A stretch of DNA of 57,288 nucleotides, from positions 1 through 57,288 of the forward strand of contig CALBWK010000060.1 of NCBI GenBank assembly GCA_937969415.1, written 5' to 3'. A model generated the notes under the pieces. The model was not told where the DNA came from and made no database searches. It was given only the letters and a program-made list of their open reading frames with translations. The position numbers and the translations under genes are program-made. This stretch comes from an uncultured Saprospiraceae bacterium. GTDB lineage: Bacteria > Bacteroidota > Bacteroidia > Chitinophagales > Saprospiraceae. This document shows, piece by piece, positions 1-57,288 of the stretch. The stretch's first letter is position 1; the number at the start of each line of letters is the position of its first letter.

Positions 1-927
1 GCCCTAGATCAGGATACGCTAATTGTTACTGGTCTATATTTAAACAATTTACCTGACTCACGAGAAGAACATGAGCGGGGAGTTTTTATAGCCAAGATTG
101 ATAAGAATTATAATCTTGTAGATTATGACCTTATTGGGAAGGAGTATATGGGTAGTTCTATTACTGCACAGGGACACTTAGATGAGGATGGGTATGTGAT
201 TATCGGCTGTGGGGTCCTGGATAAACAGGACTATATAGACACAGGACTGACTAGGGGCTACTCTGTTATGATCAAGGTAGATCCTTCTACATATGAGGTA
301 TTATGGGAGACCCCCTTGGATTCTACAGTATTTACTAATTTCAGAGCACACGTCACAAAATTTGAAAACTCTCATCACTCTGATGGTTATGTATATGTGG
401 GCAGGGGTCGTGAAAGGCCTACTGGTGGTGCCCAGTCTTTGATCTATGGTAAGATCAGCAAAGATGGCCAACAGATTTGGCATCATGAGTTTTTTGATCC
501 CTATGCGAGTTCTATATCCGCTGTCGATGTATTAGCAACCTCAGATGGGCATTATACACTGACGGGTGCTCGTGTAGATAGGGGAGAAGGAGATGGCTTT
601 ACGACTTTTGTCCAGTTGATCTTGATGAAGTTTGATGAAGATGGTAATGTGGTCGAGATGACAACATCTACAAAGGATGAGCAGACTACTTCCTTTGCAG
701 TTGTACCTAATCCTGCACAAGACGAGGTCACTATCCAGACGGGTATCTCGCAAGAGAAGCTGGTCTATGTGGTGGATATGGCTGGGCAGCTGGTATTGTC
801 AGAGACTTGCCATACTGCAGATTGTACGCTGGATATCTCAGAGGTAGGCGCAGGCTCGTATACTGTCTTATTATCAGATAATAAGGGAGAGATGCTGGGT
901 CGTACACCCTTGGTGGTAAAGCGATAA
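1..927 (+). CDS. T9SS type A sorting domain protein (5' end outside window)
   Basis: The frame is open from the first base, so the gene begins upstream of the window; an internal ATG at 148 is not a likely start. The visible 308 residues read as a surface or secreted protein with beta-propeller-like strands (IYGKISKDGQQIW, ILMKFDEDGNVV), typical of delta-60-type repeats. The last ~80 residues form a type A Por secretion C-terminal domain: VVPNPAQDEVTI, then a VDMAGQ-type motif, ending in a basic VVKR. That domain directs export through the type IX secretion system and attachment to the surface. A hairpin with a T-run follows the stop. The substrate or role of the exported part is not recognisable. 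Confidence 0.8.
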   Translation, partial: ALDQDTLIVTGLYLNNLPDSREEHERGVFIAKIDKNYNLVDYDLIGKEYMGSSITAQGHLDEDGYVIIGCGVLDKQDYIDTGLTRGYSVMIKVDPSTYEVLWETPLDSTVFTNFRAHVTKFENSHHSDGYVYVGRGRERPTGGAQSLIYGKISKDGQQIWHHEFFDPYASSISAVDVLATSDGHYTLTGARVDRGEGDGFTTFVQLILMKFDEDGNVVEMTTSTKDEQTTSFAVVPNPAQDEVTIQTGISQEKLVYVVDMAGQLVLSETCHTADCTLDISEVGAGSYTVLLSDNKGEMLGRTPLVVKR

Positions 928-961
928 CTGACTGTAAAACACTAAAATATTAAATACATAG

Positions 962-998
962 AGCACTCGAGTCTACGGATTTCGGGTGTTTTTTTTGT
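962..998 (+). terminator. Rho-independent terminator of the T9SS cargo gene
   Basis: A stem formed by 962-970 and 982-990, with G-T wobbles, is followed by an eight-T tract. It lies 35 bases after the stop codon at 925-927. Confidence 0.65.
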
Positions 999-1185
999 TT
1001 AGATATGGGCTTAAATTTTTCATAAGTGGGATTTTACCAACCATCTTATATAACAACAATTTATCATATGTTGGCTTAGTATTTGCTTTGTTAGAGTTAA
1101 CAACCTGTAACTATCTATCATCTATCCTACACGGATGTGTAATGTAGAAGATGTTGTTATCGTTATACTGAAAACCTGAGAACCT

Positions 1186-2148
1186 ATGGCTACTACTATC
1201 CCTATTAGAAAGAAGAAGAAGCAAACAGAAAAGCAAGACAGCTTAGCCTTAAGTATCGTCATTCACTTATTGCTCTTGATGTTGATACTCTTTTCCTTGA
1301 TGTCAGCAGGAGAGAAGAAACCTAAGCCACCTCAATTTTCTGGTATCCAAGTCGCTCTAGGTACACCACTGGCTGAAATTAAAACGCAACACAAAAGCAG
1401 TGCTGCGGCCCCTACTGAAGAAAAAGAAGTGCAACCCCCCAAGTCACAACCCACTGCCAAAGCACAACCTGCTAAGGCAGCTCCACCAAAAAAATCTAAA
1501 GCACAACCACAGAAGGTTGTTTCAGAAACTGTAACAGAAAAGGCACCCATAGTGGCCGTCAAGAAAAAGTCTAAGTCAACAGATGAGGCCGTAGAAAAAC
1601 AAAAGGCTGAGAATGCCGCCAAAGCTGCTAAAGCCGCCAAAGAGAGAGCCGAAGCTGAGGCCAAAGAAGCTGCTGAAGCCGCAAAGAAAGCCGCAGAAGA
1701 GGAAGCCAAGCGAAAGGCCGCTGAAGAGGCCGCTAAGAAGGCTGCTGCCAAAAGTGCTGCCAAATCCAAGTTTAATAACATTATGCAGAATACAGATGCA
1801 GAACAAGGTGCAGCCTCGAAGGGCAATCCACTCGGCCACCCAGATGCCTCTGCACTCGAAGGCCTGTCTAAGGGTAAAGGTTCTGCTGGTGATGGTCTAG
1901 GCAATAGATCTTTATTGCATGCGCCGGAAATTAACGATAGTACTCAAAAACAAGGACGTGTGATCATCAATATCTGCGTTAATGGCAGCGGGAAAGTGAT
2001 GTCAGCAGAGTATACACAAAGAGGCTCTACGACAACAGATGCACATCTTATTAGATTGGCCACTAGTAGTGCTAAGAAATACAGATTCTCAGAGAGTCAA
2101 GTAGAAGAACAATGCGGTGAGGTGATCATTGATTTTAAGCTGAAATAA
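1186..2148 (+). CDS. TonB/TolA-like energy transducer
   Basis: A 320-residue protein with a basic N-terminus (RKKKK), one membrane span at about residues 20-41, and a long Ala/Lys/Glu-rich helical linker (about 80-200) expected to cross the periplasm. A C-terminal alpha/beta domain (about 255-320, starting GRVIINICVNGSG) resembles the TonB C-terminal fold. Proteins of this shape couple the proton motive force, through ExbB/ExbD, to outer-membrane receptors. The neighbouring exbBD genes common in Bacteroidota are not in the window. The low-complexity linker produces long antisense open frames that are not genes. The gene ends at a strong bidirectional terminator. TolA-like versus TonB-like cannot be decided from sequence alone. 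Confidence 0.75.
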   Translation: MATTIPIRKKKKQTEKQDSLALSIVIHLLLLMLILFSLMSAGEKKPKPPQFSGIQVALGTPLAEIKTQHKSSAAAPTEEKEVQPPKSQPTAKAQPAKAAPPKKSKAQPQKVVSETVTEKAPIVAVKKKSKSTDEAVEKQKAENAAKAAKAAKERAEAEAKEAAEAAKKAAEEEAKRKAAEEAAKKAAAKSAAKSKFNNIMQNTDAEQGAASKGNPLGHPDASALEGLSKGKGSAGDGLGNRSLLHAPEINDSTQKQGRVIINICVNGSGKVMSAEYTQRGSTTTDAHLIRLATSSAKKYRFSESQVEEQCGEVIIDFKLK

Positions 2149-2163
2149 AACATAGTCAACAAT

Positions 2164-2210
2164 AAAATAAAAGAGGGTTACAGTTTTTTACTGTAACCCT
2201 CTTTTATTTT
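2164..2210. terminator. Bidirectional terminator between convergent genes
   Basis: A perfect 20-bp inverted repeat (2164-2183 / 2191-2210) with a 7-base loop. A-rich and T-rich outer arms give a T-tract on either strand. It separates the rightward transducer gene from the leftward thioredoxin-like gene. Confidence 0.9.
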
Positions 2211-2226
2211 GCACTTTGTGTCTAGA

Positions 2227-2745
2227 CTAGTTGTCGTACTGATCTAAATCTACTTTCTTATAAGAATTAGAAGACACATACTTTAGCTCTTTCATCAATT
2301 CTGCTGGTTGCTTATAGCCAGGGGACAAGATGATTCTATTGAATTGCTCATCCAGTGTAACAAACGCTGGGAATCCCATTCGGCCATCGAGTAGAGCATA
2401 GGCAAGCTGATGCGTGCCATTTCTACCTTGATTGACGTGCTTAAATTCTGCGCCATTGAATTGGATAGATTCCTTCTGCTCAGCATTCAATTTTACAGCA
2501 TAGAACTTCTTATTGATTGTCTTGATAATGTCTTTATCTTGGAAGGTGCTCTTGTCCATTTTCTTACACCATCCACACCAGTCTGTATAGATATCGACGA
2601 ATATCTTCTTAGGTTTCTTTTGGTTGGCCGTATAGGCTTCCTCCCAAGTCATCCATTTGATGCCGTCTTTTTTAGATTTATCTGCAGACTGACCAAAGGC
2701 TACCACAGCGAAAAAGCAAAAAGCTATAGCTAGTATTTGTCTCAT
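2227..2745 (-). CDS. Exported thioredoxin-family protein (thioredoxin_7/DUF255 type)
   Basis: A 172-residue protein with a signal peptide (about 1-19, cleavage near AFGQS) and a thioredoxin fold. The redox pair is C57-G-W-C60 in DWCGWCKKM, and a cis-Pro lies in GFPAFV. It probably acts in the periplasm as a disulfide reductase or isomerase. WCGWCKKMD is typical of the thioredoxin_7 group found in many Bacteroidota. It is monocistronic, convergent with the TonB-like gene across the terminator. A TATCTTTA sequence at 2780-2773 on this strand may be its -7 box. Confidence 0.85.
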   Translation of the reverse strand: MRQILAIAFCFFAVVAFGQSADKSKKDGIKWMTWEEAYTANQKKPKKIFVDIYTDWCGWCKKMDKSTFQDKDIIKTINKKFYAVKLNAEQKESIQFNGAEFKHVNQGRNGTHQLAYALLDGRMGFPAFVTLDEQFNRIILSPGYKQPAELMKELKYVSSNSYKKVDLDQYDN

Positions 2746-2878
2746 ATTTAAAGTTCTTTGAATAATAAACGCTAAAGATAGCGCATCCTCAATAAGTTGT
2801 TTGTTAATCTATACTTAATAGGTAGCTAGTAAAATGGCGATTAAGGCCGAAATGCTAATTAGTGACAAGTGATTGGCA

Positions 2879-2911
2879 TTGTACCATATTGGGAACTAAT
2901 GACTATCTTTA
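2879..2911 (+). promoter_or_regulatory. Possible promoter of higBA
   Basis: TTG at 2879-2881 lies 22 bases before TATCTTTA at 2904-2911, which matches the Bacteroidota -7 consensus TAnnTTTG except at the last base. It ends 14 bases upstream of the toxin start. Weak, by inspection only. Confidence 0.3.
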
Positions 2912-2925
2912 TCTGTAAAAGGTAA

Positions 2926-3219
2926 TTGAGGGTTATTGCCAAGAAAATATTAAGAGAATATTGGGAGAAATACCCTGATACAGAGCAGCAGCTAAAATCT
3001 TGGTATCAAGAGACAACTAAAGGTAGTTGGACAGATCCTAATTTTGTAAAAGATCAATTTCCCAATGCGCGGTTAGTCCCTAATAACCGTGTAATATTCA
3101 ATATAAAGGGAAATCAATATAGACTAGTAGTTCGAGTAAATTATAAGTATCAGATGGTATATGTCAGATTTATAGGCACTCATAAGGAATATGACAAGAT
3201 AGACGCTAAGACAATATGA
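2926..3219 (+). CDS. higB: HigB-type mRNA interferase toxin
   Basis: A 97-residue RelE/HigB-fold toxin expected to cut mRNA on the ribosome. The N-terminus MRVIAKKILREYWEKYPD closely follows the HigB family pattern, and the middle carries a typical RVVFNIxGNxYRLVV-type strand (here RVIFNIKGNQYRLVV). The family N-terminus makes the TTG at 2926 the natural start; no ATG serves. As is usual for HigBA, the toxin comes first, and it overlaps the antitoxin by four bases (ATGA). This arrangement normally means translational coupling and antitoxin repression of the shared promoter. Confidence 0.88.
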   Translation: MRVIAKKILREYWEKYPDTEQQLKSWYQETTKGSWTDPNFVKDQFPNARLVPNNRVIFNIKGNQYRLVVRVNYKYQMVYVRFIGTHKEYDKIDAKTI

Positions 3220-3572
3220 AGCTAAAGATTATAAAAACAGAAAAGGAATACGAACTAGCCCTCCAAAGGCTTGACGAGATATTTGATGCTAAACCGAATA
3301 CAAAAGAAGGAGATGAATTAGAGCTTTTAGCTTTGATAATTGAAGAGTATGAAGACAAAAATTATGAGATAGCTCCTCCAGATCCTATTGAAGCAATAAA
3401 GTTTAGAATGGAACAGATGAATATGAATCAATCTGATTTAGCTACAATTTTAGGTCACAAAAGCCGTGCTAGTGAAATTCTGAATAGAAAAAGAAAGTTG
3501 ACACTTGAGATGATACGGAAGCTGAGCAAACAGCTAAATATTTCAAGTGAAGTTTTAGTACAAGAATATTAG
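3216..3572 (+). CDS. higA: HigA-type antitoxin with helix-turn-helix
   Basis: A 118-residue partner of the HigB-type toxin. The N-terminal ~45 residues are acidic (EGDELELLALIIEEYED) and probably bind toxin. The C-terminal part (about 57-115) is an XRE/HTH_3 DNA-binding domain with MNQSDLATILGHKSRASEILN as the helix-turn-helix. The start overlaps the toxin stop. It is expected to neutralise HigB and repress the pair. The next gene, tag, begins 7 bases after the stop and may be read through from the same promoter. Confidence 0.9.
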   Translation: MKLKIIKTEKEYELALQRLDEIFDAKPNTKEGDELELLALIIEEYEDKNYEIAPPDPIEAIKFRMEQMNMNQSDLATILGHKSRASEILNRKRKLTLEMIRKLSKQLNISSEVLVQEY

Positions 3573-3579
3573 CAGAGCT

Positions 3580-4137
3580 ATGACCGACAAATCAAGATGC
3601 GGCTGGTGCCTCAAAGACGACCTATACAAACGTTATCACGATGAGGTATGGGGAGTGCCTGTTTTTGATGATAAGACCCTTTTTGCCTTTCTCAATCTGG
3701 AAGGGGCACAGGCAGGACTTAGTTGGTATACCATCCTTAAGAAAGAAGAAGGCTATCGCAAGGCCTTTCTCAACTGGGATATCAAGGCCATATCAAAAAT
3801 GGGGGAAAAAGATGTGCTTCGTCTTAAGGAGAACCCTGAGATTGTCCGCAATACACTCAAGATCAAGGCTGTCATCACCAATGCACAAGCTTACCTCGAA
3901 CTCAAAAAAACAACATCTCTTTCAGATTACCTATGGGCCTATGTCGATGGCCAACCGCTTATCAATCAATGGAAGACTTTAGATCAGATTCCAGCAGAGA
4001 CAGAACTCTCCAAGCAAATCTCTAAAGACTTAAAAAAGAAAGGATTCAAGTTTGTCGGACCGACTATTATCTATGCTTTTATGCAAGCTGTGGGTATGGT
4101 AGATGATCACCTTACTACCTGTTGGAAGCGGGCTTAG
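3580..4137 (+). CDS. tag: DNA-3-methyladenine glycosylase I
   Basis: A 185-residue base-excision repair enzyme that removes 3-methyladenine from DNA. The family zinc ligands are visible by position: C7 and H20 at the N-terminus (CGWC...RYHDEVWG) and H177 and C181 at the C-terminus (DDHLTTCW). GAQAGLSWYTIL and FVGPTIIYAFMQAVGMVDDH are Tag signatures. The length is normal for the family. It starts 7 bases after higA. Its 3' end overlaps the 3' end of the convergent phosphatase gene by 23 bases. Confidence 0.95.
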   Translation: MTDKSRCGWCLKDDLYKRYHDEVWGVPVFDDKTLFAFLNLEGAQAGLSWYTILKKEEGYRKAFLNWDIKAISKMGEKDVLRLKENPEIVRNTLKIKAVITNAQAYLELKKTTSLSDYLWAYVDGQPLINQWKTLDQIPAETELSKQISKDLKKKGFKFVGPTIIYAFMQAVGMVDDHLTTCWKRA

Positions 4138-5263
4138 CGGGCCACCCGAAAGCTGCACGCATCTTATAGTAGATGTCGTAATTCTCATAGATTCCAGCAA
4201 AGTCTTCTGCTCCAGGCCCTTTAGCAAAGACAGGGATAAAATCTCCCGTATGCTTCTTGGATGTAAAGTTGGTAATCAGATTATCTATAGTAGCCTCGTG
4301 ATGTACGGCATAGCCGCCTGTCTCATGATCTGCAGTTACAATTACTAACGTCTCTCCGTCTTGCTCTGCCCAGTCAAGGACCTTACCGATAACACGATCA
4401 AATTCCTTAAACTCATCGATGATGTAATCAGACTCATTGGCGTGGCCGCCCCAGTCTATTTGCGAGCTTTCTATCATCAAGAAAAAGCCTCTATCCTCGA
4501 CATCATTATTGAGGAAGTTGACGGCCGTCATAGACATATCTTCAAAATAATCTCTGCCTTGGCTTCTCGGTAGGGGGTCTTTATTTGAGCTGAGGTAGCC
4601 AAACTTCTCTGCATTCTCCATACGCATTTTGACATCTGCATAATCATTAAGGAAAGTCTCGATGACATAGCCTTTGGCTTCCATTTCTTTAATAAGATTG
4701 CGCTCATCTTCTCTTAAGTCAAAAAACTGCTTCCCACCTCCTGCAAAGAAATCTATCTCTGTAGCCAGAAAGTCTTCTGCGATCTCTTCGTAAGCTCGTC
4801 TGTTGACATTATGAGCTATAAAAGAAGCAGGTGTGGCGTGCACGATAGTTGAGGTCGCGACCAGACCTGTACGCAGATTTTTTGTTTCCGCTTCTTCTAA
4901 TATGCTTGTAACAGGAATACTGTCTTTATCGACACCGATCGCTTTGTTAAATGTCTTGACACCACAGGCAAAGGCGGTGGCTGCAGCTGCAGAGTCTGTA
5001 ACCAAATGGCTAGACGCTGTTGGCTTGTGAATGCCAATAACAGGAAACCGCTCAAGATTCGTCTTGTTATTGCTGGCGTAGGTACCTGCAGATATTTGTC
5101 CCATACCCATACCGTCTCCGATGAGGAGGATGATATTCTTGGCCGTAGGTTTTTTTAGCTCTCGTGGAGCGAGCACTTCTTTCTCGATATAAATGGTTTC
5201 TGGTTGTGTGGTTTTACAAGCGCAGAATTGGAGAATAATAACGAGTATAAGGAGGTTTCTCAT
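4115..5263 (-). CDS. Alkaline phosphatase (PhoA family), probable lipoprotein
   Basis: A 382-residue metallophosphatase. A short hydrophobic leader ends in FCAC, so C16 is a plausible lipidation site. The metal and nucleophile motifs are clear: IGDGMG (D50) and VTDSAAAATAF with S91 as nucleophile. Further metal ligands are likely in SSQIDWGGHAN and TADHETGGYA. It would release phosphate from organic esters in the periplasm or at the outer membrane. It is the last gene of a leftward run with the TPR membrane protein and dprA (10-base gap), an unusual partnership that need not be functional. Confidence 0.9.
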   Translation of the reverse strand: MRNLLILVIILQFCACKTTQPETIYIEKEVLAPRELKKPTAKNIILLIGDGMGMGQISAGTYASNNKTNLERFPVIGIHKPTASSHLVTDSAAAATAFACGVKTFNKAIGVDKDSIPVTSILEEAETKNLRTGLVATSTIVHATPASFIAHNVNRRAYEEIAEDFLATEIDFFAGGGKQFFDLREDERNLIKEMEAKGYVIETFLNDYADVKMRMENAEKFGYLSSNKDPLPRSQGRDYFEDMSMTAVNFLNNDVEDRGFFLMIESSQIDWGGHANESDYIIDEFKEFDRVIGKVLDWAEQDGETLVIVTADHETGGYAVHHEATIDNLITNFTSKKHTGDFIPVFAKGPGAEDFAGIYENYDIYYKMRAAFGWPAKPASNR

Positions 5264-5273
5264 AAGTGTACTT

Positions 5274-6377
5274 CTAGCGTGCCAAGATATACTTTTTGCC
5301 GGGGAGCGGCTTTACTAATCCTTTGAATTCCAGTGTTAACAGGGTGGTAGTCAAGAGAGCAAGCGGAATCTTGGTCTTGTAGTGCAAGCTGTCTAGCCCT
5401 ATATTGGGTTCATCTTTGATGTATTGCATCAATTTTCTCTCATCTTCATCTATATCCACCACCAGTTGCATTTGGACGCCTTTAGTGGCGCGGTCCCATC
5501 TCATAATGTCAGCAATATCTTCAGCTGAGGAGCAGAGGTGTGCTTTGTGATGTTTGATGAGATTATTGCAGCCTTCAGACATCTTGTCGCCCACTCTTCC
5601 CGGGATAGCAAAGACATCTTTATTGTACTCGTTAGCATATTCAGCCGTAATAATCGAACCACCTTTTTCGGCCGATTCTACGATGACGACTACATCGGAC
5701 ATCCCTGCTATGACTCTGTTCCTTCTAGGAAAATTTTCTCTTTTGGGTTGAGTATCCATTGCATATTCTGAGAGGACGCCTCCCTTAGCTTGCATCTTAG
5801 TGGCTAGCGACTTATTGGTTGCGGGATAGATCCTATTGATGCCATTGCCAAGGATACCTATAGTAGGCACACCTAGCTCTACAGCTTTTCGGTGGGCAAT
5901 AGTATCGACGCCATAAGCCAACCCTGAGATAATTGTACAATTATATGGTGCAAGGCCTTCGACTAGTTTTTCGCACTCTACAATTCCATAAGAAGTGATC
6001 TTACGAGTGCCGACGATGGCTACACATCGGGATGCATCAAGTTGCATATCTCCTCTGGCGTAGAGTGTCAGTGGTGCATCTTGATAGTGTTTTAGCTTGG
6101 TAGGGTAGCCTTCATCTAAGTAGAAGAGGACACGTATATCTTTGCCGTCTAATTTTTTGAGCTCGGCCTCTGCTATTTTTAGAGCCTTTTGGAGTCCGTT
6201 GATTATGTCATTGGCTTTTGATTCGCCGATACCGGGTATGGTGGTGAGTCTAGATTTTTTTGTTGTGAAAACCTCCTTAAGTCCTCCACAATAGGATATT
6301 AGATTTCTTGCGGTTACAGCCCCGATATTGGGGATGAAGTTGAGGGCTAGCTTCTCTAATTCCATTCCTTCCATCAT
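5274..6377 (-). CDS. dprA: DNA-processing protein DprA
   Basis: A 367-residue protein that binds incoming single-stranded DNA and loads RecA in natural transformation. An N-terminal helix-hairpin-helix region (about 8-65, IPGIGESKAND) is followed by the SMF Rossmann domain (about 75-285) with VGTRKITSYG, SGLAYGVDTIAH, GILGNGINRIYP and RNRVIAG motifs. A C-terminal winged-helix domain (about 300-367) completes it. The start overlaps the stop of the upstream TPR gene by four bases. With comEC and a comEA-like gene further along, the organism looks equipped for DNA uptake. Confidence 0.95.
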   Translation of the reverse strand: MMEGMELEKLALNFIPNIGAVTARNLISYCGGLKEVFTTKKSRLTTIPGIGESKANDIINGLQKALKIAEAELKKLDGKDIRVLFYLDEGYPTKLKHYQDAPLTLYARGDMQLDASRCVAIVGTRKITSYGIVECEKLVEGLAPYNCTIISGLAYGVDTIAHRKAVELGVPTIGILGNGINRIYPATNKSLATKMQAKGGVLSEYAMDTQPKRENFPRRNRVIAGMSDVVVIVESAEKGGSIITAEYANEYNKDVFAIPGRVGDKMSEGCNNLIKHHKAHLCSSAEDIADIMRWDRATKGVQMQLVVDIDEDERKLMQYIKDEPNIGLDSLHYKTKIPLALLTTTLLTLEFKGLVKPLPGKKYILAR

Positions 6378-8338
6378 CGGTAATTTTCTGCGTCCTGAGG
6401 TCTGCCGAGGCCGATATATGCCTTTCGTATAAGTCTTCTTATTTCAGGATCATTGGGGTCGACCTCCATTGCCAACTGTAAGTATGAGATAGCCCAATCA
6501 TAACGCTGATGATTGTCTATAAGTCCGTTTGCTAGATCAGCATAGAACTTTAGCATCTTGTTTTTATCTTCTCTATTGTTGATGTATTCTAGGTATTGCT
6601 TGAGGAAACCGATATCTGGCCTGATGGTGCCTGCTTCAAGAAAAGTATTGAGCAGCGGATCTAGTTGCCTATTCATTTTGTGGAGCTCTGCGGCGACACC
6701 TACTTTCATTAGGTTTCCATTGTAATAGGTAGGGTGGATTTCTGTGGCTTTGGCAGCGTAAGGTTCTGCTCGTTGTAATAGATTCAGCTTAGTGGCATTG
6801 TCTTTTGTGGTTTTGTATTCATTAAAAAGCGCTGTGGCCATAAAGCTATTGGAACGGGCACTATTCTTTGATACTTTGATGGCGGCAGAGTTTAAGGCTA
6901 GCTCTGACTCCCAGACAGGTACACGATTAAGTGTGATAAAGCAATAGGCGACTAGGATAAGACCAGCAAGTATCATAGCCGGAACCTTTTGATTTTTATC
7001 CTTCAGCCAGAGGATACCTTTCGCTAACAAGAGACAAGTTGCCAATGAAGCAGCGAAAGCAAATCGCTCATTCATAAAGGTACCTAGACTGATGACGATG
7101 TTGGATACTATCGACATCGCCGCGAAATAATACCCTATAGCAAAGGTGATGAGTTTGTTCTTTTTCCAAAAATAGAACATACATCCTAGTAAGGCTAAAT
7201 GCAAAAAGATAGAGAACAAGACTTGCCAATCACCGAAAGTCGAAATTGGGATATGGTATGGGTAGTAGTCATGGGTCAGAGGGTAGGGTATAAGGTTGAG
7301 TTTGAGATAGTAGACAAGGGTATAAAAGATGGTCCCATATTTTTCTACTCCTGACATTCCTGCAAAGGAGTTATTCATTATGTCAGTGGACGGTGCCTTG
7401 TCCAAAAGAAATCCGATAACCTGAAATCTAAGAACGAGATAGAGTATTGCTGCAATAAGGAGGGTTGCAAAGACTAGTGTATTTTTCTTGCCTGCACCTT
7501 TTCTAAATAGCATTATACCAAAAGGAATAATAGCTAGAAAGGTCAAGGTGTTTTCCTTAGCGAGTAGACCTAAAAAGAATAGGAGAGCACCCGAGAGTAG
7601 CCATCCTGCTTTGTTAGTGTCGACATACTTAAGTGCCGAGTGAAAAGTCGCCATACTTAAGAGTAAGGATAAGATTTCATCTCGGCCTTTTACATTGGCG
7701 ACAGCTTCTACATGTAGCGGGTGGACTATATAAATCAGCGCAGTAACGAATGCTATGCCAAGGAACCATTTTTCTTCGTCATTAGATTTTCGGTTGAGCA
7801 AGCGGCGCATTGTTATAAAGATGCACCACCCACATAAAGCGTAGAGTAGAATATTGATGGCGTGACTAGCTGTTGCGTTAGGTGCTATGTAATCCAAGCC
7901 TTGGGTAAGAGCGGTTGATTTCTTGTCTGGATTAGGATCTAGGTTTCTTTGAGTACCCTTTGTGCCAAAAACTTGATTTTCAAGATTATAGCTTATCAGC
8001 GACAAGGGCCTGTACCTAGAGCCTTGCACGAGATTTTTTTCTTCTCCAAAGTAACCTGTAAAGCTTTCCTTCAGAAGAATGTTTTTGAGTCCTCCATTAC
8101 CGGCAGTGACAAAATCGTTTTCTGTATAGACGAGTTTGTCATCTAAGACATAGCCAAAATTTAGGGATTTGGAATACAATAGAAATGATAGCCCTATAAT
8201 AACCAACAGGGCTAGGCCTTTTTGTAGGGATGCCAAAGGCGTATATTTCCAGGATTTGTTATGAGACTTTTGCTGTTGTGGAGCAGGGTTATGCTCTACA
8301 ATATTTTCTCTTTTCTTGTTTTTCTTCTTTTTGGCCAT
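6374..8338 (-). CDS. TMTC-like membrane protein with TPR repeats
   Basis: A 654-residue protein with a very basic N-terminus (MAKKKKNKKR), then about ten or more membrane spans (about 38-480), then a helical TPR region (about 490-654, ending in PNDPEIRRLIRKAYIGLGRPQDA). The loop after the first span has YVLDDKLVYTEND and YRPLSLISYNLEN, which resemble the DD-containing first loop of GT-C O-mannosyltransferase-like proteins (TMTC/DUF1736 group). It may glycosylate exported proteins or glycans; this is inference from topology. It is the first gene of the leftward run leading to dprA. Confidence 0.65.
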   Translation of the reverse strand: MAKKKKNKKRENIVEHNPAPQQQKSHNKSWKYTPLASLQKGLALLVIIGLSFLLYSKSLNFGYVLDDKLVYTENDFVTAGNGGLKNILLKESFTGYFGEEKNLVQGSRYRPLSLISYNLENQVFGTKGTQRNLDPNPDKKSTALTQGLDYIAPNATASHAINILLYALCGWCIFITMRRLLNRKSNDEEKWFLGIAFVTALIYIVHPLHVEAVANVKGRDEILSLLLSMATFHSALKYVDTNKAGWLLSGALLFFLGLLAKENTLTFLAIIPFGIMLFRKGAGKKNTLVFATLLIAAILYLVLRFQVIGFLLDKAPSTDIMNNSFAGMSGVEKYGTIFYTLVYYLKLNLIPYPLTHDYYPYHIPISTFGDWQVLFSIFLHLALLGCMFYFWKKNKLITFAIGYYFAAMSIVSNIVISLGTFMNERFAFAASLATCLLLAKGILWLKDKNQKVPAMILAGLILVAYCFITLNRVPVWESELALNSAAIKVSKNSARSNSFMATALFNEYKTTKDNATKLNLLQRAEPYAAKATEIHPTYYNGNLMKVGVAAELHKMNRQLDPLLNTFLEAGTIRPDIGFLKQYLEYINNREDKNKMLKFYADLANGLIDNHQRYDWAISYLQLAMEVDPNDPEIRRLIRKAYIGLGRPQDAENYR

Positions 8339-8452
8339 CCGCTCTTAGACTCTTTTATTGACCTTTAAAATATCTTGTTTTTCGGTAGTAACAAAAGTTT
8401 GTTGGGTGTAGGGATTTGACTTTATCTCAGACTTCTGTAAGTTGCACTACAT

Positions 8453-9172
8453 ATGAAGATTTCTTTAATATCAATTCGTTGCTTATTGCTTGTTTTGACG
8501 GTGGTATTCGTTGGAACCACAGCGAGTAGTCAATTCAATGTCAAGGTGGGATATAATATTGGCCTTGCTTCACCAGATATCAACAATCAGATTCTAGATA
8601 CTTTCAATCTAGCTCAGATGCTCAATTATGATGAGTACAATGAGATGCCTCCGGTGAGAGTGATGCACGGTGTTAGTTTGGGCTTGCGGCAGGGCTTTTC
8701 ATTTGGGGCAGTTACAGTAGATTGGGAGAATCTGAGCCGATCTGTAACTTCAGTAGGCATTACGCGATTGCCCTTGCCTGCGCAACCTATATCAGAGACC
8801 ATCGAACTGACCTACACCTTAAATATGCTGATGGTTGGCCTCGAGACACGTTATGGGCGACTAGGCTTGGGTAGTGCTCTAGGACGCAACTTTGTTTCTA
8901 TAACAAGAGAGACGGCCCAAGGAGAAGATTTTTCACTTCTTAGTTCTTCGCAGGGGACGACCAGTCAGAACTTTGCTAGATTCCATTTTTCGCTGAATTT
9001 TTCTGGTAGTCCGACGGTAGCTTTTGCACTCAAGCCTTTCATACAGATTCCTCTATCTAAGGTAGACCTTAGCTCTGTTGCCACCGAGTTGGGTATCAAC
9101 AAGGTAGAGACCTCAGAGAGCTTTCCTCTCATCGGCTTGTCTTTTTCATTTTATAATGGAAGACAAGACTAA
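8453..9172 (+). CDS. Outer-membrane beta-barrel protein (PorT-like size)
   Basis: A 239-residue protein with a signal peptide (about 1-26, ending TTASSQ), then alternating hydrophobic strands ending in an aromatic residue (LSFSFYNG), as in small outer-membrane barrels. The start FNVKVGYNIGLA and length recall the outer-membrane beta-barrel/PorT-like family in Bacteroidota, but no decisive motif is seen. It is divergent from the TPR/dprA run and convergent with sucA, with 34 bases between stops. Confidence 0.6.
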   Translation: MKISLISIRCLLLVLTVVFVGTTASSQFNVKVGYNIGLASPDINNQILDTFNLAQMLNYDEYNEMPPVRVMHGVSLGLRQGFSFGAVTVDWENLSRSVTSVGITRLPLPAQPISETIELTYTLNMLMVGLETRYGRLGLGSALGRNFVSITRETAQGEDFSLLSSSQGTTSQNFARFHFSLNFSGSPTVAFALKPFIQIPLSKVDLSSVATELGINKVETSESFPLIGLSFSFYNGRQD

Positions 9173-9206
9173 AGTCTGACCCCATCTAGAAAAACTAGTT
9201 GTGGTG

Positions 9207-11978
9207 TTAGCCCATCGCCTTATTGACCAAATCCGCTTGTTGCTTCTCGTGGACTTTTTTGAATCCAGTAGCGGGACTGGCCGTAGCAGCTCTACTTATC
9301 AACGAAATATCTGTTTTTCTCCAGTATCTCATTAAATAATCCCAAGCGCCCATATTGGCTGACTCCTCTTGTACCCAAAACTTTTCTGCTTTGTCGTACT
9401 TCGAGAATATAGCATCAACTTGCTCCTGAGGGAATGGGTACAACTGCTCCACTCTTACTATCGCTACGTCAGATCGCTTGCCCTCTTCTTTTGCTTTGAG
9501 GAGGTCATAGTAGACCTTTCCGCTACACACTAAGAGACGCTTGACCTTTTTAGGATCAGCAGAAGTATCATCTAAGGTTTCTTGGAAGTGGGTGCCTTTG
9601 GCAAATTCTTTTTTGGCAGAGACAGCGAGTGGATGTCTTAGCATAGACTTAGGTGACATCACGATAAGTGGCTTTCTAAGATCTCTCGCCAGTTGTCTTC
9701 TGAGTACGTGAAATAGATTGGCTGGCGTAGTCATATTGACAATTGTAAAATTGTACTCCGCCGTCATCTGCAGAAATCTCTCGACTCTTGCACTAGAGTG
9801 CTCCGGCCCTTGTCCTTCCATACCATTAGGTAGCAGCATTACGAGACCACTCATACGCTGCCATTTTGATTCAGCAGCACTGATAAATTGATCTACCATC
9901 GTCTGGGCTCCATTGTAGAAATCACCAAACTGTGCCTCCCATAACACGAGATTATCAGGATTAGCGAGAGAGTAACCATACTCGAACCCTAACACAGCAA
10001 ACTCAGATAGGAAACTATTGAATATTCTGTACTTCCCTTGATTCTTAGACAAGCCATCAAGCCTGTTAAATTGTTCCTCTGTCTCTACGTCATTGAATAT
10101 AGCGTGACGATGGGAGAAGGTACCTCTCTTGACATCCTGCCCACTCATCCTGACATCTTTACCTTCTAGTAAGATACTGCCATACGCCATAAGCTCCGCC
10201 ATTGCCCAATCTAGGTTGCCAGCATCGAGTAGCTTGTTGGTGTTTTTCAATAACCTATTCACTTTGGAGAGCAGGTTGATACCTTTAGGTGCCTGCGCTA
10301 TATGTGAAAGGATTTTATCTACAGTCTTAGCATCGATACCTGTATCAGGAGAGCTGCCTTTTACTGTATCATCAAAGCTGATATTGAGTTTAGCCCAAGC
10401 TTCCTCAGGAGGTTGTGGAGAGTAGGGTAGTGGTTTTTCTTTGACAGAATTGAGCCTATCTTGAAGATGGTCCCAAAACTTTTTTTCTAAAGTCTCAGCC
10501 AGCTTGGCATCCACATCTCCTCTGCTCGCCAATTTTTTGACATAGAGATCTCGAGGGTTAGGGTGCTTGTTGATGATCCCGTACATCTTTGGTTGTGTAA
10601 ATTTTGGATCATCTCCTTCATTGTGGCCATGTCGTCTGTAGCAGACCATATCTATAAAGACATCATTATTAAATTTCTGTCTGTACTCAGTAGCCATTTT
10701 TACAGCAAAGACGACAGCCTCTGGATCGTCTCCATTAATATGGAAGACAGGTGCTTGTACTAGGCCTGCTGCCGCTGTACAGTAATTAGAAGATCGAGCA
10801 TCATCAAAGTCCGTAGTAAAACCGATTTGATTATTGATCACTAAGTGGATAGTACCACCTGTATAATACCCTTCTAGCTGACTCATCTGCACTGTCTCAT
10901 AGACAATGCCTTGGCCAACTACAGCTGCATCTCCGTGTATTAATATAGGGAGAATCTTATCGTAGTCGCTTCTATAAAGCTGGTCTGCTTGTGCTCTCGA
11001 GTATCCTTCTACAACTGGATTGACTGCTTCTAGGTGAGAGGGATTTGGGGATAATTTAAGGTGGATTTTTTTGCCGTTTATTTCTCTCTGAGAGGCAAAG
11101 CCCAAGTGGTACTTGACGTCACCATCTCCAAAGCTCTGCTCTGGAATACTATTTCCTTCAAATTCGTTGAAGATTTCATCATAGGTTTTTCCCATAATAT
11201 TGGCCAGCACATTGAGTCGACCTCTGTGCGCCATGCCGATTACAACTTCTTCTACCTTATCCTTAGAAGCAGTAGCAATTATAGCCTCAAGGGCAGCGAT
11301 AGCCGTCTCACCACCTTCTAGCGAAAATCTTTTTTGGCCGATGTACTTAGTGTGTAAAAACTTCTCGAATATGACGGCCCCATTAAGGTTTTCTAAGATC
11401 CTTGACTTCTCTTCCTTGCTTAGACCAAAGCTATCTGATAGGTCTCTGTTCTCTATCTTGTCTCTTAGCCAGACTCTTTTCTCCCTATCCTCGATATGGG
11501 CATACTCATAGCCAATGTTACCAGCATAGAGTAGTCTACATTTATCTATAATCTCTTGTAGTGTACCATTAGGTAAGCCAAGCTCAGCACCTGCCTCAAA
11601 CTTTGTGTTAAGGTCTGCATCGCTGAGATTATAATCGCTTAAGTTGAGTCTAGCCTTTCTATCCCGGCGTTGTCTTATGGGATTAGTTGTAGAGAGCAAG
11701 TGTCCTCTTCTTCTGAATCCTCCAATAATAGAATAGGCAGCAAATTCCTTGTTGGCTAATAAGGCACCATCTGTCCTACCACTAGGTATGGCAGTGTCAG
11801 ATTTACTGGCACCATTGGTACTTGCAGCGTGGCCATTACCGTTTTGGCCTCCAAATTCAAATCCTTCAAAAAACACTCTCCATCCTTCCTCTACAGAGTC
11901 AGGGTTGTTGGCATATTTTGCGTACATGTCATCAATGAAGCTGGGGTGTGCATTGAATACGTAAGAATAATCTTTCAT
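9207..11978 (-). CDS. sucA: 2-oxoglutarate dehydrogenase E1 component
   Basis: A 923-residue thiamine-diphosphate enzyme of the TCA cycle that decarboxylates 2-oxoglutarate within the OGDH complex. It has the short N-terminal E2-binding segment (YVFNAHPSFIDDMYAKY), the central TPP-binding part with AHRGRLNVLANIMGK (about 250-264) and HGDAAVVGQG, the transketolase-like domain, and the C-terminal OGDH domain. A low-complexity GQNGNGHAASTNGAS linker lies at about 44-58. The length fits the family. sucB is not adjacent. The gene is monocistronic here, with ~210 non-coding bases upstream shared with the divergent rpsT. Confidence 0.97.
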   Translation of the reverse strand: MKDYSYVFNAHPSFIDDMYAKYANNPDSVEEGWRVFFEGFEFGGQNGNGHAASTNGASKSDTAIPSGRTDGALLANKEFAAYSIIGGFRRRGHLLSTTNPIRQRRDRKARLNLSDYNLSDADLNTKFEAGAELGLPNGTLQEIIDKCRLLYAGNIGYEYAHIEDREKRVWLRDKIENRDLSDSFGLSKEEKSRILENLNGAVIFEKFLHTKYIGQKRFSLEGGETAIAALEAIIATASKDKVEEVVIGMAHRGRLNVLANIMGKTYDEIFNEFEGNSIPEQSFGDGDVKYHLGFASQREINGKKIHLKLSPNPSHLEAVNPVVEGYSRAQADQLYRSDYDKILPILIHGDAAVVGQGIVYETVQMSQLEGYYTGGTIHLVINNQIGFTTDFDDARSSNYCTAAAGLVQAPVFHINGDDPEAVVFAVKMATEYRQKFNNDVFIDMVCYRRHGHNEGDDPKFTQPKMYGIINKHPNPRDLYVKKLASRGDVDAKLAETLEKKFWDHLQDRLNSVKEKPLPYSPQPPEEAWAKLNISFDDTVKGSSPDTGIDAKTVDKILSHIAQAPKGINLLSKVNRLLKNTNKLLDAGNLDWAMAELMAYGSILLEGKDVRMSGQDVKRGTFSHRHAIFNDVETEEQFNRLDGLSKNQGKYRIFNSFLSEFAVLGFEYGYSLANPDNLVLWEAQFGDFYNGAQTMVDQFISAAESKWQRMSGLVMLLPNGMEGQGPEHSSARVERFLQMTAEYNFTIVNMTTPANLFHVLRRQLARDLRKPLIVMSPKSMLRHPLAVSAKKEFAKGTHFQETLDDTSADPKKVKRLLVCSGKVYYDLLKAKEEGKRSDVAIVRVEQLYPFPQEQVDAIFSKYDKAEKFWVQEESANMGAWDYLMRYWRKTDISLISRAATASPATGFKKVHEKQQADLVNKAMG

Positions 11979-12153
11979 TTGCTGTTTATATCTTTGTAAA
12001 ACCTAATATGTGAAGGTACTGCAAAGGCAGTAATAGACAAGATAGAAGGCTAAAATTATGCTAAAACGGTCTAAATGCATTTTTTCTCAGCATTTTTAGC
12101 AATTATTGAACCTTTTTAAGAGCGAAACATAGATTTATTAGGATATAATAGAC

Positions 12154-12161
12154 TACTTTTG
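12154..12161 (+). promoter_or_regulatory. -7 promoter box of rpsT
   Basis: TACTTTTG matches TAnnTTTG exactly and lies 28 bases before the rpsT start codon. No clear -33 element is visible. Confidence 0.6.
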
Positions 12162-12189
12162 CACTCCAAATTTTAATAAGGATATACAA

Positions 12190-12441
12190 ATGGCACAACA
12201 CGCTTCATCCAAGAAAAGAATCAGACAAGACGCTAAGAAAAGGCTTCAGAACAGATATTATAAGAAAACTGCTAGAACGGCTATAGCTAAGTATAGAAGT
12301 CTTGAAGATGCTGCAGAGGCAAAAGCTTTCTTACCTAAAATCATTTCTATGATAGATAAGTTAGCTAAAAACAATAACTGGCATAAGAACAAAGCAGCGA
12401 ACCTTAAGAGTAAGCTAATGAAGTACGCTAACGGCCTCTAG
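12190..12441 (+). CDS. rpsT: 30S ribosomal protein S20
   Basis: An 83-residue basic helical protein that binds 16S rRNA during 30S assembly. The N-terminus [18 protein letters not shown] and the C-terminal half ([17 protein letters not shown]) match S20. It is preceded by a good -7 box and followed by a hairpin terminator, so it is a single-gene transcription unit divergent from sucA. Confidence 0.97.
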
Positions 12442-12472
12442 GCTAGTTCGTTGCTCAAAAAATATAACAAGT

Positions 12473-12503
12473 CTCGTCAGGATGTTCTGGCGAGGCTTTT
12501 TTT
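12473..12503 (+). terminator. Terminator of rpsT
   Basis: Stem CTCGTCAG (12473-12480) / CTGGCGAG (12487-12494) with a GATGTT loop and one wobble pair, followed by a seven-T run at 12497-12503. Confidence 0.85.
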
Positions 12504-12514
12504 ATGGCTGTATT

Positions 12515-12619
12515 TTAAGGGTTAAACAAGTCCCAAACGGCTAAGACTAGAATAAATAGCACGGTAAACCAGAACAGTCCTTTGATAGTAATGCGCTGCT
12601 CAGTTGGGAACTGATCCAT
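12515..12619 (-). CDS. 34-residue single-span membrane protein (hypothetical)
   Basis: A small open frame with ATG at 12619-12617 and TAA at 12517-12515. It begins MDQFPTEQRITIKG, then has a hydrophobic stretch of about 15 residues (LFWFTVLFILVLAVW), and ends DLFNP. It begins 11 bases after the MCE-protein stop on the same strand, so it is probably co-transcribed. The charged start, single span and position make it look real, but no family is recognised. It is short enough that a chance frame is possible. Confidence 0.45.
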   Translation of the reverse strand: MDQFPTEQRITIKGLFWFTVLFILVLAVWDLFNP

Positions 12620-12630
12620 CTTCTAAGAGC

Positions 12631-13674
12631 TTAATTACCTGCAGGATCATCTTCTGGCAGAGTGTAGTCAGGGACTTTTTTACCGAAGACTTTAAAATAT
12701 CTCTTGGGGTTGAGTCGGATGTCCTGCAAGAGCAGGTTCATATTTCGTGTAGAAGTTGAGAGATTATCGTAAAGATCCTTGTCATTCATCAAGAGTCCAA
12801 GAGAACCATCTTCGGAACCTAGCTTAGCGACTACCTTATTGAGCTCTGTCATCGTCACCGTTGCTTGTTCCATTGTCTTTTCTACTGACTGCAAGCTATT
12901 AGTTGCTTGATCAATAGTTGTATTTGTTTTGTTGACGGTCTCAGATAAGGAGACTTTAGATAGGTCATTAGACAGTGTCCCTATATTGTTGAGGATATTA
13001 GTGAGTTGAGCATTGCTATTGACCAGGGCTTCTGTAAGGATGGTCATATTGGCCATAGTTTTCTCTATATCTCCAGCAGAACGGCTCATTAGATTAGAGA
13101 ATCTCGTCGTAGATAGCGCCAGATTATCCATAGTTGTAGAAAGATCTCTAACTGTATTATCCAGCGGAGTGTCAGATCCTTCAGCTCCTAGTTTACCTAT
13201 TGTTCTATCTACTGTAGAAGTCAATGACTCTATATGTGGTTGGATATCTTCTGGCGAAAATAGAGCACCTAAGAGTCCTATCATTTTACTATCTAGATAA
13301 CTACCGCTTTCTGCACAATTAGACCCATCGCAAAATTTATCAAAGACCAGTTCTAGTTCTTTGCCTCCAAGAGGTCCTTCCGGTCTGACTTCTACAACTG
13401 TGTAATTAGGGAGCTTGATGTCTTTTTTGACTTGGAATCCAATATCTATTTTCCTTATATCATCAGGTTGTGGTTGGATGCTAGAGACAGTACCCACCTG
13501 TACACCATTAATGAGGACTGGTGTTGCGGTATTTATTTCTTTGGCATTACTAATAGTTGTGTAATAGGTCTTGTCACCACTAAGCAAATTCTTACCAGAG
13601 ATAAAGTTATAACCCCATAGAGCGAGTATGGCAGTAACTATGGCGAGTATGGCTATTTGGATTTCTCTTTTCAT
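12631..13674 (-). CDS. MlaD/MCE-family lipid-transport protein
   Basis: A 347-residue protein with a basic start and one N-terminal membrane anchor (MKREIQIAILAIVTAILALWGY). An MCE domain (about 25-100) follows, with TATPVLINGVQVGTVSSI and VRPEGPLGGKELELVF. The remainder is a long helical region rich in T, N, S and Q (about 140-320). MCE proteins form rings or tubes that carry lipids between inner and outer membranes, with an MlaE/MlaF transporter, which is not seen here. An upstream in-frame start at 13719 would add 15 residues before MKRE, but the family pattern favours 13674. Confidence 0.85.
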   Translation of the reverse strand: MKREIQIAILAIVTAILALWGYNFISGKNLLSGDKTYYTTISNAKEINTATPVLINGVQVGTVSSIQPQPDDIRKIDIGFQVKKDIKLPNYTVVEVRPEGPLGGKELELVFDKFCDGSNCAESGSYLDSKMIGLLGALFSPEDIQPHIESLTSTVDRTIGKLGAEGSDTPLDNTVRDLSTTMDNLALSTTRFSNLMSRSAGDIEKTMANMTILTEALVNSNAQLTNILNNIGTLSNDLSKVSLSETVNKTNTTIDQATNSLQSVEKTMEQATVTMTELNKVVAKLGSEDGSLGLLMNDKDLYDNLSTSTRNMNLLLQDIRLNPKRYFKVFGKKVPDYTLPEDDPAGN

Positions 13675-13941
13675 GTCGTAGTGAATAGGGCGCAAAGGTA
13701 GTGATATGTAGGATACCATACCTTCTAGGAAGCTGTCTCAGATTAATTAATATAGGCGTCTGCATAGACAAAATAGACCGATTCATCTGGGTTGGGTTGA
13801 CTATTGTCAGTCCGATAGGTACTTTGCAGCCTATATAATTCCGTTTTTAGAGAGAAACTAATTTTGTGAGGGTTTTGAATCCCTAGATTAAAAGTTTACT
13901 CGCTGTAATTCAGAGCTATATACATTAATTTTATCAATCAT

Positions 13942-16797
13942 ATGATTAAGTCTTTGTTGTTGGTTTTTGGTGTTATGCTCTATTGGAATGCTTCCCTGCA
14001 CTCGCAGGTGGATACACCGACTACAATTGCACAAGATACAATCCCGTCCCAAGGTCAGATTGTTAAGGACATACAAGGAGATACGCTTCCTGATATTGAT
14101 TTAGATAAGCTTAATCTTTCTCAAGATAGAATAGGCTCTAACTCTGATCGCCAAGTTGTAAAGTTTGCCGAAAGTGACTTAGATGATAAGATTATCAAAG
14201 GATCAGTCGATTCTATGCTTTTTGATAAAACTGGTAATATCGTATGGTTATATGGTGATGCCTTTGTTAAGTATCAAGATAAGGAGCTCAAAGCTGATCT
14301 TATTATCCTAGATATGGAAAGCAAGATAGCAGAGGCCAGAATGACGAATAATAAAAATTATACGCAAAAGCCCACGTTTACAGATAATGGCAAGACTTAT
14401 AAGTACAGGGGACTCAGGTATAATTTCGAAACAGAGAAAGGCATCGTTACGGATGCCATCACGTCGGAGGGTGAGTTTATAGTGCACGGTGAGAAGACAA
14501 AGTATGTAAGCGCAGGTGGAGACATTTATTCTGATACTGATGTTATCTATAATGCCAACTCCTTAATTACAACGTGCAATCACGATCATCCGCACTTCGG
14601 ATTCAAGGCTAAGAAACTTAAGGTGATTCCAGATAAGGTTGCCGTGTCGGGTCCAGCCAATTTGCAAATTGCAGGCGTGCCTACACCGCTATGGATTCCT
14701 TTTGGACTTTTCCCATTGACCGATGGGACAACGACAGGTCTCATCTTTCCAGATGGCTATCAATTTTACTCTGAAGATCTTGGTTTTGGTCTTTCTGGAG
14801 TAGGTTGGTATTTTCCTATCAACGATTATGTGCACACGAGTGTGACGGCAGATTTTTATTCGAGAGGTACTTGGGGGTTGAGTTCAAGAACTAATTACGC
14901 CAAGAAGTACAAGTATACAGGTAGTTTTAATCTGTCTTATAATGATTTCAAACAAGAGGCAGCTGATGGACTAAGTGTCAATTCTAGAAAAGGTTTCAAT
15001 ATCCAAGTCAATCATAAACAAGATACTAAGGCACATCCATATATCAATTTTGGTGGAGATATTTCTATCGTCGGTAACAACAATGTAAGCAGAGTCAATA
15101 ATGATGCACAGAGTGTACTAACCAATACGTATCGTTCCAATTTTTATTATACTCACCAGATGCCAAATACGCCTTTCACTTTTAGAATGGGACTCAATCA
15201 TAATCAGAATACCAATACACGTATGATGAATATCACTTTGCCGGATATTTCCTTACGTATGAGAACCATCTTTCCTTTTGAAAGAAAAAATAGTGGAGGC
15301 AATGAGCCCAAGTGGTATGAAAAAATTAGCTTAGGTTATGAGGCACAGACCTTACTGAGGACTACTACAACTGATACGACATTATTTACTAGAGAGGCCT
15401 TGGATAATGCGAGAGCTGGAATAAATCAAAGTGCTTCAGTCTCTGTCACAACCAAAATTTTGAATTACCTCAATGTGACGCCAAGTATTAATATTGATGA
15501 AACTTGGTTGGCCAATTCTGTAAATAAATCAATAGGGAGGAATCAAGTACTTAATTTTGTAGAAGCAGACACACTTGCAGGTATTGAGGCAGACAGTTTT
15601 ATAACTTTTGTTGACACCGTACTTACTGACGTTTTTACAGATTTTTCTGCCTATAGAGAGTTTGATGCCGGTGTGACTTTGCAGACCACAATTTATGGCA
15701 CCAAGAATTTTAAGCTTGGTAAACTTAGAGGGATCCGTCACTTGCTTAAGCCTAATATTCGTTTTTCTTATTCACCAGATCAAAGCAACTTGGTCGATAC
15801 CCTGACTTATTTCGATACGAGGGAGAGAGTCCTCACCTATACAAAGTTTGACGAAGGACCGTTTGGTTCGCCTAGATTTTCGGAACTACAGTCTCAGCTA
15901 TCCTACGGCCTAGATAATACCTTAGAGTTAAAATATTTTTCAAAGAAAGATTCTACAGAAAAGAAATTTAAAATATTCGATAGCGTCACTATGCGCGGCA
16001 GCAGAAACTTTGCGGCGGATAGCTTGAAGTGGGGGAGACACATGATGAGCAGTCGGACGAGATTGTTCAATGGTATTACGGAGCTGCGTTCAGATTGGAC
16101 CTTTGATCCTTATGTGGAAGTTAACTCTAGAAGGGTAGCGACGACAGTATGGTCTCAAAGCAAAAGACCAGTAAGATTAGAGACTGGAAGAATAAGTCTG
16201 TCAAACAATATTTCTTTTAGAAAATTGAGAGAAAGTTTTAACAAGAAGAAGTCAGAAAAATCAGAGAGAAATAGCAATGAACAAGAGGACTTGAGGCCAG
16301 ACCCTCTAGGCACTTCTCTTAATGATATAAATGGTAGCCCTGATGGATTGTTGCCATCTGACCGCAGCACTTTGGATTCTGAGAATGATCGAGGAGGTGC
16401 AAGAACGGAGGAGAAAGAAGGTAAGAAGCTGCGTTCTATTTGGTCGATTCTGGATGGAATGAACTTGCGACACGAGTTGCGATATGAAATTCGAGGAAAT
16501 GATGGGAACCTTCAGTCTGGAATCACTGACCATACATTAACTTTTGGCGGCAGATTTGATTTGACAGATAACTGGGGTATTAATATTGGTAATTTGGGTT
16601 ATGATTTCAAAGGTCGCGGTTTGAACTACGCAGCGATTTCATTTACGAGAAAATTGCATTGTTGGAATATGGCCATTTCATGGTTTCCAGATAGAGGCAA
16701 CACTTATCAGTTTGCTATCTCAGTAAATTCCAGTACACTTTCGTTTCTCAAGTATAATTACGGTCAGAATAATACAGACGGCTTCTTCGGTCTATAA
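13942..16797 (+). CDS. lptD: LptD-type LPS-assembly outer-membrane protein
   Basis: A 951-residue protein with a signal peptide (about 1-22, ending LHSQ). A beta-jellyroll OstA-like periplasmic domain (about 70-260) has GNIVWLYGDAFVKYQD and FTDNGKTYKYRGLRYNFETEKG. A large beta-barrel follows and ends at the C-terminus. Bacteroidota LptD proteins look like this and insert lipopolysaccharide into the outer leaflet. A basic, charged segment near residues 760-835 is probably an extracellular or linker loop. It is divergent from the MCE gene and ends one base before the convergent membrane-protein gene. Confidence 0.85.
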   Translation: MIKSLLLVFGVMLYWNASLHSQVDTPTTIAQDTIPSQGQIVKDIQGDTLPDIDLDKLNLSQDRIGSNSDRQVVKFAESDLDDKIIKGSVDSMLFDKTGNIVWLYGDAFVKYQDKELKADLIILDMESKIAEARMTNNKNYTQKPTFTDNGKTYKYRGLRYNFETEKGIVTDAITSEGEFIVHGEKTKYVSAGGDIYSDTDVIYNANSLITTCNHDHPHFGFKAKKLKVIPDKVAVSGPANLQIAGVPTPLWIPFGLFPLTDGTTTGLIFPDGYQFYSEDLGFGLSGVGWYFPINDYVHTSVTADFYSRGTWGLSSRTNYAKKYKYTGSFNLSYNDFKQEAADGLSVNSRKGFNIQVNHKQDTKAHPYINFGGDISIVGNNNVSRVNNDAQSVLTNTYRSNFYYTHQMPNTPFTFRMGLNHNQNTNTRMMNITLPDISLRMRTIFPFERKNSGGNEPKWYEKISLGYEAQTLLRTTTTDTTLFTREALDNARAGINQSASVSVTTKILNYLNVTPSINIDETWLANSVNKSIGRNQVLNFVEADTLAGIEADSFITFVDTVLTDVFTDFSAYREFDAGVTLQTTIYGTKNFKLGKLRGIRHLLKPNIRFSYSPDQSNLVDTLTYFDTRERVLTYTKFDEGPFGSPRFSELQSQLSYGLDNTLELKYFSKKDSTEKKFKIFDSVTMRGSRNFAADSLKWGRHMMSSRTRLFNGITELRSDWTFDPYVEVNSRRVATTVWSQSKRPVRLETGRISLSNNISFRKLRESFNKKKSEKSERNSNEQEDLRPDPLGTSLNDINGSPDGLLPSDRSTLDSENDRGGARTEEKEGKKLRSIWSILDGMNLRHELRYEIRGNDGNLQSGITDHTLTFGGRFDLTDNWGINIGNLGYDFKGRGLNYAAISFTRKLHCWNMAISWFPDRGNTYQFAISVNSSTLSFLKYNYGQNNTDGFFGL

Positions 16798-16798
16798 C

Positions 16799-18433
16799 TT
16801 ATTTAAGTCTGAATCCTTCCTCGATAGTCTGGCCGCGAGGGACTATGTCTAATGGATTATTGTAGGGTAAACAAGGAGGCTCTACGCCATAGCAATGTGG
16901 ATCTATAGAATATTTTAATGTGATGGTCCCTGAATGTTTTTCTGTGTAAGGATGTTCCACTTTTACAACTGACGGCTTTATTGGATGTTGAATCAATATA
17001 CCATAGTCTAGATTAGAAAATAATCTTAACCACGATAGTGTGACTAACAACATCAAGCCAAGAATAAAATACCTGGTCGGTAGTTTAATCAAGTTCCAGA
17101 ATATAAACCCTGCCCCAGTAATTAGAAATAATAGCCAAGCCCACCCAAATCTTATGCTAGGGTAATTACAAAACCATATCGCAATTATAGGAATGGCATA
17201 GAGCAAAAAGAAAAAGGAGGACTTCGACAGTTGTGTCTTTTTTAATCCAAAAGCCGACGCAAGTACAATTAGCAAACTGAGAGGTGTTAAAGCGATGACT
17301 GTTTTTCCGATGAGCATCCCCCAACTCCTTTCTAGCCACACTGGCCACCATTGGCTGAGGGAAGGATGGGTCATACTATCATATAAATATTCTGGTCGTA
17401 CAATTTCGAGTTTGGCAAATTCACTGATAATGTCGTGGGCTGCTATTGTGACCTGTGCTGGCACTTTCCATTCTGGACTGAATAAGTCTACAAAGTGAAT
17501 AGGGAATATTAGATAACCTGATAGAAAATAATTTCTGATAAACCACGGTAAGACCAATATCAAGCCCCACATAAAATAAAGGATGATTCTTTTTCGATGC
17601 GCTTTTTGTGTAAGAATTATCCACGCAGGCGCTGCGAGTAAGAAAGCATTGAACGGTCGTATGGTAAATAAGAACAGGCCTATTGCAATAAGCGTCAATA
17701 GCTCTGCTACGGAAGTTTTCTTTTGCAAAGCCTCTAGCGACCAGGCAATCAAAACAACCGCACCCATAATGCCGAGGTAGTCGCTATCCATAGAGTTGAG
17801 CAGAAATGAGAATGGGAAAACCAATGCTCCTGCTAACAACGCATCTGGTAACTGCAGCTTTTGATAATGATCGGCACCCCGCAAGCGCTGCAAGAAATAG
17901 AAATTGAAGACTATGAAGAGCAGTCCATTAAGTTTATAGACGCCTCCCGCTATCCAGGGCACAAAGCCAAATACTGCGCTCAGCATATGGAAGCCAGAGT
18001 TGAAACCGATACGGTGATTGAGTAGAGCTATACCCGGAACGACTGGGTAAGATTCTATCCATTTGACAAGGGGTAGATAGTAGCCTGCCTCATCTATATT
18101 AGTCGTTGCAGTTAACGACAGGCAGAGGGCAGCTAGGCTTAAGATGATAAGGACCAGCGCTTTAACTTGGATGTTGCGAAAGTGTTCTTTTAGCTCTACG
18201 TGACCTTTTATAAGGCCATACCCACCCAATAAAAGCAAAAGTATTACGAGGTGTGGTGTGATTGGAAAGAATAGAGACCAACAATTACCTAAAGCAGTTA
18301 TGATAGCCAATCCTACTAAAAACCTTTTTATCGGGATTAGGCTATTTGTATGAGTAGGCGTTGGAAGTAAAGCTGTTCCAATTCCAAGCGCTGTAGCGTA
18401 AGCCAAAGCCCAAATTATTATTAGTAGAATCAT
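16799..18433 (-). CDS. Large polytopic membrane protein (GT-C/LIC_10190-like)
   Basis: A 544-residue protein with about 12-14 predicted membrane spans and a soluble C-terminal tail (VEPPCLPYNNPLDIVPRGQ). NHRIGFNSGFHMLSA and the general layout resemble bacterial GT-C-like glycosyltransferase or LIC_10190-type membrane proteins, but no catalytic motif was identified. ATG at 18433 is preferred to an upstream start at 18472, because it sits 5 bases after the previous gene's stop and opens with a hydrophobic MILLIIIWAL. It is co-directional with the YciI-like gene. Confidence 0.6.
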   Translation of the reverse strand: MILLIIIWALAYATALGIGTALLPTPTHTNSLIPIKRFLVGLAIITALGNCWSLFFPITPHLVILLLLLGGYGLIKGHVELKEHFRNIQVKALVLIILSLAALCLSLTATTNIDEAGYYLPLVKWIESYPVVPGIALLNHRIGFNSGFHMLSAVFGFVPWIAGGVYKLNGLLFIVFNFYFLQRLRGADHYQKLQLPDALLAGALVFPFSFLLNSMDSDYLGIMGAVVLIAWSLEALQKKTSVAELLTLIAIGLFLFTIRPFNAFLLAAPAWIILTQKAHRKRIILYFMWGLILVLPWFIRNYFLSGYLIFPIHFVDLFSPEWKVPAQVTIAAHDIISEFAKLEIVRPEYLYDSMTHPSLSQWWPVWLERSWGMLIGKTVIALTPLSLLIVLASAFGLKKTQLSKSSFFFLLYAIPIIAIWFCNYPSIRFGWAWLLFLITGAGFIFWNLIKLPTRYFILGLMLLVTLSWLRLFSNLDYGILIQHPIKPSVVKVEHPYTEKHSGTITLKYSIDPHCYGVEPPCLPYNNPLDIVPRGQTIEEGFRLK

Positions 18434-18438
18434 AGACG

Positions 18439-18873
18439 CTATTCCAGCGTGCTGCCCTTGGCAGCCCACCATGGCAGTACTTCTATAATTAGTCTTCCAG
18501 CTATGACTGCTGGATCATTACTTACCAGCTGAGTTGCCTTTTCTAGAGTGGGGACATTGTAGATGACGACTCCTTGCATCTCTCCGTCGCCGCTTCCTCC
18601 AAATGGTCCAGCAATGTTCAGTTGACCGCTTTGCGCCAGTTCATTCATATAAGCTAGGTGTCCTTTTTGTATTTGTTGAGTTTCTTCAGGTGATTGATCC
18701 CGATTTGGCCCTTTTTTGAGAAAAGCCATAAAGTACTTCTTCATTATATAGGTGGTATCACCTTCCGTCATCTCGAAGGTTTCAAAGCCTAGGGAATCCA
18801 CTTGGAGATCCTGGCTAGAACAAGGTGGTGAGTATATGAAGAATGTAAGTAGAATAAGGGCTGCGGCCTTCAT
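18439..18873 (-). CDS. Exported YciI-like (YCII-related) protein
   Basis: A 144-residue protein with a signal peptide (about 1-20, ending PCSSQ), then a dimeric ferredoxin-like YCII domain. Features are the MAFLKKGP strand, HLAYMNELAQSGQLNIAGPF, and GVVIYNVPTLEKATQLVSNDPAVIAG. Cytosolic YciI relatives are small proteins of uncertain enzymatic role, and the export signal is the notable addition. It is the first gene of a two-gene leftward unit. The divergent rpsO promoter lies just upstream. Confidence 0.75.
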   Translation of the reverse strand: MKAAALILLTFFIYSPPCSSQDLQVDSLGFETFEMTEGDTTYIMKKYFMAFLKKGPNRDQSPEETQQIQKGHLAYMNELAQSGQLNIAGPFGGSGDGEMQGVVIYNVPTLEKATQLVSNDPAVIAGRLIIEVLPWWAAKGSTLE

Positions 18874-18927
18874 TTTTGTCTATTTAGGGCAGAAAATTAT
18901 TGTCAAAAAGCAATTGCAGAAAAAACA

Positions 18928-18935
18928 TATCTTTG
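18928..18935 (+). promoter_or_regulatory. -7 promoter box of rpsO
   Basis: TATCTTTG is an exact TAnnTTTG match, 50 bases before the rpsO start. A TTG at 18900-18902 is 25 bases upstream, a long spacing for a -33 element. Confidence 0.55.
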
Positions 18936-18985
18936 CACCTGCTAAAATACGATTTACATAATCCTTTTTGGTTAACTAAAATACA

Positions 18986-19288
18986 ATGGCAACATACCTA
19001 ACAAAAGAGAAGAAAGAAGAAATCTTCGCAGAGTACGGAGGCGGTAAAGACAATACCGGTTCTATTGAAGGACAAATAGCTTTATTTACCTTCAGAGTAC
19101 AGAGTCTAACAGACCACCTTAAAGTCAACAGAAAAGACCACTCCTCTAGGAGAGCGCTTTTAACCTTAGTCGGTAAGAGAAGAAGACTTCTTAATTACCT
19201 CGCTAAGAAAGATATCAATGGTTACAGAGATATCATCGAGAAACTAGAGATCAGAAAGACTTCAGTAGAAGATTCTGGCGCATACTAG
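18986..19288 (+). CDS. rpsO: 30S ribosomal protein S15
   Basis: A 100-residue protein slightly longer than the 88-90 of most S15 proteins because of a C-terminal extension (KTSVEDSGAY). The core DHLKVNRKDHSSRRALLTLV is the S15 signature that binds the 16S rRNA three-way junction. It sits immediately before pnp, the classic rpsO-pnp arrangement, with a 94-base gap. In E. coli that gap holds RNase III processing and autoregulation sites; no equivalent is obvious here. Confidence 0.97.
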   Translation: MATYLTKEKKEEIFAEYGGGKDNTGSIEGQIALFTFRVQSLTDHLKVNRKDHSSRRALLTLVGKRRRLLNYLAKKDINGYRDIIEKLEIRKTSVEDSGAY

Positions 19289-19382
19289 ATATAGCTTTTT
19301 TTAGGGTAGGATTAGATCAGAAATTAATGTCTTACCCCTTAAGGTCCTCAAATTTTTGTTCAATTAAACAAGTACCTTACTT

Positions 19383-21521
19383 ATGGGTAAACAAACTCCT
19401 ATTACTACTTCTTTTAACCTACCCAATGGTGAAGAAGTCGTCTTAGAAACGGGTAAACTAGCAACGCAAGCCCACGGGTCCGTTGTAGTCCGTATCGGCA
19501 AGACGATGTTATTTTGCTCCGTTGTTTCGGCACACGAGCCGAGAGAAAATGCAGCTTTCTTCCCTCTATCAGTTGATTATCAAGAGAAATTTGCCTCTAT
19601 AGGTAGAATCCCAGGTAACTTCTTCCGTAGAGAGGCAAGACTATCTGATTATGAAATATTGACATCTAGATTGGTGGATAGAGCGATCCGTCCATTGTTT
19701 CCAGATGGCTATATGAATGATACACAGGTTATTATTAACCTGATATCAGCTGAAGAAGACAGGTTGCCAGATGCCTACACGGCTCTAGCAGCTTCTTGTG
19801 CTCTGGCTATCTCTGACATTCCTTGGGCAGGTCCTATATCGGAAGTTAGAGTTGCAAAAATCAATGGCGAGTATATCGTCAATCCTTCGAGAACTGAACT
19901 TAAGGAAGCAACTCTTGATATTATCGTAGCTGCAACGCTTGAGAATGTGATGATGGTAGAAGGAGAGATGCAAGAGGCTCAAGAATCAGAGCTTATCGAA
20001 GCTATCAAGATCGGCCACGAAGCTATCAAGGTGCAATGTAAAGCTCAGCTAGATCTAGCTAAGCAGGTAGGTGATAAAGCACTTATCAAGAGAGAACTGG
20101 AGATGCCAGTGGTGGATGAAGAGCTTAAAGCTTGGGTAAAATCAACTTCTGTTGATGCTATCCTTGATGTGGCCAGAGGAGCTTTGGATAAGTCAGCTAG
20201 AAAGGCGGGACTTAAAGAGGCAAAGGAAGCAATGAAAGCTGCACTCGTTCTAGATAAGGGCGAGGAGTATGCAGATGAGAAGATGGGTGAGGCAAAGGAA
20301 TACTTCGAAAAAATCAAGAAAGAGACCATCAGAAAAATGATGCTCGAAGAGAATACTAGACTTGATGGTAGAAAATTTGATGAGGTAAGACCGATATGGA
20401 CAGAGGTGGACTATCTTCCTTCTGCTCACGGTTCAGCTATATTCAATAGGGGGGAGACACAGTCACTGACGTCATTGACTTTAGGATCTAAATTAGATCA
20501 GCAGATGGTGGATACAGCGTTGGAGCACTCTTTCTCTAAGTTTATACTACACTATAACTTCCCTGCCTTATCTGTAGGCGAGATCAAGCCGATGAGAGGG
20601 CCAGGTAGAAGAGAGGTGGGTCACGCCAATCTTGCTCTAAGAGGTCTCAGACAAGTAATGCCAGAGGAAACACCTTATACTATAAGATTGGTATCTGATA
20701 TTCTTGAGTCTAACGGTTCATCTTCAATGGCAACAGTGTGTGCTGGATCATTGGCTCTGATGGATGGTGGTATCAAGTTGAAGTCTCCTGTTTCTGGTAT
20801 CGCGATGGGTATGGTTGCAGAGGGTGATAAGATGGCTATCCTTAGTGATATCCTAGGTGATGAAGATGCACTAGGAGATATGGACTTCAAGGTGACAGGT
20901 ACCAAGGATGGTATTACTGCTTGCCAGATGGATATCAAGATAGATGGTCTACCATATGAGAAGTTGGAAGCAGCTTTGATGCAAGCGAAAGAAGGTCGTA
21001 TTCATATCCTTAACGAAATGAATAAAACGCTATCTGAAGCAAATGCGGACTTCAAGCCACATGCGCCAAGAATAGAAGAAATTAGAATAGACAAATCATA
21101 TATCGGTGCAGTAATCGGACCTGGTGGTAAGGTTATCCAAGACCTCCAAGCGAGAACAGGTACTGTAATCAATATAGAAGAAGTAGACGATAAAGGAGTT
21201 GTCTCTATCTCATCAAATGATGCTGCGTCTCTTAAGCAAGCTAAGGATGAGATCTTAGAGATTGCATTTGAGCCAGAAGTAGGAGATGTATTTGATGCTA
21301 AAGTAGCTTCTGTACAGACTTACGGTGTCTTTGTTGATTTCAAAGGAAAGAGTGGACTCTTACATGTATCAGAGATGTCACACTCGAGAATCAAAGATGT
21401 ATCTGAAGTCTTCCAAGTAGGTGATGATGTCAAGGTGAAGTTGATCGGCATAGATCCTAAGACTAAGAAATTTAGACTCTCTAGAAAGGTTCTCTTACCA
21501 AAAGAAGAAAGACCAGCCTAA
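19383..21521 (+). CDS. pnp: Polynucleotide phosphorylase
   Basis: A 712-residue 3'-5' exoribonuclease that uses phosphate to degrade RNA. It has two RNase PH domains (about 15-145 and 325-460), the helical linker between them, a KH domain with IGAVIGPGGKVIQDLQ (about 575-590), and an S1 RNA-binding domain (about 635-705, VQTYGVFVDFKGKSGLLHVS). FNRGETQSLTSLTLGS and the GRREVGHA motif are family signatures. Length and domain order are normal. It is followed by a strong terminator that separates it from rpoD. Confidence 0.98.
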   Translation: MGKQTPITTSFNLPNGEEVVLETGKLATQAHGSVVVRIGKTMLFCSVVSAHEPRENAAFFPLSVDYQEKFASIGRIPGNFFRREARLSDYEILTSRLVDRAIRPLFPDGYMNDTQVIINLISAEEDRLPDAYTALAASCALAISDIPWAGPISEVRVAKINGEYIVNPSRTELKEATLDIIVAATLENVMMVEGEMQEAQESELIEAIKIGHEAIKVQCKAQLDLAKQVGDKALIKRELEMPVVDEELKAWVKSTSVDAILDVARGALDKSARKAGLKEAKEAMKAALVLDKGEEYADEKMGEAKEYFEKIKKETIRKMMLEENTRLDGRKFDEVRPIWTEVDYLPSAHGSAIFNRGETQSLTSLTLGSKLDQQMVDTALEHSFSKFILHYNFPALSVGEIKPMRGPGRREVGHANLALRGLRQVMPEETPYTIRLVSDILESNGSSSMATVCAGSLALMDGGIKLKSPVSGIAMGMVAEGDKMAILSDILGDEDALGDMDFKVTGTKDGITACQMDIKIDGLPYEKLEAALMQAKEGRIHILNEMNKTLSEANADFKPHAPRIEEIRIDKSYIGAVIGPGGKVIQDLQARTGTVINIEEVDDKGVVSISSNDAASLKQAKDEILEIAFEPEVGDVFDAKVASVQTYGVFVDFKGKSGLLHVSEMSHSRIKDVSEVFQVGDDVKVKLIGIDPKTKKFRLSRKVLLPKEERPA

Positions 21522-21545
21522 TAAGCTGATTTTAAGAATATTGAA

Positions 21546-21575
21546 AGCCCGTCTATGTTAAATAGGCGGGCTTTT
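21546..21575 (+). terminator. Terminator of the rpsO-pnp unit
   Basis: An 11-bp stem (21546-21556 / 21562-21572), GC-rich in its outer half, with a five-base loop, followed by TTTT. It starts 25 bases after the pnp stop. Confidence 0.8.
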
Positions 21576-21828
21576 CTGTTAATTTTTCCCAGTTAAGCAT
21601 CATTGTCAAGGATTATGCGTTTCTGTTACCAATCGGTTAGACTATGCGTTACATATAGAGATATGACGTCGTATAGACTAAAACAAAGGCTGTAAACGCT
21701 AGTGAAATAACTAAATAAGGTTGTCTATGTATCGAGTCCACAACGTGACTTATGCGACATTGGCAAGTCTAATAAGGTAAGCGATTGTTAAAAACAGTAT
21801 ATATTATAAAAAAATGTAATATATATTA

Positions 21829-21857
21829 TTGACAATTCACTTCTTTGTCTATCTTTG
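21829..21857 (+). promoter_or_regulatory. Promoter of rpoD
   Basis: TTG at 21829-21831 and TATCTTTG at 21850-21857 are separated by 18 bases, a good fit to the Bacteroidota TTTG / TAnnTTTG promoter. The region upstream (21793-21828) is extremely AT-rich, like an UP element. It lies about 180 bases before the rpoD start. Confidence 0.65.
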
Positions 21858-21863
21858 AACAGC

Positions 21864-22036
21864 CTACCTAATGGTCCTGAACCGACCATGTGTCCGTCAA
21901 AATCAAGTTTTGGTAAAAAAACATACTAAAACTGAACTTAATTGGATGGATACTTGTAAATATTCTAACTGGTTTAATTAATTTTTATGAGACATGCAAT
22001 TATATCTCTATGTAATTGCGAAACACTATTTACTCG
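21864..22036 (+). other. Long structured 5' leader of rpoD
   Basis: About 170 bases lie between the predicted transcription start and the rpoD ATG. Two hairpins are visible: ATGGTC/GACCAT at 21871-21889, and GCAATTA/TAATTGC at 21996-22019. The second ends 17 bases before the start codon. A 13-codon frame (ATG 21888, ends TAA, reading MCPSKSSFGKKTY) lies between them. No known riboswitch was recognised. Nothing else was seen in the rest of the gap from 21577 to 21828. Confidence 0.4.
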
Positions 22037-22903
22037 ATGAGACAACTAAAGATAACCAACAAGATCACCAGCAGAGAAAGTCTAGCCTTAGATAAGTACC
22101 TTAATGACATATCTAAAATAGATATGCTTACACCTCAAGATGAGGCTGATCTTGCAAGAAGAATCCGAGAAGGAGATGAAAGTGCCCTTGAAAGAATGAC
22201 ACAAGCCAATCTTAGGTTTGTCGTTTCAGTGGCTAAGCAATATCAAAACCAAGGTCTTTCACTAAGTGACTTGATCAATGAAGGGAATGTCGGTTTGATG
22301 AAGGCTGCAAGAAGATTTGATGAAACCAAAGGTTTCAAATTTATCTCGTATGCTGTATGGTGGATTAGACAGTCAATTCTACAATCTATAGTAGAGTACT
22401 CAAGATTGGTCAGATTGCCACTTAATAAAGTAAGTTCTTACTCAAAAGTAAATGAGGCTTATGTCACCTTTACTCAAGAATTTGAAAGGAGCCCGACGCA
22501 TGAAGAGTTAGCGGACCTCCTAGATATGAAAGTAGGAGATATCAGAAATGTACTCCAAGGTGGAGGTAGACACTTGTCTATGGATGCGCCTGTAGGTGGA
22601 GAAGATGGAGATGCCTCTATGTTAGATCTATTCGTAGATAATGACCAGAGTCTTCCCGATTTGAATCTGATGGAAGCGTCTCTTAAGGATGAAGTGAAGT
22701 TTGGATTATCTCTTCTTAGCTCTAGAGAAATAGAAGTTCTTTCTGCTTATTATGGACTTAATGGTCATAAGTCATTGACTCTAGAAGAGATAGGAGAATT
22801 ATACGGATTGACCAGAGAAAGAGTAAGACAAATCAAAGAAAGAGCGCTGAGAAGACTAAGAAAGTCAGTCAACAGAAATGCTTTGAAGTCATACTTAGGA
22901 TAA
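22037..22903 (+). CDS. rpoD: Primary sigma factor (RpoD/SigA)
   Basis: A 288-residue group 1 sigma factor of the short Bacteroidota type, lacking the long region 1.1. Region 1.2 is visible near the N-terminus (LDKYLNDISKIDMLTPQDEADLA). Region 2 follows, with DLINEGNVGLMKAARRFD and FISYAVWWIRQSI, then regions 3 and 4, with LTLEEIGELYGLTRERVRQI as the -35-binding helix-turn-helix. ATG at 22037, giving MRQLKITNKIT, matches the family N-terminus; a TTG at 22016 would lie inside a hairpin arm. The order rpsO-pnp-rpoD looks like a conserved housekeeping block. Confidence 0.96.
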   Translation: MRQLKITNKITSRESLALDKYLNDISKIDMLTPQDEADLARRIREGDESALERMTQANLRFVVSVAKQYQNQGLSLSDLINEGNVGLMKAARRFDETKGFKFISYAVWWIRQSILQSIVEYSRLVRLPLNKVSSYSKVNEAYVTFTQEFERSPTHEELADLLDMKVGDIRNVLQGGGRHLSMDAPVGGEDGDASMLDLFVDNDQSLPDLNLMEASLKDEVKFGLSLLSSREIEVLSAYYGLNGHKSLTLEEIGELYGLTRERVRQIKERALRRLRKSVNRNALKSYLG

Positions 22904-22939
22904 AATAGACTTTTCGTAGAAAAATATATTACACCCTTA

Positions 22940-22971
22940 GGCTTATGGATTAACTTCCATAGGCCTTTTTT
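22940..22971 (+). terminator. Terminator of rpoD
   Basis: A 10-bp stem (22940-22949 / 22956-22965) with one wobble pair and a six-base loop, followed by a T-rich tail at 22966-22971. Confidence 0.75.
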
Positions 22972-22985
22972 AATGAAAATATTAT

Positions 22986-23630
22986 ATGGTGATATTTCGA
23001 ATGCTATCAGTACTTGTGCTTTGGGGACTTGGTCTTACCGTAGTTATGATGCTCGTCAAGGCTATAGTTGGTGGCGGTGCTAAGTTAGGAAGTCAGCGAG
23101 TACAGGATAAATTAAAAAAAACCATAGCAGAATTGGTTGCAGGACTTATACCCTTTGGCATAGAAGAGAAGCAGGAACTTGCCCGTGATTTTCAAGAAAC
23201 ACAAACCAATAAGACTTTTTCGTATGGATATTTTTCGACGATATTCAAGGAGCCAGTGCTGGCTTATGCGCGAATAGATACACATAAGGGTGGATGTCAG
23301 ATTATGGGTGAGACGACAACGATGACTTGCGAACTAAGATATGATGGACAGCAAACTTCTGTATATATAGATGGCCAGCACTACGGGCAAATCAACGCAG
23401 ACAGCATTTTAGCAGATACAAAAGGCAAAGAAATTGTCAAATTAGATTGTAACTCGTACCCACTCTATGACGTCATAAAAGAGAACGAACAGCCGGCAGC
23501 TTATATAGATAAGAAGTCTGATGCCAATAGCAACAAACGTTTTTTTACAATGTTAAATGCTGATATCAAACTTAGTACTGAAGTGTTGGTCGCTTATATT
23601 CTATATTATAAACTAATCAAAACAAGATAA
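22986..23630 (+). CDS. Hypothetical membrane-anchored protein
   Basis: A 214-residue protein with an N-terminal membrane span (about 6-28, VLVLWGLGLTVVMMLV). A possible amphipathic helix follows (about 38-66), and then a beta-rich soluble domain (about 78-185, with GYFSTIFKEPVLAYARID and TCELRYDGQQTSVYIDGQHYGQI). A second hydrophobic segment is near the C-terminus (LSTEVLVAYILYYKL). No family was recognised. The gene starts soon after the rpoD terminator and is 4 bases from the next gene, so the two are probably translated from one mRNA. Confidence 0.7.
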   Translation: MVIFRMLSVLVLWGLGLTVVMMLVKAIVGGGAKLGSQRVQDKLKKTIAELVAGLIPFGIEEKQELARDFQETQTNKTFSYGYFSTIFKEPVLAYARIDTHKGGCQIMGETTTMTCELRYDGQQTSVYIDGQHYGQINADSILADTKGKEIVKLDCNSYPLYDVIKENEQPAAYIDKKSDANSNKRFFTMLNADIKLSTEVLVAYILYYKLIKTR

Positions 23631-23634
23631 AATA

Positions 23635-24150
23635 ATGCTTAGAGCGCTTATAACTGTATTTGCAATTTTCACGCTTGGGCTGAGCCTTACAGCACAGAGC
23701 CAAGACACAGATAAGACTAAAGAAATGGATCAGGCCTTATCTGAAATGAGTAAGATGATGGACTCATTAGACTTATCTAAGATTCTACAAGATGAGAGTC
23801 TTCAAGATTTGATGAAAGGATTCGATATGGGTCAGATGAACTTGGATTCAATCAACATTGAGGAAATGATGGGTTTATTTGGAGAAGGTGGGCTGCCGGG
23901 TATGGAAGGTCAAGATCTTCAAAAAATGATGGAGCAAAGTATGAAGATGTTTGAAGGTATGGATATGACGGAGATGAACAAGATGCTAGAAGGTATGGAT
24001 ATCGAAAAAATGTTGGAAGGATTGGACTTGGAGAAGATGCTAGAGGGAATGGATTTGGAGAAAATGCTAGAAGGGATGGACTTAGAGCAAATGATGCCCA
24101 AGGATGTGGCGCCAAAAGATGAAAACGGTAAGAAACTGAAGAAAATCTAG
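23635..24150 (+). CDS. Exported Met/Leu/Glu-rich nonapeptide-repeat protein (hypothetical)
   Basis: A 171-residue protein with a signal peptide (about 1-22, ending SLTAQ). The remainder is almost entirely acidic, Met- and Leu-rich segments such as MDSLDLSKIL and NIEEMMGLFG. Residues 119-154 are four tandem nine-residue repeats of the form EGMDLEKML, preceded at 107-118 by an expanded copy. The tail is Lys-rich (ENGKKLKKI). The heptad-like helices could form a bundle or solenoid. No family was recognised. It follows the membrane-anchored hypothetical gene by 4 bases and ends at a terminator. Confidence 0.7.
   Translation: MLRALITVFAIFTLGLSLTAQSQDTDKTKEMDQALSEMSKMMDSLDLSKILQDESLQDLMKGFDMGQMNLDSINIEEMMGLFGEGGLPGMEGQDLQKMMEQSMKMFEGMDMTEMNKMLEGMDIEKMLEGLDLEKMLEGMDLEKMLEGMDLEQMMPKDVAPKDENGKKLKKI
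23989..24096 (+). repeat. Four tandem 27-bp repeats coding EGMDLEKML-type units
   Basis: Four in-frame 27-bp units encode EGMDIEKML, EGLDLEKML, EGMDLEKML and EGMDLEQMM. The protein repeat is much tighter than the DNA repeat, which suggests selection on the peptide rather than a very recent expansion. Confidence 0.8.
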
Positions 24151-24181
24151 GAGATTCCAATTTTAAATACGAATAAATAGG

Positions 24182-24209
24182 GGAGTGGTAGAAATATCAC
24201 TCCTTTTTT
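24182..24209 (+). terminator. Terminator after the nonapeptide-repeat gene
   Basis: An eight-base stem, GGAGTG plus two weak pairs (24182-24189 / 24196-24203), followed by six T. Confidence 0.7.
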
Positions 24210-24258
24210 GTGTTTATAAGAGTATACTTGTATTGAATTTATATGTTAGTTTTTAATA

Positions 24259-24660
24259 ATGAATGCAAAAGACAAAGCTCGGATAATCTTGTATAGATGT
24301 CACGAAAAGGGACTAGAGGTATTACTTATCAAGCCTGATCTGCATAAAGATGGCTCTATATGGAAGTTACCAAGAGGTAATTACGGAAAACTAAATCAAC
24401 TTGATCCTATAGAATTGGCTCGATGTGAGAAAGAAGGTTGTCATAATATGGCAATTGAAGCCGATTGGCATCAGATTCCTTCTGTAAGAGGAATTCTAAA
24501 GCACGATTTTCTTAGACTTGGCAACAAGGTTAAGTCAATCTCAGAGTATAGCTACATCAATGTCAAAGAGGCCTTAAAAGAAGTACTTCCGGAGGAATAT
24601 GCTGCGATTAAGGAATTAAAAGACATACTGACCGACCGAATGCAAGCAAGTATGGTTTAG
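24259..24660 (+). CDS. Nudix-like protein lacking a clear Nudix box
   Basis: A 133-residue protein. Its first 50 residues (ARIILYR..., GLEVLLIKPD, SIWKLPRGNYG) look like the opening strands and substrate edge of a Nudix fold. The catalytic GX5EX7REUXEEXGU helix is not found after them; a Cys-containing ELARCEKEGCHNMAIEADW takes its place. It could be a degenerate, non-catalytic Nudix homologue or an unrelated small domain. The gene stands alone and is convergent with the CDGSH gene across a terminator. Confidence 0.5.
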   Translation: MNAKDKARIILYRCHEKGLEVLLIKPDLHKDGSIWKLPRGNYGKLNQLDPIELARCEKEGCHNMAIEADWHQIPSVRGILKHDFLRLGNKVKSISEYSYINVKEALKEVLPEEYAAIKELKDILTDRMQASMV

Positions 24661-24701
24661 TTCGATAGGCTAATATTGTGTAGTCACCATATGAAATAAA
24701 C

Positions 24702-24736
24702 AAAAACCCCCTATACATTGAAGTATAAGGGGTTTT
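24702..24736. terminator. Bidirectional terminator between convergent genes
   Basis: A 14-bp imperfect stem (24702-24715 / 24723-24736) with one mismatch. Its A-rich and T-rich outer arms make it work on both strands. Confidence 0.75.
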
Positions 24737-24759
24737 TTAGTAAGTCGATTTGTTTTGTC

Positions 24760-25002
24760 TTATAAGGCTTTATGGGCACCATCGCATAGGCCCATTGCAT
24801 TTCCAGTTTGCTTGCAAGTACAGAAGTGTACATCTTTTGATTCAGTTGCTATGTACTTAGTTGGTGTAAATTCGGTACCCCTGTGTGCACCGTCACAGAA
24901 AGGCTGTTTTGCACTTTCTCCGCAAGTACACCAAGCGTATTTTTTACCTTCTTCTACTGAGACTTTTATGGGAGTCTTTCCCGCTATTTTACCTTTTTTC
25001 AT
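24760..25002 (-). CDS. CDGSH iron-sulfur domain protein
   Basis: An 80-residue protein with two zinc-finger-like CDGSH motifs: CTCGESAKQPFCDGAH and CTCKQTGNAMGLCDGAH. Each has the three-Cys, one-His ligand pattern for a [2Fe-2S] cluster. It is expected to be a redox or iron-sulfur transfer protein of unknown partner. ATG at 25002 gives the basic MKKGKIAGK start usual for the family; a longer frame to 25044 adds 14 residues with no family support. Confidence 0.92.
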   Translation of the reverse strand: MKKGKIAGKTPIKVSVEEGKKYAWCTCGESAKQPFCDGAHRGTEFTPTKYIATESKDVHFCTCKQTGNAMGLCDGAHKAL

Positions 25003-25097
25003 ATTAATAGTTTCTACTAGACTACAGCGAGAAAAGCGTGCCAATCTTAGGGCAGTAGTTGCTGCTTGTCATTAGATTTTTGAAAGAATCAGATTTC

Positions 25098-25514
25098 TTA
25101 CCAGCTGATATCACCGTCTGTGTCGGCCTCTGATTCAGTTTCTTGAGGCTCAGGTGTAGTCGTGCTTGATTCTCCATTTGCTGCTGCTTCAGCAGCGGCT
25201 TGATCTTCGAGACGTATTTTTTCTTCCCACTCAAGTTGCCTTTTTTCATACAACTCATAATCGAAGTCTGGCATCAACTCAGTCTTGACGTGATTTACAG
25301 TATCTTCTAGGTTTGACATAAATCGATTAAAATCCTCCTTGTAGAGGAAAATCTTATGTCTCTCATAGCCATTACCGTCAAATCTCTTGGTGCTCTCTGT
25401 AATGGTGATGTAGTAATCCTCACCTTTGGTTTGCCTTACATCGAAGAAATAAGTCCTTCTTTTTCCAGCTCTTACCTTAGAGGAATACACACTTTCAAAC
25501 TTCTTATCGTCCAC
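25098..25514 (-). CDS. PUR-alpha/DUF3276 family protein
   Basis: A 138-residue protein. Residues 1-85 form the PUR-type single-stranded nucleic acid-binding fold found in Bacteroidota and spirochaetes (SVYSSKVRAGKRRTYFFDVRQ, GEDYYITITES, KIFLYKEDFNRF). The acidic tail (about 105-138) is disordered and rich in E, S and T. The role is probably RNA or ssDNA binding. Upstream lies the end of the ABC exporter gene, also leftward, about 107 bases away. Confidence 0.9.
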   Translation of the reverse strand: MDDKKFESVYSSKVRAGKRRTYFFDVRQTKGEDYYITITESTKRFDGNGYERHKIFLYKEDFNRFMSNLEDTVNHVKTELMPDFDYELYEKRQLEWEEKIRLEDQAAAEAAANGESSTTTPEPQETESEADTDGDISW

Positions 25515-25621
25515 TTTTATCTCGTTTTAATTCGAAATGTTTGTACCAATATAGCTGTTTAAATTTATTTCTAGGCTATATCAGTAATTAATAACTTAAG
25601 GAAAGGGCGGTGGCTACAAGT

Positions 25622-27373
25622 CTAAGATTGGACGAGTTGGTTGTAATAGGCATTTTCATTGACAACTTCCGAGTGGGTACCTTGATGCTCTATTCTTCCA
25701 CTTTCTAGGACTAGAACTTTGTCGAATTCTAGCTGGTTGGAAATTCTATGCGTAATAATTATGCAAGTTTTGCCCTTAAGATCAGTGTCTAAGTGCTCAA
25801 GTATCTGGTGCTCAGTATTAGCATCTAAGGCAGATAGGGAGTCATCTAATAGGATAACATCTGGGTTCTTGATGAGTGCACGAGCTAGAGAAATTCTTTG
25901 TTTTTGGCCTCCAGATAGCGTAACACCTCTCTCTCCAACTTGCGTTGCATACTGTTCTGGAAGGTCATTTATGTCCTTAGATACCGCGGCTTTTTCTGCA
26001 TAAGCCATAATCTCTGACAATTCTGAGTGAGGTGCTCCAAATTTTATATTCTCAGATATTAGATCAGAAAACAGAAATACATTCTGAGGCACATAACCTA
26101 ACTTCTGCCTAAGGGACTGAAGTTTGATAGTATTGATATTCTTTCCATCAATGAGAATTTCCCCTGAAGTGACATCATAGAATCTCAAGAGTAATTCTGC
26201 TATGGTACTCTTACCGGAAGCTGTCTTACCGACAATAATGAGCCGCTCTCCTGGCTCAACAGTAAAACTGACATTCTTTAGGGCCTCTATGCCAGTATCT
26301 GGGTAAGTAAAAGAAACATCTTTAAATTCTATTCGCCCTTTGAAGTCTTCAATGGATTCAGCCCCAGATTTTATAGTTGGCTGCGTATGCATAATCTCAT
26401 TGATCCTTGCTTGTGAGGCCTCCGCTTGCTGCACGAGAGATGCGATCCAACCTATCGAGGTAATGGGCCAAGTCAGCATATTAATATAGATGACAAACTC
26501 GGCTATGTTGCCAGTTGATATTTCTCCAGCTACTACTAATCCACCGCCTACATATATGGTGAGTAGGGTGCTCAAGCTGACAAGCAATATCATCAAAGGG
26601 AAAAAGAGCGCTTGGACTCTAGCGAGTTTGAGAGCTTTATCTTTGTAATCTATACTTTGGTCCTTAAAGAAGGTCTGGAATTCTGACTCTTTGACGTAGG
26701 ATTTAACAATTCTGATACCCGAGTAAACTTCTTGCGCAGTACTGTTGAGGGTGGATACCTGTTCCTGTATGATCGCACTCTTTTTATTAATAATCGAACT
26801 GACATAATATATCGATATCGATAAGAAGGGTAGAGGGAGGAGTGCATACCAACTCAAGGTAGCACTCACCTGAAACATAGAGTAGATAATAAATGAAAAG
26901 AGGAATACCACTCGGATACCATACATAATCGCTGGACCTAGGTACATTCTCACCTTGGATACATCAGATGATACTCTCGCCATCAGATCACCTGTTTTAT
27001 TACGCTTAAAGAAGCTCAGGTCCATCTGCTGATAATGTTCATAGATGTCTTTTCGGAGATCGTACTCGATAAGCCGTGACATAACGATGATGGTCTTCCG
27101 CATGAGATACATAAAGAACCCTGATAAGGCGTAAAAGCCTAAGACCATCGCTACATAAGTGAGAATCTCAGCACCCAGCACATCGCTAAAAGTGCCTTGC
27201 ACTTGATCTTTATCTAGATTTTGGACTTGATCATTAATGTAGTCTAAGGCATCCCTAATGGCAGGAGGTACCAGTATGCTGAAAAACACAGAAAGCCCTA
27301 CAAACAAGGTCCCTAGACCAAATCTTAATTTGTATCTGAGTAGGTACTTATTTAGAAATTTTAGATTTTTCAA
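25622..27373 (-). CDS. ABC exporter (MsbA-like, half-transporter)
   Basis: A 583-residue fusion of a six-span membrane domain (about 15-320) and an ATPase domain (about 348-583). Walker A is GKTASGKST (382-390), the signature is LSGGQ (486-490), Walker B is VILLDD (506-511) and the switch histidine lies in IITHR. The usual catalytic Glu after Walker B is Asp here (LLDDSLSALD), as in some heterodimeric exporters. The substrate is probably a lipid or drug. A -7 box lies 20 bases before the start. Confidence 0.93.
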   Translation of the reverse strand: MKNLKFLNKYLLRYKLRFGLGTLFVGLSVFFSILVPPAIRDALDYINDQVQNLDKDQVQGTFSDVLGAEILTYVAMVLGFYALSGFFMYLMRKTIIVMSRLIEYDLRKDIYEHYQQMDLSFFKRNKTGDLMARVSSDVSKVRMYLGPAIMYGIRVVFLFSFIIYSMFQVSATLSWYALLPLPFLSISIYYVSSIINKKSAIIQEQVSTLNSTAQEVYSGIRIVKSYVKESEFQTFFKDQSIDYKDKALKLARVQALFFPLMILLVSLSTLLTIYVGGGLVVAGEISTGNIAEFVIYINMLTWPITSIGWIASLVQQAEASQARINEIMHTQPTIKSGAESIEDFKGRIEFKDVSFTYPDTGIEALKNVSFTVEPGERLIIVGKTASGKSTIAELLLRFYDVTSGEILIDGKNINTIKLQSLRQKLGYVPQNVFLFSDLISENIKFGAPHSELSEIMAYAEKAAVSKDINDLPEQYATQVGERGVTLSGGQKQRISLARALIKNPDVILLDDSLSALDANTEHQILEHLDTDLKGKTCIIITHRISNQLEFDKVLVLESGRIEHQGTHSEVVNENAYYNQLVQS

Positions 27374-27392
27374 GCATAGAGATTTGAGAGTG

Positions 27393-27400
27393 CAAAGGTA
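27393..27400 (-). promoter_or_regulatory. -7 promoter box of the ABC exporter gene
   Basis: TACCTTTG on the minus strand is an exact TAnnTTTG match. It gives a leader of only about 12-15 bases before the ATG at 27373. Confidence 0.55.
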
Positions 27401-27443
27401 ACTTTTATTACTGGTCGCCTTTATCGATTCGACGAATTACTCT

Positions 27444-27491
27444 TTACTCTAACCTCAAATAAGGCTGTAGAGTTGTGAATAGACTATCATT
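27444..27491 (-). repeat. 48-bp copy of the comEA-like gene 3' end
   Basis: Identical to 28078-28125 at 47 of 48 positions. It reads in the minus direction as 15 codons plus stop: NDSLFTTLQPYLRLE-stop. The repeat edge coincides with the stop codon, and the similarity stops at both ends. Confidence 0.9.
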
Positions 27492-27608
27492 GATTAATTT
27501 GGGACTCTAGATGTTCAGCTCTAGGTGTTTTCACTCCATAGTTTTATAGTGAAATATTGTTATTAACGATTTGCAGATAAGCTTTTTAATTAATCCTCAA
27601 TTAGAGAT

Positions 27609-28040
27609 ATGTCAAGCGAAGCCGAACTGAATCACGCAAGACTTTTCGTTTTTGTATGCACTATTCTGCTAGATTATAAGCATATGTTTGAATCGAATAT
27701 TGATGCCATATTAGAAGAGTATACACATTTGTTAGACGACGACTATTCTTCCATTGTTTTTAGTCAATCGACATTAAGACTTTATCAGGTCTTTTTTCAA
27801 AGATTTGAAGATTATATGGATTCAAAGCCATATAGCAGAAATCTAGTGTTTATTTTTTTAGATCCCGAATGGTATGAGATAAGAGTAGATTGTCTTTTAC
27901 CTCTTATTAAATCTGCTGAAACTGATTTCAAAAATAGCAGATTTGACTATGATAGTGTTCTTGATAGTATGGACTTAAATAGAAGGCCTTCAGACAGTGA
28001 ACTGTTTAGGGAAATTGCTAAGCTCTATCTAAAATCATAG
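27609..28040 (+). CDS. Orphan hypothetical gene inside the 48-bp repeats
   Basis: A 143-residue soluble, largely helical, acidic protein without signal peptide or membrane span. It starts MSSEAELNHARLFVFV and has a central YQVFFQRFEDYMDSKP and a conserved-looking FIFLDPEWYEIRV. No family was recognised. Two sampled 60-base rows of this gene are about 30 % G+C, lower than most of the window. It is flanked by the two copies of the comEA-like 3' end and is convergent with that gene. A cargo or defence-type role is conceivable but unsupported. Confidence 0.65.
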   Translation: MSSEAELNHARLFVFVCTILLDYKHMFESNIDAILEEYTHLLDDDYSSIVFSQSTLRLYQVFFQRFEDYMDSKPYSRNLVFIFLDPEWYEIRVDCLLPLIKSAETDFKNSRFDYDSVLDSMDLNRRPSDSELFREIAKLYLKS

Positions 28041-28077
28041 AGTATCATTGTAGGAGACTTTTGGGATTTGCATGTTG

Positions 28078-28125
28078 TTACTCTAACCTCAAATAAGGCT
28101 CTAGAGTTGTGAATAGACTATCATT
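28078..28125 (-). repeat. 48-bp repeat, genuine 3' end of the comEA-like gene
   Basis: The partner of 27444-27491, with a single difference that changes Gln to Glu (NDSLFTTLEPYLRLE-stop). Confidence 0.9.
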
Positions 28126-29004
28126 CATCACCCTGATCTTTTTGATGTCTTCTACTTTTGTGTAATCTCCGTGTTGTCTTCTGTAACGGACTATTAGCTT
28201 GGCTAGGTTGTAGCTGATTAGATAATGCCTAGAAAGGCTGTCTTGCTCCCCGTTGATATTGATATAACGGAATGGAGCAGTGACATGTAGGCGCTTTTTA
28301 TTCATTAGAAAAAATGAGTCGGTTATGCCCCAGATGTCTCTGAGTTGCTCTTTGCTATGGAAACCACCCAGTTTTTCTCTTCTCTCAACGATGATCTTAG
28401 ATACGACTGGCCCAACTCCCCATAGGGACTCTAACTCTGTGGCTGAAGCAGAATTTATATTCAGGACCTTGTCAGATCGCTTTTTCTTAGGTGGATATTG
28501 GTTGACAAAAGTCTTAGTAGGAATCGGAGTTAAGGTACAATACTTGGCGATTCTCTGATAGACTGTATCGTGAAGCGTATAGATCTTAGCTAGATCTTGG
28601 CAAGATTTAAATGAACCACCCTTCTTCTGATAATTCATTATGCTTTTGATAACCCACGGCCGCACACCTAATGATAGCCATTGCAGACTATCCAATTTGT
28701 TGGGGTCAAATTCGAAATTTCTAGCTGGTGGGTATTTACTCTTGTAGGATTTTTTCTTGAAACTTTTTTTGTCGTAGGTTTTCTTTTTGAATTTTTTGGC
28801 TGCTGTTGTTATTTGCTTTCTATGCTCAATGGACTCTACAGGAATGAGTAGCTCTTCTAAAGATTGGGACTCTGTATTAATTATATGCGTAGGCTTGTAA
28901 TAAAAAGTATAAGCATAAAGGCAGACAAGAAATCCAGCTAGTAAAGCAAGAATTCTCTTGTCGCCTTTTCTCGTTTTGATATTTCTTTCCCAGTTAACTT
29001 TCAT
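28078..29004 (-). CDS. ComEA-like membrane-anchored helix-hairpin-helix protein
   Basis: A 308-residue protein with an N-terminal span (about 18-35) and a basic Lys-rich linker. Three helix-hairpin-helix-type units follow: about 105-160 (SLGVRPWVIKSIMNYQKKGG), about 180-245 (INSASATELESLWGVGPVVSKII), and a third to the C-terminus. ComEA-like proteins bind incoming double-stranded DNA in the periplasm. The start overlaps the comEC stop by four bases, so the two are translationally coupled. The last 16 codons are duplicated at 27444-27491. Confidence 0.8.
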   Translation of the reverse strand: MKVNWERNIKTRKGDKRILALLAGFLVCLYAYTFYYKPTHIINTESQSLEELLIPVESIEHRKQITTAAKKFKKKTYDKKSFKKKSYKSKYPPARNFEFDPNKLDSLQWLSLGVRPWVIKSIMNYQKKGGSFKSCQDLAKIYTLHDTVYQRIAKYCTLTPIPTKTFVNQYPPKKKRSDKVLNINSASATELESLWGVGPVVSKIIVERREKLGGFHSKEQLRDIWGITDSFFLMNKKRLHVTAPFRYININGEQDSLSRHYLISYNLAKLIVRYRRQHGDYTKVEDIKKIRVMNDSLFTTLEPYLRLE

Positions 29005-31073
29005 AGACTTATGGTATAAGCACCTTGCTTAGATGTATGATGTATCGGTATGTCTAAGTTTTTTGCAGCCCGCTGATAGGCCCATAGTTTATCCTTGACT
29101 GTACCGTCTAGGATGATCATTTTGGGACAGTACTGTCTATTAAGTTCGTAAATGTTGCCTTTGTATTTTCCAGTGAGGATGATATAGTCCGTTGGCTCTG
29201 AAGTTGACCATTGTAGATCTGCCTTTCTAGGATCAATTAGTAGGAGCTTGTCTTTTATTTTGTATAGATTCTGATGTTTTGTGATTTCACTTGGTGTCTG
29301 GTCTAGTTGAGTTAGGACTCTATTGTAGAGTCGATTGTTTTTAGCAACAAAGTTGATGCTTCTTGGGTCCAAATCCTCTGAGGTATATTGATACAAGTTT
29401 CCGCTAGCAATATAGTCTAGGACTGTACCTTTATAGCTGTCGTAAACATAGAGTGTTGACTTATCCCAAGCAGAAACATTTTCGAAGTTGTGGATAATGG
29501 ACTGAATGATCAGACACATTAATATTCCGTATACATATCGACTATCTTTATTCTTTACGAAAAGTGTAAAGAAGAGTAGAGCAATGTAAAACAGGAGCAC
29601 AGAGGTAGCGGAGATCCATAAGTTATCAGCACTGCAGAATGGTAATTCTTGTATCTTGAAAATCACAGTATTAAAGCAACTAATTATATTGTCAAGTAAG
29701 TATCCTAATATGTCTATCAATTGGTTGCTGCTTCCTAGTATTAATAATAAACTTAGTGATATAAGCCCTAGTGCAAGGATGGCATAAGCGGCTGGGACTG
29801 CAAATATTCCTGATAGCCAGAAGTAGGAGGGTAGTTTGTGGAAGTAACCTATAGCTAGGGGAGAGACAAAGAGTTGAGCAGAGATGGAGACAGCGATGCC
29901 ACTCCAGAGGTATTTGAATGGCCACCATTTAAAAATGAGAGACCTATAAATTGGACCATAGAAAGTAAGTATGCCTAGTAGTGCCAAGAATGAAAACTGA
30001 AATCCTGCTTGAAATAGATAATGCGGATCATAGATTAACATAATCAATGCAGCTGACGCGAGTATATTAATAGAGTTGGCTTTCCGCATTAATCCCTTCC
30101 CCAGAAAATATAATGTAAACATAAGCGCAGCACGAGTAACTGCTGCAGCCAGCCCAGTCAGAAAAGCAAAAGCCCAAATTGTGCTAATGATGACTGCAGT
30201 TTGTACGAGCTTCATAGTGGTAGATCGTGTAGGAACTAGCTTAAATAAGAGTAGAATAAAACTGGCCAAGATGCCGACATGTAGGCCACTCACTGCCAAT
30301 ACGTGTACAGCACCCGTATCGGTATAAGCTTCATATAATTCTTCACTTAGAAGTTTCCTTTCTCCAAGAATCATCGCGGCGGCTACAGCAAGATTGTTTT
30401 CTTTTGTTAAGAGTTGACTTAGGTGATTTATGCAAGTGTTTCTGAGTCGTTTGGATTTTATGCTGAGGTTGTCATAATTGAGATTTGGCAATAAGACTAA
30501 ATCTTCTTTTTTGAAGTGACCTCGATGATAAATACCTCTATTATTGAGGTACTCTTTGTAATCAAATACATGCGGGTTCGAATTGGGCTTTTCTAAATAG
30601 AATTTGTATTTCACTAATAAGCATTGACCTAAGGCCAGTTGTATATCTGAATCATTACTGATATAGGTCATTAACTTGCCGGTACTCTGCATAAGGCCGA
30701 GACTATCAGAGCCTGTATAGAGTAGGGTCGATATACATCGTGTCGAGTTCTTGAGTTGGACTTTATCATCTATTCTGAGAATCATATAATCTGATTCTAC
30801 GTAATTGCTAAAGTGAGATTGTTGATAAGATAACTGGGAAAGTCTAGTATGTATGCCTCCAAACAAAAAGAAGAATAACATCCAATATACGCCGACGAGT
30901 GTCCGATGTTCTCTTAATAGTAAAGCACTGAAAAGCGTGTAAAGGATAATAAATACGATAAATTCAAAGTGTGCTTCATAGAATAGTGGACCTAACTTAA
31001 AGCTAAGTATGCCTAGAATTAGGGGAATTACGAATTTTAATACAGGAGTTCTATTGAGGTTGAAATTGTCCAT
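29001..31073 (-). CDS. comEC: ComEC/Rec2-family DNA uptake channel
   Basis: A 690-residue polytopic membrane protein. An N-terminal DUF4131-type region (about 1-190) is followed by the Competence domain, with AAAMILGERKLLSEELYEAYTDTGAVHVLAVSGLHVGI as landmark positions (about 230-270). About ten spans follow. The C-terminal ~150 residues are soluble but carry no recognisable HxHxDH metal-binding motif, so the metallo-beta-lactamase nuclease domain is degenerate or absent. ATG at 31073 is preferred over a TTG at 31094. It is paired with the comEA-like gene and, with dprA, supports natural competence. Confidence 0.9.
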   Translation of the reverse strand: MDNFNLNRTPVLKFVIPLILGILSFKLGPLFYEAHFEFIVFIILYTLFSALLLREHRTLVGVYWMLFFFLFGGIHTRLSQLSYQQSHFSNYVESDYMILRIDDKVQLKNSTRCISTLLYTGSDSLGLMQSTGKLMTYISNDSDIQLALGQCLLVKYKFYLEKPNSNPHVFDYKEYLNNRGIYHRGHFKKEDLVLLPNLNYDNLSIKSKRLRNTCINHLSQLLTKENNLAVAAAMILGERKLLSEELYEAYTDTGAVHVLAVSGLHVGILASFILLLFKLVPTRSTTMKLVQTAVIISTIWAFAFLTGLAAAVTRAALMFTLYFLGKGLMRKANSINILASAALIMLIYDPHYLFQAGFQFSFLALLGILTFYGPIYRSLIFKWWPFKYLWSGIAVSISAQLFVSPLAIGYFHKLPSYFWLSGIFAVPAAYAILALGLISLSLLLILGSSNQLIDILGYLLDNIISCFNTVIFKIQELPFCSADNLWISATSVLLFYIALLFFTLFVKNKDSRYVYGILMCLIIQSIIHNFENVSAWDKSTLYVYDSYKGTVLDYIASGNLYQYTSEDLDPRSINFVAKNNRLYNRVLTQLDQTPSEITKHQNLYKIKDKLLLIDPRKADLQWSTSEPTDYIILTGKYKGNIYELNRQYCPKMIILDGTVKDKLWAYQRAAKNLDIPIHHTSKQGAYTISL

Positions 31074-31244
31074 TCTGCTCCGTTGTACAATCAAGTTAGC
31101 GAACTATGACCATAAATTGACACTTCCGTATTGATTTTATGTATTTATGTTACTTGTTACTTCAATAATTGTCTAATACTTAGCAGGGGTAGTCATCGTT
31201 AATGATTAAATTAGAGGTAGACAAACCCTTAGATTGAATAGCGT

Positions 31245-31802
31245 ATGACCAGAGTAATATTGATTGTGTTAATGTGGGTATTGTTAGGTGTCTTGTTTTT
31301 TACCATCAAGAAAAATTGTTGTGGTAACAAGCCGCAGGCTCAGTTGCCTGCCGCAACTTCTGTTTCTGGACAGACTAGTAATGATCAAACCGATATTGTT
31401 AAGCCTGACGAAGATGTGAGTTCATCTGATAGTGCGGTTGTAGGGGAGCGGTCTGAGATGGACAAGGATACACAAAGTCTAACTCAAAATGCAAGTCAAA
31501 CAAATTATGACTACAATGAATACTCGACGATAAAGTCTGATGACGATAAAAGCATCATACCATTTTCAGAAGAAAGTACTTTAAGTACTGAGGTCCAGGC
31601 CTTACTAGAGGAAACGTGTTCAGATTTATCTACTTCCTTGGACAAAGTTCGGATAACAGCTTATGGAGAGAATAGGTCAGGTTATTTGAGGAAAATGGAA
31701 GATTTCCTAATACGTTGTGGAGTATCACCTGGCAGAGTTGATTTATCATCCAAGAGTAAAAACGATACTTACGAGGATGAGATAGTATTGCAAGTTTTAT
31801 AG
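31245..31802 (+). CDS. Membrane-anchored protein with possible OmpA-like C-terminus (hypothetical)
   Basis: A 185-residue protein with an N-terminal span (about 3-23, ILIVLMWVLLGVLFF). A long acidic Ser/Asp-rich linker (about 45-120) and a compact C-terminal domain (about 120-185) follow. The C-terminal VRITAYGENRSGYLRKMEDFLIRCGVSPGRVDLS resembles the second half of an OmpA peptidoglycan-binding repeat but is short. It is 16 bases upstream of the helix-hairpin-helix gene and was probably co-transcribed with it. Confidence 0.6.
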   Translation: MTRVILIVLMWVLLGVLFFTIKKNCCGNKPQAQLPAATSVSGQTSNDQTDIVKPDEDVSSSDSAVVGERSEMDKDTQSLTQNASQTNYDYNEYSTIKSDDDKSIIPFSEESTLSTEVQALLEETCSDLSTSLDKVRITAYGENRSGYLRKMEDFLIRCGVSPGRVDLSSKSKNDTYEDEIVLQVL

Positions 31803-31818
31803 TCCATAAATTATAACT

Positions 31819-32526
31819 ATGATATTCTTAAGCATACTCAATGATTTTTGTAGTTGGTGGATGTTCTGGTGGATAGCACCTTTTATTTTGGGTCTTGCCT
31901 TAGGCGCTGCCATATGGAAGAGGTATAAAAATAGAGTGGATGAGTTAGTTCAAGTTAACGAGAGATATAAGTCGTCTATATATGATATGGAATCTCAACT
32001 CACAAAGCTTAAGTCTGAGAATGAGAATTGCAACTCTCAACTTTCGGAAGCCTCCCGAATAAATAAGAGACTAAAGCTCGAAAGTGAACAACTCAAAAAG
32101 AAATCCTTAGAGCAGAACGTATTATCAGGCCTGTCACGTGATAAGGTAAAGAATAAGCCCAATGTCAATCAGATAGCAGCTACAGCTACTAATCAAGGTG
32201 CTCAAGATTCTATTAATAAGAAGTCTTATGCGGCATTGCAACCTACTAATCTCCAAGTTATTGAAGGTATAGGACCCAAGATAGAGAGTATGCTAAAGGA
32301 AAATGGCATCAATGATTGGTTGACCTTATCTAAGAAATCTAGAGGAGAGCTTAGGGCAATTCTAGAGAAGCAAGGATCACGCTATAGTATAATAGATCCT
32401 AGCAGTTGGCCATTACAAGCGCACAAAGCAGCTAGAGGTATGTGGGACAATTTGATAGAACTTCAATCTCAGGATGGTTCTGATTCTAAACTTCAAAGAA
32501 TAGTAAAAAAGCTCAATCAGAGCTAA
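31819..32526 (+). CDS. Membrane-anchored coiled-coil and helix-hairpin-helix protein
   Basis: A 235-residue protein. It has an N-terminal span (about 12-32, WWMFWWIAPFILGLALGAAI), then a coiled coil (about 40-100, Glu/Lys/Ser-rich). A C-terminal helix-hairpin-helix or rpL21-linker-like domain (about 148-215) has QVIEGIGPKIESMLKENGIN and a WPLQAHKAARGMWD motif. Proteins of this layout recur in Bacteroidota without an assigned role. Together with its upstream neighbour it could form a cell-envelope complex near DNA or peptidoglycan; this is inference. A 47-base gap leads to msrA. Confidence 0.65.
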   Translation: MIFLSILNDFCSWWMFWWIAPFILGLALGAAIWKRYKNRVDELVQVNERYKSSIYDMESQLTKLKSENENCNSQLSEASRINKRLKLESEQLKKKSLEQNVLSGLSRDKVKNKPNVNQIAATATNQGAQDSINKKSYAALQPTNLQVIEGIGPKIESMLKENGINDWLTLSKKSRGELRAILEKQGSRYSIIDPSSWPLQAHKAARGMWDNLIELQSQDGSDSKLQRIVKKLNQS

Positions 32527-32573
32527 GTTCACACATTATTGAACCATATCATTATAGACTCATTTAATGTGGT

Positions 32574-33107
32574 ATGGAATCGAAGGCATATATAGGAGGA
32601 GGCTGTTTTTGGTGTACAGAAGCCTATTTTACTCGTCTCAAGGGTGTTAAGAAAGTTGTTTCTGGCTACGCAGGAGGAAAAAATTCCAATCCTACCTATA
32701 AGGAAGTCTGTAGTGGTATGACCGGTCATGCCGAGCTGATCGAGGTCACATATGATACAACACAAGTATCATACGAAGATTTACTGGAGATATTCTTTCT
32801 GACTCATAATCCAACAACACTTAATCGACAAGGTAACGATGTCGGCACACAATATCGTTCTGTGATCTTTTATCAGAGCGAAGAAGAAAAATCACTAGCC
32901 ACTGAATTTATAAATCAAAAAGCTTCTACCTATTGGGATGATCCCATTATGACAAGCTTAGAGCCACTAGATGTCTTTTATTCTGCAGAGGCCTATCATC
33001 AGGATTATTATAGGCTAAATCCAAAGCAAGGATACTGTCAGATTGTGATTGCTCCAAAGATTAGAAAACTGGAAACTCACTTTAAGGATCGTCTTAAAGC
33101 ACAATAA
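32574..33107 (+). CDS. msrA: Peptide-methionine (S)-S-oxide reductase MsrA
   Basis: A 177-residue enzyme that reduces the S epimer of methionine sulfoxide. The N-terminal GGGCFWCTEA contains the catalytic Cys, and the TYKEVCSGMTGHAELIEV, YHQDY and NPTTLNRQGNDVGTQYRS motifs are family signatures. The length is normal. It forms a pair with msrB, which starts 10 bases downstream. No secretion signal is present. Confidence 0.97.
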   Translation: MESKAYIGGGCFWCTEAYFTRLKGVKKVVSGYAGGKNSNPTYKEVCSGMTGHAELIEVTYDTTQVSYEDLLEIFFLTHNPTTLNRQGNDVGTQYRSVIFYQSEEEKSLATEFINQKASTYWDDPIMTSLEPLDVFYSAEAYHQDYYRLNPKQGYCQIVIAPKIRKLETHFKDRLKAQ

Positions 33108-33117
33108 TTAATAATAG

Positions 33118-33477
33118 ATGGAATACAATAAATTAACGCCTGAGGAGAAATATGTTATCGAAGAAAAAGGCACAGAAAGGCCTTTTACGGGTGAGTATAA
33201 TGACCATTATCAGAACGGTATTTATACCTGTAGAAAATGTAATTCTGAATTGTATCGTTCTGAATCAAAGTTTAAGTCAGGTTGTGGATGGCCAACATTT
33301 GATGATGAGATAGAGGGAGCAGTGAAGCGGTTAATGGACAAAGATGGAAGGCGAACAGAGATTCTTTGTAATAATTGTGATGGGCATCTTGGTCACGTAT
33401 TTATAGGTGAGCGCTTAACTGAAAAAAATACCAGGCACTGCGTCAATTCTCTATCTATGAGATTCAAACCTACTTAG
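33118..33477 (+). CDS. msrB: Peptide-methionine (R)-S-oxide reductase MsrB
   Basis: A 119-residue partner enzyme for the R epimer. Zinc is bound by CxxC pairs (CRKC and CNNC). The fold is marked by [16 protein letters not shown] and RHCVNSLSM, with the catalytic Cys in the last. No signal peptide is present. msrA and msrB are adjacent, so oxidised proteins can be repaired at both epimers. Confidence 0.97.
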
Positions 33478-33478
33478 G

Positions 33479-34234
33479 TCAATTATCGAATAGGCTGCCC
33501 CAGTTTTTATGTAATTTATTTACAGTATCAGCAGACCATTTTTCTATGTCTATTCTGAGCTGGTTACCATCTGTGTTGACAAATGCAGGTCCTATTTCTA
33601 GTCTTGTATGGGTTAAGAGTTTTCCGAATTGTATAAAGTGATGACTAAATATACTTCTCTGGAACCAAAGATCTTTCTTTGTTCTATATTCAATAATTAT
33701 AGGTACTACAGGTACATTATTTTGCGCTGCTTCAAAGAAGGTCCCTTTCTTATAGGGCATCAGTTCTTTTTTGTCATTGGTTGTGCCTTCAGGAAACACC
33801 AATACATTTTTACCTTCTAGTAGTGTCTTGACCATCGTTTTCTTCACTGAAGATCGACTTTCTTGATTGTCACGTTGGACGTAGATGACGCCAGTCTTTT
33901 CTGCCCCAGTACTTATGAGTGGCAGGTCTCCTACCTCTGCTTTGGCAATGACGTATGCGTCTATGTAGTCTGCTATAATAAGAGGATCTGAGAAACTTCT
34001 GTGGTTACTAACGTATAAGGCGGTGTCAGTGTGAGGCGCACCACTTACTTGTACTTTTATACCTAGAATCACCTTTGAGATTTTCACCCAAGCTCTGCGC
34101 ACTTTAAAAGCTGACTCTGGCGATAGCTTAAATAGCTTGTCTGCAATAAGTAGGGGAGGCACGAAAATCAGTAGAGAAATAATAATGAGTATAATCCTTA
34201 CTAGAGCCAATAACAACGAGAATGGATTATACAT
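33479..34234 (-). CDS. PlsC-family lysophospholipid acyltransferase
   Basis: A 251-residue membrane enzyme. An N-terminal hydrophobic region (about 6-32) precedes the acyltransferase core: NHRSFSD with H78 and D83 as the catalytic HX4D, then VIYVQRDN, and VFPEGTTN as the third motif. It would acylate a lysophosphatidate or similar glycerolipid. It lies one base from the convergent msrB gene and is co-directional with the PorP/SprF gene. Confidence 0.9.
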   Translation of the reverse strand: MYNPFSLLLALVRIILIIISLLIFVPPLLIADKLFKLSPESAFKVRRAWVKISKVILGIKVQVSGAPHTDTALYVSNHRSFSDPLIIADYIDAYVIAKAEVGDLPLISTGAEKTGVIYVQRDNQESRSSVKKTMVKTLLEGKNVLVFPEGTTNDKKELMPYKKGTFFEAAQNNVPVVPIIIEYRTKKDLWFQRSIFSHHFIQFGKLLTHTRLEIGPAFVNTDGNQLRIDIEKWSADTVNKLHKNWGSLFDN

Positions 34235-34272
34235 GTAGGGTGATTCGGTGATAAGCCCAAAATAAGAAAATT

Positions 34273-35283
34273 CTACTGAGGTGATGTCAGAAGGTAGCCC
34301 AAAGTAAGTTCAAATGCACCACCCCCTCTTGTATGAAAGTTGAGGTCTGAAACATTTATATCATAAGAAATTGCTCCGCTCCAAGATGATGTACGTATTC
34401 CTGCACTTATTATTATACTTTCCGCTCCAAGACCATCTATGTTATTGATCAATCTCAGACCAGTGCCGATTTGTAGTTTATAATCGTCATAGTCATTGAC
34501 AGAAAGTTTCAATACATATGCAGGCACGATTTGCAGTGATTTTACTTGAGAAATAAACTTTGCCTGAAATTGATGTATTGTAGACCTGTTAGCTTCTATT
34601 GCAATTCTCGCTAAGCCTGTAATCCGTGTACCGATAGATTCTTGATTATCAAAACTTCCTATAGTAGGATTATTTAGATGTGCTGTAGCAAGAGCGAATT
34701 CAGTTTCGATGTTTTTAAATTCATTAATTAGTCTTGCGCCGAAGTCTATAGAAAAGTAAGAAAGATTATCTACCAAAGGAGGTTCTCCTGAGGAGATATC
34801 TGTATTGATTTCAAAAATAGATTGATCATATTGTCTGCCAAACCATAGATTACTGGAGTTAATATTGGTATTGTTATAACCCAAACCAGCCCCTAGAAAT
34901 AAGCTTGCTTTATTATGTCGTTGATCGACCAACTTTCTTCCATAATTCGACACTAGGGTAGCACCGTTGATTTTGTATACTCCTGAGTTGGAAACATCAT
35001 TATAGAAGTATATCCCTCCATTCCAATTATCTACTGCCGATTGGTAAAATGAATAGTCTGCTTCTATAAGGGCTGAGCTGTAGGCGCCTTTGGATATTTT
35101 GTTCCATTGATCTCTATATGTAATGGTTATCCTACCATTGTTATTATCGCCTATTTTTTCTAGACTACTATAAGTTGGATTGTCGTAGCTAGATTGACTA
35201 AGAATATTTGAGAAAAAAGCATCCTGCCCGTATCCATAAATGGCGAGAGAACTCAAAAATGCTATGTGGATCAGAATTCTAAT
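34273..35283 (-). CDS. PorP/SprF-family T9SS outer-membrane protein, probable ATT start
   Basis: A 336-residue outer-membrane barrel of the family that partners type B T9SS cargo and anchors it. The characteristic N-terminus SNILSQSSYDNPTYSS is present. The only canonical start (TTG at 35256) would cut the signal peptide in half. Extending the frame upstream to ATT at 35283 gives MRILIHIAFLSSLA followed by a cleavage region, a complete signal peptide. ATT starts only 6 bases after the type B gene's stop, suggesting translational coupling. ATT initiation is rare but known (infC), so this needs checking. Confidence 0.8.
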   Translation of the reverse strand: MRILIHIAFLSSLAIYGYGQDAFFSNILSQSSYDNPTYSSLEKIGDNNNGRITITYRDQWNKISKGAYSSALIEADYSFYQSAVDNWNGGIYFYNDVSNSGVYKINGATLVSNYGRKLVDQRHNKASLFLGAGLGYNNTNINSSNLWFGRQYDQSIFEINTDISSGEPPLVDNLSYFSIDFGARLINEFKNIETEFALATAHLNNPTIGSFDNQESIGTRITGLARIAIEANRSTIHQFQAKFISQVKSLQIVPAYVLKLSVNDYDDYKLQIGTGLRLINNIDGLGAESIIISAGIRTSSWSGAISYDINVSDLNFHTRGGGAFELTLGYLLTSPQ

Positions 35284-35289
35284 TACAGC

Positions 35290-38200
35290 TTAATTTATCA
35301 AAGTTGTTACACCTCGTGTAGAACCAGTGTCACCTCTCAAGCTTTGGTATTCAATTGTCCATATATAACTTCCAGAAGGAAGTAGTTCTCCTTGGAATCG
35401 GCCATCCCATCCTTGCAGCTCATTATTAGGCGTAAGATTATGCGCTTCATATACCTTTTGTCCTGATCTGCCATAAATTGTAAAAGCGGTAACCGTGAAA
35501 TCAGGATTCCCATAGATAGAGAGTATGTCGTTAACGCCATCACCGTTAGGAGAAAAACCTGTTGGTACTTCTAGGTTCATATCATCGACAACGTTGATAT
35601 TGATATAAGCCTCTTTGTTACATCCGTTTTCGTCTTCAATTAATAACTGTGCTGAAAAAGATTCGGTAATATTTTCGATTCTAGGACTTCCGCAGTCTGT
35701 ACAGCTAAAATTTTCTATTTGGGGTGCATTCCAATTGTAGCTTATGTCTCCTTTCGCATTTTCCATATTTACACTAAGCTCAACACTGCCACCAAAATCA
35801 ACTAATAAGTCTCCTGTAATTTCTACAGATATTTCCTGGGCAGGTAATACTGTTAAGAGTCTCTCTTCGATGCATCCATTAGCATCCATAATGCTTAATT
35901 GGTATTCACCACTTTCGAGATCATTAAAGGTATTGTTGGTTTGCATAACTCCTCCATTCAAAGAAAACATTACAGGTTGCATCCCTGTAATAATTTCAAC
36001 AGAAATGCTACCGTCGTTATTCTGATAACATTTTTCGTTTTCGACTAACGGTTCGATTTCTAAGGCTTGAAATTGTTCAGTTAGTATAACTGTTTCTACA
36101 ACAGTACATCCTTCTGCATCTGTTACAGTTACGCTGTATTCGCCCGCAGGAAGATTGTTTAAAGTAGGACCATTTCCTAGTACGTTCCACTCATAAGCAT
36201 ATGGTTCATAGCCTCCTGTGGTCAGAAGAGTAATGAATCCATCTTCAGTGCCAGGGCACATCAGATCTTGTTTTGATATTTGAACTTGAAGAGTTTCATC
36301 TTCAGTAATTGACATTTGCGATACAACGCTGCAATTGTTTGCATCTGTAACTGTTACAGAATATGTTCCTGCACTCAGTCCATTCAAGCTGCTTGCATCA
36401 CTATCGTCGGACCAGAGATAAGTGTATGGTGCTTGACCACCTTGTACTTGTGTCTCTAGTGTTCCATTAGGTTCGTTGATACAAGTGAAGAGATTAGTTA
36501 GCTCTAGTGATGCAGCTAGATCAGTATCGATTGTTAGGTCAAATTCAAATATCTCTGATTGACATTGTCTGTTGTTCGCATCTATTACTATTAGACTATA
36601 GCTGCCAGACTCAAGGTCAGTTAAGTCCTTGTCCTGAGCAGTAAATCCATTTGGTCCAGTCCATTGGTATTCATAAGATCCAGATCCGCCTCTTGGTTGG
36701 ATGCTAATCGATCCATCTGATCCTGGGTTACAACTTACCGCTGTTATATTACTTTCTAAGTCTATTGGCTCTCTTGCTTGTAAGTCAAAACATTCACGGA
36801 CTTCACAACGATTACTATCAGTAACTGTAACACAAAAAGTACCGACACCAAGGTCGCTGAGACTGGTCGCTGTCGAATTGTTATCCCAAATTATTTCTAA
36901 GTCTCCAGTTCCTCCGGATACTTCCAAGTCTATCTGGCCATCAACTGCAAGTTCACAGTTGGGTTGGTTTATTGTTGAAGCGATTATCAATGCTTCAGGA
37001 GCTTCTAGGTTAATAACTGCAGTAGCAAAACATCCATCACTATCCGTTACAGTTATAGAGTTGGGTCCTGCAACTAAGTTGGTGGCAGTTGCACTAGTTT
37101 CGTCAGACGACCACTGGTAGAAGTAATCCCTAGATCCATTTTCCACAACTACTGTTGCCATCCCTTCAGAAGAATTGTAGCAAGCTAAGTCTGTTACATT
37201 TTCGAAATCAAGTAAGAGTCCCTGACTTTGCTCTACTTCACTGGAACCTGTAACTACACAACCAAGGCTGTCGGTAACTTGCCACTGTAAAGTACCAGCA
37301 CTGAGGTCATTTAGGGTGTCGGAAGCGATGGTTCCATTCCAGATTGTTGAGTAAGGGGCTTTGCCGCCAAAACTAAAAACTGATGCAAATGCTTCAGGAT
37401 TTACTCCATTGCAATTGAGCGGATCAGATTGTACATACGTACTTATTAGCTCTACAGGATTTATGATTTCAAAGGACTCTTCTAGTGTGCAACCAAGATT
37501 ATCTGTTACGATTACACTATAGTTTCCACTTTCTAGATTTGTCTGAGTGCTTTGGTCGCTTCCTGTTGCCCATACTATCGAGAACGGTGGATTTTCACCT
37601 GAAATTTGAAGTTCTATACTTGCGTCATTATCGTCTCTACAAGTGATTTGTTGCACTATAGATGTTAGTTCAAAGGCCGGCGGTGCATCGACGGTTATCA
37701 TTTGTTCTATTGCACAGCCATTAGTATCGGATACTCTTAAAGGCCAAGTGCCAGGAGGTATGGATCTGAATACTCCATTATCATTAAAAGCACTGTTGTT
37801 GCCTATCTGGATGATGTATTGTAAGTCTGATATACCTTCTGCGTTGACCACTACTCTAGCTGTAGTTTGCGAAGAACACATAGGTTGCTCAATGTTTACA
37901 CTGATTATTTCTGGTAATGTAGAAGAGCAAGGGATGGCAGTACAAGTTGTGCTCGCCACTGGGCTATTGCATCCTCCGGCATTAAGTGCCCTGACCATTA
38001 CAGTTACAGGTTCATCTTCAAGCATTCCACCGATTTGGATTCGGTTTTCAGATACAATATCAACTGTATAGATTCCTGCAACTATCGACTCGGGGACATC
38101 TGTCGAGTACCATCTGTTTTTGCCAACAACCATAAATTCGTATGACGAACTATTATTTGGCCAGGTGATTTCTATTTGACCCTCTGCAACTTGGTTGCAT

Positions 38201-40203
38201 TCTAGAACAGGTAGCTCTTCTCTTTCATAAACCTGAACCCAAGTAGAATCTACATAAGTACATCCATAGCTGTCTACTAAGTTGAGATAGTAGTAACGGG
38301 AACTTTGAATCTGCCCGCCTGTAGTGCTACAAGTAGGACAATCTAGACCAATGGAAGGACTCCAATTATAATCCAATTCATATTTAGGATTGATGGTTAG
38401 ATGCCATCCTCCAAGTTGCCCATTAAAGGCTTTTGTATCATCGACAATGTAAAGCGTATATGCCCCATTTAATTCTGAAGTAATTGGAGAGAGCCATTCA
38501 TCAAAACTACCTTCTGGTAAAAAGTTTCCGGTATAGTTTGGATTGCCAGGTATTCCTGCACTCTCAGATGCATTCCCTCCGTTTATATTTTGTGTTGCAG
38601 TAGTTGTAAAGCAGGTTTGGATTAATCCGGTTCCGCCATCAAAGTTGTCATTGTCCGAACTAAGTTCTAAGATTTGACCAGAAGGCGCTTGCAAGAATAT
38701 ATCTAAATCCTTGAGTTGATTGTGCTGCAAGTCATCAATGCAGATTTCAGAAATGATACTAGGATTAAGTGAAATGTCTTTTAACCCGCTTACGACTATT
38801 GTAGATTCTGTTGCATCAGCTGTAGTTAAGATATCTACAGTTTCTGTAGATATAAATTCTAGATTGTCTGATGGATTTATTTCTCCAAGGTCAGCAGTGA
38901 GAGAAAAAGTCTCATCTGAGCAAATTACAAGCGTATCTAATAAATCAATATCCGTTAAGATATTATCAAAGAGTGGTAAGATGAATGTATCAACAGTACA
39001 AATATTTCTTCTTAATCCTAGGTAGATAAACTCTGTACCCTCTGCTAGATTATCTAGCATCGGTATGAGGGGAACGCTTACGGTTGTGGACCCTGCTTGG
39101 ATACTAATCGCATCAGGTAAAGACGCAAAATCAACACCTTCTGTGGCAGGATTTACAAGATCGGCATCAGTTAGCACCGTGAGTTCTACAGGCAAGTCAC
39201 TCGCTAGAGGTTCTGCAATAGATATGTCTATGGAACCAGTTGCGCAGTCTTCCGCAAGACCACCCTCGATTCCAGGGTTGTTAATGTCTACAATCAAATC
39301 CTTTGTAGAGAAACTTCTACCTTCTAGGAATACTGCTGAATCTATAATTCTGTCTCCGCCATCTCCAATCGCAATTTCTATAGTATAGGTTTCACAAGGG
39401 ATAACAGCAGCTTGAGCAATAAAGATATCTAAGAAACCATTGAATGCGGGTTCAGAGTCAAGGGGATTTTCATTGTAGTACTGAGCGAAAGCTAGAGATT
39501 CATTAGTACCATCACATAACCCCCCATCTGCACGGACGCCAGGCATACCATTGTTGACCGAATTTACAGTAACAGGTAAATCCAAAAACTCGCCAGGTCT
39601 ATTAGGGTCAGGTACACGAGCAATATTCTCATTATTGTAGAATCCACCACCTGGTTTCGGGCCAGTTATAAAAAATCCAAAAACATCGTTGCTACCGAGG
39701 CAAACAAATTTGGGATATTCTTCTGAGGCGAAAACATATCTAAAACTCAATAAATCTGAAGAAGGAATAAATTCAATCTCGAACTTAGCGATATCTAGTA
39801 CATTGACACCTGCAAGAGCATTAAGGTCTTCGTCAACTATGGAATTGTTAGATGTGTTACCATTTAATTGTGTTTCGGAATTGAGTTGATTGACATTGCG
39901 TGCATGACCTGTCGTGAGTACAATTCCTTTTTCTATTCCTATCGATGATTCTGCATTGTCAAAAATACCTACAGAACTTTCAAATCCGGAGTACTGCGTA
40001 TTGAGCAATGTTACTCCATTACCCAGAAATACATTTTCTATGATGTTATCAGGTTGTAGAGGTGGGACATCACCTGGATGGATAGTCATTTGGCCCATAG
40101 CTTGGGCACAAGACCATAAAATCAAACCGATCGTAAGGATATTTTTCACAGCTTGAAGATAACCACTTTTTGACTTTGAGTCAAAGAAAAGAATGAAATG
40201 CAT
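35290..40203 (-). CDS. Giant T9SS type B surface protein with SprB-like repeats
   Basis: A 1637-residue secreted protein. After a signal peptide come a choice-of-anchor-L-type domain (about 60-290), a Calx-beta-like region, and a proprotein-convertase P-type domain (about 480-610). About nine SprB-like repeats (each ~65 residues, with AGxYxVTVTDxxGC) follow. A gliding-motility-associated type B C-terminal domain closes the protein (PTGFSPNGDGVND, then WDGRFQG and SGSYIW). The pairing with a PorP/SprF gene is standard for such cargo. The start is uncertain: a GTG at 40149 gives a cleaner leader (MKNILTIGLILWS) than ATG 40203. Confidence 0.88.
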   Translation of the reverse strand: MHFILFFDSKSKSGYLQAVKNILTIGLILWSCAQAMGQMTIHPGDVPPLQPDNIIENVFLGNGVTLLNTQYSGFESSVGIFDNAESSIGIEKGIVLTTGHARNVNQLNSETQLNGNTSNNSIVDEDLNALAGVNVLDIAKFEIEFIPSSDLLSFRYVFASEEYPKFVCLGSNDVFGFFITGPKPGGGFYNNENIARVPDPNRPGEFLDLPVTVNSVNNGMPGVRADGGLCDGTNESLAFAQYYNENPLDSEPAFNGFLDIFIAQAAVIPCETYTIEIAIGDGGDRIIDSAVFLEGRSFSTKDLIVDINNPGIEGGLAEDCATGSIDISIAEPLASDLPVELTVLTDADLVNPATEGVDFASLPDAISIQAGSTTVSVPLIPMLDNLAEGTEFIYLGLRRNICTVDTFILPLFDNILTDIDLLDTLVICSDETFSLTADLGEINPSDNLEFISTETVDILTTADATESTIVVSGLKDISLNPSIISEICIDDLQHNQLKDLDIFLQAPSGQILELSSDNDNFDGGTGLIQTCFTTTATQNINGGNASESAGIPGNPNYTGNFLPEGSFDEWLSPITSELNGAYTLYIVDDTKAFNGQLGGWHLTINPKYELDYNWSPSIGLDCPTCSTTGGQIQSSRYYYLNLVDSYGCTYVDSTWVQVYEREELPVLECNQVAEGQIEITWPNNSSSYEFMVVGKNRWYSTDVPESIVAGIYTVDIVSENRIQIGGMLEDEPVTVMVRALNAGGCNSPVASTTCTAIPCSSTLPEIISVNIEQPMCSSQTTARVVVNAEGISDLQYIIQIGNNSAFNDNGVFRSIPPGTWPLRVSDTNGCAIEQMITVDAPPAFELTSIVQQITCRDDNDASIELQISGENPPFSIVWATGSDQSTQTNLESGNYSVIVTDNLGCTLEESFEIINPVELISTYVQSDPLNCNGVNPEAFASVFSFGGKAPYSTIWNGTIASDTLNDLSAGTLQWQVTDSLGCVVTGSSEVEQSQGLLLDFENVTDLACYNSSEGMATVVVENGSRDYFYQWSSDETSATATNLVAGPNSITVTDSDGCFATAVINLEAPEALIIASTINQPNCELAVDGQIDLEVSGGTGDLEIIWDNNSTATSLSDLGVGTFCVTVTDSNRCEVRECFDLQAREPIDLESNITAVSCNPGSDGSISIQPRGGSGSYEYQWTGPNGFTAQDKDLTDLESGSYSLIVIDANNRQCQSEIFEFDLTIDTDLAASLELTNLFTCINEPNGTLETQVQGGQAPYTYLWSDDSDASSLNGLSAGTYSVTVTDANNCSVVSQMSITEDETLQVQISKQDLMCPGTEDGFITLLTTGGYEPYAYEWNVLGNGPTLNNLPAGEYSVTVTDAEGCTVVETVILTEQFQALEIEPLVENEKCYQNNDGSISVEIITGMQPVMFSLNGGVMQTNNTFNDLESGEYQLSIMDANGCIEERLLTVLPAQEISVEITGDLLVDFGGSVELSVNMENAKGDISYNWNAPQIENFSCTDCGSPRIENITESFSAQLLIEDENGCNKEAYININVVDDMNLEVPTGFSPNGDGVNDILSIYGNPDFTVTAFTIYGRSGQKVYEAHNLTPNNELQGWDGRFQGELLPSGSYIWTIEYQSLRGDTGSTRGVTTLIN

Positions 40204-40396
40204 TACAGAAATAGATAATGTGTAAAGTATTGGTTAAGAGTATTTTAAGTATAGATTATATCTAAATATATAAGACATTGATAATCCATCGCTTATAAAA
40301 GGTCATTCGTCAAAAAGTCCTCCTTATATAGACCAAAATGCTTAGATTTAGTCACTGAAATTCAATCTTTTAAGGATTATTTATTGAATACGCGTA

Positions 40397-42166
40397 ATGA
40401 TGAAGTTTTTCAAGTTTGTTTTCGCCTCATGTCTTGGGACTATCCTTGCTTTTGTGGCTATCGGAATTATAATGGCAGTTGTAGGTGGTATTGCTGCCGC
40501 CACAGGATCTAAGCCAGTTAGTGATGGCATTTTGCTATTGGACTTTGATACTCCTGTGCCTGAAAAGACAGGCAATGTCGCTTCGCAGTCATTTAGCTTT
40601 GAAGCTCCTAGTGATTTAGGTCTCTATCGGATACAAAAGTTGATCAAGCATGCACAGACTGATCCTTCGATAAATGGTATAGTATACAAAGTCAGTGCAT
40701 CGACACCTCTAGGTCTTGCAACAGCATCTACACTTAGAGAATCTCTTAAGGAGTTCAGAGACTCTACTGATAAGTTTATATACACCTACGCAGATTTCTT
40801 TGATAATACTTCCTACCTCTTAGCATCCTCTTCAGATTCAATTTTTGTTAACCCTAATGGAATTTTGGATATCAATGGTTACGGAACGATGATTCCTTTC
40901 TTTAAAGGTGCGATGGAAAAACTGGGTGTGGATATGAATATCTTTTACGCAGGCCAGTTTAAAAGTGCAACAGAACCTTTTAGAAGAAAGGAGATGAGTG
41001 AGCAAAATAAAATACAAACACGTGAGTACCTCAATGACAATTACCAATTGTACTTGGAGGAAGTTGCAGAGGCTCGATCAACTTCAGTTGCCAATCTCAA
41101 GACGATAATCGGTGAACTTGATCTTGACAACACGGGTCGGGCAGTAGAGCTAGGTTTAGTGGATGAGCAAGCACATTGGTTTCAGTTTGAAGATAAGCTC
41201 AGAACAAAGCTAGGCATTAAGGAAGGTAAAAACATTAGTTACACAAGTATCGATGATTACTCATTAGATACAAAAGTCGGTAAAGGTTCTTCCAAGAATC
41301 GAGTAGCTCTTGTATTTGCAGAAGGTGAAGTGCAGTACGCCGCAGACAAAAAAGGTGTCATTACAGAATCAGAGTATCACAAAATTTTTGATAAAATCCG
41401 AAAAGATAAAAAGGTCAAAGCCGTTGTCTTAAGAGTTAATTCTCCTGGGGGAAGTGCATTTACTTCCGATGTTATCTGGAGAGAAATGAAAGAATTACAA
41501 GCGAGAGGCATTCCTGTGATTGCATCGTTTGGTGACTATGCTGCTTCTGGAGGCTATTACATTGCTGCAAGTGCGGATACAATCGTTTCTCATCCCAAAA
41601 CTTTGACAGGTTCTATAGGTGTCTTTTCTATGATGCCTAATTTTACAGACTTTATGGATAACAAACTGGGAATCACTTTTGATACCGTAAAAACGAGTCC
41701 TCACGCAATATTATTAAGTCCATTTTTTGATCTTAATGATCCTGAAAAAACTGCAATGCAATCGTACACTGATAATATGTACAATCAGTTTCTTGATGTT
41801 GTTGCCGATGGACGAGGTAAGACAAGAGATGAGATACATAAAGTAGCTCAAGGAAGAGTCTGGACAGGCCAGAAAGCTAGTGAAATAGGGCTTGTTGACG
41901 TTATCGGTGGCATAGATAGGGCTGTCGAGATAGCGGCAGAGAAGGCAGACTTAGAAGACTATAAGGTCGTAGAGTATCCATCTATCAAGAAAGAATTCTG
42001 GGAAGAAATATTAATGGAAATGTCTCAGTCTCAAAGAGCCAATCTTGCAGAGCATTTGTTAGGAAAAACTGGAGGTGCAAAAGTTAATAAGACAATGAAA
42101 GAAGTGCAGAATATGATGCAGTACCGTGAGCCAATGGCGCGCTTACCTTTTATATTGACAAATTAA
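40397..42166 (+). CDS. sppA: Signal peptide peptidase SppA (67-kDa type)
   Basis: A 589-residue membrane-anchored serine protease that degrades cleaved signal peptides. One N-terminal span (about 8-30) is followed by two tandem crotonase-fold domains. The predicted catalytic pair is K189 in AGQFKSATEPF and S384 in YAASGGYY, by alignment to the E. coli enzyme. VNSPGGSAFTS at ~348-357 and TGSIGVF are family motifs. ATG 40400 is an alternative start one codon later. It is co-directional with the Lon-N gene. Confidence 0.93.
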   Translation: MMKFFKFVFASCLGTILAFVAIGIIMAVVGGIAAATGSKPVSDGILLLDFDTPVPEKTGNVASQSFSFEAPSDLGLYRIQKLIKHAQTDPSINGIVYKVSASTPLGLATASTLRESLKEFRDSTDKFIYTYADFFDNTSYLLASSSDSIFVNPNGILDINGYGTMIPFFKGAMEKLGVDMNIFYAGQFKSATEPFRRKEMSEQNKIQTREYLNDNYQLYLEEVAEARSTSVANLKTIIGELDLDNTGRAVELGLVDEQAHWFQFEDKLRTKLGIKEGKNISYTSIDDYSLDTKVGKGSSKNRVALVFAEGEVQYAADKKGVITESEYHKIFDKIRKDKKVKAVVLRVNSPGGSAFTSDVIWREMKELQARGIPVIASFGDYAASGGYYIAASADTIVSHPKTLTGSIGVFSMMPNFTDFMDNKLGITFDTVKTSPHAILLSPFFDLNDPEKTAMQSYTDNMYNQFLDVVADGRGKTRDEIHKVAQGRVWTGQKASEIGLVDVIGGIDRAVEIAAEKADLEDYKVVEYPSIKKEFWEEILMEMSQSQRANLAEHLLGKTGGAKVNKTMKEVQNMMQYREPMARLPFILTN

Positions 42167-42181
42167 TTATCAGCGATAAAT

Positions 42182-42826
42182 TTGGAAGAACTTATAACGA
42201 TTCCTCTATTTCCTTTGTCACTAGTAGCTTATCCAGGTAAGCCACTTAATCTGCACATTTTCGAGCCACGTTACAGGCAATTAATTAATGACTGCGAGAC
42301 AGAATATATGCGCTTTGGCATTCCAACTTTTCAAGATGGTAAAGCGCTGACCTTTGGCACATTGATGAAGTTAACGGAAATTTCGAAGGTATACCCAGAT
42401 GGTAAGATGGATGTCAAGACACTCGGAATCCAACCTTTTGAAGTTGTGGAATATTATAGCATTCTTAAAGACAAACTATATCCCGGAGGTGAAGTGTTGT
42501 TTATGGAGCACGACGACTTAGTGGGCAGAAGAGATTTAGCTGTAGAGGTGATAGAGCTAGTTAACGAACTCTACGACTTGATGAAAGTTGAGACAGCTTT
42601 AGTAGAATGGGATACCAATTTTAGGATCTTTAATATAGCCGATAAGTTAGGGCTCAGTCAATCCCAAGAGTTAGATTTGCTGCGTATCCAAGATGAAAAC
42701 GAGCGACTCTTTCTCGTTAAGAAACATCTGCAGGAACTGTTGCCAGTTGTAAGAAATACAGAGAAGATGCGGCAGCGAGTCCAAGCCAATGGGCATTTTA
42801 AAAATGTAATACCACCTAAGTTCTAA
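42182..42826 (+). CDS. Lon N-terminal (LON substrate-binding) domain protein
   Basis: A 214-residue protein that matches the LON substrate-binding domain (about 1-190): IPLFPLSLVAYPGKPLNLHIFEPRYRQLINDC. No ATPase or protease domain is present. The start is TTG at 42182, since the family N-terminus begins right there. It follows sppA by 15 bases. Stand-alone Lon-N proteins have no firmly known role; a link to quality control is plausible because of sppA. Confidence 0.85.
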   Translation: MEELITIPLFPLSLVAYPGKPLNLHIFEPRYRQLINDCETEYMRFGIPTFQDGKALTFGTLMKLTEISKVYPDGKMDVKTLGIQPFEVVEYYSILKDKLYPGGEVLFMEHDDLVGRRDLAVEVIELVNELYDLMKVETALVEWDTNFRIFNIADKLGLSQSQELDLLRIQDENERLFLVKKHLQELLPVVRNTEKMRQRVQANGHFKNVIPPKF

Positions 42827-43930
42827 TTACAATCTGTCTCCGTAAAGGTCTAGTTTGAGTGAAAAGATGTGCGAAATAAGTACACCAGATACACTACCAA
42901 TATTGGTTAAGGCGTAATCGATATTTATTTTTCCTAAGTTTAATCCTAGTCCTATATTCGGTTGGAATTCAAAAGAGGTATTGGCTTGCTCATTGATGAT
43001 GTTTTGGAAGTTACCAACGCCAACTCTAAAGAAGGCCAAGTCACCATAATTAACTTCAAGACCTATGGTAGGATCGATACCCAAACTCTTCCCACTAAAT
43101 ACTCCTGACTTCGTACCATCAGAAGAGACTCTAATATCAGATTCTACTAGATAAGAAAATTTACCTCTCGTCTCAATCTCATATGCTGCTGCAAATACCA
43201 ACTTAGGTAAAGCGACTTCAGTGCTACTGACTGGGATAACATTGCCAGTGCTCTGGAACACTGCCTGGACATCAGGCGTTAGGTCAAAACTCCAGCTGTT
43301 GACAGTAGTGGTAATATCCCTACCCATTAGGCCCAGCTTCAGATTCCCCAGATCATACATCAGGCCCAAGTCAAGACCAAAACCTATTGCTTGGCCAAAA
43401 GAGCCTATATTTCTATAAATAATCTTAGCACTACCACCCAATGATAAGCCATCGATGCCTGTATCCTGACCATAGGACAAGAAAAATGCATAGTCAGCCG
43501 CAGAGAACTCTTCTACTCGGTTATAATCTAAGGCACCATCAGGGCCTATAAGATTAAGGGTATTAGGGATCTGATCTACTCCCATTCTTATAAGTGATAA
43601 GCTAGCAAAGCTGTTGTTTCTTTCTGAGAAGCGCTTCCCAAAACTGAGATAATCATAGTTGGCTACTCCGCCAAACCAAGAGGCGTGCATAGCGGCTACT
43701 TGAGCGGGAGCTTCTATTTTGGACAGTCCTGCTGGATTCCAGTAAGCTGCTGATATATCATCGATAGTAGCTGCTACACTCCCTTGCATTCCGTGAGCTC
43801 TAGCACCGACACCTATATTTAAGAATTCATTGACGAATCTCAGATCAGCTTGTGCAGACAACGTGTTCTGACAGAAAGGCAATAAAAAGCCTGCTGTTAT
43901 TAGTATCGCAATATGTCTTAGTATACTCAT
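42827..43930 (-). CDS. PorV/PorQ-family outer-membrane protein
   Basis: A 367-residue protein with a signal peptide (about 1-27, NTLSAQ), then an FadL-like barrel. GVGARAHGMQGSVAATIDDISAAYWNPAGLS is the family's hallmark N-terminal pattern. PorV and PorQ proteins deliver T9SS cargo to the attachment complex. It could be a PorQ or an orphan homologue rather than PorV itself. It is convergent with the Lon-N gene, with no spacer, and a 9-bp direct repeat lies upstream. Confidence 0.85.
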   Translation of the reverse strand: MSILRHIAILITAGFLLPFCQNTLSAQADLRFVNEFLNIGVGARAHGMQGSVAATIDDISAAYWNPAGLSKIEAPAQVAAMHASWFGGVANYDYLSFGKRFSERNNSFASLSLIRMGVDQIPNTLNLIGPDGALDYNRVEEFSAADYAFFLSYGQDTGIDGLSLGGSAKIIYRNIGSFGQAIGFGLDLGLMYDLGNLKLGLMGRDITTTVNSWSFDLTPDVQAVFQSTGNVIPVSSTEVALPKLVFAAAYEIETRGKFSYLVESDIRVSSDGTKSGVFSGKSLGIDPTIGLEVNYGDLAFFRVGVGNFQNIINEQANTSFEFQPNIGLGLNLGKINIDYALTNIGSVSGVLISHIFSLKLDLYGDRL

Positions 43931-44017
43931 CTAGTATATATATTAAAATAAATCAAAATATGTAAATGGCTCATAATCAGAGCGAGAGTAGATGATAATA
44001 TTGGAAGGTTATACTTA

Positions 44018-44038
44018 GGATAACGTTAAGGATAACGT
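44018..44038. repeat. Direct repeat GGATAACGT upstream of the PorV/PorQ gene
   Basis: Two copies of GGATAACGT start 12 bases apart at 44018 and 44030, about one helical turn apart, 88 bases before the gene start. This could be an operator; it is weak evidence alone. Confidence 0.35.
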
Positions 44039-44076
44039 AGTTTAGTATAGTTTGTTATACAAAAATAACCATTTCC

Positions 44077-45081
44077 TTAATTGAAAACACCATATAGGAA
44101 TTCTTGATACATACCAAGGTCGTCAATATGCTTTACATCTAGGCCTTTACTACGTTTATCCATTTCGTGAATCAAATAGATGGCCTTTCTCAACTGGGCG
44201 AAATCATAGTTTTTGACAGCGGATTTGTACTCGCCGACAATGTATGGATTGACACCTAATTGCTTGGCCATAGTGGCATTATCTGATCTTTCATACTGCT
44301 TAGCTACTAGTAGCTTACTGAAGTAGCTGTAAAAAGCACCTACGTTTCTCTGGATAGGATGGGCCTTTTTATTGCTAGCAAAATACTGGGCGATCCGATA
44401 GGCTTTTTCTTTGTTCCTAGTACCTATAGCTTTTTGAAGCTCGAAGACGTTGTAGTCTTTATTAATGCCGATATAATTTTCTACGTGATCCAAGGTCACA
44501 GCAGTCCCTTTATCGAGGTTGAGGCTAAGCTTTTTTAGCTCATTGGCAATCTTACTGAGATCCGTGCCTAGATTTTCTGCGATAACTTGAGCGACTTTGG
44601 GAGAGATTTGGAGGCCTTCCTCTGAACCCATAGAAATGATATAACTGGGTATTTTATTTTCGTACAGTTTCTTGCCCTCTAGCACTGTAGCCTTGGCCTT
44701 GATTGTCTTCCAGATCTTTTTTCGCTTATCCAGTTTCTTGTGCTTGTAGGCGAGAACCAATATTGTTTCTGGAGAGGGTTGAGCGAAGTAGCTTTCTAGA
44801 TTCTCCAGGCCACTAAGCTCTTGAGCTTCCTTGACGATGACCACTCTGTGTGAGGCCATCATAGGATATTGTCGTGCCTGGTCGAGGACTTGCTTAAAGT
44901 GGGTTTCCTTGCCATACATCACCACTTGGTTAAATGAGCGCTCGCCTTCGTCGAGAATCTGGGTCTCGATATAATCAGATATGAGGTCAGTGAAGTAGGG
45001 CTCTTCGGACATTAAGAAATATACGGGGGCATATTTCTTTGCTTTTAGGTCTTTTAATATGGCTGTATGGGTTTGACTCAA
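44077..45081 (-). CDS. holA: DNA polymerase III subunit delta
   Basis: A 334-residue clamp-loader subunit. The N-terminus MSQTHTAILKDLKAKKYAPVYFLM and EEPYFTDLISDYIE match the family, followed by an AAA-like domain and the C-terminal helical collar (QRNVGAFYSYFSKLLVAKQY). The start is taken as TTG 45081, where family similarity begins. An ATG at 45231 would add 50 unrelated residues running through a hairpin (45162-45182) toward the divergent tRNA gene. Confidence 0.88.
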   Translation of the reverse strand: MSQTHTAILKDLKAKKYAPVYFLMSEEPYFTDLISDYIETQILDEGERSFNQVVMYGKETHFKQVLDQARQYPMMASHRVVIVKEAQELSGLENLESYFAQPSPETILVLAYKHKKLDKRKKIWKTIKAKATVLEGKKLYENKIPSYIISMGSEEGLQISPKVAQVIAENLGTDLSKIANELKKLSLNLDKGTAVTLDHVENYIGINKDYNVFELQKAIGTRNKEKAYRIAQYFASNKKAHPIQRNVGAFYSYFSKLLVAKQYERSDNATMAKQLGVNPYIVGEYKSAVKNYDFAQLRKAIYLIHEMDKRSKGLDVKHIDDLGMYQEFLYGVFN

Positions 45082-45238
45082 GATGCTACGGTCTGAGGCT
45101 GCAATATAGGGCAAGTCTGAGATATCACACTTTATTATAATTTGAAATGAAAAACTGAAATACCCTTCTAGGTCAGAAGGGTGGGGTTGGGTTGTAGTTT
45201 TATTTGAGGTATTCCTTACTTTACGCTTCATTCCGTAA

Positions 45239-45312
45239 GGGGCCTTAGCTCAGTTGGCTAGAGCGCTTGCCTGGCAGGCAAGAGGTCAGGGGTTCGAATC
45301 CCCTAGGCTCCA
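45239..45312 (+). tRNA. tRNA-Ala(GGC)
   Basis: A cloverleaf of 74 bases. The acceptor stem is GGGGCCT / AGGCTCC, with one G-T pair. The D-arm is GCTC...GAGC. The anticodon stem CTTGC/GCAAG carries the loop CTGGCAG, giving anticodon GGC (reads GCC, Ala). The T-arm is AGGGG-TTCGAAT-CCCCT, and the discriminator is A. CCA is not encoded. Confidence 0.97.
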
Positions 45313-45367
45313 CTAAATTTAAAATATGCTTCACTTAAGATGAAAGCATAGCGGCCTTAAATAAAAC

Positions 45368-45395
45368 GAGGCCACCTCGATTACGAGACAGCCTC
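45368..45395 (-). terminator. Terminator of the thioredoxin-like T9SS gene
   Basis: Nested stems GAGGC/GCCTC (45368-45372 / 45391-45395) and CTCG/CGAG inside. On the minus strand the stem is followed by a T-rich tail (complement of AAAA at 45363-45366). It lies 27 bases beyond the gene's stop. Confidence 0.5.
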
Positions 45396-45421
45396 TGCAC
45401 GTAGGAATAAACAACTTTTCT

Positions 45422-46390
45422 TTATCTTACAAAGATCTGTTGAGTAAGCACCTTGTTGTCAGCTTTCAATGACAAGATGTACATACCGGTAGATAGTATA
45501 TTTTTAGAGAGGTGTATTTCTTTATTGAAAACGGCGCTTGTTATTAACCGACCTTGCATGTCGGTCAGTTGCAATTGATAAGTTTCTTCTTCCTCTGTAG
45601 TGATGAGAAGTGCAGATTCATGGTCTGAAAATGTGAAGTCGGCACTATTAAGAATATTTTCATTTGAAGAAAGACCAGATATTTGAGATATAAACTTAGA
45701 GCCGAGCATAGTATACCCAGAAGTCTGTTCCTCCCACAGGACCGCAAGTACGCCAAGTTCTTCTAATTTCCAAGTAGGGTCTAACTCTACATTAAAATTG
45801 GACAGACCTAGAGATGTCACTGGAATCCCAACGATATTATCCGTCATAGCCGTTCTTAAGATGTTCGGATGTATGGCGTCGGGCCCTTGTTGGGATTGAA
45901 AGTTGATAACGTTATTCTCGTATACATATACGCCAAGGAAAATTGTGTTGCTCATAACTGGCATAGATTCAATGTCTATAGATACGTCGATATTTTCTTC
46001 ATCAACTGCTATGGAAGAGAATGCAAGTTGTACTTCATCTGATAAGGCCAATGCTTCTGCACTTGATACAGTAGGCTCAACAAGAGAAGTCCAGTTACCT
46101 GATCCCACAGAAATGGCTTCATTGTTAATATAGAATCGTGGTTGTCCTATAGCATTTAAATTTTGTGACCACCATACTGCAGTTTCATTTTGAAGGTCCC
46201 CGCTATCATGTACACCTAGTGGTAGAGCAGGCCCACTTGAAAACTCTTCCTTGAGTGCTTCCATAAAATCCCAACCCCATAGACCGCAGTTGCTACACCA
46301 AGATGCGGACACTTTAGTTATGATAGGATTATTTTGAGTGTATCCGGTTAAAGAGAAGAAGCAAAAAAATATTAAGTATATAAGTCTCAT
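45422..46390 (-). CDS. T9SS type A protein with thioredoxin-like (Omp28-type) N-terminus
   Basis: A 322-residue secreted protein. The signal peptide is about 1-19 (TGYTQ). A thioredoxin-like domain with C32-S-N-C35 in SASWCSNCGLWGWDF follows, and ALPLGVHDSGD and AIGQPRFYIN are typical of Omp28-related proteins. The C-terminal ~75 residues are a type A sorting domain (LQLTDMQGRLITS... ILSTGMYILSL). It probably acts on the cell surface or outside. It is separated from the upstream gene by a terminator, so it has its own promoter. Confidence 0.85.
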   Translation of the reverse strand: MRLIYLIFFCFFSLTGYTQNNPIITKVSASWCSNCGLWGWDFMEALKEEFSSGPALPLGVHDSGDLQNETAVWWSQNLNAIGQPRFYINNEAISVGSGNWTSLVEPTVSSAEALALSDEVQLAFSSIAVDEENIDVSIDIESMPVMSNTIFLGVYVYENNVINFQSQQGPDAIHPNILRTAMTDNIVGIPVTSLGLSNFNVELDPTWKLEELGVLAVLWEEQTSGYTMLGSKFISQISGLSSNENILNSADFTFSDHESALLITTEEEETYQLQLTDMQGRLITSAVFNKEIHLSKNILSTGMYILSLKADNKVLTQQIFVR

Positions 46391-46403
46391 TTAGTATAAT
46401 TCT

Positions 46404-46429
46404 AAAAAGCCCTACAGAAGTGTAGGGCT
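46404..46429 (-). terminator. Terminator of the paralogous T9SS gene at 46467-47687
   Basis: A 9-bp perfect stem AGCCCTACA/TGTAGGGCT (46408-46416 / 46421-46429) with a GAAG loop. On the minus strand it is followed by a T-run (complement of AAAA at 46404-46407). Confidence 0.85.
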
Positions 46430-46466
46430 TCAATAAACAATCAAATTTAATTAATCAAAATTTATT

Positions 46467-47687
46467 TTAAATCTTAACTATTGTGCCAATAGAAAATGTA
46501 TTTTCTCCTTGTAACCTCAGATGATATGTGCCTTGTGCCCAGTTGCTTATGTCAAGACTTATGCGATTGTTTCCTGCAAGAAGTTTTGTTGTAGATTCTA
46601 TTATTCTTTGTCCGTTACTATTGCACACAATTAAGTTGCTTACCTCTGATGTATGACTGTCAATTTCAAATGTGACTTTGTCCACACTTGGATTAGGATA
46701 GATTTGAATCAGATCCACTGCATTCAGTTCTTGTACAGAAGTAGATGGGTCTGACCATAAAGCAAATTCTCCATAATTACCATTGAGTGTTGTACCTACA
46801 GTATTGGCTTGAACAGAACTCTCTTCATTCTCAACCCACATAGAGCCATCCCAATTGATAACAGAAAGTTTTTCTGGATCAATTGCATTGTTTCCTTCTA
46901 TTTCATTTGTTGCATAAGTCAAAGTGATAGCAGAGGAGGGGAGTAAATCGTAATCAACAGCATTTACAAAGTAATACCTATCTACTACCCTTAATCCACT
47001 ACCATCACCTGAAATTTGAATATTGCCCACATCTAGAGGTAATGGATTATTGTTTTCATCAGTCCCATAAGTTGAGAGTAATAAATATCCATTCTCATTA
47101 TCTCCTTGTTCTTCTACTAGAAAGGTCATCGGAATAGCAGATTGCAGAGTATCTACAAATGGAATAGTATAAAGACCATTTGCGTTATTGCCTATGTCCC
47201 ACCTTACATAGCCATACATATCAGATGTTTCTGCAATTATACCTCCTCCATTGACGACTAAGGCTTCCGAGTCAGCATTAAGAATATGCAATACGTTTCT
47301 ATTTAACTCCAATGTACCTCCGGCGATGTCTACCTCTTTTTCTATACCTATCGTGGCCTCTAGTGTAGTTTCTTGATCACTTTGTAATATCAACTCATTA
47401 AATAGAGTATTGAACTCTCCGCCAATTGTTTGCTCTGTACCTTGCAATATAACAACACCGCTTCCAGGATTTAGAGGGTTGCTATTGACGGTATTTATCC
47501 AATCACCTGAAATTTCTATCGCCCCATCATTGCTGATTAATCCACCCTGATTAGTAAAGTTGCCATCTATGTGAATAAATGCATCTGGTTGGATTGTAAT
47601 ATCAGCTCCGTCATTATACACTTGGCTATATGTGAGCTGCACAAAAAGAAGTTTAAGCAATAAGACTTTTGTTATTGTAATCTTCAT
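46467..47687 (-). CDS. T9SS type A surface protein, paralogue of the lectin protein
   Basis: A 406-residue secreted protein. Its signal peptide is MKITITKVLLLKLLFVQLTYS. The next ~300 residues form a beta-rich domain nearly collinear with residues ~22-310 of the lectin-domain protein at 52173-55148, with NxTNQGG, WDIGxxxNGLYxIPF and GDGSGLRVVDRYYFV as shared landmarks. A C-terminal sorting domain (QIYPNPSVDKVTFEI ... GTYHLRL) follows. ATG 47687 is chosen over 47705 because it opens the signal peptide. It follows the 44-residue-repeat gene by 5 bases in one operon. Confidence 0.85.
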   Translation of the reverse strand: MKITITKVLLLKLLFVQLTYSQVYNDGADITIQPDAFIHIDGNFTNQGGLISNDGAIEISGDWINTVNSNPLNPGSGVVILQGTEQTIGGEFNTLFNELILQSDQETTLEATIGIEKEVDIAGGTLELNRNVLHILNADSEALVVNGGGIIAETSDMYGYVRWDIGNNANGLYTIPFVDTLQSAIPMTFLVEEQGDNENGYLLLSTYGTDENNNPLPLDVGNIQISGDGSGLRVVDRYYFVNAVDYDLLPSSAITLTYATNEIEGNNAIDPEKLSVINWDGSMWVENEESSVQANTVGTTLNGNYGEFALWSDPSTSVQELNAVDLIQIYPNPSVDKVTFEIDSHTSEVSNLIVCNSNGQRIIESTTKLLAGNNRISLDISNWAQGTYHLRLQGENTFSIGTIVKI

Positions 47688-47692
47688 TTGGC

Positions 47693-49807
47693 TTAGTTTG
47701 GACAAGTAATAAGATCATTATCTAATTGTCCAGCCATATTAACTGTGACTCTATAGCAGTTGCCATTAGGAGATCTAAGTATTATTCCACTGCTCGCATC
47801 ATTGATGTATACGTCTCCATCTGTTACTTCTATTTTGGCACTTGGAGTCGTTGTTCCAAATCCTACATTACCATTATCATTAACTCTGATTGCAGGATTC
47901 ATAGGATTAGTTCCATCGTGCAAGACATTCAATGTAGGTGCACCATCTTCACCGACAATCATCAGTCTAGCACCTGGTGTAGCTGTTCCGACACCTACTC
48001 TTCCATTATCATTTACTCTTATTGCAGGGTTCATTGGGTTAGTACCATCATGAAGAACATTTAGTGTAGGTGCACCATCTTCACCGACGACCATCAGTCT
48101 TGCACCCGGAGCCGCTGTTCCGACACCGACTCTTCCATTATCATTAACTCTGATTGCAGGGTTCATAGGGTTAGCTCCATCATGAAGAACATTTAGTGTA
48201 GGTGCACCATCTTCACCGACGACCATCAGTCTTGCACCCGGAGCCGTTGTTCCTACACCGACTCTTCCATCATCATTGACTCTGATTGCCGGGTTCATAG
48301 GGTTAGCACCATCATGTAGGATATTTAAAGAAGGTGCACCATCTTCACCTACGACCATCAATCTAGCACCAGGGGCAGTTGTACCTATACCAACTCTACC
48401 ATTATCGTTAACTCTAATGGCAGGATTCATAGGATTAGCTCCATCATGTAGGATATTCAAAGTAGGTGCACCATCTTGACCAACAACCATAAATCGTGCT
48501 CCAGGCATTGTTGTGCCTACGCCAACATTTCCAGTGTTATTTGAAACAATATCATTTCCACTATCTACCCAACTTCCACTGCCACCATTTACTGGTGTGG
48601 GTGTTTGCCAAGAAGCATTGCCATTGCCATCAGATGTAAGCACTGCTCCAGCTGCAGCTCCTGCAGTAACTCTTAAGGAAGTAGTCGTTAGTGTCCCATT
48701 TACTTCAAATCTTGTAGTAGGAGCAGTCGTGCCGACACCTACATTTCCGTCTTCGTTTACACGAAGGGCAGGATTCATAGGGTTAGCTCCATCATTTAAG
48801 ACATTCAATGTAGGCGCACCAGATTCTCCGACAACCATAAATCTAGCACCAGGTGTTGTTGTACCTATACCGACTCTACCATTATCATTGACTCTAAGTG
48901 CTGGGTTCATCGGACTAGCACCTGCATTTAAGATATTGAGAGCAGGAGCACCTGCATCACCTACAACCATTAGTTTGGCACCAGGTGTATTTGTGCCGAT
49001 TCCTACATTACCCGTGTTTCTTGATAAGATATTAAATCCACTATCTATCCAGTTGCTACTGCCTCCAGTAGACATAGGTACTTGCCACGTTGCATTTCCA
49101 TTGCCGTCAGATGTCAAAACGGAACCTGTGGCTGCTCCAGTTGTAACTTGTAAGCTATTAGCAGTAAGATGACCATTGACATGTAGTCTTGAGGTAGGAG
49201 AAGTCGTGCCGATGCCGACATTGCCATCTTCGTTGACTCTGATAGCAGGGTTCATCGGATTAGTGCCGTCATGCAAAATATTCATAGTAGGTGCACCAGC
49301 TTGGCCGACGACCATAAATCTTGCTCCGGGAGCAGTTGTTCCGATGCCGACTCTTCCATTGTCATTGACTCTTATGGCAGGGTTCATTGGATTAGTACCA
49401 TCATTAAGGATGTTCATAGTCGGCGCACCATCTTGGCCAACGACCATAAACCTAGCGCCTGGTGCAGTAGTGCCTATTCCTATTCTACCGTCTTCGTTAA
49501 TTCTAAATGCAGGGTTCATTGGACTAGTACCATCATTGAGGATGTTAAGTGTAGGCGCACCATCTTGTCCGATAACCATAAATCTAGCACCGGGAGTAGT
49601 TGTTCCGATGCCGACTCTACCATTGTCATTGACTCTCAGTCCTGGATTCATAGGAGTAGCTCCATTATTCAATATGTTGAGCGCTGGTGCGCCAGCGTCA
49701 CCGACGACCATAAGCTTGGCACCAGGTGTAGATGTGCCGACGCCAACATTCTGTGCTGTTGCAGTAAGTGCACAAAGGGAAATGGAAAGCAATATTATTG
49801 TCTTCAT
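47693..49807 (-). CDS. Fibre-like protein with eleven 44-residue repeats
   Basis: A 704-residue exported protein. After a signal peptide (1-20) residues 21-647 are repeats: eleven near-identical 44-residue units of the form VGIGTTTPGARFMVVG..., GAPTLNIL.DG..PMNPAIRVNDNG, and two longer divergent units (71 and 72 residues). The 57-residue cap (NVGFGTTTPSAKIEV ... GNCYRVTVN) lacks a sorting domain. VGIGTTxPxAKLxV motifs are common in Bacteroidota trimeric, tail-fibre-like proteins, so a fibre or adhesin is plausible. ATG 49807 is chosen over 49825. A CRP-like operator and -7 box precede it. Confidence 0.85.
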   Translation of the reverse strand: MKTIILLSISLCALTATAQNVGVGTSTPGAKLMVVGDAGAPALNILNNGATPMNPGLRVNDNGRVGIGTTTPGARFMVIGQDGAPTLNILNDGTSPMNPAFRINEDGRIGIGTTAPGARFMVVGQDGAPTMNILNDGTNPMNPAIRVNDNGRVGIGTTAPGARFMVVGQAGAPTMNILHDGTNPMNPAIRVNEDGNVGIGTTSPTSRLHVNGHLTANSLQVTTGAATGSVLTSDGNGNATWQVPMSTGGSSNWIDSGFNILSRNTGNVGIGTNTPGAKLMVVGDAGAPALNILNAGASPMNPALRVNDNGRVGIGTTTPGARFMVVGESGAPTLNVLNDGANPMNPALRVNEDGNVGVGTTAPTTRFEVNGTLTTTSLRVTAGAAAGAVLTSDGNGNASWQTPTPVNGGSGSWVDSGNDIVSNNTGNVGVGTTMPGARFMVVGQDGAPTLNILHDGANPMNPAIRVNDNGRVGIGTTAPGARLMVVGEDGAPSLNILHDGANPMNPAIRVNDDGRVGVGTTAPGARLMVVGEDGAPTLNVLHDGANPMNPAIRVNDNGRVGVGTAAPGARLMVVGEDGAPTLNVLHDGTNPMNPAIRVNDNGRVGVGTATPGARLMIVGEDGAPTLNVLHDGTNPMNPAIRVNDNGNVGFGTTTPSAKIEVTDGDVYINDASSGIILRSPNGNCYRVTVNMAGQLDNDLITCPN
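47867..49747 (-). repeat. Array of 132-bp tandem repeats coding 44-residue units
   Basis: Thirteen units arranged as AAAA-B-AA-B'-AAAAA, where A is 44 residues (132 bp), B is 71 and B' is 72. Counting units plus the 20-residue leader and 57-residue cap gives the full 704 residues. Several A units are almost identical at DNA level, so unit number may vary between strains. Confidence 0.9.
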
Positions 49808-49875
49808 TTCTGCTAAATATTTCATGAATTGATGTTTTAGATAAAATAAATTTGTAAGTCCTTTTTTCTCTTACA

Positions 49876-49920
49876 CAAAGTTATTTTGACCAATAGTAAT
49901 ATTCTGTGACATATATCACA
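49876..49920 (-). promoter_or_regulatory. CRP-like operator and -7 box before the 44-residue-repeat gene
   Basis: TGTGA-CATATA-TCACA at 49905-49920 is a perfect palindrome in its arms. Twenty-one bases on, in the leftward direction, TAACTTTG (49883-49876) is an exact TAnnTTTG box. The operator centre is about 41 bases before the likely transcription start, a class II activator position. Confidence 0.75.
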
Positions 49921-49982
49921 CGACGTAAAGAATAGTGTATGCACAGCTTTTTTGGACTAGGGAAATTAATTCAAGGTAGTAC

Positions 49983-50240
49983 CTATATGGTGGCAGACAC
50001 CTGCTCAAGTGAACCGCCATTGATCACATTAGTATAGCCTTTGGATTGAAGTATAAGTTTGGCGATTTTGCTTCTAAAACCACTTTTGCAAAACACAACG
50101 ATGTTTGTTTTTTTGTCAAAAGTATCTATGGCTGTATTAATGGTGCTAAATGGAATATTGATTGCATCAGCAACACTTCCTGCAGCAAATTCTGAACGTG
50201 TACGTACGTCTATTAATACGGGTTTGTTCTGCAGCTTCAT
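49983..50240 (-). CDS. Single-domain rhodanese
   Basis: An 85-residue rhodanese-like sulfurtransferase. VLIDVRTRSEFAAGSV and INIPFS are the domain's opening motifs, and the active-site loop is CKSGFRS with C51 as the persulfide carrier. It is slightly short but complete (ends near NGGSLEQV). There is no signal peptide. It lies next to a Crp/Fnr gene, a pairing seen in many Bacteroidota, and a CRP-like operator is 80-95 bases upstream of its start. Confidence 0.9.
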   Translation of the reverse strand: MKLQNKPVLIDVRTRSEFAAGSVADAINIPFSTINTAIDTFDKKTNIVVFCKSGFRSKIAKLILQSKGYTNVINGGSLEQVSATI

Positions 50241-50290
50241 AAGCGTAAAAGAGAATAACTTAAGTTCTAATTCAGAAATGAAATAAGAGT

Positions 50291-50335
50291 CGAATTTCGG
50301 AGATTGAAAACTCTCGAAGTGTGACTAATGTCACT
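50291..50335 (-). promoter_or_regulatory. CRP-like operator and weak -7 box before the rhodanese gene
   Basis: TGTGA-CTAATG-TCACT at 50320-50335 has one mismatch in its second arm. GAAATTCG (50298-50291), a poor TAnnTTTG match, sits 21 bases away at the same distance as in the other sites. The operator overlaps the Crp gene's stop codon. Confidence 0.55.
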
Positions 50336-50979
50336 TAATCTGTAATTGTTATAATCTTGTTTGAGATTTGAATCTTTCCTTCCTTTTGTAAAGCATAAAG
50401 TAATCGAGATACAACTTCTCTTGATGTGGATAAATCGGTAGCTATAGATTTATGAGTGAGTCCTTTTATGACTTTACTTTTTTTAACTTCTGATTCCCGT
50501 AATAGATGGTCAAAGACTCTTGTCTTAGTATTTGTAAATGCTAAGCTGTCAATTGATTTTATCAACTCGTTATACTTAGAATTAAATAGGTCGTAAACAA
50601 AATTATGCAGTATATTAAATTCTTTGAGTAAGGCAATGAATGCATCTCTAGGCACTAATAGCATAGAACTATTCTCTTCTACCATCGCTTTAAGGCTACT
50701 AGGTTCATCTTTGATGCTGGTTGTAATTGACATCACACAGCTTTCGCCACTATTAATGTAGTACAAAAGAATTTCATTTCCATCGTCATCTTCCCTATAT
50801 ATTTTTATTAGACCATCTACGAGAAACGGAATTACTTTTACATAATCGCCTACATTTAGAATGGCTGTACCCTCAGGTATTTCAACTACATCACCCAGGT
50901 CAATAATTTTACTTAGGAATTCTTCTGATTTTGTAAACTCAGGAAATTTAGATCTAAAACCTTTTTTAATGTCAATCAT
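50335..50979 (-). CDS. Crp/Fnr-family transcription regulator
   Basis: A 214-residue regulator. A cyclic-nucleotide-binding-like beta-roll (about 20-115) contains INSGESCVMSI with C81, and lacks the Fnr-type N-terminal Cys cluster. A dimer helix (about 120-145) and a C-terminal winged helix (about 150-214) follow. The recognition helix LSTSREVVSRLLYAL has R187, E188 and R192 in the spacing that E. coli CRP uses to read TGTGA. The effector is not evident. Five matching palindromes lie nearby, and the rhodanese gene follows it. Confidence 0.93.
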   Translation of the reverse strand: MIDIKKGFRSKFPEFTKSEEFLSKIIDLGDVVEIPEGTAILNVGDYVKVIPFLVDGLIKIYREDDDGNEILLYYINSGESCVMSITTSIKDEPSSLKAMVEENSSMLLVPRDAFIALLKEFNILHNFVYDLFNSKYNELIKSIDSLAFTNTKTRVFDHLLRESEVKKSKVIKGLTHKSIATDLSTSREVVSRLLYALQKEGKIQISNKIITITD

Positions 50980-51035
50980 AATGCATGGTTAAGTAGTTGT
51001 ATATTGGTTGTTACTACTGCTATTTAAGTTTCTAT

Positions 51036-52094
51036 TTATTCAATTCTATCGAAGTCGGAAGCGCTAAAGTCTTTAGGAGAGATGCCTAGTAGCATTTGCT
51101 TAGGGAAAGTTGAAGGGAATTTTTCTACACCTGGGAAGCCTAGTTTTATGTCCTTGCCATTATGAGGTATATAAGCGGTGCCAAAAATATAGTCCCAAAT
51201 AGATAGAGTCAAAGCAAAATTAACGCCGTAACGCCTTTCTTCGGGTAACTCGTATGAGTGGTGCCAGATATGCATTTCAGGGCTGTTGAATATATACTTC
51301 ATTATCGGACCCACTATTATGAGTCCGGTAAATCCAAAACCAACAGTAGTCATAAGGACGCTGACTAGTGAAGGTGCTGCCATTAGATCAAATCCTAGTA
51401 AGTTATTGCTGATGATTAATCCGATTAAACTCATAACTAGAGCGCCAGTATACTTGTGGCTGACAGAAATATTGGAGTGATTATAGTGACCCCAAGCTAA
51501 GGTAAATATGTGAATGATGAAAAAATCGTGAAGTCCTATGCCCAGTAAGGCTAGGGGCACGTATTCTAAGGTCCTATAAACTATATTTTCCATCCAATGA
51601 TATCTAAGGTGGGCAGCGAATCCCATCTCTTCTACCGAATGGTGTACTTGATGAAATTGCCATAACCAATCTGATTTATGCAGAAGCCTATGAACTAGCC
51701 ACTGCACAAAATCTCTGACGACAAAACCAGTTATAAGTACCAACCAGATAGGCCAAGTCTGCATTGGATTCATAGCTTGCAGGTCGAAGCCATTTGTAAC
51801 GACCTTAATCCCATCATTAAATAAGTTGACAATTAAATCTGAAGCCGCATTATATATAATAAGTGAGAAGATGAAAAAATTGAAGAACATATAAAAGCCA
51901 TCTAGCCAAAAGTCTTTTCTTAGAATGGCTTGCTTCTTCCTCCAAGGAATGACAACCTCTAGTACGAAAAAGAACAGAGACACAGCTATTAACCAGTAGA
52001 AGTAGTTTTTAAGAGAAGGGTGCGATATTTCATACCATAGATAGCTGGCGTAACCTCTATAACCATTGATGATAATGTCAATGTAGTGCTCCAT
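51036..52094 (-). CDS. Fatty-acid hydroxylase/sterol desaturase family protein
   Basis: A 352-residue membrane protein with about 5-6 spans. Its di-iron histidine boxes are HRLLH (135-139), HQVHH (148-152) and, after more spans, HIWHH near the C-terminus. Such enzymes hydroxylate or desaturate lipids, sterols or carotenoids. The substrate cannot be told from sequence. It is leftward, between the Crp gene and the lectin-protein gene, and shows no CRP-like palindrome of its own. Confidence 0.88.
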   Translation of the reverse strand: MEHYIDIIINGYRGYASYLWYEISHPSLKNYFYWLIAVSLFFFVLEVVIPWRKKQAILRKDFWLDGFYMFFNFFIFSLIIYNAASDLIVNLFNDGIKVVTNGFDLQAMNPMQTWPIWLVLITGFVVRDFVQWLVHRLLHKSDWLWQFHQVHHSVEEMGFAAHLRYHWMENIVYRTLEYVPLALLGIGLHDFFIIHIFTLAWGHYNHSNISVSHKYTGALVMSLIGLIISNNLLGFDLMAAPSLVSVLMTTVGFGFTGLIIVGPIMKYIFNSPEMHIWHHSYELPEERRYGVNFALTLSIWDYIFGTAYIPHNGKDIKLGFPGVEKFPSTFPKQMLLGISPKDFSASDFDRIE

Positions 52095-52172
52095 AATATC
52101 TAGAAATTTTATTCATTAAAATTTATTTATTCACTTGAAATTTAATTGATCGTTTGTCAAGAGGTTCTTTAA

Positions 52173-55148
52173 TTAATGTTGAATAATAACTCTCTCTGTA
52201 TAAGTCTTGTCTTCTTCATCAAAAGTGATAGCAATTAAGTAGATTCCATCTGGAAAATCCAAAACGGATAGTTGATTATCTACCATTACGTTGTGAATTG
52301 ACTTAACTATTTGACCTGCAGTATTTATCATAGTTATACTCTTGATTGTAGACGTTTTGTCTAAGTTGAGAATTGTAAGTGTTTCATTTGCAGGACTTGG
52401 AAAAATTTGAATTTCATTTTCTTGTATGCTATGAGAGATTTCTAGTTGTTTCGGATTTTTTATCCTTTCTCTATTGGTAACAACTTGTTCATTATTATGT
52501 TTTGTCTTTATACTGAGAAGGTAATCTTCTGTTTCCCCTCTAGAATATGTAGAGCATGGATCAACGACATAGTTGCTTGTGCTCATAATGCATCTCATAC
52601 GGGTAGTAAGATTGTTAGCCCAAGAGGGTAGATTGATAACACCATTGATGGACCCAGTATTTCTTGCATAGCCAATCAATTCGAAATTGTCGTTGAAATC
52701 GCCGTCTTGATTGTAGTCTATCCAGAATGTCCAGTAGAATAATTGGGAATGTGAAGTTGGATTACTAGGTGTTGCAATGAGATGAATCTGTGGATTATTA
52801 ATTTCTATTGAGTTGTGGGTATAATCTCCATAACCCCAGTCATTTCCAGAATTATTGAACCTTGATGCCAAGCGCATAGATTGTATATAGCTTGAGGAAT
52901 TATTGCCTAGTGATTTGCAATAGCTAGGACCTGTCATCGACGGTGCGACGACAATATTGAAATCACATGTTTCTACATTACCACACTGATCTTCAAATTG
53001 GTAGATAACTTGATGGGAGCCGACAGGACATACAGTGCCTGAGATAGGACCGGAAATTTGTCTAGTGGTAACGCAAGACGGAATCTCTAAGACGTATTCA
53101 AGTGAAACGGTACCATTTTGGTCATTCCACTCGCCTGATCGATACAATTCTAGATAATCTTGGTTTCCGTTGTAATTGTTGGGTTGTCGCCAAGCCCATT
53201 GACTAAAAGTAATGGGACTTCCATCTACCCAACTGAACGTACCTTCATTATTCGTATCTGAAGCGCCAATCCAAGCTGTATTGGCCTGTAGTCTTGATGC
53301 TATATATTGGTTTTCCGAGGCAGAATTGATTATTGCTAAGTGACCGCCGTTGTTTTGACAGGCTTGTTCAGCTGCGGCCCACGATGCCAATGAGTTAGAA
53401 CAATAGTAGTGCGAACCTTCGAATGAACCTAAGTAGGTAAATCCAGAAATGTTTTGAGCAGTTGAGCATTCCGCACAACAGCTAGAAGCGATGGGTGTAT
53501 CCCATGTGCAAACGGCACTATGAATGTTGTCAGCTTGTATATTAATATCAGCAGGGCAGGTAACTGTAAGACCGCCTTCTACTTCAATATTGAATGTACA
53601 ACTAGTAAAAGAACTACAAGCATCTTCAGCCGTATACGTAACACTGTAACTGCCGCTGCTTAAGAAGGTGCCTGGTTCTGGTCCAGCAGTCTGTGTAACA
53701 CTGTTGCAAGATCTCTCTACAATGAATTCATAACTGTTAGAATTGTAATCATCATTCCATAAACCGTTGGAGAGCAAACTGACATAGTCTTGATTATCTC
53801 TATAATTATTAGGTTGTCCAGGATACCAATTTCTGTAAGTTGGTGCAGAATCATTACACCAAACAAATTGCCCTTCTTGATCTCGGTCATTTAACCCCAT
53901 CCAGGCTGGTCCAGTCAAAAGTTTTGAAGTAAGAAAGTCATTTTCTTGTTGACTGTTTATCTGAACAAGCTGGACTCCTTGAGCATTAGCAATGGCTTTT
54001 GCTTCTGGCCAAGTTTTACGACTCAGAGAACAGTAATAGTTGCGATTATTAAGAGTACCCATATGAAAGAAGCCAGGAATCGGAGAAGAATCATCGCAAC
54101 TATCGCAGTGTCCCATATATGTAGGTACAGTCCAATCCACATAAGTGCCACCATTATTCCCGCAAGAAACAATGATGTCTTCTGGACAAGTTATAATTCT
54201 CGGACTGCTATCTTCAGCTAATCCAAAATCACCATAGGCATTTAATTCTGCAGCTGCGACAGTATTTTGTTGGTTGCTACTATTCAGTGCTTCCCATTCC
54301 TGGAGAGCTTCGCCCCATCTAACTACTTGGAGATTGTTATCATCAAGATCATTAGGTGGCGATGTTGTGCTTTCTTCATAGGTAAAGCTTATGTTACTGA
54401 CAGGAAGCTGACTGTATTGCTGGGGTTGTATGGACCAGAATCTATCAACAGCACTCAGTCCAGATGCATTTCCATCTAAATCAAAGTTGTTGATGCCTTG
54501 AGGCAATGGCTGATTATTGGCATTAGTTGGATAGGTGGAAAATAAGAAATGTCCGTCTTGACCCATCCCATTTCTAGTTATATCAAAACTAATCGGTATG
54601 GCTGATAAATTCATATTGGCAAAAGGTATTTGATAGAGACCATTACCCATACTACCAATATCCCATCTTACTATATCTTGAGACGAGTTGGTTATTATAC
54701 CGCCACCTTGTGAAAAGGGTAGAGCTAGGTGATTAGAATTTAGTATGTGGAGGATGTTGGCATTGAGCCGAATATAGCCACCATTTAATCTCAGTTGATC
54801 GCTTATGCCTATAGTGTTCTCCAGAAGCACAGTCTGGTTGTTGTCTATCGTTAGGGTGTTGAATAGGGTATTGAATCCGCCACCTATTGTTTGATTCGTG
54901 CCAAGCAATGATATACTACCTGAACCCATACCTAAGGGATTACTAGCTACAGTGTTGAGCCAATTTCCTCTTAGCTCAATAAGGCCGTCATTATGGACTT
55001 GTCCACCTTGGTTTGTGAAATCTCCTTGGATATGCAAAAGAGCACCATCTTGGACAGTGATATTGCAGCCATCATTGACTAATTGGCTTGTTGCTTGATG
55101 TGCAAGCGTAAGAATAAGGAGAGATATAAGGCTTAGACGAAATTTCAT
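52173..55148 (-). CDS. T9SS type A surface protein with two C-type lectin domains
   Basis: A 991-residue secreted protein. After the leader MKFRLSLISLLILTLAHQ come the N-terminal domain shared with the 46467-47687 protein (about 22-310) and an HYR-like stretch. Two C-type lectin-like domains follow, each with a QPNN calcium/sugar loop and WND; the first has WYPGQPNNYRDNQDYV. A second HYR-type strand and a GEVED-type domain (WIDYNQDGDFND, SRGETEDYLL) lead to a type A sorting domain (IFPSPANETLTI). It is likely a carbohydrate-binding adhesin. ATG 55148 is preferred because the upstream extension would overlap its operator. Confidence 0.9.
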   Translation of the reverse strand: MKFRLSLISLLILTLAHQATSQLVNDGCNITVQDGALLHIQGDFTNQGGQVHNDGLIELRGNWLNTVASNPLGMGSGSISLLGTNQTIGGGFNTLFNTLTIDNNQTVLLENTIGISDQLRLNGGYIRLNANILHILNSNHLALPFSQGGGIITNSSQDIVRWDIGSMGNGLYQIPFANMNLSAIPISFDITRNGMGQDGHFLFSTYPTNANNQPLPQGINNFDLDGNASGLSAVDRFWSIQPQQYSQLPVSNISFTYEESTTSPPNDLDDNNLQVVRWGEALQEWEALNSSNQQNTVAAAELNAYGDFGLAEDSSPRIITCPEDIIVSCGNNGGTYVDWTVPTYMGHCDSCDDSSPIPGFFHMGTLNNRNYYCSLSRKTWPEAKAIANAQGVQLVQINSQQENDFLTSKLLTGPAWMGLNDRDQEGQFVWCNDSAPTYRNWYPGQPNNYRDNQDYVSLLSNGLWNDDYNSNSYEFIVERSCNSVTQTAGPEPGTFLSSGSYSVTYTAEDACSSFTSCTFNIEVEGGLTVTCPADINIQADNIHSAVCTWDTPIASSCCAECSTAQNISGFTYLGSFEGSHYYCSNSLASWAAAEQACQNNGGHLAIINSASENQYIASRLQANTAWIGASDTNNEGTFSWVDGSPITFSQWAWRQPNNYNGNQDYLELYRSGEWNDQNGTVSLEYVLEIPSCVTTRQISGPISGTVCPVGSHQVIYQFEDQCGNVETCDFNIVVAPSMTGPSYCKSLGNNSSSYIQSMRLASRFNNSGNDWGYGDYTHNSIEINNPQIHLIATPSNPTSHSQLFYWTFWIDYNQDGDFNDNFELIGYARNTGSINGVINLPSWANNLTTRMRCIMSTSNYVVDPCSTYSRGETEDYLLSIKTKHNNEQVVTNRERIKNPKQLEISHSIQENEIQIFPSPANETLTILNLDKTSTIKSITMINTAGQIVKSIHNVMVDNQLSVLDFPDGIYLIAITFDEEDKTYTERVIIQH

Positions 55149-55166
55149 TCTGATTATTTTAGGAAG

Positions 55167-55211
55167 ACAAGTTAGATCACAACGGTATTGTATTTGGTGA
55201 CATAAATCACA
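55167..55211 (-). promoter_or_regulatory. CRP-like operator and -7-like box before the lectin-protein gene
   Basis: GGTGA-CATAAA-TCACA at 55196-55211 has one mismatch. TAACTTGT (55174-55167) lies 21 bases downstream and partly matches TAnnTTTG. It is 48-63 bases upstream of the ATG at 55148. Confidence 0.6.
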
Positions 55212-55235
55212 CTTATCCATATTCTGATTAGGAAC

Positions 55236-55274
55236 AAAAGAAAAGACCCAAGTACGACACTATGCGCACTTGGG
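55236..55274 (-). terminator. Terminator of the outer-membrane barrel gene
   Basis: Stem CCCAAGT/ACTTGGG (55247-55253 / 55268-55274). On the minus strand the stem is followed by a T-rich tail (complement of 55236-55246). It separates the barrel gene from the lectin gene downstream. Confidence 0.6.
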
Positions 55275-55307
55275 CCAGATTAACTACAAAAGTTTAATTG
55301 AATAAGC

Positions 55308-55883
55308 CTAGAGCTTATAACCTATTTTGAAAATACCTTGAAAACTGTTCTGAGATAGTTCTGATTCTTCTAATTGAATGTCTGGGGCTAGTACATATCT
55401 TGGAGAAATACCTAACATAAATTTTCCAAAATGTACTGTTGCACTCGTTGATATTCCATAGGCAAAGCCTGCTGAAGTTTCGTCTGCAGTACTACCATTT
55501 ATATATCCTAATGATGGACCTAGGGCCCATTCAAAGGTAGGTGTCACAACTAGTCTGTATTCTGGATTGATACTTAAGGTCCAATAGTCGTAGCCTAGAT
55601 CTGCGTCAGAATAAGTCAAAAAGCTAACTTGCTGTCTGATATAGTTTTTCTTGGTACAAGCCAAAGGACATTGCATCGCCAATTCTACACCATAACCAAT
55701 ACCACTGGAGTTAAGGTCCGATAGAGATACATAAGCCACTTGTGGTGCTATAGAAATTTGCGGTCTAAAATTCTCTTTGAATACTGGGAGCATTCCGGTA
55801 TCCGCTTGCTTAATAAAAGGTTGGTCTTGAGCGAATAGATTGAATGCACAGAAACAAATAATTGCAGTGAAAATATTTTTCAT
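55308..55883 (-). CDS. Outer-membrane beta-barrel protein (hypothetical)
   Basis: A 191-residue protein. A signal peptide (about 1-19, FNLFAQ) is followed by alternating beta strands (ISIAPQVAYVSLSDL, YWTLSINPEYRLVV, FGKFMLGISPRYVL) ending in IFKIGYKL with a terminal hydrophobic pattern. Two Cys (CPLACTKK) may form a loop disulfide. ATG 55883 is chosen over a GTG at 55940, which would start inside the operator. No specific family was recognised. A CRP-like operator and a perfect -7 box precede it. Confidence 0.75.
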   Translation of the reverse strand: MKNIFTAIICFCAFNLFAQDQPFIKQADTGMLPVFKENFRPQISIAPQVAYVSLSDLNSSGIGYGVELAMQCPLACTKKNYIRQQVSFLTYSDADLGYDYWTLSINPEYRLVVTPTFEWALGPSLGYINGSTADETSAGFAYGISTSATVHFGKFMLGISPRYVLAPDIQLEESELSQNSFQGIFKIGYKL

Positions 55884-55895
55884 AATTTTTTGTCG

Positions 55896-55941
55896 CAAAT
55901 GTAATAGCACTGTAATTTCAAATTTTGTGACTTCTATCACA
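55896..55941 (-). promoter_or_regulatory. CRP-like operator and -7 box before the barrel gene
   Basis: TGTGA-CTTCTA-TCACA at 55926-55941 has perfect arms. TACATTTG (55903-55896) is an exact TAnnTTTG box, 22 bases away. The likely transcription start is near 55892, giving an operator centred at about -41. Confidence 0.75.
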
Positions 55942-56108
55942 ACAGATTAATATTTTCTTGTAGCACTATTTTCGTATTAGTTATAAGTATATGATAAGTC
56001 CTCCCCTTGTAACAGAGAAGGACTCAACAAAAAACCAACTAAACCGTATTTGAACTAAGGTAAATTTTGTACTTATATTTTGCTTCTGGAGAGTTATTGG
56101 ATTGTAAC
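55942..56108 (-). other. Non-coding gap, possible leftward RNA
   Basis: No ATG-started frame is present on the minus strand of this stretch. A hairpin at 55997-56024 has an 11-bp stem that includes two G-U pairs only if transcribed leftward; in the rightward RNA these become A-C mismatches. An operator and -7-like box lie just upstream (56115-56159). It could be an sRNA or a long leader for the barrel gene. No clear terminator was seen. The rest of the gap (56160-56344) shows nothing definite. Confidence 0.3.
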
Positions 56109-56114
56109 CTATTG

Positions 56115-56159
56115 CAATATTATAACTTTGATTTTTAGATTAGTGTGATTTTTGTCACA
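56115..56159 (-). promoter_or_regulatory. Orphan CRP-like operator with -7-like box
   Basis: TGTGA-TTTTTG-TCACA at 56144-56159 has perfect arms. TAATATTG (56122-56115) differs from TAnnTTTG at one base and lies 21 bases away. The barrel gene's ATG is about 230 bases further on, beyond that gene's own operator. Confidence 0.55.
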
Positions 56160-56344
56160 CTTCAGTTCTGTGTTGAGTAGGACGGATGCATTGCTCTAAA
56201 GTTTAGTTCACTCTTTTTCTCCAGCAAAGCACCTATATGTTTTCAAAGAACCGAATTATAGTCTAGGTGTATTGTACAAATTAAAACCACTAATATTTGA
56301 GGGGATATTTTTTGTACGCCAGTTCTTTTATATAGTCCGTGATC

Positions 56345-56809
56345 TCATAAACTCAAAACCATCTGAATATCGGATCTGCCGTACACACTAGGCTTTTGCT
56401 CTACTTCATTAAATCCTAAGGACTTATACAGCGCAAGTGCTGGTGTCAGTATTCTATTGCTTTCTAGAAATATTGTTTTTGCCCCTTTGGCTTTAGCCAC
56501 TTCTATTATAGATAGTGCAAGTTGTCTTCCTATACCTTTTCCTTGGTGACTAGCAGTGACTCCCATTTTAGAGAGTTCATAATCGTAGGTGTGATTTTTT
56601 AGCTTCACTAATGAGCAGACACCTATGGCTATTCTATCTTCTATTGCAAAATGAATAGCACCACCCTCGGATATTATTTGTTCTGGGTTATTTAGTTTTA
56701 GAACATCCTCTTCTTCCATATGGAAGTATTTATCTATCCATTCTTGATTGAGTGATTTATAGAAATCTTTGTATTGCTCCTGGTATGATATGATCTTTAC
56801 TGCCTTCAT
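56345..56809 (-). CDS. GNAT-family N-acetyltransferase
   Basis: A 154-residue acetyl-CoA-dependent acetyltransferase. The core is visible: IAIGVCSLVKLK strand, KMGVTASHQGKGIGRQLALSII with the acetyl-CoA pyrophosphate loop QGKGIG, and ALYKSLGFNEVEQ. The substrate is unknown. It starts about 60 bases after the leftward DUF885 gene and is probably co-transcribed with it. Confidence 0.9.
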   Translation of the reverse strand: MKAVKIISYQEQYKDFYKSLNQEWIDKYFHMEEEDVLKLNNPEQIISEGGAIHFAIEDRIAIGVCSLVKLKNHTYDYELSKMGVTASHQGKGIGRQLALSIIEVAKAKGAKTIFLESNRILTPALALYKSLGFNEVEQKPSVYGRSDIQMVLSL

Positions 56810-56871
56810 TTACCTCGTAATAAAGCGCAATTTAATTATTGCATTCTTGATTAGGATTTATTAATGGGTAA

Positions 56872-57288
56872 TTATTTCTTCGCTATATAACCTTCAACTA
56901 TCCTCTCAAGTGATGATAATGGAATAGAGCCATTGGAAAGAAGGAGATCGTGAAACTCTCTGATATCAAATTTTTCTGCTAATTCTTTTTCCGCCCGCTG
57001 CCTCAACTCTCTGATCTTGAGCTCTCCGATTTTGTAAGAAACTGCTTGACCTGGCCAGCCGATGTATCTATCTATTTCTGTATTGATTTCGTGAAGTGAT
57101 AAGGAGGTATTGTCTTTCATGAATTCTATGGCTTGCTCTCTTGTCCACCCATAATAATGGATGCCCGGATCTACGACGAGTCTGCAAGCTCGCCACATCT
57201 CATAAGTCAATCTGCCGAAATCTTCATATGGCGTTGTATAGATTCCTGCTTCTTTGCCGAGGTATTCTGCATAGAGACCCCAGCCCTC
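56872..57288 (-). CDS. DUF885-family protein (N-terminal part outside window)
   Basis: The frame is open to the window's right edge, so this is the C-terminal ~138 residues only. EGWGLYAEYLGKE, EDFGRLTYEMWRACRLVVDPGIH and WTREQAIEFM are the characteristic end of DUF885 proteins, a group with metallopeptidase-like HEGW and EMWR motifs. The HE of the HEGW motif lies at the edge of the window. A TTG-initiated shorter frame at 57210 is not the true start. Confidence 0.9.
   Translation of the reverse strand, partial: EGWGLYAEYLGKEAGIYTTPYEDFGRLTYEMWRACRLVVDPGIHYYGWTREQAIEFMKDNTSLSLHEINTEIDRYIGWPGQAVSYKIGELKIRELRQRAEKELAEKFDIREFHDLLLSNGSIPLSSLERIVEGYIAKK

Follow-up and report, generated by a model that had tools for sequence, protein, structure and literature searches.

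Foreign genes enclosed by long direct repeats of the sequence they entered have a described counterpart in Helicobacter pylori, in which "insertion with long target duplication" often involves restriction-modification genes (Nobusato et al. 2000, here as cited in PMC1643837 and PMC4978471). Immunity genes that have lost their toxin partners are also known, both in Bacteroidales, as orphans and in AID/rAID clusters (PMC12247911), and in Vibrio cholerae, as the immunity arrays left by effector displacement at T6SS loci (PMC5361080). The locus described here resembles each of these in part. It shares with the H. pylori cases a foreign gene, a long direct duplication, an empty site in a sister species and the absence of a visible recombinase; it differs from them in that it concerns one putative immunity gene of a Saprospiraceae bacterium rather than restriction-modification genes, and in that its repeat stops exactly at a stop codon. 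Like the Bacteroidales genes it is a short, low-G+C immunity-type gene without a cognate toxin; unlike the AID/rAID clusters (PMC12247911) it stands alone, with no tyrosine recombinase, array, shared intergenic motifs or demonstrated T6SS link, and its host lies outside the Bacteroidales. As in the V. cholerae arrays (PMC5361080) an immunity gene appears to have been retained without its effector, but this copy lies outside any toxin locus, behind an unrelated housekeeping gene.

The window, by which we mean the whole stretch of 57,288 bp that was analysed, is contig CALBWK010000060.1 of assembly GCA_937969415.1, a draft genome (G000; 255 contigs, 3.84 Mb, 95% completeness) of an uncultured Saprospiraceae bacterium. 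The features of the locus are as follows.

25622–27373, minus strand: ABC-transporter gene, the ancestral downstream neighbour of comEA.
27444–27491, plus strand: outer 48-bp repeat copy, a duplicate of the comEA 3′ end that is now non-coding and adjoins the old downstream flank and the upstream region of the ABC gene.
27492–28077, no strand: the insert, 586 bp long with 32.4% G+C, lacking in the sister species (G001) and, at this site, in nine other genomes of the genus.
27609–28040, plus strand: putative orphan immunity gene, 143 aa, predicted all-helical, with homologues 3′ of polymorphic-toxin-like genes.
28037–28050, plus strand: 14-bp third, partial copy of the repeat edge (13/14 match), at the stop codon of the orphan gene.
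28078–28125, minus strand: inner 48-bp repeat copy, which forms the 3′ end (15 codons and the stop) of the intact comEA-like gene.
28078–29004, minus strand: comEA-like helix-hairpin-helix gene, 308 aa, intact (Pfam HHH_3, 1.9e-33).

The original prediction, made from the letters of the window, was that two nearly identical 48-bp direct repeats enclose a single AT-rich gene and that each repeats the end of the comEA-like gene. Alignment confirms this anatomy: the repeats at 27444–27491 and 28078–28125, whose starts lie 634 bp apart, are identical at 47 of 48 positions (a match reached in 0 of 100 shuffles), and position 24 is the sole mismatch. Read against the ORF at 28078–29004 on the minus strand, the repeat comprises the stop codon of the comEA-like gene and the 15 codons before it, and its left boundary coincides exactly with the final base of that stop codon. 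This gene belongs to a minus-strand run of comEC, comEA and the ABC transporter. Between the repeats there is one ORF only, at 27609–28040 on the plus strand; the G+C content of the insert (32.4%, against 39.8% for the window) falls in the bottom 1.5% among stretches of 586 bp, and the GC3 of the orphan gene is 27%, against 37–41% in neighbouring genes. No third copy of the repeat with three or fewer mismatches occurs across the 3.84-Mb genome, and a search of the genome for the unit elsewhere, a check that had been proposed with the prediction, found the insert to be single-copy. Elsewhere in the window, at 47844–49760, lies an approximately nine-copy tandem repeat with a 132-bp period (the length of 44 codons).

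The near-copy of the repeat edge inside the insert (ATAGAGTATCATTG, 13 of 14 positions, at 28037–28050) could be microhomology that guided insertion, or chance; dinucleotide shuffling of the insert gave a match of 13/14 once in 3000 trials, a frequency to be read with the knowledge that the probe was picked after the match had been seen. We also considered whether both insert ends are diverged copies of one array tail and rejected this, as similarity beyond the 14-mer is at the level of chance (p 0.49 and 0.19).

Relatives had been named as the place to look for an empty site, and the sister species G001 has one. It carries a single 48-bp copy with no trace of the insert, a search of its whole genome found no homologue of the orphan gene, and 69 bp separate its comEA stop from the start of the ABC gene, compared with 70 bp from the outer repeat copy to the ABC start in the window. 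The comEA proteins of the two are 86% identical, and their DNA is 78% identical over this part. The ABC gene directly follows comEA in ten genomes of the genus, G001 and nine more. Among relatives with readable downstream DNA none has a duplicated comEA tail (best match 27/48), and no relative among the genomes examined has the orphan gene behind comEA. Given these empty sites in the genus and the lack of duplicated comEA tails, gain is more parsimonious than repeated loss. The insertion is, on these alignments, real and recent, which bears out the reading offered in the original prediction, and the comparisons establish its polarity and the duplication of its target as well as the homology, described below, of the inserted gene to toxin-adjacent genes. 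Flanked as it is by a long repeat that is present once in the empty relative, and that derives from the target (the comEA 3′ end) and not from the insert, it is probably an instance of insertion with long target duplication.

The repeat alleles bear on the origin of the duplicated DNA. Relative to G001, three differences within the 48 bp are common to both window copies; at position 24 the outer, non-coding copy has a private G where the inner copy and G001 have C, and the inner copy is the one that stayed under coding constraint. Since both copies carry the lineage's three own alleles, the 48-bp target appears to have been duplicated from the lineage's own comEA after the split from G001, an argument for which three common differences over 48 bp are a thin basis.

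The inserted gene had been described as of no recognisable family. This held for the family libraries, where the orphan protein has no match above cut-off in Pfam, NCBIfam, PHROGs or PADLOC, but not for whole genomes, in which homologues turned up. No relatives occur in the GTDB contig collection, viral contigs, phages or plasmids, and immunity and toxin profiles found nothing over cut-off among PDB sequences. The two AlphaFold2 models are confident (pLDDT 84 for the 143-aa orphan protein and 86 for the other); Foldseek gave no PDB match for either at E ≤ 0.001, and we therefore claim no fold. Whole-genome searches found homologues of the orphan protein in G005 (same genus) and, at E 1.4e-13, in G033, which has three paralogues in tandem; a profile built solely on the immunity-type proteins of G000, G005 and G033 matched proteins of G638, G508, G781 (two) and G655. 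In G005, G033, G508, G638 and G781, five relatives at the level of the Saprospiraceae, full-length homologues lie directly 3′ of polymorphic-toxin-like genes, each starting within 15 bp of, or overlapping, the stop of a gene with a common C-terminal domain; their named records are Saprospiraceae, Phaeodactylibacter and unclassified Bacteroidota MAGs. The orphan protein is 18–29% identical to these toxin-linked homologues and 35% identical to its closest homologue, that of G655. The co-occurrence of putative toxin and immunity genes has a probability of 1.5e-9, a figure inflated by the drawing of the toxin profile from the neighbours of the immunity genes; the fair evidence for a linkage is the out-of-sample matches in G508, G638 and G781.

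The common domain of the presumptive toxins in these five genomes is 40–60% identical over the aligned parts. In G005, G508 and G781 it ends a protein of 680–720 aa with a lipoprotein-like N-terminus, and in G033 and G638 the protein that carries it is about 300 aa long. Modules of a toxin tip plus its immunity gene, tandem immunity paralogues and a small gene that diverges faster than the toxin domain are hallmarks of polymorphic toxin loci. Here the small immunity-type gene (18–35% identity to the window protein) is more diverged than the toxin domain, and G781 has a tip-only copy of the domain with its own, second immunity-type gene. The toxin domain itself has no match in the window genome, a 95% complete draft in a gap of which it could lie; the same search matched six other genomes. 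From the homologues behind toxin genes, together with the missing toxin domain, we infer that the window gene most likely serves as an orphan immunity gene and would protect against a toxin of relatives; its immunity role and the toxin role of the neighbouring genes in other genomes are both suggested by genomic association.

Several of these loci have features of their own. G781 (L084/L117:14-3836) carries a full toxin with an immunity gene, a tip-only toxin with an immunity gene and further, more degenerate toxin tips, and is a decaying module array. In G033 an exact 40-bp direct repeat (L048:7538-7577 and 9087-9126) surrounds the three-gene immunity array, and a 13-codon remnant of the array's first immunity gene begins with the downstream copy. 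G638, of the same genus as G033, has a single immunity gene and a different toxin tip, which identifies G033 as a case of effector displacement with immunity retained; comparison of the two loci thus shows the V. cholerae-type pattern directly. In G024 (L115:3458-5664) the gene downstream of a toxin of this family encodes 131 aa and was missed by the immunity profile; more than one immunity family may therefore pair with the toxin domain. Finally, the homologue in G655 (L083:1094-6678) is one of a series of small genes that follow a lipoprotein-like gene whose C-terminal end is a different one; the shared toxin domain is missing there, and the arrangement looks like an orphan immunity row.

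We propose that, after the split from the sister species, a 586-bp piece of foreign DNA with one immunity gene entered the 3′ end of comEA by illegitimate recombination, with no integrase taking part. The 48-bp duplication of the target would have arisen when a staggered break was filled in around the foreign fragment or, alternatively, when replication switched templates with a step back of 48 bp. The gene would then have been kept as an antidote, its product probably binding and blocking a toxin that relatives deliver and that this genome lacks. Taken together, these steps form a reading that we consider likely, though some way from certain; the protective function, the foreign donor and the events at the level of strands are its inferred parts. 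No donor of the insert was found among the genomes and contig collections searched, and there is thus no source sequence against which to set the junctions.

Other explanations concern either the gene or the way it arrived. The gene might be an accessory or regulatory partner of toxin loci rather than an immunity gene, as its high divergence, the lack of a fold match and the putative nature of the immunity role would allow; we think this improbable, given that the small gene abuts or overlaps the toxin stop and occurs as tandem paralogues, in tip-plus-immunity modules and in toxin-free copies. As to arrival, the original prediction raised the possibility of an integrative element lodged at the 3′ end of a gene. 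In the form in which this might still apply, a circular 634-bp unit would have been integrated by a tyrosine recombinase acting in trans, with the 48 bp as attL and attR; restoration of the gene end and the att-like length of the repeat fit such an event, and three tyrosine recombinases elsewhere in the genome, one of them (373 aa) not obviously XerC or XerD, keep it a candidate. All three are on other contigs, and the orphan gene stands alone between comEA and the ABC transporter. (The 373-aa recombinase, on contig C175 at L123:8884-10005, has an extra N-terminal region and does not lie in an obvious array.) We nevertheless hold the element to be unlikely. As the prediction itself had stated of integrases, recombinases are missing from the insert and from its immediate neighbourhood, and the one ORF of the insert does not encode a transposase; the genome has no second copy of the insert and no third of the repeat, the other comEA loci with readable downstream DNA have no duplicated tail, and phages, plasmids and viral contigs have no homologue. 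The insert ends have no terminal inverted repeats, there is no att-like hairpin, and both repeat copies carry alleles of the host lineage's own comEA, which an imported att site need not do. An integron gene cassette was also considered and rejected, as there is no attC-like hairpin and shuffled sequences fold as well as the repeat and junctions do.

The lineage encodes comEA and comEC, and homology-facilitated illegitimate recombination has been invoked for Vibrio immunity arrays (PMC5361080), so that transformation or homologous exchange might have brought the gene from a relative that already had it behind comEA, a one-sided junction duplicating the gene end. Against this, no such relative was found among the genomes examined and neither repeat copy looks like a diverged allele from a donor, which leaves the idea doubtful. 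The site might instead be ancestrally filled, with deletion between the 48-bp repeats, an event thought to lie behind part of small-segment diversity (PMC2884548), yielding exactly the empty site of G001; this would require loss in ten sampled members of the genus, and the two copies differ by one base where the same 48 bp differ from G001 by three, and we consider it extremely improbable. We give scarcely more credit to the idea of a dedicated process in Saprospiraceae that carries lone immunity genes as minimal passengers, lands them at gene 3′ ends and leaves gene-restoring repeats of 40–50 bp; if it were true, the 40-bp repeat that encloses the G033 immunity array would count as a further trace. 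Within 244 kb of the window genome no second gene-sized segment is bounded by such repeats, and we therefore claim no general process.

Illegitimate insertion with a random target duplication, the reading that we prefer, leaves one coincidence unaccounted for, namely that the repeat edge falls on the stop codon. The duplication leaves the comEA reading frame complete and preserves 118 bp of native sequence (48 + 70 bp) upstream of the ABC gene, and thus the insertion broke nothing. Inside the gene end, an insertion lacking such a duplication would have cut comEA or the region upstream of the ABC gene. From the anatomy of the site, selection for harmless insertions is possibly why the repeat spans the whole gene end, and chance may in part account for its ending exactly at the stop codon.

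Event and gene are both of known kinds, and this is a new instance of them. It is an unusually clean one, with one gene, two readable junctions, an empty sister site and repeat alleles that reveal which sequence was copied. The homologues in turn point to a putative toxin and immunity family of Saprospiraceae that is missing from the family libraries searched and from the PDB. For the organism, the locus shows a route by which a lone gene, here a putative antidote, can be gained outside toxin loci without harm to its neighbours.
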